Source of the DNA: Gemmatimonadota bacterium
Lineage (GTDB): Bacteria > Gemmatimonadota > Gemmatimonadetes > Gemmatimonadales > Gemmatimonadaceae
Assembly: GCA_031127225.1 (NCBI GenBank)
Contig: JARIEV010000022.1
Location: forward strand, 1 to 32,119
Reading direction: 5' to 3'
DNA: 32,119 bases
Position numbers and translations under genes: made by a program. The notes under the pieces are model-generated. The model did not search any database and was not told the origin of the DNA. It saw only the letters and a list, made by a program, of their open reading frames with translations. The first letter of the stretch is position 1, and every line of letters begins with the position of its first letter. Below are positions 1 to 32,119 of the stretch, piece after piece.

Positions 1-1118
1 GCGTAGTCGAGATACCCGTACATCGTACCGACCTCGACCTTGTCCCAGCCGAACCCGCTCGGTGCCGCGGAACAATTCGTGATCGTCTTTCCCTTATCCG
101 GGCGCTTGAAGCAGAGTAAGCGGAACGTGGTCAGCAGACGTGCCGAATGGGTAACGCCAGCGTCCGCGAACGATCCCGACGTCGCATATCCCAGCATCAC
201 GGGGATGGTTACGTTACAAAAGTCGTCGAGCCCGTCGAACTGCGGGCAGATGTTCGGTTGCTGGGCATTCTGGAACTCGATGTTATTCACAGCTTTACCG
301 ACGACCGACGAATTCTGCGAGGTGCCCGACGCCGCGTTGTCAAGCACGACCGGATAGCTGACGGCGGCGGAGTTGCAGGTGTTCATCGCTGACTGAAACG
401 TCTTGTTACTTGGCAGGTCGACGCCCACCCACTTGCCAGCCAGCGACGCGCCATAAATGCCAGTGGAGGGATTGTTGACGGTCGGCGGCGCGACCATGAG
501 GTTCACACGCGTGGTCAGCCCGGCGTTCCGTAATTCGGCGATCTGCGCTTCCGTTGGCGTGGCATTGGCGGCCACGGTGACCCCCCCACGCGTGAACACC
601 TTCGTGACTTCGAACATCCACGGGCGCACACAGGTGAGCCCCACGTTCGCCACCCACGCGATGGCGGTCCGTCGCGGAGGCGGTACCACCACCGAGAGCG
701 CGCGACCGAACAACAGTCCCGCCGTGTGCGTAACGGTCACCGACACCGCATTCACACCGGCCGTGGCACCGGTCGCCCCCCAGGCCACCGCTTTGCGCAG
801 CGACACATTGGCGTCCCAGTGCCATCCCTGCACCGTCACGTCGGTGACGGCGGTGCCCATGACTGTGTTGCCGCTACTCAGGAAGGTGGTGACGGTGGCC
901 GTCGGATTCCCACCGGGCGCCCGCTGCAACGACAGGGCCCCCCGGAGCGCAGCCGCGTCCGCAGCAGTCTGCAGTTCGTTCACGCCTACATAAATGCGCG
1001 AGAGATCGACGGCGATCGCGCACACACCCAGCAGGGCGACGAGCATGAGTGCGACGAACACCAGCGTCGCCCCGCGCCGTGGCCGCCGGTACCCGACGGG
1101 AAGCGTTCGGTGTGGCAT
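1..1118 (-). CDS. TadG-like Flp pilus assembly protein, Tad locus 1 (partial, runs off left edge)
   Basis: An open frame reads leftward from the ATG at 1116-1118 to the window edge (372 codons, no stop), so the C-terminus is missing. The N-terminus is basic and then has RRGATLVF followed by one hydrophobic helix (about residues 15-37) ending in AVDLSRIYV. This is the TadG/TadE-type N-terminal anchor, after which the rest should lie outside the cytoplasmic membrane. Next comes an Ala-rich stretch with AADAAALRGA, seen in many Tad_N proteins. The large remainder contains Cys residues, including TCVRPW, which matches TACARP in the locus 2 counterpart at 19023-20159. The gene starts 8 nt after the tadC stop and is the last visible gene of locus 1. 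TadG-like proteins are thought to be minor pilus or assembly components. The family call is good; the exact role is not known. Confidence 0.8.
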   Translation of the reverse strand, partial: MPHRTLPVGYRRPRRGATLVFVALMLVALLGVCAIAVDLSRIYVGVNELQTAADAAALRGALSLQRAPGGNPTATVTTFLSSGNTVMGTAVTDVTVQGWHWDANVSLRKAVAWGATGATAGVNAVSVTVTHTAGLLFGRALSVVVPPPRRTAIAWVANVGLTCVRPWMFEVTKVFTRGGVTVAANATPTEAQIAELRNAGLTTRVNLMVAPPTVNNPSTGIYGASLAGKWVGVDLPSNKTFQSAMNTCNSAAVSYPVVLDNAASGTSQNSSVVGKAVNNIEFQNAQQPNICPQFDGLDDFCNVTIPVMLGYATSGSFADAGVTHSARLLTTFRLLCFKRPDKGKTITNCSAAPSGFGWDKVEVGTMYGYLDY

Positions 1119-1126
1119 GCGGCTGC

Positions 1127-2062
1127 CTAGCCGCCGAACTGCGACATCATCTCGATGATGGCCGGGCCGATGATAACAATCATCAGCGCCGGCAGGAGGA
1201 ACAGCGCCAACGGCAGCAGCATTTTGAGGGATGCTTCGGCCGCTTTCTTTTCGATCGACTGCCGACGCCGCAGCCGCAATGTTTCGGCATTGATGCGCAG
1301 CACCCGCGCGATCGACGACCCAAGTCGCTCGCTCTGAATCAGACTAGCCACCAGGGTACGCAGCTCTTCGACGCCAGTCCGCTTGGGCAACTGCTGGAGC
1401 GCCCGTTCACGCGGCATGCCAGCGCCCACCTTGCGCACCACTTGCCCGAGTTCGAACGCGAGTTCGGGGTGCACCGTCGCCATGTCGCGGGACACACGCA
1501 GCATCGATGCGTCGAGTGACACACCGGCCTCGACGCACACCACCAGCAGATCGAGGGCGTCGGGCACACCGCGACGGATGCGCTCACGGCGACGGTCGAC
1601 GAGACGGTCCAGCACCGCCGTCGGGCCCACGAGGCCGATCAGCACCGACATCATGATGACGACGAGCGCGACCGTCCCACCGCTGGGTGCCGTCAACCAT
1701 CCGGTGAGTGGCACCATGATCCCCCACACGACGCGCGCCGCCGTGAACAGGGACTGCGCGGCCGGTGAGTCGAAACCGGCGAGGAGGAGCTTCTCCGACA
1801 CCGGGGTGTCGTCGGCCTTCTGCGCACCCGGCAGCCTGGCCGCCAGCCATGCTGCGAGACGCGCGCCGACGGACGGCCGCTCCTGCAACAGCAGCCCTTC
1901 CACGAGTGCGCTGGATTCCCGCGTCGTGGCGGCACGATCCATCGCCGACGTGCGATCGGCCTCGGCGAGCGCGATGTACACGATGGTGACGAGGGCCAGC
2001 ACCAGCGTCAGCACCAGAAAGACCAGCGTCGGCGGTACCTCTGCGAGCATACCCACGGTCAC
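1127..2062 (-). CDS. tadC: TadC, type II secretion F-family platform protein (Tad locus 1)
   Basis: This 311-residue inner-membrane protein carries a GspF/T2SSF domain. Hydrophobic segments lie near the N-terminus (TLVFLVLTLVLALVTIVYIAL), in the middle (about 110-150) and at the C-terminus (LLPLALFLLPALMIVIIGP). The cytoplasmic GspF core has PDALDLLVVCVEAGVSLDA and LIQSERLGSSIARVLR, both typical of TadC. With TadB it forms the membrane platform that couples the CpaF ATPase to pilin assembly. The GTG start overlaps the tadB stop by 4 nt (GTGA), which suggests translational coupling; an ATG 12 nt further in is the alternative. The paralogue is at 18067-18984. Confidence 0.93.
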   Translation of the reverse strand: MTVGMLAEVPPTLVFLVLTLVLALVTIVYIALAEADRTSAMDRAATTRESSALVEGLLLQERPSVGARLAAWLAARLPGAQKADDTPVSEKLLLAGFDSPAAQSLFTAARVVWGIMVPLTGWLTAPSGGTVALVVIMMSVLIGLVGPTAVLDRLVDRRRERIRRGVPDALDLLVVCVEAGVSLDASMLRVSRDMATVHPELAFELGQVVRKVGAGMPRERALQQLPKRTGVEELRTLVASLIQSERLGSSIARVLRINAETLRLRRRQSIEKKAAEASLKMLLPLALFLLPALMIVIIGPAIIEMMSQFGG

Positions 2063-3027
2063 ATCTCCACGTCGGCAATCCGGCTCATGATCGCATATCC
2101 GACCACCACCATGACGACCGACAGCGCCAGCATAGTGTGACCGGCACTCGTGACCAGCATGGGCCGCATGTACGTCGGGTTGAGCGCGTAGACAACGGCG
2201 AACATGACGAAGGGCATCGCCGACAGCAGCTGCGCCGACATCTTCGGCTCGGCCGTCAGCGTCTGCAACTGCCCTCGCAATTGCAGTCGCTGGCGAATCA
2301 GCGTACTGATCGTATTGAGCAGTTCGCTCAGGTTGCCGCCGGTTTCGCGCTGCAATAGGAGCGACGTCACGAACATGCGCACGTCGTCGGTGCCGACGCG
2401 CTCCTGGAGTGCGAGCAGCGCCGTACGCACGTCGACGCCGAGGCGCTGCTCGTCGTAGAAGCGCAGGAACTCGGTGCTGAGGGGCGCCATCGACTCCCGT
2501 CCCACGAACTCCATCGCGGCCTGCAGCGAATAGCCGGCCTTGAGCGAGTTGGTCAGGAGATCGAGCGCATCGGGGAGCTGCTGCTCGAACTGCCGCTCAC
2601 GCCGCCGCTGCTGTCGCCGCAGGAACATCCATGGCACCATGGCCCCGACGGGCAGGCCCACAATCGAGATCAGCGCGCCGAACAGGAACGACACGACGGT
2701 CATCCCGATGAACGCCGCCAATGTGCTGAGGAGCAGGAATTCACCTGGCTTCTGCAACGAGCCGGCACGCGCGAGCTCTCGGGAGAGCTGCAGCGTGACG
2801 CCTCGCCCCGACAGCAGTTCGTTGAGCGCGCCGATATTCGACACGCGCTGGTCGCGCAGAATCGTACTCGGCGACCCACCGGCGTCCCGGATCACGGCCG
2901 GTGCGTCGCTGAGCCGTTCCCGCGCCGCCTCAACCGACGTGAGACGACGCCGGTTGAGGAACACGAATCCGCCCACGATGGCGAAGATGGTCCCGAAGAA
3001 TACTAGGGCGACAAGCAGGGCTGTCAT
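2059..3027 (-). CDS. tadB: TadB, type II secretion F-family platform protein (Tad locus 1)
   Basis: This 322-residue polytopic membrane protein has an N-terminal helix followed by NRRRL, a helix pair around residues 100-135, and C-terminal helices near 270-315. The GspF domain contains LPDALDLLTNSLKAGYSLQAA, FYDEQRLGVDVRTAL and LLLQRETGGNLSELL, hallmarks of TadB. It pairs with TadC as the inner-membrane assembly platform. The ATG start is 6 nt after the cpaF stop, and its own stop overlaps the tadC start. The motifs FYDEQRLG and QRETGGNL recur in the locus 2 copy (17109-18056), showing paralogy. Confidence 0.93.
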   Translation of the reverse strand: MTALLVALVFFGTIFAIVGGFVFLNRRRLTSVEAARERLSDAPAVIRDAGGSPSTILRDQRVSNIGALNELLSGRGVTLQLSRELARAGSLQKPGEFLLLSTLAAFIGMTVVSFLFGALISIVGLPVGAMVPWMFLRRQQRRRERQFEQQLPDALDLLTNSLKAGYSLQAAMEFVGRESMAPLSTEFLRFYDEQRLGVDVRTALLALQERVGTDDVRMFVTSLLLQRETGGNLSELLNTISTLIRQRLQLRGQLQTLTAEPKMSAQLLSAMPFVMFAVVYALNPTYMRPMLVTSAGHTMLALSVVMVVVGYAIMSRIADVEM

Positions 3028-3033
3028 GCGACG

Positions 3034-4470
<1,437 letters not shown>

Positions 4471-4473
4471 GGG

Positions 4474-5655
4474 CTATTTCCTCCGTAGGCCGAAGAGTCC
4501 ACGCTTTTTCGGCGCCGCGCGTTCCGCCTCGTCATGCACGGCCACTTCTCCGATCGCGCGGGTCACGAGCACATCGAAGGCGCCGCTGAGGGGCGCGTTC
4601 GGTGCGATCTTGGCGATCGGTACGCCACGAGTCTGCGCATCGGTGGCGAGCTGAAATGCGTTGGGGAGTCGCACGTCCACCGAGCGTCCCAGCGACTTGG
4701 CCACATCGCTCCACGACAGCACGTCACCTGGTCCTTCGCGATTCAGCACGATGATGGCCTTGTCGTCGGGAAAATCGAGCTGCCGGAACAGGGCGAGGGT
4801 CCGCTTGGTCGCGCGAATGGCGGCCACATTGCTCTGCAGCACCACGAGGATGCGATCGGCGCTGTCCAGCGCCGCGACCGTGCGCGCACCGAACGCATGC
4901 TCGCAATCGACAATGGTGTGCGCGAAGCTGGCGCGACAGGCGGCGAGGACACGGGTCACCGCGTCGGCCTGAATCTGCTCGGCCACTTCCAGATCATCAG
5001 ACGCCGGGAGCGCGAACAGCCCCTCACCGCACGGCGTCACGATGGCCTGCAGCAACTCGGCATCGGCCTGATCGAGCTTTCGCACCAGATGACCGATGTC
5101 GTACAGTCCCTGCAGGTTGAGCTGGCTCGTCACGTCGCCGAGCCCCATGTTGAGATCGACGATCGCGACCTGGGCGTCCGTCCGCCGTGCGGCGAGGGCG
5201 TAACCGCAATTGACGGCGATCGTCGTGGCGCCAACCCCGCCCTTCGGGGCGTACACCGCGGTGACAGTTCCGCGGACGGCCGTCGCTCCCCACTTACGCT
5301 GGAGGCGCAGCAGTGCCGCCTCGAGTTCGGCCGGCGCGGGCGGGGTGACCAGAAACTCGCCGATCCCAGCGCGCATCCCGGTGAGAATCGCGTCGGCGTC
5401 GGCGGTCGGTGCCGTCCCGATCGTCGCGACGCGATTGGTGTCGCGCAGCATGGTCTCGAAGTCGAATCGCCCGTGCCCTTGGAGCAGCTTGATCGGGAGC
5501 ACCAGCAGATCGACCTCGCCCTGTCGCACGGACTCGACGACCTGCGCGAGGGAGTCACGAACGACGGGCGGCGCAAAGCCAGCCCGTGCGAACACGGGCA
5601 GTAGGGGCTCGAGCGCGCCCAGCGCGTCTTGCAGGATGATCAGGCGATGCAGCAC
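4474..5655 (-). CDS. cpaE: CpaE/TadZ pilus localisation ATPase (Tad locus 1)
   Basis: This 393-residue protein has an N-terminal receiver-like domain (about 1-120) and a MinD/ParA-type ATPase domain (about 130-370). The P-loop is PKGGVGATT (137-145): the first Lys of the deviant Walker A is kept, but the second Lys position is Ala, as in other CpaE/TadZ members. In the receiver domain the usual phospho-acceptor position reads VLPI rather than VLDI, so it is probably not phosphorylated. Family members place the Tad machine at a cell pole or focus. The start is GTG, 60 nt after the secretin stop. It ends in a basic tail (KKRGLFGLRRK) just before the cpaF RBS. Confidence 0.9.
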   Translation of the reverse strand: MLHRLIILQDALGALEPLLPVFARAGFAPPVVRDSLAQVVESVRQGEVDLLVLPIKLLQGHGRFDFETMLRDTNRVATIGTAPTADADAILTGMRAGIGEFLVTPPAPAELEAALLRLQRKWGATAVRGTVTAVYAPKGGVGATTIAVNCGYALAARRTDAQVAIVDLNMGLGDVTSQLNLQGLYDIGHLVRKLDQADAELLQAIVTPCGEGLFALPASDDLEVAEQIQADAVTRVLAACRASFAHTIVDCEHAFGARTVAALDSADRILVVLQSNVAAIRATKRTLALFRQLDFPDDKAIIVLNREGPGDVLSWSDVAKSLGRSVDVRLPNAFQLATDAQTRGVPIAKIAPNAPLSGAFDVLVTRAIGEVAVHDEAERAAPKKRGLFGLRRK

Positions 5656-5715
5656 GTCGTTAACAACCGGAGAGAGCGACAGCGGACGGGGAACAGGACG
5701 CGACCAGGAGGCCGG

Positions 5716-6861
5716 TCAGCTGGGGGGCAGACGTTTCTTGAGCGCCTCGACAGCGGGCAGCGCCGTGTCCGGCTTGAGGCGGACTCGATCAAGCGCCCGG
5801 GGCACGTTGGGGTCCACCAATTCCGGCGTGACCACCACCAGCAACTCGGACTCGCTGGACTGCCAGCGCGTGCTGCTGAAGAGCGCACCAAGGATCGGGA
5901 TGTTCATCAGCCCCGGGATGCCGGTGCGTACCGATTCGCGGTCGTCGCTGAACAGCCCCGAAATCACAAGGCTCTGCCCGGGACGCACATCAAGCGTGGT
6001 TTCGACGCGACGCGTCCGCAGGGCGGGAACCCGGAATCCTGAAATCAGGACGGCGTTGCCGTAGTCCAGGCTGGAGACCTCCGGGACAACGCGCAGTTTG
6101 ATCAGCGAGTCGTTCAGGACCTCGCCGATGAACTTGAGCTGCACGCCGAACGGACGATACACGATGGTGACGAGCGACTGGCCGGCGGTGCCGCCGGGCT
6201 GCGCAATGGGCACCGGGACCTCACCGCCGGCGAGAAAGCTCGCCGAATCTTTATTGCCGGCCATGAGCGTGGGCTCCGCCAGCGACCGCGCCCGACCATT
6301 CTGCTGCTGGACGTCGAGGTAGCCGCGGATGTCGTCGGTCCCGAACGTCGTGATGGCCGACAGGAACTTGCTGGTCGTGGACGGGGCGGCGGTATTACCG
6401 GCGGCGGGTGTGGAGAACGCACCCGTGCCGAGCGCTGAGGTGCCCTTGGTGCTCTTGTATTCGCCGGAAATTCCAAGCTCGGTCAGGGCGTCACGGCGGA
6501 CTTCCGCAAATTTGACGGCGAGCGCAATCTGCCTTCGGTCCGTTGCGGCGAACACGGTCACGCGCAGATGCCGCCGTCCGATGGCGGCGCCCGAGAGGAT
6601 GACGTCGGTGGCACCGACGGCCTTGGCGTTCAGCACGACGCTGCGTTCCGTGAGCACGACGACATCGGCCACGTCCGGATTCACGATCGTGACCTGAGTC
6701 ACGGCGCCGGGCAGGTCGATCGGCAGTGAACGACCGAGCGCAATCGTGATGGTTTCGATGCCGGTCGCGTCCTGAGCCCGCGCGGGCATCGCCAGCGATG
6801 GGGCGAGCAGGACGGCCGAAAGCAAGGCGACGCGCATGCACCGCAGACGGGCGAGAGACAC
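5716..6861 (-). CDS. cpaC: CpaC/RcpA outer-membrane secretin (Tad locus 1)
   Basis: This secretin forms the outer-membrane channel for the Flp pilus. The order is signal peptide (about 1-29, ending in PARAQ), pilus N-terminal domain (ITIALGRSLPIDLPGAV, VNPDVADVVVLTERSV), then the secretin domain with LAEPTLMAGNKDSASFLAGGEVPVP split over its two conserved blocks, VVPEVSSLDYGNAV, and the C-terminal GIPGLMNIPILGALF and ELLVVVTPELVDP. I chose the GTG at 6859-6861 because AGGAG lies a few bases upstream. An earlier in-frame start at 6924 would overlap cpaB and add an odd leader, and an ATG at 6837 is possible. At 381 residues it is on the short side, and I see no BON domain. Confidence 0.92.
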   Translation of the reverse strand: MSLARLRCMRVALLSAVLLAPSLAMPARAQDATGIETITIALGRSLPIDLPGAVTQVTIVNPDVADVVVLTERSVVLNAKAVGATDVILSGAAIGRRHLRVTVFAATDRRQIALAVKFAEVRRDALTELGISGEYKSTKGTSALGTGAFSTPAAGNTAAPSTTSKFLSAITTFGTDDIRGYLDVQQQNGRARSLAEPTLMAGNKDSASFLAGGEVPVPIAQPGGTAGQSLVTIVYRPFGVQLKFIGEVLNDSLIKLRVVPEVSSLDYGNAVLISGFRVPALRTRRVETTLDVRPGQSLVISGLFSDDRESVRTGIPGLMNIPILGALFSSTRWQSSESELLVVVTPELVDPNVPRALDRVRLKPDTALPAVEALKKRLPPS

Positions 6862-6911
6862 CGGGACTCCTGGGAATGTTGAGGGAACGCCAGACTCGGG
6901 CGCGACAGCCA

Positions 6912-7871
6912 TCAGTGCGGCCACTGCAAGGTGTCGCGGCGGACACTGTCCTTTCGCGACTCGAACTTCTGCTGCGAGAGTCGATCACCGCGATAGATCC
7001 TCACGGTGACCGAGTCGCTCACCACAGGGGCTGGACGCGACAGCGGCGCCGACACCGGTGCCGCAACGACGGGCGCGGGCACCACGGGTGCGCGGAGCCG
7101 CGCTCGCACCGGCGCGCGATCCTCCGCCGCGGCGCGACCCGCGTCCGGCGCCGCGCCACTGCGGAGCTGGCGAAGCACATCAGCAGGGCGGGCCCCATTG
7201 GTCCGGATCGAGTCGGGATCCCCGTAGCCGCGCAGAACGAGCTGAATACTCCCTTCGCGCATCGCGACGGCGAGGCGCTCAGCCTCATCGGGTGTGACTT
7301 CGAGCATGGCCGAGGCGGCGGTGATCGCCTGCCCGTCGGCGCCGCGCTCGACCTGTGAGCCCACGGACAGCACCCGCATGTTGCTCATGAACAACTTGGA
7401 GATGCGCCCGGCCGCACTTTCCTCGTCCCGCAGCGTGACCAGCACGTCCACGCGGCTGTTCGGCTGCATCAGACCACTGAGGCCGGTCACATCGTCGATG
7501 CGAACAGCCATGGCGCGCTTGCCCGGCGAGATTTTGACTTCAATGCCGGCCGTGGTGCCAGCTGGCGCCAACCGGCCGGGGACGATGGCCTCGCCCTTAA
7601 AGATGGACACGCGCGCGACGCGCTCGACGACCGAATCGGTGGCCGAAAACGCGCCGGCCGGAATGGCCGCGACGGGCAGCTCGGCCAACGTGAGGGCGTC
7701 GCTCGTGAGCGCAGCGCCCTCCGTGATGTCCTTGGCCGCCACGACCACCATGCGTGTCACCACGCGATTGCTGGCGCGCATGTTACCGAGGATGCGCCAC
7801 ACGCCCCACGCCGATCCAGCGGCGATGACCACGGCGAGGATCAGGACGACACGATAGCGGTCACGAAACAT
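6912..7871 (-). CDS. cpaB: CpaB/RcpC Flp pilus assembly protein (Tad locus 1)
   Basis: This 319-residue periplasmic protein is anchored by an N-terminal helix (VVLILAVVIAAGSAWGVWRIL). A SAF domain follows (VVVAAKDITEGAALTSDALT) and then the RcpC/CpaB domain (KISPGKRAMAVRIDDVTGLSG, SRVDVLVTL, SNMRVLSVG, EVTPDEAERLAVA). After that comes an Ala/Pro-rich linker (about 215-280) and a C-terminal segment containing RGDRLSQQKFE. The same end motif occurs in the locus 2 copy. CpaB works with the secretin in the periplasm. The stop lies 50 nt before the chosen secretin start. Motif content makes the call firm; the tail has no known function. Confidence 0.93.
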   Translation of the reverse strand: MFRDRYRVVLILAVVIAAGSAWGVWRILGNMRASNRVVTRMVVVAAKDITEGAALTSDALTLAELPVAAIPAGAFSATDSVVERVARVSIFKGEAIVPGRLAPAGTTAGIEVKISPGKRAMAVRIDDVTGLSGLMQPNSRVDVLVTLRDEESAAGRISKLFMSNMRVLSVGSQVERGADGQAITAASAMLEVTPDEAERLAVAMREGSIQLVLRGYGDPDSIRTNGARPADVLRQLRSGAAPDAGRAAAEDRAPVRARLRAPVVPAPVVAAPVSAPLSRPAPVVSDSVTVRIYRGDRLSQQKFESRKDSVRRDTLQWPH

Positions 7872-7916
7872 CGGTCAGATTCGGCAAGAGGATGCTCGGG
7901 GACTCGGGGAGACTCG

Positions 7917-8390
7917 TCATGCGGCCAACTCCCATCGAAATCGGGCGCTCGCAGTGAGGGGAAACGAGGCCCCCAACTGCAGCATGCCGAAGAGCGGCGT
8001 GATCGGCTGGAACGGATAGCCCACCACCTGCACCCGGACGGTAGCCGTGCGACCACTTTCGAGTTCGCACGTGATCGGGATCATGGTATCGGTATTGCTG
8101 ATGGCCGTGCTGCCGATGGACGAGAACGACGCGACAACGCGGGAGCGTATCGCCGTCATCGAGGCGGCGCTGCACGGATCGACCGACTGGACGGCCCCCA
8201 GCCGTGCCCCTTCCCGGACGGCGGACACGAGGCTGTTGCGGATGAAATAGGCCCGGCCGAAGTCCACCACGCCCATCACCAGCATAAGCAGCATCGGGAC
8301 CACCAGCGCAAACTCCACGATAGGACCGGCACTGCGGCCACACCGGAACGCGCGCCACAGCGCGGCGCTCTGCTTCGGGATCATCGGCAT
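7917..8390 (-). CDS. tadE: TadE-like pseudopilin (Tad locus 1)
   Basis: This 157-residue protein has one N-terminal hydrophobic helix (about 23-48) beginning GPIVEFALVVPMLL and ending GVVDFGRAYF, the TadE signature, followed by a globular outer part. TadE proteins are pseudopilins processed by the prepilin peptidase and needed for pilus assembly. Counting back from the conserved Glu as +5, the residue at -1 is Ala rather than Gly, because the Gly is one position later than usual. The ATG overlaps the stop of the upstream peptidase gene (TGATG), and GAGG lies in the last codons of that gene. The next gene starts 45 nt downstream. Confidence 0.9.
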   Translation of the reverse strand: MPMIPKQSAALWRAFRCGRSAGPIVEFALVVPMLLMLVMGVVDFGRAYFIRNSLVSAVREGARLGAVQSVDPCSAASMTAIRSRVVASFSSIGSTAISNTDTMIPITCELESGRTATVRVQVVGYPFQPITPLFGMLQLGASFPLTASARFRWELAA

Positions 8391-9052
8391 CAGCCCCTCG
8401 GATGTAAAACGAACAGTCCGACGGATCGCAGCCAGACCATCGACACGCCAACCGCAATCGCCACGGCGTACGGCACCCGCTCGCGACGATCCAGCGGACG
8501 GAGCTGCAGCAGCGACGGGACCCGGAACGCATGCGTGACGGCCATGAGTGCGGCCCCGGCACCTTGGCGGGCCACGATCCAGACCAGACCAAGCACTCCG
8601 CCGGCGAGCGCGGTGGCGATGGAGGCGGAGACCGTGCCCGCGAGACCGAGCCAGGCGCCGCTGGCGGCGAGCAACTTCACATCACCGGCACCGACCAGTC
8701 GCAGCAGGTACATCGGCAACCAGATCATCAACCCGACCACCACCCCGCCGAGGCTGTCGCCGAGCGACGCAAACGCGGGCGGCCACGGCCGAGCCAGCAG
8801 CAGTCCGGCCAGTAGAATGGTCGCGTTCAAGCGATTGGACACACGTCGCACGCGGACATCGCTGAGGGCGGCCGCCGTGAGCAACGCCCCGAGCACGGCC
8901 GTAGCGACGGCCGCTCTCACCGGGTGACCGGCCGAACGATAGGAAAGCGCGACATATGGAAACCGGAGTGACCGAGACGCAGCGCGCGCAGCAGACGCGG
9001 ACAAGTCCGCCTCGGCTGCGCGCACCCGCACGCGGTGGCTGTGCCACCGCAT
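8390..9052 (-). CDS. cpaA: CpaA/TadV type A24 prepilin peptidase (Tad locus 1)
   Basis: This polytopic inner-membrane aspartyl peptidase cleaves Flp and TadE leader peptides. The two catalytic Asp motifs are visible: SDVRVRRVSN and GAGDVKLL. It has about six hydrophobic segments, with WLPMYLLRLVGAGDVK typical of the short A24 family without a methylase domain. The start is uncertain. The ATG at 9050-9052 gives 220 residues with a basic N-terminus lacking clear family similarity. A GTG at HPVRAAVATAVLG would give a protein closer to the 183-residue locus 2 copy. The first catalytic motif has VSN where most members, including the paralogue, have IPN. Confidence 0.88.
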   Translation of the reverse strand: MRWHSHRVRVRAAEADLSASAARAASRSLRFPYVALSYRSAGHPVRAAVATAVLGALLTAAALSDVRVRRVSNRLNATILLAGLLLARPWPPAFASLGDSLGGVVVGLMIWLPMYLLRLVGAGDVKLLAASGAWLGLAGTVSASIATALAGGVLGLVWIVARQGAGAALMAVTHAFRVPSLLQLRPLDRRERVPYAVAIAVGVSMVWLRSVGLFVLHPRG

Positions 9053-9062
9053 GACGGCGTAC

Positions 9063-9233
9063 TCAGTTGATGTTGTTACCAGCAGCGTTGAAGGCGCCGG
9101 CGATCTTGTCCTTGAACGCACCGAGCGCGGTCACGAGCGCCACCACGATCACGCCGAGCAGCAGCGCATATTCAGCCATCGAGGCGCCGCTTTCGTCGGC
9201 GAGGAAACGCTTGAGGGTCGTGTTGATCTGCAT
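9063..9233 (-). CDS. flp: Flp-type pilin precursor, Tad locus 1
   Basis: This 56-residue precursor is the major pilin candidate of locus 1. The leader has MQINTTLKRFLADESG, and cleavage is expected after Gly because Glu is at +5 and Tyr at +6 (ASMAEY). One hydrophobic helix follows (ALLLGVIVVALVTALGAF), with a short polar tail (about 20 residues). This is the class IVb/Flp layout. The ATG at 9231-9233 is chosen over upstream in-frame codons because GGAG lies about 9 nt before it and the leader has the usual length. It is the first gene of the leftward locus, 10 nt before the peptidase start chosen here, and is preceded by a 327 bp gene-free stretch. Confidence 0.95.
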   Translation of the reverse strand: MQINTTLKRFLADESGASMAEYALLLGVIVVALVTALGAFKDKIAGAFNAAGNNIN

Positions 9234-9560
9234 GTTCGTTATCTCCAGAGGGGTACAGGGGATGATGCTGCATTTGGCACTGCGCTTACGGATGAGTCTG
9301 ATTGCAAGTCGCGTACCAAGGTGATGCAAACATCATAATTCTAATGCCGGCAGTCTTTCAAAGGTGAAGACGAGTCAATGAGTTACACGTTTCACAAATG
9401 AGGAACAGACCGGCTGTTTCGCCCCGCTTTCCCGTTTAGAGGCCGCCCTAGCCCACCAACGAGCTGTAGGCAACACGCCACGCCCTGTTGCATCAATGTA
9501 ACGCTTTTCCGCAAACTGGCAAACGCGGCCACGCCGTCTGCCACCCGCGGAACGACCCGG
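9234..9560. other. gene-free stretch between the bacilliredoxin and flp genes
   Basis: No credible coding frame is seen in these 327 bases. Composition is more AT-rich in 9320-9400 than in the neighbours. It holds the candidate flp promoter, the TGATG-N4-CATCA dyad (9322-9335), and an imperfect inverted repeat, GTTGCAT-CA-ATGTAAC (9487-9502). The octamer TGATGCAA occurs in both repeats, on opposite strands. No clear terminator for the upstream bacilliredoxin gene was found. Confidence 0.6.
9332..9361 (-). promoter_or_regulatory. candidate sigma-70-type promoter of Tad locus 1
   Basis: Reading leftward, TTGAAA (9361-9356) is followed after 18 bases by TATGAT (9337-9332), about 98 bases before the flp ATG. 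The stretch is AT-rich against a very GC-rich background. An inverted repeat, TGATG-N4-CATCA (9322-9335), overlaps the -10 element and could be an operator. This is pattern matching only; promoter consensus in this lineage is not certain. Confidence 0.35.
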
Positions 9561-9983
9561 TTACCCGGCGCAGTACTGGTCGAACGCCCCGGTCAGCTCC
9601 TGCGCGATCTGCTGGGCGCTGCGTCCTTCGATCTGGTACCGCTCCAGCATGAACACCACGTCGCCGTCCTTGAACAGCGCGATCGACGGCGAGCTGGGGG
9701 CGTAGCCGGTGAAATAGGAGCGGGCCCGATCGGTGGCCTCCCGGTCCTGGCCGGCAAACACGGTGGTGGACACCGCCGGCGTCACGGCATGGGACAGCGC
9801 CATGGCAATGGCCGGACGGGCGTTCCGCGCGGCGCAACCGCAGACGGAGTTCACGACCACGAGCGCCGTGCCCTGCTGCTCCTGCAGCAGCGCGTCCACG
9901 GCCTCGGGGGTCCGCAGCTCCTGCACCCCCAGGCGCGTGAGCTCTTCGCGCATGGGCTGCAGCATGTATTCGGGATACATCAT
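9561..9983 (-). CDS. BrxA/BrxB-family bacilliredoxin
   Basis: This 140-residue thioredoxin-fold protein belongs to the YphP/YqiW (DUF1094) family. The N-terminus is MMYPEYMLQPMREELTRLG, and the redox motif is CGC (Cys48-Gly-Cys50) in VVNSVCGCAARNARP. A further family feature is SPSIALFKDGDVVFMLER. Family length is about 140-145. Bacilliredoxins remove bacillithiol from S-bacillithiolated proteins in the cytoplasm, so bacillithiol or a similar thiol may be used here; that is inference. The gene follows the GroES-like gene by 13 nt, with AGGAG about 10 nt before the start, so the two are probably co-transcribed. A second ATG follows directly. Confidence 0.9.
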   Translation of the reverse strand: MMYPEYMLQPMREELTRLGVQELRTPEAVDALLQEQQGTALVVVNSVCGCAARNARPAIAMALSHAVTPAVSTTVFAGQDREATDRARSYFTGYAPSSPSIALFKDGDVVFMLERYQIEGRSAQQIAQELTGAFDQYCAG

Positions 9984-9996
9984 GAGGTTCGGTCTC

Positions 9997-10386
9997 CTAA
10001 TAGTCCGGGATGTCTTCGCGCGGTTCGCGCACGAGGGCGAGGATCGCCGCCTGCGGCACCACGAGATACTGGGCATTCTCAAAGGTGATCTCGACGGCCG
10101 CCTTGCGGAAAAACAGCGCGAAATCGCCCACCTGCGCCTGCATGGGGACGAAGCGCGCCTCGCGGCCGGAGCCGCCCGAGATCCGCCAGGGCTCTTCGCC
10201 CTGATCGGTGAGTTCGGGCAGCGCCAGGCCGGGGCCGGTGGACACGATCTCCCCACCCTGCACGGCCTGATTATCAATGGCCGTCGGGGGCAGGTAGAGC
10301 CCCACCTTGGATCGCTGGTCGCCCTCCTCGGTTTTCACGAGGACGCGGTCGCCGACGACGATCAGACGCTTGTGCTTGCGGTTCAT
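9997..10386 (-). CDS. GroES-like (Cpn10 family) protein
   Basis: This 129-residue protein resembles the GroES co-chaperonin. VVGDRVLVKTEE opens the beta-barrel, GLYLPPTA (29-36) corresponds to the mobile-loop and post-loop region, GGEIVSTGPG is the conserved central turn, and VGDFALFF plus EITFENAQYLVVPQAAILALV form the C-terminal half. Canonical GroES is about 95 residues; here roughly 30 extra residues lie after GPG (PELTDQGEEPWRISGGSG region). No groEL is nearby, so it is probably not the main co-chaperonin of the cell. AGGAG lies 3 nt before the ATG. It sits with the bacilliredoxin gene between the two Tad loci. Confidence 0.85.
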   Translation of the reverse strand: MNRKHKRLIVVGDRVLVKTEEGDQRSKVGLYLPPTAIDNQAVQGGEIVSTGPGLALPELTDQGEEPWRISGGSGREARFVPMQAQVGDFALFFRKAAVEITFENAQYLVVPQAAILALVREPREDIPDY

Positions 10387-10422
10387 GGACTCCTGCCACG
10401 CGCTTGAGGTTCGCGGTGGAAT

Positions 10423-10632
10423 CTAGCGGACGCGTGGCTGCGGTGAATGGCCCGGACTGCTCCCCGCGGCGGCCAACTCGGCGAGCCGGAGCGGCCAGAC
10501 GGCCGTGACGGGGAAGCGCGCCAGGTTAGCCGCGAGCTCGCGCACGAGCACCGATGCCGCCAGCACCACGAGCACGAGCACGGGCGCGCGATCTGTCGGG
10601 CACTTCGCCGACGACGACGTGTGGGAAATCAC
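10423..10632 (-). CDS. possible small membrane protein (doubtful ORF)
   Basis: An open frame of 69 residues from a GTG at 10630-10632 encodes a polar N-terminus and then a strongly hydrophobic stretch (APVLVLVVLAASVLV), followed by a second moderately hydrophobic part. Third codon positions are mostly G or C, as in neighbouring genes. It would lie 36 nt upstream of, and in the same direction as, the GroES-like gene. There is no family match I recognise and no convincing RBS. The same composition could arise by chance in GC-rich DNA, so this is a weak call. Confidence 0.22.
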   Translation of the reverse strand: MISHTSSSAKCPTDRAPVLVLVVLAASVLVRELAANLARFPVTAVWPLRLAELAAAGSSPGHSPQPRVR

Positions 10633-10739
10633 CGACTGTTGACGACGCGTGACACCGGTACCGTGGTCACAAGCGCACGATGAGATCTGCGCCCACACAC
10701 CACCACGACGTCTCTCCACCATCCGCACCGAGGTTCACC
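10633..10739. other. leader region of Tad locus 2
   Basis: These 107 bases before the flp2a ATG hold TTGACG (10639-10644), the 22-bp dyad (10649-10670) and a GAGG ribosome-binding site at about 8 nt. No credible gene starts here. I see no good -10 element, so the promoter may use a non-housekeeping sigma factor or lie further upstream. Confidence 0.5.
10649..10670. promoter_or_regulatory. 22-bp dyad upstream of Tad locus 2, candidate operator
   Basis: The sequence has the form GTGAC-N2-CGGTACCG-N2-GTCAC, with perfect arms, a perfect palindromic core and 18 of 22 positions symmetric. It lies 70 bases before the flp2a ATG, just downstream of a TTGACG (10639-10644) that could be a -35 element, although no good -10 follows at the right distance. 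The lack of a loop argues for a dimer-binding site rather than an RNA hairpin. Confidence 0.4.
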
Positions 10740-10913
10740 ATGTCCAACATCATGATGCTGTCGAAGCGCTTTTTCCAGGACGACGAGGGCGCCACGCTGC
10801 TTGAGTACGGCATGCTCACGCTGCTCATCACCGTGCTCTCAATCGTGGCCGTACGGTCGATCGGCTCGAAGGTGCAGAGTGGCTTCAACACGGTGAACAC
10901 GAACCTGCCGTGA
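10740..10913 (+). CDS. flp: Flp-type pilin precursor A, Tad locus 2
   Basis: This 57-residue class IVb prepilin has leader MSNIMMLSKRFFQDDEG, with cleavage expected after Gly: mature ATLLEYGM has Glu at +5 and Tyr at +6. The helix is MLTLLITVLSIVAVRSIG, with a short tail ending NTVNTNLP. The ATG at 10740 is preceded by GAGG at about 8 nt. It is the first gene of the rightward locus and its stop overlaps the start of the second pilin by 4 nt (GTGA). It differs markedly from the locus 1 pilin outside the EY motif and helix, which suggests the two machines make distinct fibres. Confidence 0.94.
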   Translation: MSNIMMLSKRFFQDDEGATLLEYGMLTLLITVLSIVAVRSIGSKVQSGFNTVNTNLP

Positions 10914-11095
10914 CATCGTCGGCATCGCCGTGGCGGCGTCTGCTCCATCGGTTCGCACAGGACTGCGCGGGCACGACGTTGCTGGAGTACTGCCTTCTGG
11001 CGGTGCTCATCACGGCGCTCGCCATCGTGGCGGTGTCCACACTCGGTGGCACCGTGAGCACCGGCTTCGCGCGAGCGGATGCCGGATTTCCCTGA
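10910..11095 (+). CDS. Flp-type pilin precursor B, Tad locus 2
   Basis: This 61-residue prepilin-like protein has cleavage predicted after Gly in DCAG, with mature TTLLEYCLL (Glu +5, Tyr +6). The helix LLAVLITALAIVAVSTLG is followed by a short tail. The GTG start overlaps the stop of pilin A by 4 nt, so translation is probably coupled and the ratio of the two proteins fixed. It has two Cys residues, one at -3 in the leader and one at +7 in the mature helix; neither other pilin in the window has any. It may be a minor pilin or a co-subunit. The leader is long and basic (SPWRRLLHRF). Confidence 0.88.
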   Translation: MTSSASPWRRLLHRFAQDCAGTTLLEYCLLAVLITALAIVAVSTLGGTVSTGFARADAGFP

Positions 11096-11105
11096 GGAGC
11101 ACTCG

Positions 11106-11657
11106 ATGCCGACCGCGTTCGCAGGTTCGCCGTTGCTGCCGCCCTTGCTGCAGATCAATGCACTCACCCTCGCGGCACTCTTGAGTGCGGCGTGCGTGAC
11201 GGACCTCCGGACGCGTCGCATCCCCAACGGTCTCATTGTGGCCGGGCTGTTGACCGGCGTGGTGCTGGCCGTCGTGACCGACGGACTCTGGACTGGCGCG
11301 CAGCGAGCCGTGGGGGGATTCGCCACGGGGATGCTGATCTGGATGCCCTTCTGGCTGCTGCGCATGATGGGCGGCGGCGACGTGAAACTGTTTGCCACCG
11401 GAGCCATCTGGTTGGGCCCTACCGGCGCAGTGGAAGCAGCGATGCTGGCCGGCTTGTCCGGTGGCGTGCTGTCACTGCTCTACCTGCTACGACAGTACGG
11501 CGTACCGCACACGCTGCAGCGTATCGCGATTGGCGTGCGGTATCCGGCCGTGTTGCGGGAAGCGGCACCGACACCCTGGGACCGACGCATGCCCTATGCG
11601 CTGGCCATGGCCGCCGGACTGGCCGGCGCGGCGCGCTGGCCCGGCCTTCTGCTGTAA
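11106..11657 (+). CDS. cpaA: CpaA/TadV type A24 prepilin peptidase (Tad locus 2)
   Basis: This 183-residue polytopic membrane aspartyl peptidase has both catalytic motifs: TDLRTRRIPN (first Asp) and GGGDVKLF (second Asp). It has about six hydrophobic segments. It should process the two pilins just upstream and the TadE-like protein just downstream. The ATG at 11106 is chosen because GAGGAG lies 6 nt before it; an in-frame start at 11079 would overlap the pilin gene. The C-terminal region (YALAMAAGLAGAARW) aligns with YAVAIAVGVSMVWLR in the locus 1 copy. Confidence 0.93.
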   Translation: MPTAFAGSPLLPPLLQINALTLAALLSAACVTDLRTRRIPNGLIVAGLLTGVVLAVVTDGLWTGAQRAVGGFATGMLIWMPFWLLRMMGGGDVKLFATGAIWLGPTGAVEAAMLAGLSGGVLSLLYLLRQYGVPHTLQRIAIGVRYPAVLREAAPTPWDRRMPYALAMAAGLAGAARWPGLLL

Positions 11658-11666
11658 GGAGCACCA

Positions 11667-12122
11667 ATGCGCATCACGGCCGTCACCACCTGCAGTCGCC
11701 GGTTCCGGCGCGATGAATCCGGGATCGCCCTGCTCGAGTTCGCGCTGTTCGTCTCGGTGCTGCTGCTGCTGGTGTTCGGCATCATCGACTTCGGGCGCGC
11801 GCTGTTTACCGCCAACAATCTCGTGGCGGCCGCCCGCGAAGGGGCGCGCTACGGCGCACGGGTCACGAATCCCGGGGCCGTGCTGGGCGCCATCCGCGAC
11901 ACGGCGGCGTCGAAAATGTCGCCGTTTGGCAACGCGCCGGTGAACGCGGCCACGCAGGTGTTGGTGGCGTGCGTGCCGAACTGTTCGACCGGTCAGCTCC
12001 AGTCCGTGCAGGTCCAGATCAACTACCCGTTCACGTGGCTCACACCGCTCCCTCAGCTGATGGGACAGCCGATGCGAGACACGCTGCACGCAAGCGCGAC
12101 GTTCCGCTGGGAAGGCTCGTGA
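11667..12122 (+). CDS. tadE: TadE-like pseudopilin (Tad locus 2)
   Basis: This 151-residue protein has an N-terminal basic leader and then SGIALLEFALF, a canonical processing site with Gly at -1 and Glu at +5. A helix follows (VSVLLLLVFGIIDFGRALF), and then AAREGARYGARV, conserved in TadE proteins and in the locus 1 copy (AVREGARLGAV). The outer domain has a Cys pair (ACVPNCSTGQ) that could form a disulfide. It starts 9 nt after the peptidase gene, with AAGGAG before the ATG. It is a predicted minor pseudopilin anchored in the inner membrane. Confidence 0.92.
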   Translation: MRITAVTTCSRRFRRDESGIALLEFALFVSVLLLLVFGIIDFGRALFTANNLVAAAREGARYGARVTNPGAVLGAIRDTAASKMSPFGNAPVNAATQVLVACVPNCSTGQLQSVQVQINYPFTWLTPLPQLMGQPMRDTLHASATFRWEGS

Positions 12123-12174
12123 ATCGCGGCGTCACGGCACTCCACTTTTCCTCGCTGCACCGAGTTCCGAACTC

Positions 12175-13125
12175 ATGGCACTGAATCGCTATTCTCTCGT
12201 GCTCGCCGCCACGCTCGTGACCGCCGGCACCGCGACGTTCGGCGTGTACCGGGTGATCGAGAATGCCCGTGCACAGAACCGGGTGCTGCTGCGCCACGTG
12301 GTCGTGGCACGGAAAGACGTTCCCGAAGGGGCGGCACTCACGCACACGGCGCTCGTGGTGAATGAGTGGCCCGTGGCCACAGTGCCGCCGGGCGCACTGT
12401 CCACTCTGGATTCCGCCGTCGGCCGCGTGACCCGCGTGCCGGTGTACGCGGGTGAGGTGATCGTCCCGGGGCGACTGGCACCGCCAGGTACCGGCCCGGG
12501 ACTGCAGGTCAAGATCACGCCGGGTAAACGGGCCATGGCGGTGAAGATCGACGACGTGGTGGGCGTGAGCGGTCTGATCCAGCCGGACTCGCGCGTCGAT
12601 GTGCTGGTCACGTTGCGCGACCAGCAATCCGACGGCGAGCAAGTGGCCAAGCTGTTCATGTCGAACATGCGCGTGCTGTCGGTGGGCACCATCGACCGCT
12701 CGGGTCCCGATAATCGCCCCATCGTGGCCACGTCGGCCACGCTCGAGGTCACGCCGGTGGAGGCCGAGCGCCTCGCTGTCGCGATGCGCGACGGCACGAT
12801 CCAGTTGGTACTGCGCGGCTACGGCGATCCGGACTCGGTGAGCACCAAGGGCGCGCGGTCGGAAGACGTGCTGCAGCGGCCACCCAAGCCCAAGCCGGCG
12901 CCGGCGCCCGTGGCAACCGCGTCCGCGCCGGTGCGTCGCAAGGCACCGCCGCGCCCGGCGAAGGTGGAGGTCGCACCGGCCCCGCCGGCGCCACCGCCGC
13001 CACCGCCGGTTGTGATTCCGAAAAAGCCAGACTCCCTCACGATCGAAGTGAACCGCGGTGACCAGGTCTCGCAGCAGAAGTTCGAGAAGCCCGACAGCAC
13101 GATCAAGAAGCCGCCCGTGCGCTGA
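12175..13125 (+). CDS. cpaB: CpaB/RcpC Flp pilus assembly protein (Tad locus 2)
   Basis: This 316-residue protein has an N-terminal membrane helix, a SAF domain (VVVARKDVPEGAALTHTALV) and an RcpC/CpaB domain (KITPGKRAMAVKIDDVVGVSG, SRVDVLVTL, SNMRVLSVG, EVTPVEAERLAVAM). A Pro/Ala/Lys-rich linker (about 235-285, with PPAPPPPPP) precedes a C-terminal RGDQVSQQKFE motif. The structured part is very close to the locus 1 CpaB, while the linker differs. It is a periplasmic partner of the secretin, which starts 50 nt downstream. It lies 52 nt after tadE. Confidence 0.93.
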   Translation: MALNRYSLVLAATLVTAGTATFGVYRVIENARAQNRVLLRHVVVARKDVPEGAALTHTALVVNEWPVATVPPGALSTLDSAVGRVTRVPVYAGEVIVPGRLAPPGTGPGLQVKITPGKRAMAVKIDDVVGVSGLIQPDSRVDVLVTLRDQQSDGEQVAKLFMSNMRVLSVGTIDRSGPDNRPIVATSATLEVTPVEAERLAVAMRDGTIQLVLRGYGDPDSVSTKGARSEDVLQRPPKPKPAPAPVATASAPVRRKAPPRPAKVEVAPAPPAPPPPPPVVIPKKPDSLTIEVNRGDQVSQQKFEKPDSTIKKPPVR

Positions 13126-13175
13126 CCATCGTCCCTTCCGTCACGTTTCCCGTGCTTACCCATAGAGGTCTCTGC

Positions 13176-14390
13176 GTGCGTAACTCCATGACACTTCCGC
13201 GTTGCCCATCCACGGCGGCGCAATTTGCGGCGCTGGTGCTGCTGACGTGCTCGTTGCCCGGCCTCGCGCCACGCGCGGCCGCGGCTCAATCGGCGCCGGC
13301 CACCGACAGCATCGTCCGCATCTCGCTCTCGATCGGCCGCTCGCTGCCGCTCTCCACGGTGGATCCGATCATCAAGGTGGCGGTGGCCAATCCCGAGGTG
13401 GCCACGGTCATCGTGGTGACGGAGCGGGACGTGCTGATCAGCGGCAAAGCGCTGGGCGAAACCGATGTCGTCCTCTGGGCCACGAACCGGCCGCGCGTGC
13501 ACTATCGCGTGTCCGTGCGCGCGCCCTCGGACCGTCGCATGGTGCTGCTGTCGGTGCGGCTGGCCGAGGTGCGGCGCGATGTGCTGCGGCAAATCGGGGT
13601 ATCGGGGCTGCACACGAGCGACAAGGGCAACACTCGCGTCGGTACCGGAATCTTCAAGAGCGATGACGCCCGGAATGCCGACGGCACGGTGACGCTGCCG
13701 CCCGAGGGAAAGTTTCTCTCCGTGCTGTCGGATTTCGGCACGAAGCAGTTTCTGGCGTTTCTCGAGGCCGAAGAGCAGAACGGGCGGGCGCGTCTTCTGG
13801 CCGAGCCGAATCTGCTGGCCGCCGACCGCGATTCCGCGTCGTTCCTGGCCGGCGGCGAGTTGCCGATTCCCGTGGTGCAGGCCGGAATCGCCGGCGGTGC
13901 CGGCGTGCAGGCGCCCGTCACCATTCAGTACCGCGAGTTCGGCGTGCGCCTGCGCTTCGCGCCCAACATTCTCAGCGACAGCGTAATTACGCTGTACGTG
14001 CGTCCCGAAGTATCGAGTCTCGACTACAGCAACGCGGTCACGCTGAGCGGCTTCCGCATCCCCGCGCTACGCTCGCGGCGCGTGGAGAGCTCGGTAGATA
14101 TCCGGCGCGACCAGTCGGTGATTCTCTCGGGGCTCTTCAACGAGGAGCGGGAGCGCGTGCGCTCCGGCATCCCGTTCCTGATGAACATCCCGATTCTCGG
14201 CTCGCTGTTCTCGAGTTCCCGGTGGCAAAGTTCCGAAACGGAGCTGCTGGTCATCGTGACACCCAGCATCGTGGATCCTGCCAACGTAGGCGACGAACTC
14301 CGCCTGCCGCTGCTGCGCGACATGCGCACCCCGGCGCTGGACGTGCTCAAGAAGCGCCTCCCGGCTGACAGCGTGAGGAAACCCCAGTGA
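13176..14390 (+). CDS. cpaC: CpaC/RcpA outer-membrane secretin (Tad locus 2)
   Basis: This secretin of 404 residues has a signal peptide ending near RAAAAQ, a pilus N-terminal domain (ISLSIGRSLPLSTVD, VANPEVATVIVVTERDV) and a secretin domain with LLAEPNLLAADRDSASF, PEVSSLDYSNAV, SGIPFLMNIPILGSLF and TELLVIVTPSIVDP. The GTG at 13176 is chosen because AGAGG lies 7 nt upstream; a GTG at 13152 and an ATG at 13188 are alternatives. Its stop overlaps the cpaE start (GTGA). It forms the outer-membrane pore for the locus 2 fibre and probably homo-oligomerises, though mixing with the locus 1 secretin cannot be excluded. Confidence 0.93.
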   Translation: MRNSMTLPRCPSTAAQFAALVLLTCSLPGLAPRAAAAQSAPATDSIVRISLSIGRSLPLSTVDPIIKVAVANPEVATVIVVTERDVLISGKALGETDVVLWATNRPRVHYRVSVRAPSDRRMVLLSVRLAEVRRDVLRQIGVSGLHTSDKGNTRVGTGIFKSDDARNADGTVTLPPEGKFLSVLSDFGTKQFLAFLEAEEQNGRARLLAEPNLLAADRDSASFLAGGELPIPVVQAGIAGGAGVQAPVTIQYREFGVRLRFAPNILSDSVITLYVRPEVSSLDYSNAVTLSGFRIPALRSRRVESSVDIRRDQSVILSGLFNEERERVRSGIPFLMNIPILGSLFSSSRWQSSETELLVIVTPSIVDPANVGDELRLPLLRDMRTPALDVLKKRLPADSVRKPQ

Positions 14391-15613
14391 CGAACGCCGT
14401 CATGCCGGAAGCCCGCACGGTGCTGGTGGTGGGTGATGCCGACGCACCGCGCGACACCACCGACGGCGTGCTCACCCAGCGCGGATTCCGCGCCGCCGAA
14501 CATGTAGACACGCTGGCCGCGGCCGCCACGCGGCTCCGCAGCGAGTCATTCGACCTGGTGATCCTACCGATCGGCGGTGCCGGGCCCAAAGAGATGTCGC
14601 TGATCGAGCATGACATTCGTCCGTCGTCGCCATTTATCATTGGCACCGCCGCGGGCGCCACGCAGGAGCTCATTCTCGGCGCGCTGCGCGCCGGCATTCC
14701 CGAATTCGTACCGGCCCCGCTCAACCCCGACGAGCTCGACGTGGCCGTGCGCCGTCTGGTGCGGCGTATGGAGCCGGCGTTGCGCACCCGCGGCAAGATC
14801 ATCGCGGTGTATTCCGCCAAGGGGGGACTCGGCACCACCACCGTGGCGGTGAACGTGGCCACGGCGATTGCGCGGGAGCACACCGACGAACGAGTGGCGC
14901 TGGTGGACTTCGTGGTGGTGGGCGGCGACGTGCGGGTGGTGCTCGACCTCAAGCCGTCCTACGATATCGGCGACCTGGTGATGAAAGTGGATCGCATCGA
15001 CGGGGAGTTGCTGTCGTCGCTGATGACGCCCGGACCGAGCGGTATGCTGGTGCTGCCGTCGTCCGACCGCCCCGAAGTGCAGGACTTGATCGAATCGAAC
15101 GCCACCAGCGCCATCCTCTCTCAGCTGCGCGCGCACTTCAACTACGTGGTGCTGGATCTCGAGCACTATCTGGGCGAGCGGACCGTGGGTGCGCTCGACA
15201 CCGCCGACCGCATCGTGTTGGTGACCCAGCTGTCGGTGCCCGCGCTGCGCAGCACGCAACGCACGCTCAATCTGTTCAACCGGCTCGGCTACGCGCCGGC
15301 CAAGGTGGCGGTGGTGGTGAACCGCGCGAACGCCGAGTCGCCGCTCACCATCGGGGACGCCGAAACCGTGCTGGGACGCGCCATCAACGGCAAACTGCCG
15401 AACGATTTCACGGCGTGCGCCGATGCGACTACAAAGGGTATCCCGGTCCTTGAACACGAACCGAATTCGTCGCTGGCCAACAGCTATCGGCATCTCGCCG
15501 CCGCGCTGGTCGGGACGCCTGAGGCAGAGTCGGCCGCCGCGAATGGTACATCCAACGGCGCCGGCGACACCGACTCACGCAAGAGGCGGCTGTTCCGCCT
15601 CGGGAGATCGTAA
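14387..15613 (+). CDS. cpaE: CpaE/TadZ pilus localisation ATPase (Tad locus 2)
   Basis: This 408-residue protein has a receiver-like N-terminal domain (about 1-125) with VILPIGG at the position that holds the phospho-acceptor Asp in true response regulators, so phosphorylation is unlikely. A MinD/ParA-like ATPase domain follows, with P-loop [10 protein letters not shown], where the second Walker Lys is Thr. A hydrophobic [13 protein letters not shown] and [14 protein letters not shown] also match the family. The C-terminus is a polar linker and then [10 protein letters not shown], similar to the basic tail of the locus 1 copy (KKRGLFGLRRK). The GTG start overlaps the secretin stop; an ATG 15 nt inside is an alternative. 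Confidence 0.9.
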
Positions 15614-15615
15614 TC

Positions 15616-17106
15616 ATGCCTACCCTACGCGAGCGCCTACTCGGCGTGATGACACCGCCCCAGTCGCTACCGGCGGTGAGCGACGGTGACGGCGCCCCGC
15701 TGCGCGGGACGCCCACGCCGACGGCACCATCCGGCTTGCCGCGGAGCGCGTCCGCGGTCCCCGCGCGGCGTCGCGCCCCGGGCGCGGTGGGCGCGGAGCG
15801 TCGCACCCGCACGTTCACGCCACGCCGTATCGAGGTCGAGACGCTCGGCCCGGTGGAGCAGCTCAAGGTTGATCTGCATCGCCGGCTGGTGGAACGGCTT
15901 GATCTCGAAGCACTCGAGAAGGTGAGCGACGGTGCCGTGCTGTCCGCACAGATCCGCAACGCCGTGGCGGACTTCCTGCGCACCGAGGGGACGCCACTCA
16001 CCCAGGGCGAGCGCGAAGACGTGATCGAGCAGATCGTGTACGAGGTGACCGGCCTTGGTCCGATCGAACCGTTCTTCCGCGATCCGACGATCTCGGACAT
16101 TCTGGTGAACGGTCCGCGGGACATTTACATCGAGCGGCGCGGTCGGCTCTCGCGCGTGCCGGTGGCCTTCCGTAACGATGCGCACCTCATGGCGATCATT
16201 GACCGCATCGTGAGCCGAGTGGGACGACGCGTGGACGAATCGTCGCCCATGGTCGACGCGCGCCTGCCCGACGGCTCACGCGTGAACGCCATCATTCCGC
16301 CGCTAGCGCTGGACGGACCAATTCTGTCAATCCGCCGGTTCGGCGCCGAACTGCCGATGCAGGCTCTAGTGGAGAACGGCACCCTCACGCAGGACATGGT
16401 GGATCTGTTGTCGGCCTGCGTACAGGCGCGGCTCAACATCATGATTTCCGGCGGCACCGGCTCGGGGAAAACCACGCTGCTGAACGCGCTCAGCGTGTAC
16501 ATCCCGGCCACCGAACGCGTGGTCACGATTGAGGATGCGGCGGAGCTGCGCCTGCAGCAGGAGCATGTGTGCCGCCTGGAAACGCGACCACCCAACGCCG
16601 AAGGGCGCGGACAGGTGGTGGCACGCGATCTGGTGCGCAATGCCCTGCGCATGCGCCCCGACCGCATCATCGTGGGGGAAGTGCGTGGCGCCGAGGCGCT
16701 GGACATGCTGCAGGCGATGAACACGGGCCATGAAGGGTCACTCACCACGATTCACGCCAATTCCCCACGCGATGCGCTGGCTCGCGTGGAGACGATGATC
16801 CAGTTCGCGAGTACGTCGCTGCCGTTGCGCGCCATTCGCGAGCAGATCGCGTCAGCGCTCGAGGTGGTAGTGCAGATCGCGCGCATGGCCGACGGTACCC
16901 GTCGGGTGACGGCGATTGCCGAGATCACCAGCATGGAAGGCGACATCATCTCCATGCAGGACATCTACAAGTACCACCGGCGCGGCATCACCGAGAACGG
17001 CGAGGTGGTGGGCGACTTCGAGGCCACCGGGGTCCGTCCGCTGTTCATGGAACGGTTGCAGGTGGCCGGGATCGAGCTGCCGAACAGCCTGTTCGCGCAG
17101 GCGTAG
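15616..17106 (+). CDS. cpaF: CpaF/TadA secretion ATPase (Tad locus 2)
   Basis: This 496-residue secretion ATPase has all boxes intact: Walker [15 protein letters not shown] (279-292), Asp box [13 protein letters not shown], Walker [10 protein letters not shown] and His box [12 protein letters not shown]. The N-terminal 75 residues are low-complexity, rich in Pro, Ala and Arg, and about 15 residues longer than in the locus 1 copy. From [20 protein letters not shown] onward the two paralogues align almost without gaps, including [16 protein letters not shown]. It powers pilus assembly from the cytoplasmic face. It starts 2 nt after the cpaE stop and ends 2 nt before tadB. Confidence 0.97.
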
Positions 17107-17108
17107 CC

Positions 17109-18056
17109 ATGCAGACCCTCATCCTGTTTGCCGTGTTCTTCGGCACCACGCTGCTGCTGCTGGGGATTTACGTGTTCGTGAACCGGCGTCGCCTCGAGGC
17201 GGCCGCGGCGCTCAAGGATCGACTGTCGACGACGGCGGCGCCGGCGGACATCAGCATTCTGCGCGACCTGCGGAAGAGTGCGGTGCCGTTTCTCGATCAG
17301 CTGCTGACCGGTCGGTCGTACACGCTGTTGATCGAGCGGGCGATCGACCGGGCGGGTATGCACTGGACGGTGGGGGAGTTCTCGATCGCCAGCGTACTGC
17401 TGGCGTCGATGGCGCTGCTGGCGGGACAGCAGTTCGGGCTCGCGTCGGCGCTGATCTCGGCGAGCGTGGGGCTGCTCCTGCCGTCGTTGCTGCTGTACAT
17501 CCAGCGTCGGCGACGGGTGGCGCGGCTTGAGGCGCAGCTCCCCGAAGCGATCGACATGATCGTGAACGCCATGCGCGCCGGCTTTTCGTTTCAGGCGGCG
17601 ATGAAGTTCGTGGGCGAAGAGATGCCGGCCCCCGTGGGGGAGGAGTTTGCGACGTTCTACGACGAGCAGCGGCTGGGGCTCGACGTCCGGGACGCGCTGC
17701 TGGACCTGCAGGAGCGGGTGGACACGCTCGACATCAAGATGTTCGTGACCTCGCTGCTCATTCAGCGGGAGACGGGGGGAAACCTTGGCGAGATCCTGAC
17801 CGGGCTGTCAACGCTGATCCGCGACCGGGCGGCACTGCATGACCAGATCGACACGCTCACAGCTGAACCCAAGCTCACGGGGACGGTGTTGGCGTTGCTA
17901 CCGCTGGCCGCGTTCGCCGTGATCATGCTCCTGAATCCTGCGATGATGGAGCCGATGTTCACCACGGACCCGGGTCGCTACACGCTGATGTTTGCCACGG
18001 GGGCACTCGTGCTTGGCTTTGTCCTCATTCGCCGCATTGCGCGGATCGACACGTAA
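17109..18056 (+). CDS. tadB: TadB, type II secretion F-family platform protein (Tad locus 2)
   Basis: This 315-residue inner-membrane platform protein has an N-terminal helix (ILFAVFFGTTLLLLGIYVFVNRRRL), a central helix pair (about 92-130), and C-terminal helices (GTVLALLPLAAFAVIMLLNP and a last one before IRRIARID). The GspF core has LPEAIDMIVNAMRAGFSFQAA, FYDEQRLGLDVRDALLDL and LLIQRETGGNLGEIL. Start and stop are tightly packed with cpaF and tadC. AAGGAG immediately after its stop serves tadC. Confidence 0.94.
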   Translation: MQTLILFAVFFGTTLLLLGIYVFVNRRRLEAAAALKDRLSTTAAPADISILRDLRKSAVPFLDQLLTGRSYTLLIERAIDRAGMHWTVGEFSIASVLLASMALLAGQQFGLASALISASVGLLLPSLLLYIQRRRRVARLEAQLPEAIDMIVNAMRAGFSFQAAMKFVGEEMPAPVGEEFATFYDEQRLGLDVRDALLDLQERVDTLDIKMFVTSLLIQRETGGNLGEILTGLSTLIRDRAALHDQIDTLTAEPKLTGTVLALLPLAAFAVIMLLNPAMMEPMFTTDPGRYTLMFATGALVLGFVLIRRIARIDT

Positions 18057-18066
18057 GGAGCTGCCC

Positions 18067-18984
18067 ATGTCCACTCCATTGCTGATTTTTTTCGGCGTAC
18101 TGGTGCTCGCCGCCGCCGTTGGCACCTGGGCGCTCGTGGCCAACCACCGCCGCGCGGTGCTCATTGCCCGGGCCACGGAATTTCCCAGCGGCCCCGTGCC
18201 GCGGCGCATCGAATTGCGCACTGGGCACGCCGCCACGTCGGAGCGCGTGAACGACACGCTCGAGAAGCTGCTCCCCGAGGGGTTGCTGGGAGAGACCGCA
18301 GCGATGCGTTTGGTGCGGGCGGGGTACGATGCGCCGTCGGCCCCTGCCCTGTACCTGCTGCTGCGGCTGGTGACGGCTGTGGTGTGTCCGGTGCTGGCCT
18401 TCGTGTTTGCGCCCCGCGACACTGAGCTGTTGTTCCTGGCCAGCATGGCCGTGAGTGTGGCGCTGGGGCTCATGCTGCCCCCCTATCTGCTGCTGCGTAT
18501 CGAGCGCGCCCGTCAGCTCCGCGTGCTGCGTTCCATTCCCGACTGCCTCGACCTGCTGCTGGTGTGTGTGGAGGCCGGCGTCTCGCTGGATGCCGCGCTG
18601 TTGCGCGTGGGGCACGAGATGTCGCGGATGCACCCCGAGCTGGCGCATGAACTGCTCGTGGTCAATCGGAAGGCGAACGCCGGCATGCGGCGCGATGACG
18701 CGCTGCACGGCCTGTACGACCGCACCGGGGTGGAGGAGCTGCGGGCGCTGTCGTCCACGATGATTCAGAGCGAACGCTGGGGCTCATCGATTGGCCGCGT
18801 ACTGCGGGTGCACTCGGAGAGTCTGCGGCGGAAGCGGCGGCAGTCGGCGGAACGTCGTGGAGCCACGGCCGCGACCAAGATGATTTTCCCGATGGTGCTG
18901 TTCATTCTGCCGTCGCTCTTTGCGGTAATCGGTGGTCCGATGGTGATTGGCCTAGGTCCGGTGTTCGACGTATTCGGCCAGTGA
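18067..18984 (+). CDS. tadC: TadC, type II secretion F-family platform protein (Tad locus 2)
   Basis: This 305-residue protein has an N-terminal helix (LLIFFGVLVLAAAVGTWALVA), central helices (about 95-145) and a C-terminal helix (IFPMVLFILPSLFAVIGGP). The GspF core has IPDCLDLLLVCVEAGVSLDAALLRVGHEM and TMIQSERWGSSIGRVLR. The ATG at 18067 is chosen because AAGGAG lies 6 nt before it; upstream in-frame codons fall inside tadB. It pairs with TadB in the inner-membrane platform. The TadG-like gene follows after 38 nt. Confidence 0.94.
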   Translation: MSTPLLIFFGVLVLAAAVGTWALVANHRRAVLIARATEFPSGPVPRRIELRTGHAATSERVNDTLEKLLPEGLLGETAAMRLVRAGYDAPSAPALYLLLRLVTAVVCPVLAFVFAPRDTELLFLASMAVSVALGLMLPPYLLLRIERARQLRVLRSIPDCLDLLLVCVEAGVSLDAALLRVGHEMSRMHPELAHELLVVNRKANAGMRRDDALHGLYDRTGVEELRALSSTMIQSERWGSSIGRVLRVHSESLRRKRRQSAERRGATAATKMIFPMVLFILPSLFAVIGGPMVIGLGPVFDVFGQ

Positions 18985-19022
18985 CGTGCGACGCGCCCCG
19001 AAGGCGTGCGGGTGGAGGCACA

Positions 19023-20159
19023 ATGAGGCATTTCAAGAATCGTCGTGGCGCCACCATGATTTTGGTGGGGGTATCACTGGTGGCGTTGGTGGGCGTGATG
19101 GCGCTGGCCATCGACATGGGGCGCATGTATCTGTTCCGGGCGCAGGTGCACGTGTCGTCGGATGCGGCGGCGCTGGCGGGCGCCGAGCGGCTACTGCGGG
19201 AGCAGTATGGTGGCGCAGCCGATACGGCGGTGGCGTACGGACGACTGAACCTGGTGGATGGCGCGACGCCCGCGATCAGCACGGCGGATATCGAGCCGGG
19301 CGTGTGGCAGGGCGTCAGCTTCACACCCACGGGGAGCTGGTCATCGGCCAGCAACGCGGTGCGAGCTACGTCGCGCTACACGGCCAGCTACCGCTTCGGC
19401 CGCATCTTCGGGCTCACCACGCGCGTGCGTGAAGCCAAGAGCGTGGCAGCGATCGGGTCCGCCTCGGGGACCGCGTGCGCGCGGCCGTTGGCGGTGCCGT
19501 ACCAGCGGCTGCTGGACGCGCGCTACGGCGACGGGGGGAAGGACGCGCTCACGTACACGCTGACCACCGAGGATATCGCGTGGTTTTCCAACAACCATCC
19601 GTCGATCCTGCTCAAGTCAGGCAGTACGAATACCGCGATCGTGAGCGGCAACTTTTATGGCATGCGACTGCCGCCGCAGGTGTATGCGGACGGGGTGATC
19701 GGCAATCCGTGGAGCGGCGCCGATGATTTCGGCCACGCGCTGAGTGCGACGTGTGACGACCTGGCGGCGCGCATCGAGCGCGCTGGCGGCCGGCCGTACG
19801 TGAGCGTGGGCGACTGGATGCGTGGCGAGAACGGCAACATGGTGAACAAGGCCGGTGACGCCATCGCGACGCTGTGCCGCGCGAATGGCGGGATCGAGCC
19901 GCCCGGCGGCACTGGCAACAAATCGTTCACCTGCAATGTGCCCACGCGCCTGATCATCGCGATGTGGGACGTGAGCGGTGATGCCCCGGGGACCAACGCG
20001 TGCGGCAATAAATGTTTTCGCGTGAAGACGGTGGGCGCGTTCTATGCGACCGAGTACGTAAAAGACGAAGGCGTGCGCGGCTACTTCTCCGACGTGGTCG
20101 CCCAGGGTGCGTTCTCACCGTTTCCGGGACTGATCAAAAAAATCGCCTTGGTCCAGTAG
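19023..20159 (+). CDS. TadG-like Flp pilus assembly protein (Tad locus 2)
   Basis: This 378-residue protein has RRGATMILVGVSLVALVGVMALAIDMGRMYLF near the N-terminus in two adjoining segments, matching the Tad_N anchor, followed by SSDAAALAGAERLL. The outer region of about 330 residues contains TACARPLAVPYQ and further Cys residues (ATCDD, TLCRAN, FTCNVP, NACGNKCF), so disulfides are likely. The ATG at 19023 follows GGAGG by 6 nt; a GTG at 18981 overlapping the tadC stop would add a cytoplasmic leader. Apart from the anchor and the CxRP motif, similarity to the locus 1 copy is low, so the two may serve different fibre tips or partners. Confidence 0.85.
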   Translation: MRHFKNRRGATMILVGVSLVALVGVMALAIDMGRMYLFRAQVHVSSDAAALAGAERLLREQYGGAADTAVAYGRLNLVDGATPAISTADIEPGVWQGVSFTPTGSWSSASNAVRATSRYTASYRFGRIFGLTTRVREAKSVAAIGSASGTACARPLAVPYQRLLDARYGDGGKDALTYTLTTEDIAWFSNNHPSILLKSGSTNTAIVSGNFYGMRLPPQVYADGVIGNPWSGADDFGHALSATCDDLAARIERAGGRPYVSVGDWMRGENGNMVNKAGDAIATLCRANGGIEPPGGTGNKSFTCNVPTRLIIAMWDVSGDAPGTNACGNKCFRVKTVGAFYATEYVKDEGVRGYFSDVVAQGAFSPFPGLIKKIALVQ

Positions 20160-20208
20160 CGGCGTGTCCGCCGATTCCCTTTCTCCTTCGTCTCCCGAGG
20201 CCGTCCCC

Positions 20209-21222
20209 ATGACGCTGATCGCTTCGCATTCGCACCGGGCCCTCGAAGTGCTGGGGCCGCGGTATCCCGACCTGACGCTCGTGAGCGAGGGGCGCAGTGG
20301 CATGGTGTTCACCGGCCACGCGGGTGGCCCCGATGGGCGCGCCGTGGCGGTGAAGGTGGCGTATCCTGTGGACGGCAGCGCGCACTACTCGAGCGCCATG
20401 GCGCGGTTCCGGCGCGAGGCGGAGATCGGCGCGCGGCTGGCGCACCCGCACATTCTGCGCACGTCGCCGGTGGAGGTGCTGGACGGGATCGAGTTCTACG
20501 AAATGGATGCCGCCGGTCCGATCCGCCTCGACCAGCTCATCACGGCGGCGCATCCGCCCGGGTACGCGCGCGTGCTCACGGTGCTGCAACAGCTGGCCGA
20601 CGCGCTGGACTACGCGCACGCGCACGGCGTGGTGCACGGGGCGTTGCGCCCCTCCACTGTGCTGCTGGATCCAACGGGACAGGTGCTACTGAAAGGATTC
20701 TGCCTGTATACCAACGAAACGGCGCCGCACCCGTCACTCGCGCCGGCGGCGGTGGGGAACCCGGCGTACATGGCCCCCGAGCAGTGGCACGATGCCACCG
20801 TGGAGCGGCGCGTGGACGTGTACGCGCTGGGGGTGCTGGCCTACGAGATGTGCACGGGACATGCGCGGGTGGGGTACGACCGCAGCGGCGTGCCGGAAAT
20901 CCGCCCCATCGAACTGGCGCCCAATCATCCGCTGCGCGCTGACGTGCCGATGCATGTGTCCACAGCCATCCGCCGCGCCACCAACCGTGACCTCGACGTC
21001 CGCTACGGATCGGCCGGCGCCTTCGTGACGGCGCTGACGCATCCGGAAGAAGCGCAGGGGCACAGCCTGCCCACGGTGGTGCCACCGCGGAATGCGAAGG
21101 CGCACGCGCCGTGGATGCTGCTGACACTCGTGCTGGTGGTGGCGACGGCGATCTTCGTGGGCATTCCGTCGTCCCCGCGCGACGAATTGTTCGCCCTGCT
21201 GCTGCCGTCAGGGCGCCGCTAG
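20209..21222 (+). CDS. membrane-anchored predicted pseudokinase (Ser/Thr protein kinase fold)
   Basis: This 337-residue protein has a bacterial Ser/Thr kinase (PknB-like) fold at about 20-275, a linker, one transmembrane helix (about 302-320) and a 17-residue outer tail. Kept features are the Gly-rich loop EGRSGMVF (27-34), the VAVK lysine (Lys49), an alpha-C Glu (Glu70 in RFRREAEIG), APE (189-191) and the alpha-F Asp (DVYALGVLAYEM, Asp203). Lost features are HRD, now HGA (143-145) without the catalytic Asp; the catalytic-loop Asn, now Thr150; and DFG, now GFC (163-165). Phosphotransfer is therefore unlikely, though nucleotide binding is possible. The ATG at 20209 has GAGG 9 nt upstream; a GTG at 20164 would add 15 residues. 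It starts 49 nt after the last Tad gene, same strand. Confidence 0.85.
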   Translation: MTLIASHSHRALEVLGPRYPDLTLVSEGRSGMVFTGHAGGPDGRAVAVKVAYPVDGSAHYSSAMARFRREAEIGARLAHPHILRTSPVEVLDGIEFYEMDAAGPIRLDQLITAAHPPGYARVLTVLQQLADALDYAHAHGVVHGALRPSTVLLDPTGQVLLKGFCLYTNETAPHPSLAPAAVGNPAYMAPEQWHDATVERRVDVYALGVLAYEMCTGHARVGYDRSGVPEIRPIELAPNHPLRADVPMHVSTAIRRATNRDLDVRYGSAGAFVTALTHPEEAQGHSLPTVVPPRNAKAHAPWMLLTLVLVVATAIFVGIPSSPRDELFALLLPSGRR

Positions 21223-21223
21223 G

Positions 21224-21251
21224 ATCACGCGACGCGCATCACGCGACGCGT
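21224..21251. repeat. two tandem 14-bp direct repeats
   Basis: ATCACGCGACGCGC (21224-21237) is followed at once by a copy differing only in the last base (21238-21251). The pair fills the gap between the convergent pseudokinase and FAD oxidoreductase genes. The second copy contains the near-palindrome CACGCG-A-CGCGTG. Function is unknown; simple duplication by slippage is the plain explanation. Confidence 0.6.
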
Positions 21252-21252
21252 G

Positions 21253-22875
21253 TTACCCGAGCAGGCGGACGGCCTGCTCGGCGGCGTGCACGCCATGCCA
21301 CTGGGCCTCTTCGAAGAGGCTCAGGTTACTGAGATCAGCGTGCGCCACCAGCATCCGCGGGGCCGGCTGCCACGCCTGCATAGCCGCGACACGCGACAAG
21401 GCGCCGGGCGTGGGGCGCGCCATGGCGTGGCCCCAGCGCATGATGTCGATGCGCGCCACGCACTCGGCGATATCGGCGTGCGCGCGACGCAGATCGGCGA
21501 GAATCTCGTCGCGCCAGGAGCCCCAACTGCGCTGCTGCAGCTGGAGCCGCGCCTCGCGCGCCGGCCGGTCCACCAGCGCGTGGTACCAGGTCCACACGGT
21601 GCGATCGGGTGGTGTGCCCAGCCCCTGATGCGCCGCGTTCACGTACCCAAGCGAGGCACTGCCATAGATCACGTTGTCCCACGCCAGCTCGGCCCCGGCC
21701 GACGCCGGCGGCCGGTCGATGACCAGGTTGGCCACCACCCATGGCGCATACTCCAGCGTGACCGGCAGCTGCACGGCCGCACACACGCGCGGCAGGACGA
21801 ACAGCGGTGCACACCAGATCACGGCGTCGGCGGTGATGCGCTCCTGCGGCGTCTCAATCACCCAGCGCGCGCCCGGGCGCGCCCCGTCGCGTGCCACCTG
21901 CCACACGGGCGCCCCCGTGACCACCCGTGCGCGCCCGTCGGGGCCCGGTTGCGCCGAGAGCCGCTGGGTGAGGCGCTGGGCGATCCAGTCGTTCCCTTCG
22001 GGCCAGGTGAGCGGCCCCTGCTCGTCGGGGTCGCGCGCCGCGAAGTAGTGCACGGCGGCCCACGCGCTGGCCTGCGAGAGCGCAGCGCCGTAGTCGTCGC
22101 GGGTGCCGTACTCCACCCACCAGCGCAGCGCCGGTGCGGTGAAGCCTTCGCGATCCATCCACTGGCGCGCTGTGATGGTATCGAGTGCCTCCACGGCGGC
22201 CGCCGACCGTGCACCGCGGGCGCCATCGCGTCGTGCCACGAGACGGCGGGCGTGCCCGTCGGCGCTGGGCACACTGAACATGCCGGTGGCGCGGAAGTCA
22301 GCGATGCGCGCCTCGAAGCGCTGGAACTGCGCGCGATCGGCGCGGGAGAGCGCGTCCACCGGGTCGAGCCCCTCGTGCCAGCGCCCATGCTGCCAGAGGC
22401 GCTCCTGCGGGGTGTGGCAGAGCACGCGCTCGTCCCACACACCGTCGGCCCCCAGCACGCCGAGGTCGCGCATGAGACGGCGCACGTGCACGGCGTCGGC
22501 GGCGGGCACGGGCACGTAGTGCGCGCCCCACGGCGCCCGCTGCCCTCGATAGTCGGCCGAGCGCGCATTGCCGCCGGTGCGCGCGTCCATTTCGAGCAGC
22601 GTCCAGTCGTGCAGCCCCAGCGCATCGAGGCGCCACCCGGCGGAGAGCCCGCCCATGCCGCCGCCGATGATCGCCACTTGCACGCGCCGTTCCGCGCGGC
22701 GCGTGGTACCGCTGGAGCGCGGCGCCGTACCGTCGCGTAGCGCGTGCCCCATCGCGCTACCGTCGGGGACGAAACCGCCGCCGATCACGCGTCCTTTGGG
22801 CGTGAGCCCCACCAGCGCGGGCGCGGCGATGATGGCACCGAGGGTCCGCAGGACGTCGCGACGTGATGGCGTCAC
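21253..22875 (-). CDS. Tat-signal FAD-dependent oxidoreductase (amine-oxidase-like)
   Basis: This 540-residue protein starts with a twin-arginine signal (SRRDVLRTLGAIIAAPALVG), so it is likely exported folded with its cofactor. A dinucleotide-binding motif, VAIIGGGMGGLSAGWRL (67-83), ends its first strand pair at Glu95, and ARTGGNARS (98-106) matches the R-x-GG-R motif of flavin amine oxidases. A C-terminal block (LSLFEEAQWHGVHAAEQAV) resembles the second FAD-contact region. The substrate cannot be read from sequence. It is the last gene of the SPFH-SpeD operon, starting 7 nt after the aminopropyltransferase gene, so a polyamine or aminopropylated product is a reasonable guess. The start is GTG. 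Confidence 0.78.
   Translation of the reverse strand: MTPSRRDVLRTLGAIIAAPALVGLTPKGRVIGGGFVPDGSAMGHALRDGTAPRSSGTTRRAERRVQVAIIGGGMGGLSAGWRLDALGLHDWTLLEMDARTGGNARSADYRGQRAPWGAHYVPVPAADAVHVRRLMRDLGVLGADGVWDERVLCHTPQERLWQHGRWHEGLDPVDALSRADRAQFQRFEARIADFRATGMFSVPSADGHARRLVARRDGARGARSAAAVEALDTITARQWMDREGFTAPALRWWVEYGTRDDYGAALSQASAWAAVHYFAARDPDEQGPLTWPEGNDWIAQRLTQRLSAQPGPDGRARVVTGAPVWQVARDGARPGARWVIETPQERITADAVIWCAPLFVLPRVCAAVQLPVTLEYAPWVVANLVIDRPPASAGAELAWDNVIYGSASLGYVNAAHQGLGTPPDRTVWTWYHALVDRPAREARLQLQQRSWGSWRDEILADLRRAHADIAECVARIDIMRWGHAMARPTPGALSRVAAMQAWQPAPRMLVAHADLSNLSLFEEAQWHGVHAAEQAVRLLG
21257..21281. terminator. candidate hairpin at the convergent 3' ends
   Basis: CCGAGCAGGC (21257-21266) and GCCTGCTCGG (21272-21281) form a perfect 10-bp stem with a 5-base loop. 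It lies in the last codons of the FAD oxidoreductase gene and 34 bases after the pseudokinase stop. Placement between convergent genes suits a bidirectional terminator, but no T-tract follows on either strand, so it may act only as an mRNA 3' end structure. Confidence 0.35.
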
Positions 22876-22882
22876 GTCACGG

Positions 22883-24379
22883 TCACCGGTTGATGGCGTC
22901 GAACTCGTGCTCGTAGTAGCGCACGAGCACCTGATCGTTGAGGCGGTTGGCCAGCGCCGGCACGCGTTGCATGTCGGCGGGAAAGTCGAACAGCGCCGGC
23001 ACGCCGGAGGCCGTGAGATAGCGCAGCCCGCCGGGGAGCGTGGCGGGCGGTGCGTAGCTGTCGAGCCCGGCGATCACGAATCCCCATTCGCCGAAGCTGG
23101 GCACGTACACGTGGTACGGCCACGTGCGGAGTCCGGCGCCTTCGAGCGTCGTCACGATGCTCCAGAACGACTGCCGCGCAAACATCGGTGACGTACTCTG
23201 CACGACCAGGAAGCCGCCCGGCGCGATATGCTGTTTGACGAGCCGATAGAACGCGCTCGTGTACAGCTTGCCCACGTGATAGTTGGACGGGTCGGGGAAG
23301 TCGATGACGACGAAATCGAACGGCACCGCCGTGCTGTCGAGCCACGTGAAGGCGTCGGCGTTCACCACGCGCACGCGCGGGTCGGTGAGCGCCTGCGCGT
23401 TGAGGGCCGTGAGGCGCGGATGCTGCTGAAAGAGCGCCGTCATCCCTTCGTCGAGATCGACCAGCGTGATCTGCCGCACGTCGGGGTACTTGAGGATCTC
23501 GCGCACGGCGAGTCCGTCGCCGCCGCCGAGCACCAGCACGCGGCCACGGGCCATCGCCGACGACAGACCGGGATGCACGAGCGCCTCGTGGTACCGGTAC
23601 TCATCGCGCGAGGCGAACTGCAGGTGCCCATTGAGATACAGCCGCAGGTCATCCTTCCAGCTGGTAAGCACGATGCGCTGGTAGCGCGTGTCCTTGGCCA
23701 GAATGATGGGATCGGCGTACATCCCTTCCTCGGCCAGCGTGGTGATGCGCTGCCCCTTCCAGAGGCCGGCGCCCAGCACGAGCAGCGCGAGGATACCACC
23801 CGCCCGCAAGGCATTTTTGCGCGGCAGGACATCGCGGAACAGCCACGTGCTCCACAGCCCGACCAGCACGTTGATGACCCCGAACAGCAACGCCGAGCGC
23901 ACCAACCCGAGCCGCGGCACCAGCAGCAACGGGAAGAGCAGCGAGGCGAAGAGCGCGCCGATGTAGTCGAACGTGAGTACGTTGGCGACCACGTCCTTGA
24001 AGCTGAACCGATCCTGCAGGATCCGCATGAGCAGCGGGATCTCGAGTCCCACCAGGATGCCGATCAGCAGGACGATGCCGTACAGCGTGGGGCGGAATGC
24101 TTCGGTGTACGCGAACGCCAGAAAGAGAATCAGTGACGATAGGCCACCGACCACGCCGACCAGCATCTCGACCAGCACGAACCGCGTGACCACCCCGCGG
24201 ACCACGAAGCGCGAGAGCCAACTGCCGATGCCCATCGCGAACAGGTACGTGCCGATGATCGTGGAGAACTGCGTGACGCTGTCGCCCAGCAGATACGACG
24301 CGAGCGCACCGGCTACGAGCTCATAAATGAGACCGCAGGCGGCGATGAGGCAAACGGAAATGAACAGCGCAATCGGCAC
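22883..24379 (-). CDS. membrane-embedded aminopropyltransferase (spermidine-synthase fold)
   Basis: This 498-residue protein has about seven transmembrane helices (within 1-208) and then a cytoplasmic spermidine-synthase-like domain (about 215-470). Motifs are YQRIVL (233-238), LNGHLQFASRDEYRYHEALVHP (249-270; canonical Gln and Asp-Glu...Tyr-His-Glu), the AdoMet-binding VLGGGDGL (283-290), acidic VDLDEG, NADAF (340-344) and VIDFPDPSNYH (358-368), whose Asp360 matches the catalytic Asp of the aminopropyl-acceptor site. Classical enzymes have Ser/Thr-Ser/Thr after that Asp; here Phe-Pro follows. It probably transfers the aminopropyl group of decarboxylated AdoMet, supplied by SpeD in the same operon; the acceptor is unknown. 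The GTG start overlaps the DUF350 stop by one base. Confidence 0.88.
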   Translation of the reverse strand: MPIALFISVCLIAACGLIYELVAGALASYLLGDSVTQFSTIIGTYLFAMGIGSWLSRFVVRGVVTRFVLVEMLVGVVGGLSSLILFLAFAYTEAFRPTLYGIVLLIGILVGLEIPLLMRILQDRFSFKDVVANVLTFDYIGALFASLLFPLLLVPRLGLVRSALLFGVINVLVGLWSTWLFRDVLPRKNALRAGGILALLVLGAGLWKGQRITTLAEEGMYADPIILAKDTRYQRIVLTSWKDDLRLYLNGHLQFASRDEYRYHEALVHPGLSSAMARGRVLVLGGGDGLAVREILKYPDVRQITLVDLDEGMTALFQQHPRLTALNAQALTDPRVRVVNADAFTWLDSTAVPFDFVVIDFPDPSNYHVGKLYTSAFYRLVKQHIAPGGFLVVQSTSPMFARQSFWSIVTTLEGAGLRTWPYHVYVPSFGEWGFVIAGLDSYAPPATLPGGLRYLTASGVPALFDFPADMQRVPALANRLNDQVLVRYYEHEFDAINR

Positions 24380-24588
24380 TAGTGAATAGCGGCGGCGACG
24401 ATGATGCCCAACGCGATGGCGACCGAACCCATGAGAATGGCGGCGGCCGTGTTCTTCTTCACCCCGATCTCGTCCCAGAGCTTGCCGGGGGTGAGCAGGT
24501 CGATGATGACGAAGGCGATGATGAACATCGCGACGCCGATGAGCGCGAACGCGCCGGAGTTGACCACGTTCTGCAGGAACTGATCCAT
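24379..24588 (-). CDS. DUF350 (YjfL-type) small membrane protein
   Basis: This 69-residue protein has two hydrophobic helices (about 13-34 and 45-67) joined by LLTPGKLWDEIGVKKNT, the DUF350 signature in which one helix-loop-helix unit carries DLLTPGKL. The unit is single, while many family members have two to four. A strong AGGAGGT lies 5 nt before the ATG at 24586-24588; the ATG just upstream is too close to it. DUF350 genes are known next to ATP-grasp glutathionylspermidine-synthetase-like and polyamine genes, for example yjfL in E. coli. The molecular function is unknown. The stop overlaps the aminopropyltransferase start. Confidence 0.88.
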   Translation of the reverse strand: MDQFLQNVVNSGAFALIGVAMFIIAFVIIDLLTPGKLWDEIGVKKNTAAAILMGSVAIALGIIVAAAIH

Positions 24589-24598
24589 CATGACCTCC

Positions 24599-24784
24599 TC
24601 ATTTGCCGCGGAGCGTGCGCCCCGGGATGAAGTACGTGGGTCGGTAGGCGCCGGGATTATCGCGGACCGACCGGGGGTTGGTGCGGGATTCGCTGGCGCG
24701 GGTGAGGCTCCAGCCGCGGTACTGCGCCGTGCCAAGCAGGGCGAGGACGGCGACGGCCCACAGGGTGTAAATCCGGGTGCCCAT
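24599..24784 (-). CDS. small single-pass membrane protein, unrecognised
   Basis: This 61-residue protein has a transmembrane helix (about 5-20, YTLWAVAVLALLGTA) followed by a basic, polar tail of 40 residues with SVRDNPGAYRPTYF and an Arg/Lys-rich end. Start is the ATG at 24782-24784, with GGAG about 9 nt upstream; a TTG directly before it is an alternative. It lies 12 nt after the membrane DUF4178 gene and its stop sits just before the DUF350 RBS, so it belongs to the same operon. I recognise no named family. Third positions and tight packing support a real gene. Confidence 0.75.
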   Translation of the reverse strand: MGTRIYTLWAVAVLALLGTAQYRGWSLTRASESRTNPRSVRDNPGAYRPTYFIPGRTLRGK

Positions 24785-24796
24785 CAAGCGGCTCCG

Positions 24797-26119
24797 CTAT
24801 TCATCGTCATCATCACTGCTCCCCGTCGGGGCATGATCGCTCTCGGCCCAACGACGGCTCTCGAAACCGGCCCCCGGCACGAGCGCGAGCAGCGCCGGCG
24901 CCGCGAGCGCGATGAACGCAAACCCGTAGAACAAGTAATGCGGCGCATCACGCCGCACCCGCACCCGATACTGCGCTTCGGCCCGACCGGGCTCACCGCC
25001 CTCGGCCTGCACGCGCAAGATGTAGCGACCGGCCGGGACGGATGCCACGCGCACCGATTCAGAGCGCGAGCCTTCCGTCCACTGCCCGTCACTGTCGGCG
25101 CCGCGGTAGAAGCTGAGCTGCCGAGTGACTTCACGCGTGTCGCCGGTTTGCTCGTTGACCAGCGAGAACACGAGGAAGATCCAGTCGTTGTCCAGATCGG
25201 CGTCGATATCGAGCGTGACATTGGACGGACGTCCGTCGAGCACGAACGGCTCCGTGACCGACACGGCGGTGTCGTCCTGCCCGCGCACCACGCGGAAGGC
25301 GCGCTCGAACACCGTGGCGTTGCCGGCCAGCGCGATGTTGGCGGCCAGCATGGCCACGAGGGCCACGAGCGCGATCAGCATGCGCCCCATGATCCGCTGC
25401 GGCGTACCGGCGTGCGGATTGGGTTGATTGGCGAACACCCCCGCTGGCGGGCGCAGTGTATGCTCGAGACCGAACGCTTTTTGGATCACGTCGTGCGGCG
25501 TGTAGACGCCCAGCGACCAGGTGATCTCGCTGCCCGATGCCTCGGCGCTCAGCACATACGGCGGGGCCACGAAATCACGCGTCACGACGTGATCGCCCAC
25601 GCGCAATTCCCACGGGAACTCCCCGAGCGCCGCGGTGGTGGTGGCCGTGGCCGTCTGGAAGTGCCGGTAGGTGGTGCCGTCGAGTTCCACGGTGGGCCGT
25701 GCCCCGCCCTGCTCCCGTTCCGGACGACGGCGCAGCTTCTCGATGACGTTCCAGTGGCCCTGATATTCCGACAGATACAGGAAGCCGCGGTACGGATTGA
25801 AGCTGACGTACTCGGTCCAGCTGTAGTCGGTGCCGTCCACGGTGATGGTGACGCGCTGGGCGCCGATCACCTCCCACGGGGCGCCCTTCCAGGTGCCGCG
25901 CGTCCCCAGTGGGATGTGCGGCACGAAGTCGATGCCTTCGCCATGCCGGAGGATGCGCAGCTGCTCGTCGGTGGCGTCGAGCTGGGCGCCACACGCGGCG
26001 CACACCACCGACACGGCCCACCCCTGCGCGTGCAACGTGATGGCCGCCCCGCAGGACGGGCAGTTGAGTGCGGAGGCCCGCGGGACGCGTGCGGCGGGCG
26101 TATCGAGCGGCGCTACCAT
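24797..26119 (-). CDS. membrane DUF4178 protein with N-terminal zinc ribbon
   Basis: This 440-residue protein has a zinc ribbon with Cys20, Cys23, Cys40 and Cys43 (CPSCG...CAACG), then a DUF4178 beta-rich domain (about 65-210, with WKGAPWEVIGAQRVTI and YVSFNPYRGFLYLSEYQGHW), transmembrane helix 1 (247-265), an outer beta-rich domain (about 266-392), transmembrane helix 2 (394-415) and an acidic tail (SSDDDDE). So a cytoplasmic sensor-like half is joined to an extracytoplasmic half. The first 6 nt overlap the upstream soluble DUF4178 gene. Role is unknown; the layout suggests a membrane scaffold or sensor of the operon. Confidence 0.85.
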   Translation of the reverse strand: MVAPLDTPAARVPRASALNCPSCGAAITLHAQGWAVSVVCAACGAQLDATDEQLRILRHGEGIDFVPHIPLGTRGTWKGAPWEVIGAQRVTITVDGTDYSWTEYVSFNPYRGFLYLSEYQGHWNVIEKLRRRPEREQGGARPTVELDGTTYRHFQTATATTTAALGEFPWELRVGDHVVTRDFVAPPYVLSAEASGSEITWSLGVYTPHDVIQKAFGLEHTLRPPAGVFANQPNPHAGTPQRIMGRMLIALVALVAMLAANIALAGNATVFERAFRVVRGQDDTAVSVTEPFVLDGRPSNVTLDIDADLDNDWIFLVFSLVNEQTGDTREVTRQLSFYRGADSDGQWTEGSRSESVRVASVPAGRYILRVQAEGGEPGRAEAQYRVRVRRDAPHYLFYGFAFIALAAPALLALVPGAGFESRRWAESDHAPTGSSDDDDE

Positions 26120-26757
26120 CCTTCGAACTCCCGCAGGTTGCGGAACCGGAGGTCGTCGAAGGTCACGTACTCGCCCAGAAAGAGCAGCGGCGGCACGTCG
26201 GTGCCGTCGATGGTGGCGAAGCCGTGATGCGCGTTCTGCAGATCAACGAACAGACAGCGGCGCTTGTCCCACGTGGTGAACGGGAGCTCGCCCTCGGTGC
26301 CGAGATACTGCGCCTCGGTGATGCCCACCACATCGTAGGGGGTGTCGTTCCAGACGTACGTCTCACCGACCTGCACCGTGGCCGGATCCGGGACGACGGT
26401 ATCGGCCGGCGCGATGATGGTCATGGCGTACTCGAGCTGCGCGTCGGAGAGCCACGCGCTCTGGCCGTCGTTGAGCACGCAGTGCCATTCGTTCCAGCGG
26501 CCCCGGTGCCAGCCGTAGGTGATGCGTCCCACGACGACAAACCGCATGTTGTGCCACTGCCCTTCGGTGCCCAGCTGAATGGGCGAGCGGGTGGCGGGGA
26601 AATCGGCCTGTTGTCCGAGCGTGGCGAGATCGAGGTCGCGCCGCACGAGCACGGACCGGCAGTAGGCGCAGGTGGCCTGCACCGCCTGCGCCCACCGGAA
26701 GCGGACCGGCGCGCCGCAGTTGGGGCAATCGGTGCCGTGTGGCTGTGGCACCGTCAC
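26113..26757 (-). CDS. soluble DUF4178 protein with zinc ribbon
   Basis: This 214-residue protein has a zinc ribbon with Cys11, Cys14, Cys30 and Cys33 (CPNCG...CAYC) and then DUF4178-like modules: GTEGQWHNMRFVVVGRITYGW with WNEWHCVLNDGQSAWLSDA, and a later WNDTPYDVVGITEAQYLGTEGELPF with FVDLQNAHHGFATID. No transmembrane segment. The GTG start overlaps the speD stop by 4 nt (GTGA); longer in-frame starts would run far into speD. With the next gene it forms a tandem pair of zinc-ribbon DUF4178 proteins, one soluble and one membrane-bound. Function unknown. Confidence 0.85.
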   Translation of the reverse strand: MTVPQPHGTDCPNCGAPVRFRWAQAVQATCAYCRSVLVRRDLDLATLGQQADFPATRSPIQLGTEGQWHNMRFVVVGRITYGWHRGRWNEWHCVLNDGQSAWLSDAQLEYAMTIIAPADTVVPDPATVQVGETYVWNDTPYDVVGITEAQYLGTEGELPFTTWDKRRCLFVDLQNAHHGFATIDGTDVPPLLFLGEYVTFDDLRFRNLREFEGW

Positions 26758-27131
26758 GATGACGGCTCGTGGGCGTAGGCGCGCGCGATCTGCCGGACGC
26801 GGACGTCGCGGGCCCCGAGGAGCACCGCGAGCTGGGTGGCCCACGGCCACGCCTCACGCGGGGTACAGCAGAACAGGTTAAGGCAGGCGGACGCGTGCTC
26901 GGGGAACGTGTGCACCGTGAGATGCGACTCCGCGAGCATGAGCAGGCCGGTAATCCCGCCCGGCGCCGGGAACTGGTGCCACACCGCATCGGCGACCGGA
27001 TGCAGCGCGAGATCCGCGACGATCACGGCAAAGAGCGCGCGCAACGCGGTGAGGTCGGCGAGGCGGACGGGATCGCACCCGTACGCCTCGACGACCCATT
27101 CATTGCCGGTGCGGTGCGTGAGTCCGGACAC
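26754..27131 (-). CDS. speD: S-adenosylmethionine decarboxylase proenzyme
   Basis: This 125-residue prokaryotic-type AdoMet decarboxylase self-cleaves between Glu68 and Ser69 in LAESHLTVHTFPE to give the pyruvoyl group. His74 (five after Ser) and Cys89 (twenty after Ser) match the processing His and catalytic Cys positions of the T. maritima enzyme (63, 68, 83). WVVEAYGCD near the N-terminus is also conserved. It makes decarboxylated AdoMet, the aminopropyl donor for the transferase encoded in the same operon. The start is GTG, 29 nt after the SPFH gene, without a clear RBS. Two adjacent Cys (88-89) are unusual. Confidence 0.92.
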   Translation of the reverse strand: MSGLTHRTGNEWVVEAYGCDPVRLADLTALRALFAVIVADLALHPVADAVWHQFPAPGGITGLLMLAESHLTVHTFPEHASACLNLFCCTPREAWPWATQLAVLLGARDVRVRQIARAYAHEPSS

Positions 27132-27160
27132 GTGACGTGGGGGGTGCGTCCGTGCCGGCG

Positions 27161-28183
27161 TCAGCTCTGCGGTGAGCCGCAGCCCGAGCAGAACTTGGCG
27201 GGCGCCGGAAGCGAGGTGCCACAGTTGGTGCAGAACTTGGTGTCGCCCGTAGCCGCGGGGGCGGCGCCAGCAGCCGCACCACCCGCGGCAGCACCGCCCG
27301 CGGCGGCACCGGCACCCGCGCCAGTGGCGCCGCGTATGGCATCGCTCACGATGCCGCCGAGTCCGACACCGGCGCCGATGCCGGCGGCGAGACCGGCCAT
27401 TCCGCCGGTGTTGGCCGCCGCGATCGGGATGGACTGTGCCGCCTGGAACTGCGTGTACTGCCGCAGGTCGCCGAGCATGTTCATCGAGATGCGCTCGTCG
27501 AGCCGCTTTTGGAGCTCGTCGGGGAGCGAAAGATTCTCGACGGTGAACGACTCGAGGGCGAGTCCGAGCTGTTCGAAGGCGGGCTGCACGGCCGCGGCGA
27601 TCTGCTCGCCCAGCTGCGCCTGATTGGCCGCCATGTCGAGGAACGGCACCTGCGCGTTGGCAAAGGCCGCCGTGAAGCCGCTCAGAATGGCGTTGCGCAG
27701 CGCGGGGTCGATCTGGGCCACGGTGTACGCCGCGTCGGTGGCGCCGACCTTGGCCTGAAACACGGCCGGATCGGCCACGCGGAACGCGTACATGCCGAAC
27801 GCGCGCAGGCGCACGGCGCCGAACTCCCGGTCACGGATGGTGATCGGCTGCTGGGTGCCCCACCGCTGTCCGGTCTGCGAGCGCGTTGAGAAAAAGTAGA
27901 CGTCGCTTTTGAACGGCGACTGAAAGGCCTTGTCCCAATTCTGGAGATTGGTGAGCAGCGGCAAGTTGGCCGTGAGGAGCGTGTGCAGCCCCGGCGCGAA
28001 CTGGTCGGCGGCGCGCCCCTCGTTGACGAAGAGCGCGCGCTGCGACTCGCGCACCGTGAGCTGCGCCCCGCTCTGGATCTCCATGTCCTGCATGGGGAAG
28101 CGGTACATGAGGACACCCGGACCGGACTCGGTCCACTGGATGACGTCAATAAACTGCTTGCGAAGGAAATCGCCGAATGCCAT
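27161..28183 (-). CDS. SPFH-domain (virion-core-protein/YdjI-like) protein with C-terminal zinc ribbon
   Basis: This 340-residue protein has an SPFH-like core (about 25-260: VIQWTESGPGVLMYRFPMQDMEI, VRESQRALFVNEGRAADQFAPGLHTL, FGMYAFRVADPAVFQ, and FENLSLPDE-like TVENLSLPDELQKRLDERISM). A Gly/Ala-rich low-complexity region follows (about 265-315), then a zinc ribbon FCTNCG...FCSGCG at the end. No transmembrane helix, so it is likely peripheral. Family members such as B. subtilis YdjI occur with PspA in envelope-stress operons. It is the first gene of the eight-gene leftward operon; ATG start. The Gly/Ala stretch resembles glycine zippers that touch membranes (inference). Confidence 0.88.
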   Translation of the reverse strand: MAFGDFLRKQFIDVIQWTESGPGVLMYRFPMQDMEIQSGAQLTVRESQRALFVNEGRAADQFAPGLHTLLTANLPLLTNLQNWDKAFQSPFKSDVYFFSTRSQTGQRWGTQQPITIRDREFGAVRLRAFGMYAFRVADPAVFQAKVGATDAAYTVAQIDPALRNAILSGFTAAFANAQVPFLDMAANQAQLGEQIAAAVQPAFEQLGLALESFTVENLSLPDELQKRLDERISMNMLGDLRQYTQFQAAQSIPIAAANTGGMAGLAAGIGAGVGLGGIVSDAIRGATGAGAGAAAGGAAAGGAAAGAAPAATGDTKFCTNCGTSLPAPAKFCSGCGSPQS

Positions 28184-28199
28184 GGAATCCGCCCCGAGT

Positions 28200-28244
28200 C
28201 GTGAGAGTGTCTGCGTCCGTACGGTAATCAGGCGTGAAAGTGTC
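28200..28244. promoter_or_regulatory. paired 12-bp direct repeats upstream of the SPFH-SpeD operon
   Basis: CGTGAGAGTGTC (28200-28211) and CGTGAAAGTGTC (28233-28244) are direct repeats with one mismatch, spaced 33 bp start to start (about three helical turns). They lie 17-61 bases before the SPFH start in the 82-bp gap that should contain the operon promoter. Reading leftward, CTGACA (28246-28241) overlaps the distal repeat and could be a -35 element, but no good -10 is seen. A regulator-binding site is a reasonable guess. Confidence 0.4.
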
Positions 28245-28265
28245 AGCGCGGCGTGCGCCGGCCGG

Positions 28266-29681
28266 TCACTTCACCAGGTGATACGTCGACTGCCGGCCGA
28301 AGGCCCACCGCACCTTGCCGCTCGCGTCGATGATCACGTCTTCTTCCTGCGCCGAGCGAACCTGCTGGTTGTTCCACTCGGGCACCGGCGTGGTGGCCTG
28401 CAGTTCGATGGAGTACCACATGCCGGGAATGATCTTGTGATCACCCCGCCCCGGCACGCCGTCCTGATAATCCCACAGGCCGATCAACGCGCCGGCGCCG
28501 TGCCCGTGCAGCCCGATGGGATGCGAATACTCGGTGCCGTCGATTTTTTCGTCGCGCATGCGCTTGAGCGTGGCCGCCAGCACTTCGTTGCCGGTGCGGC
28601 CCGGCCGGAGTTCCTCGACCGTGATGTCCTGCAGCCGGTTCGAGGCGCGCAGCGCGTTCTTGAGCCCCGCCGGCACGTCGGTCTCGCCCTCGCGGAGCAC
28701 GTAGCCGTTGTGCTGCGTGTCGGTGTTGAGCCCCAGCGCCGTGATGCCGAAGTCGCAGTGCAGCACGTCACCCCGCAGAATGGTGGGATTGACGCCCACC
28801 AGCTCCGGGCTGCCGAACTGCCGCTGAATTTCGACGCTGGGCTGGAACCAGGTGGAGAGGCCGAGATCACTGATGCGCTGGCGCATCCACCAGACCACGT
28901 CGTCGGCCTTCGTCACGCCGGGCGTGATGACCTTGTTGGAGAATGCTTCCTGAATGATCTCCCACGCCACCCGATTGAGCTCGCGGAACATGGCCTCCTC
29001 TTCGGGCTGGCGCGCCGCGACCAGATCGACCGCCAGCGCTTCGGCGGGCACCACCTTGGCCGCCCACACCGGTCCGAGCGCCTGCAGCATGCCGTCCCGC
29101 TCCCCGCTGGCGAGACCGTCGGCGAAGGCGAAGGTGCGCGAGGTGTTGACGGCGATCTTCTTCGGCTGCCGCTCCTCGATGACCTGCTTGAGGATGTTCC
29201 ACTGCTCGTCTCCCCAGAGCTCGGCCTGCCGGTCGGTGGACCGGCTGCCGGCGGCGGGGGCGGACACGGCCTTCATGCTGCGCACCGCCTTGAACACGTT
29301 CCCCTGCGACGTGCCGCCGAGCGCAATGCGCTCGATCCCAGCGGCCCCGCGATCGAAGAACACATAGATCGTGCGCCGGCGCGCGGCGAACGTGGTGGGC
29401 GACGTGATGGCGGTGAACACGGGGTCTTCGTTGTACTCGCGCATCGGCACCACCCACATGTCGACGCCTTCGCGCCGCATGAGCGCGGGGAGCGTGCGTT
29501 CCATGCGGAGCTCGAGCCACTGCTGCTGTTTGAAGGCCTGATCGCGCAGCGTCCCGAAGGGGCGCAGCGTGTCGGCCGCCGGCGAGCCGGAGGTGCGGGT
29601 GCCGGGCGTCGCCGGCGTGACGACGGGTTGCGCGGCCAGCGGAGCGGCCGTGAGGGCCAGCAGGAGAGCGGGGCGGAGCAT
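28266..29681 (-). CDS. exported M24-family metallopeptidase (Xaa-Pro aminopeptidase-like)
   Basis: This 471-residue protein has an N-terminal signal peptide (MLRPALLLALTAAPLAAQ), a creatinase-like N-terminal domain (about 40-250) and a pita-bread M24 domain (about 250-470). The five metal ligands of M24 enzymes can be placed: Asp in LHCDFGI, Asp in LNTDTQHN, His in LHGHGAG, Glu in YSIELQAT and Glu in AQEEDVII. It should be an active, periplasmic or secreted aminopeptidase or dipeptidase. The ATG at 29679-29681 is chosen because it opens directly on the signal peptide; a GTG at 29717 would add 12 polar residues. It lies 82 bp before the SPFH operon, same strand. Confidence 0.88.
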   Translation of the reverse strand: MLRPALLLALTAAPLAAQPVVTPATPGTRTSGSPAADTLRPFGTLRDQAFKQQQWLELRMERTLPALMRREGVDMWVVPMREYNEDPVFTAITSPTTFAARRRTIYVFFDRGAAGIERIALGGTSQGNVFKAVRSMKAVSAPAAGSRSTDRQAELWGDEQWNILKQVIEERQPKKIAVNTSRTFAFADGLASGERDGMLQALGPVWAAKVVPAEALAVDLVAARQPEEEAMFRELNRVAWEIIQEAFSNKVITPGVTKADDVVWWMRQRISDLGLSTWFQPSVEIQRQFGSPELVGVNPTILRGDVLHCDFGITALGLNTDTQHNGYVLREGETDVPAGLKNALRASNRLQDITVEELRPGRTGNEVLAATLKRMRDEKIDGTEYSHPIGLHGHGAGALIGLWDYQDGVPGRGDHKIIPGMWYSIELQATTPVPEWNNQQVRSAQEEDVIIDASGKVRWAFGRQSTYHLVK

Positions 29682-29719
29682 GCGGGAGTTCCCGGTGGGA
29701 TGGTGAACAGCGGTCACGA

Positions 29720-30739
29720 TCAGCAGGGTGTGGCAACTGCGGGACGGCCGCGCAGCACGGCGGGCAAGCGCGCGGTCAGGCGCTCGAGCCAGGGCGGCAC
29801 GGTACCGACGTTGGGGCGGGACAACACCACGAGCAACGCCGGAAGATAGACACCGGCCAGCACATACGGCGCAGCGGCGATGACGTACAAGTCGCCGGTG
29901 CGCAGTTGCACGAACCAGAGCAGAAAGGCGATCAGCGCCGGCGCGACCTGCCGCATGGCCTCGCGACGCGAGCGGGCGACGAGGTACAGCGGCAACTGAT
30001 CGGCGAAGAAGAGCAGCTGCGGGACGACGGCCATGGCCAGCAGCAGCCGGGCCTCACGGCACCGCCAGCGCAGCAAGGCCACCGCCAGCCAGCACCCGGC
30101 CGGCGTGAACAGCGGCGCCGGATGCGACTCGAGGCGGCCCAGATTCGCCATCCACTCGGCGGGCCACGCCGGCAGCACCGCCACCGACGCCACCGTGATC
30201 GCGACAGCCAGCGCAATGGCGCGCGGCGAGAGGCGCAGCATCAGCGCCGCGGCGCCCAGATTGGGCTTGGCGGCGGCCAGCCACCCCAGCGAGGGGACGA
30301 GTGCGGCCAGACAGATGGCGGGCGACCATTGGCCAAGTTCCATGGCCATGACGAACGACGGGGTGCCGAGCAGCCACAGGCGCCACCAGCCGTGCGCGCT
30401 GAGCGTCCACGCCAAGGCGCCCGCGGCCAGCGCGAAGAAGATGCCAGCGGCCACGGGCAATGGGAGCGCGGCGAAGGGCGCAGCCATGAGCAGCGCCGGC
30501 GCCGGATAGAAGAGTGGTGTGGACCACGGCCACTGCGCCGACGCGACCGGTACCAGATACGGATCGACACCGGCGATGAGGAGGCGGCTCCCCTGCCACC
30601 ACGCGCGGAAATCCGAATTTTCCCCCAGCACGTTCCACGCCGCAAAGAGTCCGGCGGCCACACCAACCAGGACGGCGATCTGCGCCCGGGACCGACGAGA
30701 CGGGATCGCCGTCTCCGTGTCCGGCTCGCGCTCAGGCAC
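29720..30739 (-). CDS. GT87/DUF2029-like polytopic membrane glycosyltransferase
   Basis: This 339-residue protein has about nine hydrophobic helices. An outer loop after helix 1 has SDFRAWWQGSRLLIAGVDPYL and then FYPAPALLMAAPFAALPLPVA, the pattern of GT87 (DUF2029) polyprenyl-phosphate-sugar mannosyltransferases, in which an Asp in this loop is catalytic. ELGQWSPAICLAALVPSLGWLAAAKPNLGAAAL resembles the GQ...KP block of the family (given here in parts: LGQWSPAI and AAAKPNLG). A GTG at 30737-30739 is chosen: it overlaps the upstream gene by 8 nt, and a longer frame from 30916 would encode an implausible Trp/Arg/Ser-rich leader inside that gene. The sugar and acceptor are unknown. Confidence 0.6.
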   Translation of the reverse strand: MPEREPDTETAIPSRRSRAQIAVLVGVAAGLFAAWNVLGENSDFRAWWQGSRLLIAGVDPYLVPVASAQWPWSTPLFYPAPALLMAAPFAALPLPVAAGIFFALAAGALAWTLSAHGWWRLWLLGTPSFVMAMELGQWSPAICLAALVPSLGWLAAAKPNLGAAALMLRLSPRAIALAVAITVASVAVLPAWPAEWMANLGRLESHPAPLFTPAGCWLAVALLRWRCREARLLLAMAVVPQLLFFADQLPLYLVARSRREAMRQVAPALIAFLLWFVQLRTGDLYVIAAAPYVLAGVYLPALLVVLSRPNVGTVPPWLERLTARLPAVLRGRPAVATPC

Positions 30740-31226
30740 CGGGGACGGGGACGTCGCGACGCTCGAGGGCGCGTCGGACCAGCTGCACGCAGCCGGCCAG
30801 CACGAGTGCAAAAAGCGTGAGCACAACCGTCCGCTCCAGCAACGTCTGGCCGGCCATGGGCCACCAATCGGCCCACGTGGCCACGCGGGAGCCCACGCGT
30901 TCGCGCGAGAACGCAATCAGCAGCGAGCTGGTCCCCATCTCGGCGAACAGCTCGATGACGAGAAACAGCGCCACGCGCGGCGGCCACCGCCGCACGGGGA
31001 AATTGCCGAGGTGCCAGGTGAGCATGCCGCACAGGACGAGCACACCGCCCACCAGCCCGCCGACGAAGAACATCCAGTTGGTGCTGCCCAGCAGCGCGGC
31101 ACGCCAGAGGCGCACGACGAGCCCCGTGATCCCCGCCGGCTCGACGGTGCGGATGGCGAAGGCGCGCAGGGGATGGAGGCGTTCTTCGCCCCAGTGAATC
31201 ACGTCTCTCGGAAAGAACCGGCTCAT
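30732..31226 (-). CDS. membrane protein of unknown function
   Basis: This 164-residue protein has three or four hydrophobic helices (about 47-72 WMFFVGGLVGGVLVLCGMLTW, 84-107 with LFLVIELFAEMGTSSLLIAF, and 131-151 VVLTLFALVLAGCVQLV). The N-terminus MSRFFPRDVIHWGEERLHPLRAF is amphipathic and precedes a possible re-entrant stretch. I recognise no family. It is followed with an 8-nt overlap by the GT87-like gene, so the two are probably made together. ATG start at 31224-31226. Confidence 0.7.
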   Translation of the reverse strand: MSRFFPRDVIHWGEERLHPLRAFAIRTVEPAGITGLVVRLWRAALLGSTNWMFFVGGLVGGVLVLCGMLTWHLGNFPVRRWPPRVALFLVIELFAEMGTSSLLIAFSRERVGSRVATWADWWPMAGQTLLERTVVLTLFALVLAGCVQLVRRALERRDVPVPGA

Positions 31227-31266
31227 GCTGCCAAGCTACGCCCCGTCCTACCGTACGCCAGCCTTC

Positions 31267-32119
31267 TCAGCGTCGCGCCACGTGCTCGAGCAGAAACCGC
31301 AGGCTCTCGGCGGCATGCCGCTGCCAGTAGCTCCACGTGTGGGCGCCCGGCCATTCGGCATACTGGTGCGGCACCGCCAGACGGGTGAGGGTGGCGTGCA
31401 GGTCGCGGCTCTGGTCGGCCCAGCTGTCGTCAACGCCCACGTCGAACATGAGCGCCGGCATGTTGGGGCCACCGGCGCGGACACGCGCTTGCAGGCGTTG
31501 CGCCAGCCGGCCCGGATCGCGGGCGTTCCAGCCGATGGTGTCCCGGCCCATGACGAAGCGGAGATCAGACCACAGATACCGCGCGGCGCGCTTGAGTTCG
31601 TCGGTGCTGACCGCGTACTGCGCGGGCGGCGCGAACGGGGTGGGGGCGAGATAGCGCGGCGAGAGAATGCCGGAGTGGCTGGCGGCCGCCGCGAAGACGT
31701 CAGGGTACTGCAAGGCCAGCGTGATGGCGCCGTGCCCGCCCATACTGAGGCCGGCGATGCCGCGCGCCGCCCGCTCGGGGACGGTGCGGTAGCGCGCGTC
31801 CATGTGCCCGATGATGTCGCGCGCGATGTAATCGTCGTACCGGGTCCACGGCACGCAGTACGTGGCGGCGGGCTCGGTGCGCACGGTATCGGCGCGGCAG
31901 GCGTTCACGTCGCCGAGTTGATTCCAGGTGGCGTACCAGCCGTCATCGCCGTCGGGCATCGCGATGATGGCTTCCGGCGCACCGGCGCGCACGAGCGAGT
32001 CCATCGTGGCATCGAGATGCCCCGCCGTCACCCAGTTCTTTTCGTTGCCGGAGCGGCCGTGCAGGTACACGAGCAGCGGATAGCGGGCTGCGCGCGCGGT
32101 GGTGTACGAGGGCGGCAGG
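31267..32119 (-). CDS. esterase-D-family alpha/beta hydrolase (partial, runs off right edge)
   Basis: The frame stays open to the right edge, so the N-terminus is missing; visible codons before the internal GTG at 32070 read LPPSYTTARAARYPLLVYLHG, the usual beginning of the catalytic domain in this family (split here as LPPSYTTARAARYP and LLVYLHG). The nucleophile is Ser in GLSMGGHG, the acid is probably Asp in FDVGVDDSWAD, and the base is His in PGAHTWSYW. This matches PF00756 (esterase D, S-formylglutathione hydrolase, mycolyltransferase, feruloyl esterase). Cys residues (NACRADT, ATYCVP) could form a disulfide, in line with export. The substrate is unknown; it may remove acyl or feruloyl groups from a carbohydrate. 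Confidence 0.85.
   Translation of the reverse strand, partial: LPPSYTTARAARYPLLVYLHGRSGNEKNWVTAGHLDATMDSLVRAGAPEAIIAMPDGDDGWYATWNQLGDVNACRADTVRTEPAATYCVPWTRYDDYIARDIIGHMDARYRTVPERAARGIAGLSMGGHGAITLALQYPDVFAAAASHSGILSPRYLAPTPFAPPAQYAVSTDELKRAARYLWSDLRFVMGRDTIGWNARDPGRLAQRLQARVRAGGPNMPALMFDVGVDDSWADQSRDLHATLTRLAVPHQYAEWPGAHTWSYWQRHAAESLRFLLEHVARR

Follow-up and report, generated by a model that had tools for sequence, protein, structure and literature searches.

A conserved eight-gene operon of Gemmatimonadota as a candidate membrane-bound polyamine module

Polyamines are usually regarded as soluble, cytoplasmic metabolites. What, then, would be the role of a membrane aminopropyltransferase (mAPT) whose gene is packed together with that of an S-adenosylmethionine decarboxylase (SpeD), with scaffold-type genes, and with the gene of an exported flavoprotein? 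We addressed this question for an operon in a window of 32,119 nucleotides, the whole stretch of DNA analyzed, which comes from a Gemmatimonadota genome that is 83.65% complete.

RESULTS

Eight packed genes form a conserved operon

The operon lies at positions 28183 to 21253 on the minus strand. All eight tightly packed genes of a first-pass annotation of the window are present at the coordinates it gave (Table 1), and Pfam and NCBIfam identify seven of them, the gene for the 62-aa protein being the exception; for the DUF350 and short DUF4178 genes, the searches were run on the longest open frame and not from the likely start. No intergenic gap exceeds 29 nt. Read from the sequence in the order SPFH to oxidase, the junctions are +29, -4, -7, +9, +7, -1, and +7 nt, and because they are short or overlapping, the eight genes are likely transcribed as one unit. 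An M24 peptidase gene upstream and a Ser/Thr kinase gene downstream were rejected as members, since among loci L031 to L049 both recur in the genus only, and the kinase matches are weak (29 to 34% identity) and vary in position.

Table 1. Genes of the operon, with their positions in the window
Feature	Position	Strand	Evidence
SPFH/Band-7 protein (Band_7_1), C-terminal zinc ribbon, 340 aa	27161..28183	-	PF13421 255 bits; PF13240 zinc ribbon
SpeD, class 1b S-adenosylmethionine decarboxylase, 125 aa	26754..27131	-	PF02675 84 bits; ESH...H...C
DUF4178 protein, short form, 214 aa	26113..26757	-	PF13785 65.1 bits
DUF4178 protein, long form, 440 aa	24797..26119	-	PF13785 80.2 bits
Small protein, 62 aa	24599..24787	-	without Pfam/NCBIfam family
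DUF350 membrane protein, one repeat, 70 aa	24379..24591	-	PF03994 50.7 bits; 2 TM by hydropathy
Membrane aminopropyltransferase (mAPT), 498 aa	22883..24379	-	NF002956 686.6 bits; PF01564 116.5 bits
Exported flavoprotein, predicted flavin amine oxidase fold, 540 aa	21253..22875	-	AlphaFold2 model; Tat-type N-terminus

A full-length mAPT was found in 20 of 200 Gemmatimonadota genomes. The operon set recurs in those 20 (SPFH in 18), and the same 20 carry both SpeD and mAPT, in agreement with the earlier claim that the two intact enzymes belong together. The gene order is the same in 19 other Gemmatimonadota loci; SPFH was not found in two of these (L040 and L044), and the oxidase gene is cut by the contig end at L037 and L047. 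Among the frames listed upstream of the operon in the SPFH-less loci, no replacement gene stood out by inspection. Because the order is kept in 19 other loci while the M24 peptidase and kinase matches stay within the genus, we conclude that the grouping of the eight genes is more than chance.

The operon, whole or partial, also occurs in Acidobacteriota, Pseudomonadota, Verrucomicrobiota, and others. We surveyed the neighborhoods of the best 80 of at least 581 mAPT relatives, a sample that consequently leans toward the closest relatives and toward loci like the query. In the 52 full-context loci of this sample, the gene near mAPT was DUF4178 in 48, the oxidase in 45, DUF350 in 41, and SPFH in 40. 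The genes thus commonly co-occur in the sampled loci, and the rare co-occurrence that the first-pass annotation had named as evidence against its proposal was not seen.

A small amine as the proposed acceptor of the membrane aminopropyltransferase

The mAPT has an N-terminal TM domain (five TM segments by hydropathy) and a spermidine-synthase domain (PF01564) over residues 261 to 436, and its NF002956 score is far above the cut-off of 472 bits for this polyamine aminopropyltransferase equivalog. It carries the GGGDG motif, the Asp pair, and the Gln of the spermidine-synthase active site. D288, D360, D363, and Q394 are present in 107 of 107 aligned mAPTs and Y263 in 106, with one gap; Asp308 is Glu in 11 of the 107. 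The mAPT thus retains the residues that bind small amines in spermidine synthases. Motifs did not yield the identity of the acceptor: Asp288 with Asp308 departs from the spermine-synthase pattern (Asp, Glu, D(G/C)G) as well as from the usual thermospermine pattern of PMC11107197, and according to that paper its motifs do not single out spermidine synthases.

No arginine or ornithine decarboxylase or agmatine gene had been recognized beside these enzymes, from which the first-pass annotation reasoned that the genes here do not amount to a plain spermidine pathway. The absence holds for the operon, and the conclusion for the window; neither extends to the genome. Outside the operon, the source genome encodes the biosynthetic arginine decarboxylase SpeA and, as a pair of neighboring genes, AguA-like and AguB-like enzymes that would lead to putrescine. 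Both families' NCBIfam cut-offs were missed (AguA of the source genome, 261.6 bits against 381.8; AguB of the genus genome G039, 306.9 against 410.25), and by sequence AguA and AguB are likely encoded. This pair is a likelier putrescine route in the source genome than agmatinase, which was set aside because the PF00491 protein there is an arginase by NCBIfam (288.1 bits; cut-off, 227.6). The arginase gene adjoins an ornithine-aminotransferase-like gene, as judged by eye. PF00491 strongly matches a second protein in each of three genus genomes (G039, G055, and G079), and that of G039 passes the agmatinase cut-off (201.2 bits; cut-off, 174.3). A PLP ornithine decarboxylase was also rejected, with no PF01276 match above the cut-off in 20 genomes. 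PF02784 has two matches in each of 10 genus genomes, which in the source genome we assign to LysA (by eye) and SpeA. Because the source genome is incomplete, these absences lean on complete genus genomes. With SpeA and the likely AguA and AguB encoded elsewhere, and with the operon holding the only SpeD and the only full-length spermidine-synthase match found in the source genome at its 83.65% completeness, ordinary spermidine synthesis appears possible.

A tenable though unlikely alternative is that mAPT aminopropylates a membrane-associated acceptor (a lipid headgroup, a lipoprotein, or a membrane protein), as the first-pass annotation had it, and that the oxidase acts outside on the modified acceptor. 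The mAPT is membrane-embedded by hydropathy and mostly packed with membrane and scaffold genes (the DUF4178, DUF350, and SPFH counts above), and PMC11237479 likewise leaves room for “aminopropylation of other substrates.” A deoxyhypusine-synthase-family gene, found in 8 of 10 genus genomes, may yield another triamine, which leaves no obvious need for a second free one. However, the small-amine-pocket residues that we looked at are kept in 106 to 107 of the 107 mAPTs and none indicates a bulky acceptor, and genes for putrescine are present in the source genome.

The oxidase is probably exported and has a predicted flavin amine oxidase fold

The oxidase has an NAD_binding_8 match and a Tat-type N-terminus (SRRDVLRTLG). 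Of 68 oxidase frames, taken without a choice of start, 61 carry a twin-arginine motif ahead of the FAD motif, compared to 39 of 438 control segments; this supports export by such a signal and bears out what had been proposed for the protein. The AlphaFold2 model of the oxidase (mean pLDDT, 92.2) aligns by VIA-align to monoamine and putrescine oxidases and to SpdH, and its predicted fold is that of a flavin amine oxidase. Identity to SpdH (PDB 7d9g, from P. aeruginosa) is 14 to 15%. SpdH was not among the best 60 matches for the oxidase N-terminal profile or for the N-terminal piece of the window oxidase, and an SpdH assignment by N-terminal sequence alone was set aside. PF01593 was found in 29 of 36 aligned oxidases, the window protein not among them; these 36 were hand-picked from 62 frames, and all rows but the window's and two from Leptospira were chosen for the Tat motif. 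Flavin amine oxidases have a conserved Lys near flavin N5; no column of the 36-oxidase alignment has Lys in 90% of rows. H119, D260, and H416 of the oxidase are invariant and are candidates for active-site residues.

The remaining genes are of scaffold type. Both DUF4178 proteins have N-terminal CxxC pairs resembling a zinc ribbon, with Pfam ribbon matches below the cut-off. The short form has no TM segment by hydropathy. In the long form, the ribbon-like stretch and DUF4178 are followed by a TM segment at 247 to 265, ~130 residues, and a second TM segment at 396 to 414, likewise by hydropathy; the only solved structure to match it, LysW (E value, 0.054), was set aside as a relative. DUF350, with a single 2-TM repeat, is well above its cut-off of 26 bits; its likely start, read from the sequence, is the ATG at 24591 behind GAGGAGGTC. 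The 62-aa protein has a hydrophobic N-terminus that falls under the TM threshold used, and it is found at the same place in the 19 other Gemmatimonadota loci.

The operon could also be a PSP-like envelope-stress scaffold for which a polyamine serves solely as ligand or regulator; the oxidase would then act in membrane repair or redox chemistry, on a substrate other than an amine (of isoprenoid, pyrrole, or fatty acid type). We think this rather improbable. The oxidase is near mAPT in 45 of the 52 full-context loci from the best 80 of at least 581 relatives, and 29 of the 36 aligned oxidases have PF01593. Moreover, none of 87 loci had a match to a single PspA query within 7 kb of mAPT. None of the ten window proteins scanned matched PspA either, and PspA was rejected as an operon member; the PspA of the source genome is on another contig.

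SpeD retains the catalytic residues of S-adenosylmethionine decarboxylases

SpeD passes the AdoMet_dc cut-off of 25 bits (PF02675) and fails that of the NCBIfam equivalog TIGR03330 (66.7 bits; cut-off, 75.65). When its stretch ESHLTVHTFPE...FCC is aligned to the AdoMetDC 1tlu, the catalytic Ser, His, and Cys are kept; in class 1b SpeD of T. maritima these are S63, H68, and C83 (PMC10407285). They are intact in 38 of 38 SpeDs near mAPT in the 52 full-context loci (best 80 of at least 581 relatives). SpeD also keeps the Pro after His-Thr-Phe, which we infer to be the diagnostic Pro of PMC10407285, whose text leaves that residue unnumbered. By hand-set labels, SpeD lies inside the operon in some lineages (loci L098, L114, L117, and L123 among them) and after the oxidase in others, where it comes from another SpeD lineage. 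One synthase is accompanied by different SpeD lineages, which suggests a functional role for donor supply and speaks against SpeD as a passenger.

It is highly improbable that this SpeD is a neofunctionalized ornithine or arginine decarboxylase (SpeDC or SpeDA), with the operon making putrescine or agmatine: the low TIGR03330 score would fit, as would the occurrence of such enzymes across many phyla (PMC10407285), but the Ser, His, Cys, and Pro are kept, no second SpeD was found in the genome, so that mAPT would have no donor of its own, and SpeA is present, whereas PMC10407285 reports that anomalous-SpeD genomes were all without canonical ADC or ODC.

DISCUSSION

We give an even chance to the reading that the operon is a membrane-bound polyamine module, with synthesis by SpeD and mAPT inside, an amine-oxidase-fold enzyme outside, and scaffold or sensor proteins. 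This reading draws on gene content, conservation, intact catalytic residues, the export signal, the predicted oxidase fold, and the putrescine-type genes of the genome. SpeD would produce decarboxylated AdoMet, from which mAPT, on the inner side of the membrane, would transfer the aminopropyl group to a small amine; this is most likely putrescine, with spermidine as the product. The putrescine would be supplied from arginine via SpeA, AguA, and AguB encoded elsewhere. The aminopropylated product would cross the membrane, and at the outer face the exported flavoenzyme would act on an amine, most likely this product. The two DUF4178 proteins, DUF350, the small protein, and SPFH may form a membrane scaffold or sensor tying amine level to envelope state. 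More tentatively, the module could run a split amine cycle over one membrane, in which SpeD and mAPT build aminopropyl amines inside, these travel through or along the membrane, and the Tat-exported flavoenzyme of SpdH-like fold oxidizes them outside. The TM-containing DUF4178 protein would sense how much amine, or how much aldehyde or peroxide from its oxidation, is present, and SPFH would receive this as an envelope signal; we consider this specific form doubtful.

If the module reading is correct, a conserved multiphylum cassette would connect polyamine chemistry with the upkeep of the envelope, with synthesis fixed at the membrane beside an exported amine-oxidase-fold enzyme. DUF4178 and DUF350, still domains of unknown function, would gain a testable role. 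The system is also small, with two non-membrane enzymes and one membrane enzyme, and suited to asking by mass spectrometry what membrane aminopropyltransferases modify.

An envelope-homeostasis setting, as first proposed, agrees with the envelope-stress context in which related operons are published (PMC11237479). In the second group described there by Ravi et al. (2024), a CesT/Tir-PspA operon includes a 7TM-spermidine synthase, DUF350, DUF4178, and a lipoprotein. In both cases a single operon joins DUF350 and DUF4178 to a membrane-fused synthase, and the setting is that of the membrane or of envelope stress. Unlike that group, the operon here is led by SPFH, has no PspA match beside mAPT, and includes SpeD, the Tat flavin oxidase, and two DUF4178 genes; its DUF350 is a single 2-TM repeat, whereas that of the second group is an 8TM form. 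The lipoprotein of the second group carries a Ctha_1186 domain, and our 62-aa protein may or may not correspond to it. DUF350-DUF4178-7TM-synthase operons with PspA are thus already published, and the form with SPFH, SpeD, and the Tat oxidase is not described in the portions of the literature that we found.

In the third group of PMC11237479, an ATP-grasp glutathionylspermidine-synthetase-like ligase occurs with DUF350, in a variant with Band-7-SHOCT, and with AdoMet decarboxylase and polyamine oxidase, a link for which that paper cites Li et al. (2019). Our operon likewise brings together a Band-7 protein, DUF350, an AdoMet decarboxylase, and an oxidase. It differs from the third group as described there in that its eight genes have no match to the ATP-grasp ligase, the potassium channel, DUF1190, or DUF2491, and have mAPT instead. 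Finally, the operon shares with canonical SpeD-SpeE spermidine synthesis the same two activities, as judged by sequence, with catalytic residues kept; in contrast to the canonical pair, its synthase is fused to a membrane domain and is encoded in a tight cluster with scaffold-type genes and the gene of an exported oxidase.

Operon genes and layout

The eight-gene operon described in the first-pass annotation was present, and Pfam and NCBIfam identified its genes as SPFH with a zinc ribbon, SpeD, two DUF4178 proteins, DUF350, a polyamine aminopropyltransferase, and a flavoprotein (the oxidase). The exception was a 62-aa gene, which had no match in either database. The membrane aminopropyltransferase (mAPT) scored 686.6 bits against NF002956 (cut-off, 472). 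From SPFH to the oxidase, the intergenic junctions read from the sequence were +29, -4, -7, +9, +7, -1, and +7 nt. Hydropathy indicated five transmembrane (TM) segments in mAPT at the threshold used, two in DUF350, and two in the long DUF4178 protein (residues 247-265 and 396-414, with ~130 residues separating them).

Coordinates of the operon and of other features discussed in the text
Sequence	Coordinates	Strand	Feature
Window	28183-21253	-	Eight-gene operon
Window	17109-20159		Genes upstream of kinase, resembling those for pilus assembly (Flp/Tad) and TadG-like proteins
L040	5770-7683		Single DUF4178 frame, 637 aa
L044	6953-8995		Single DUF4178 frame, 680 aa
L065 (G116)	4600-7100		SpeD flanked by mAPT-matching stretches
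L112	6012-6571		In-operon SpeD split over two frames

Conservation within and outside Gemmatimonadota

A full-length mAPT (937-992 bits) was found in 20 of 200 Gemmatimonadota genomes, counting that of the window, and the identical 20 genomes had a SpeD gene adjoining DUF4178. Operon order was unchanged in the other 19 loci; SPFH was absent from the search results at two of these, L040 and L044, where both DUF4178 genes form one open frame. Locus L121 has a 658-aa frame with two DUF4178 matches. These natural fusions argue for joint action of the two DUF4178 proteins. Genome searches of G112, from the window's genus, yielded neither a full-length mAPT nor SpeD, and G007 had a weaker mAPT-like match (257.8 bits) and no PF02675 (SpeD) match found. 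Intact SpeDs in other families of the phylum lie outside the operon, several adjoining a spermidine-synthase match. At L065, the SpeD is canonical and the flanking stretches match mAPT at 31-35% identity, making another pairing of SpeD with a membrane-synthase-like gene.

We scanned 84,980 species genomes with mAPT and retained the best 80 of at least 581 relatives. These 80 came mostly from Acidobacteriota, Betaproteobacteria, and Gemmatimonadota, with others from Verrucomicrobiota, Leptospiraceae, and further taxa, and single records from Elusimicrobia, Fibrobacteres, and Vampirovibrio; the closest, L094 and L095, were 99 and 96% identical. Neighbors were counted in the 52 of these loci with 5 kb on either side of the mAPT start (the full-context set), the other 28, shortened by contig ends, being excluded. 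Rare co-occurrence, the neighborhood result that would have counted against the first-pass annotation, was not seen in this set: within 6 kb of mAPT we found DUF4178 in 48/52 loci, the oxidase in 45/52, DUF350 in 41/52, SPFH in 40/52, and SpeD in 38/52.

Eleven plasmid records had mAPT matches (10 over most of the length; two typed as conjugative). The majority of eight plasmid contexts (L043 and L184-L190) had additional cassette genes; L186 (40% mAPT match) had none in context. On Novosphingobium sp. ES2-1 plasmid p1, the annotated order is SPFH, DUF4178, DUF4178, hypothetical, DUF350, polyamine aminopropyltransferase, FAD-dependent oxidoreductase, speD. Two Burkholderia replicons carry the SPFH-DUF4178-SpeD half in the opposite orientation. 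We regard the cassette as a genuine unit with wide conservation.

SpeD inside and beside the cassette

Aligned to the T. maritima-type AdoMet decarboxylase 1tlu, the window SpeD retains the Ser, His, and Cys; its TIGR03330 score is under the cut-off. All 38 SpeDs near mAPT in the full-context set have the catalytic pattern. SpeD lies mostly between SPFH and DUF4178 ("in-operon") in Gemmatimonadota and Acidobacteriota, follows the oxidase in Verrucomicrobiota, several Betaproteobacteria, and Novosphingobium, and is nearby on the opposite strand in other loci. A tree built from 87 SpeD-like rows, with a short alignment and many open forks, placed the Betaproteobacteria and Verrucomicrobiota SpeDs apart from the in-operon SpeDs, in a 34-row set (98/98) that also includes canonical and degenerate SpeDs; one in-operon row, L123, took a basal position in the other set that was weakly supported (93/45). 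When the mAPT tree is labelled by hand for SpeD position, "SpeD elsewhere" needs at least eight changes on well-supported branches. We infer that SpeD was added to this cassette on more than one occasion. The split SpeD of L112, in an otherwise complete operon, reflects either a disrupted gene copy or an error in sequencing.

Gemmatimonadota also have a second SpeD-like family (L028-L030, L050-L058, and L060-L062, where L028-L030 repeat L056-L058). It has lost the catalytic Cys and the pyruvoyl Ser (GCH, GGH, or similar replacing ESH) and forms a separate 12-row clade (100/100) in the same tree. The degenerate gene shares 4 nt with the gene that follows it (472-512 aa), which has no Pfam family at L058 and L060. 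This family is possibly a dead, prozyme-like paralogue.

Polyamine genes in the genome and the mAPT acceptor

The first-pass annotation had taken the missing decarboxylase to argue against a plain spermidine pathway. That argument fails at the genome level because SpeA and AguA/AguB-like genes are present on other contigs. SpeA scored 785.9 bits (TIGR01273; cut-off, 624.1); the AguA-like and AguB-like genes adjoin each other on contig C80, with scores below the respective NCBIfam cut-offs. The operon SpeD was the sole PF02675 match found in the window's genome (G000; 83.65% complete), and mAPT was the sole full PF01564 (spermidine synthase) match found, a second, partial match scoring 22.5 bits. 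One PspA copy, on another contig, is above the Pfam cut-off and under the NCBIfam PspA cut-off.

All 10 genus genomes searched had a PF02784 frame of 654-710 aa and PF04371 (one a fragment), nine had a strong AguB-like match, and eight had a deoxyhypusine-synthase-family gene, which was not found in G000 or G112. Across the genomes searched, genes of this last family fell into two score classes, ~228-242 and 121-140 bits (L177 and L178 included), and G029 and G073 have both. The G039 protein scored 106.7 against the "homospermidine biosynthesis" model, far under its cut-off of 450. The low-score class of the genus may be distinct from the known homospermidine enzyme.

The best solved relatives of mAPT were 1uir and 3anx (which we take to be Thermus aminopropyltransferases), a "polyamine aminopropyltransferase," and a plant thermospermine synthase. 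Asp288, Asp360, Asp363, and Gln394 are retained in 107/107 aligned mAPTs and Tyr263 in 106/107; in spermidine-synthase structures, the corresponding residues bind the donor and the small-amine acceptor. Phe429 is at the position of a Tyr in B. subtilis. These residues give no indication that mAPT acts on a lipid or protein and are compatible with such an acceptor. Most likely, a free aminopropylated amine is the product that the cassette forms at the membrane, and an amine is oxidized outside; modification of a membrane acceptor by mAPT, as first proposed, is possible and unsupported.

Relation to published operons

In the excerpted text of PMC11237479, a 7TM-spermidine synthase, DUF350, DUF4178, and a lipoprotein are grouped with a CesT/Tir-PspA pair, and a separate group joins an ATP-grasp ligase with Band-7, AdoMet decarboxylase, and polyamine oxidase. 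An excerpt of PMC10948618 mentions a membrane-associated spermidine synthase context. Within the literature searched, DUF4178 appeared only in the former and the membrane-spermidine-synthase wording only in the latter. The CesT/Tir-PspA operon, as excerpted, has PspA, whereas one PspA query sequence gave no match within 7 kb of mAPT in our 87 loci (the 80 plus seven plasmid loci). We conclude that the operon type is already in the literature and that the window's cassette is a new form of that type.
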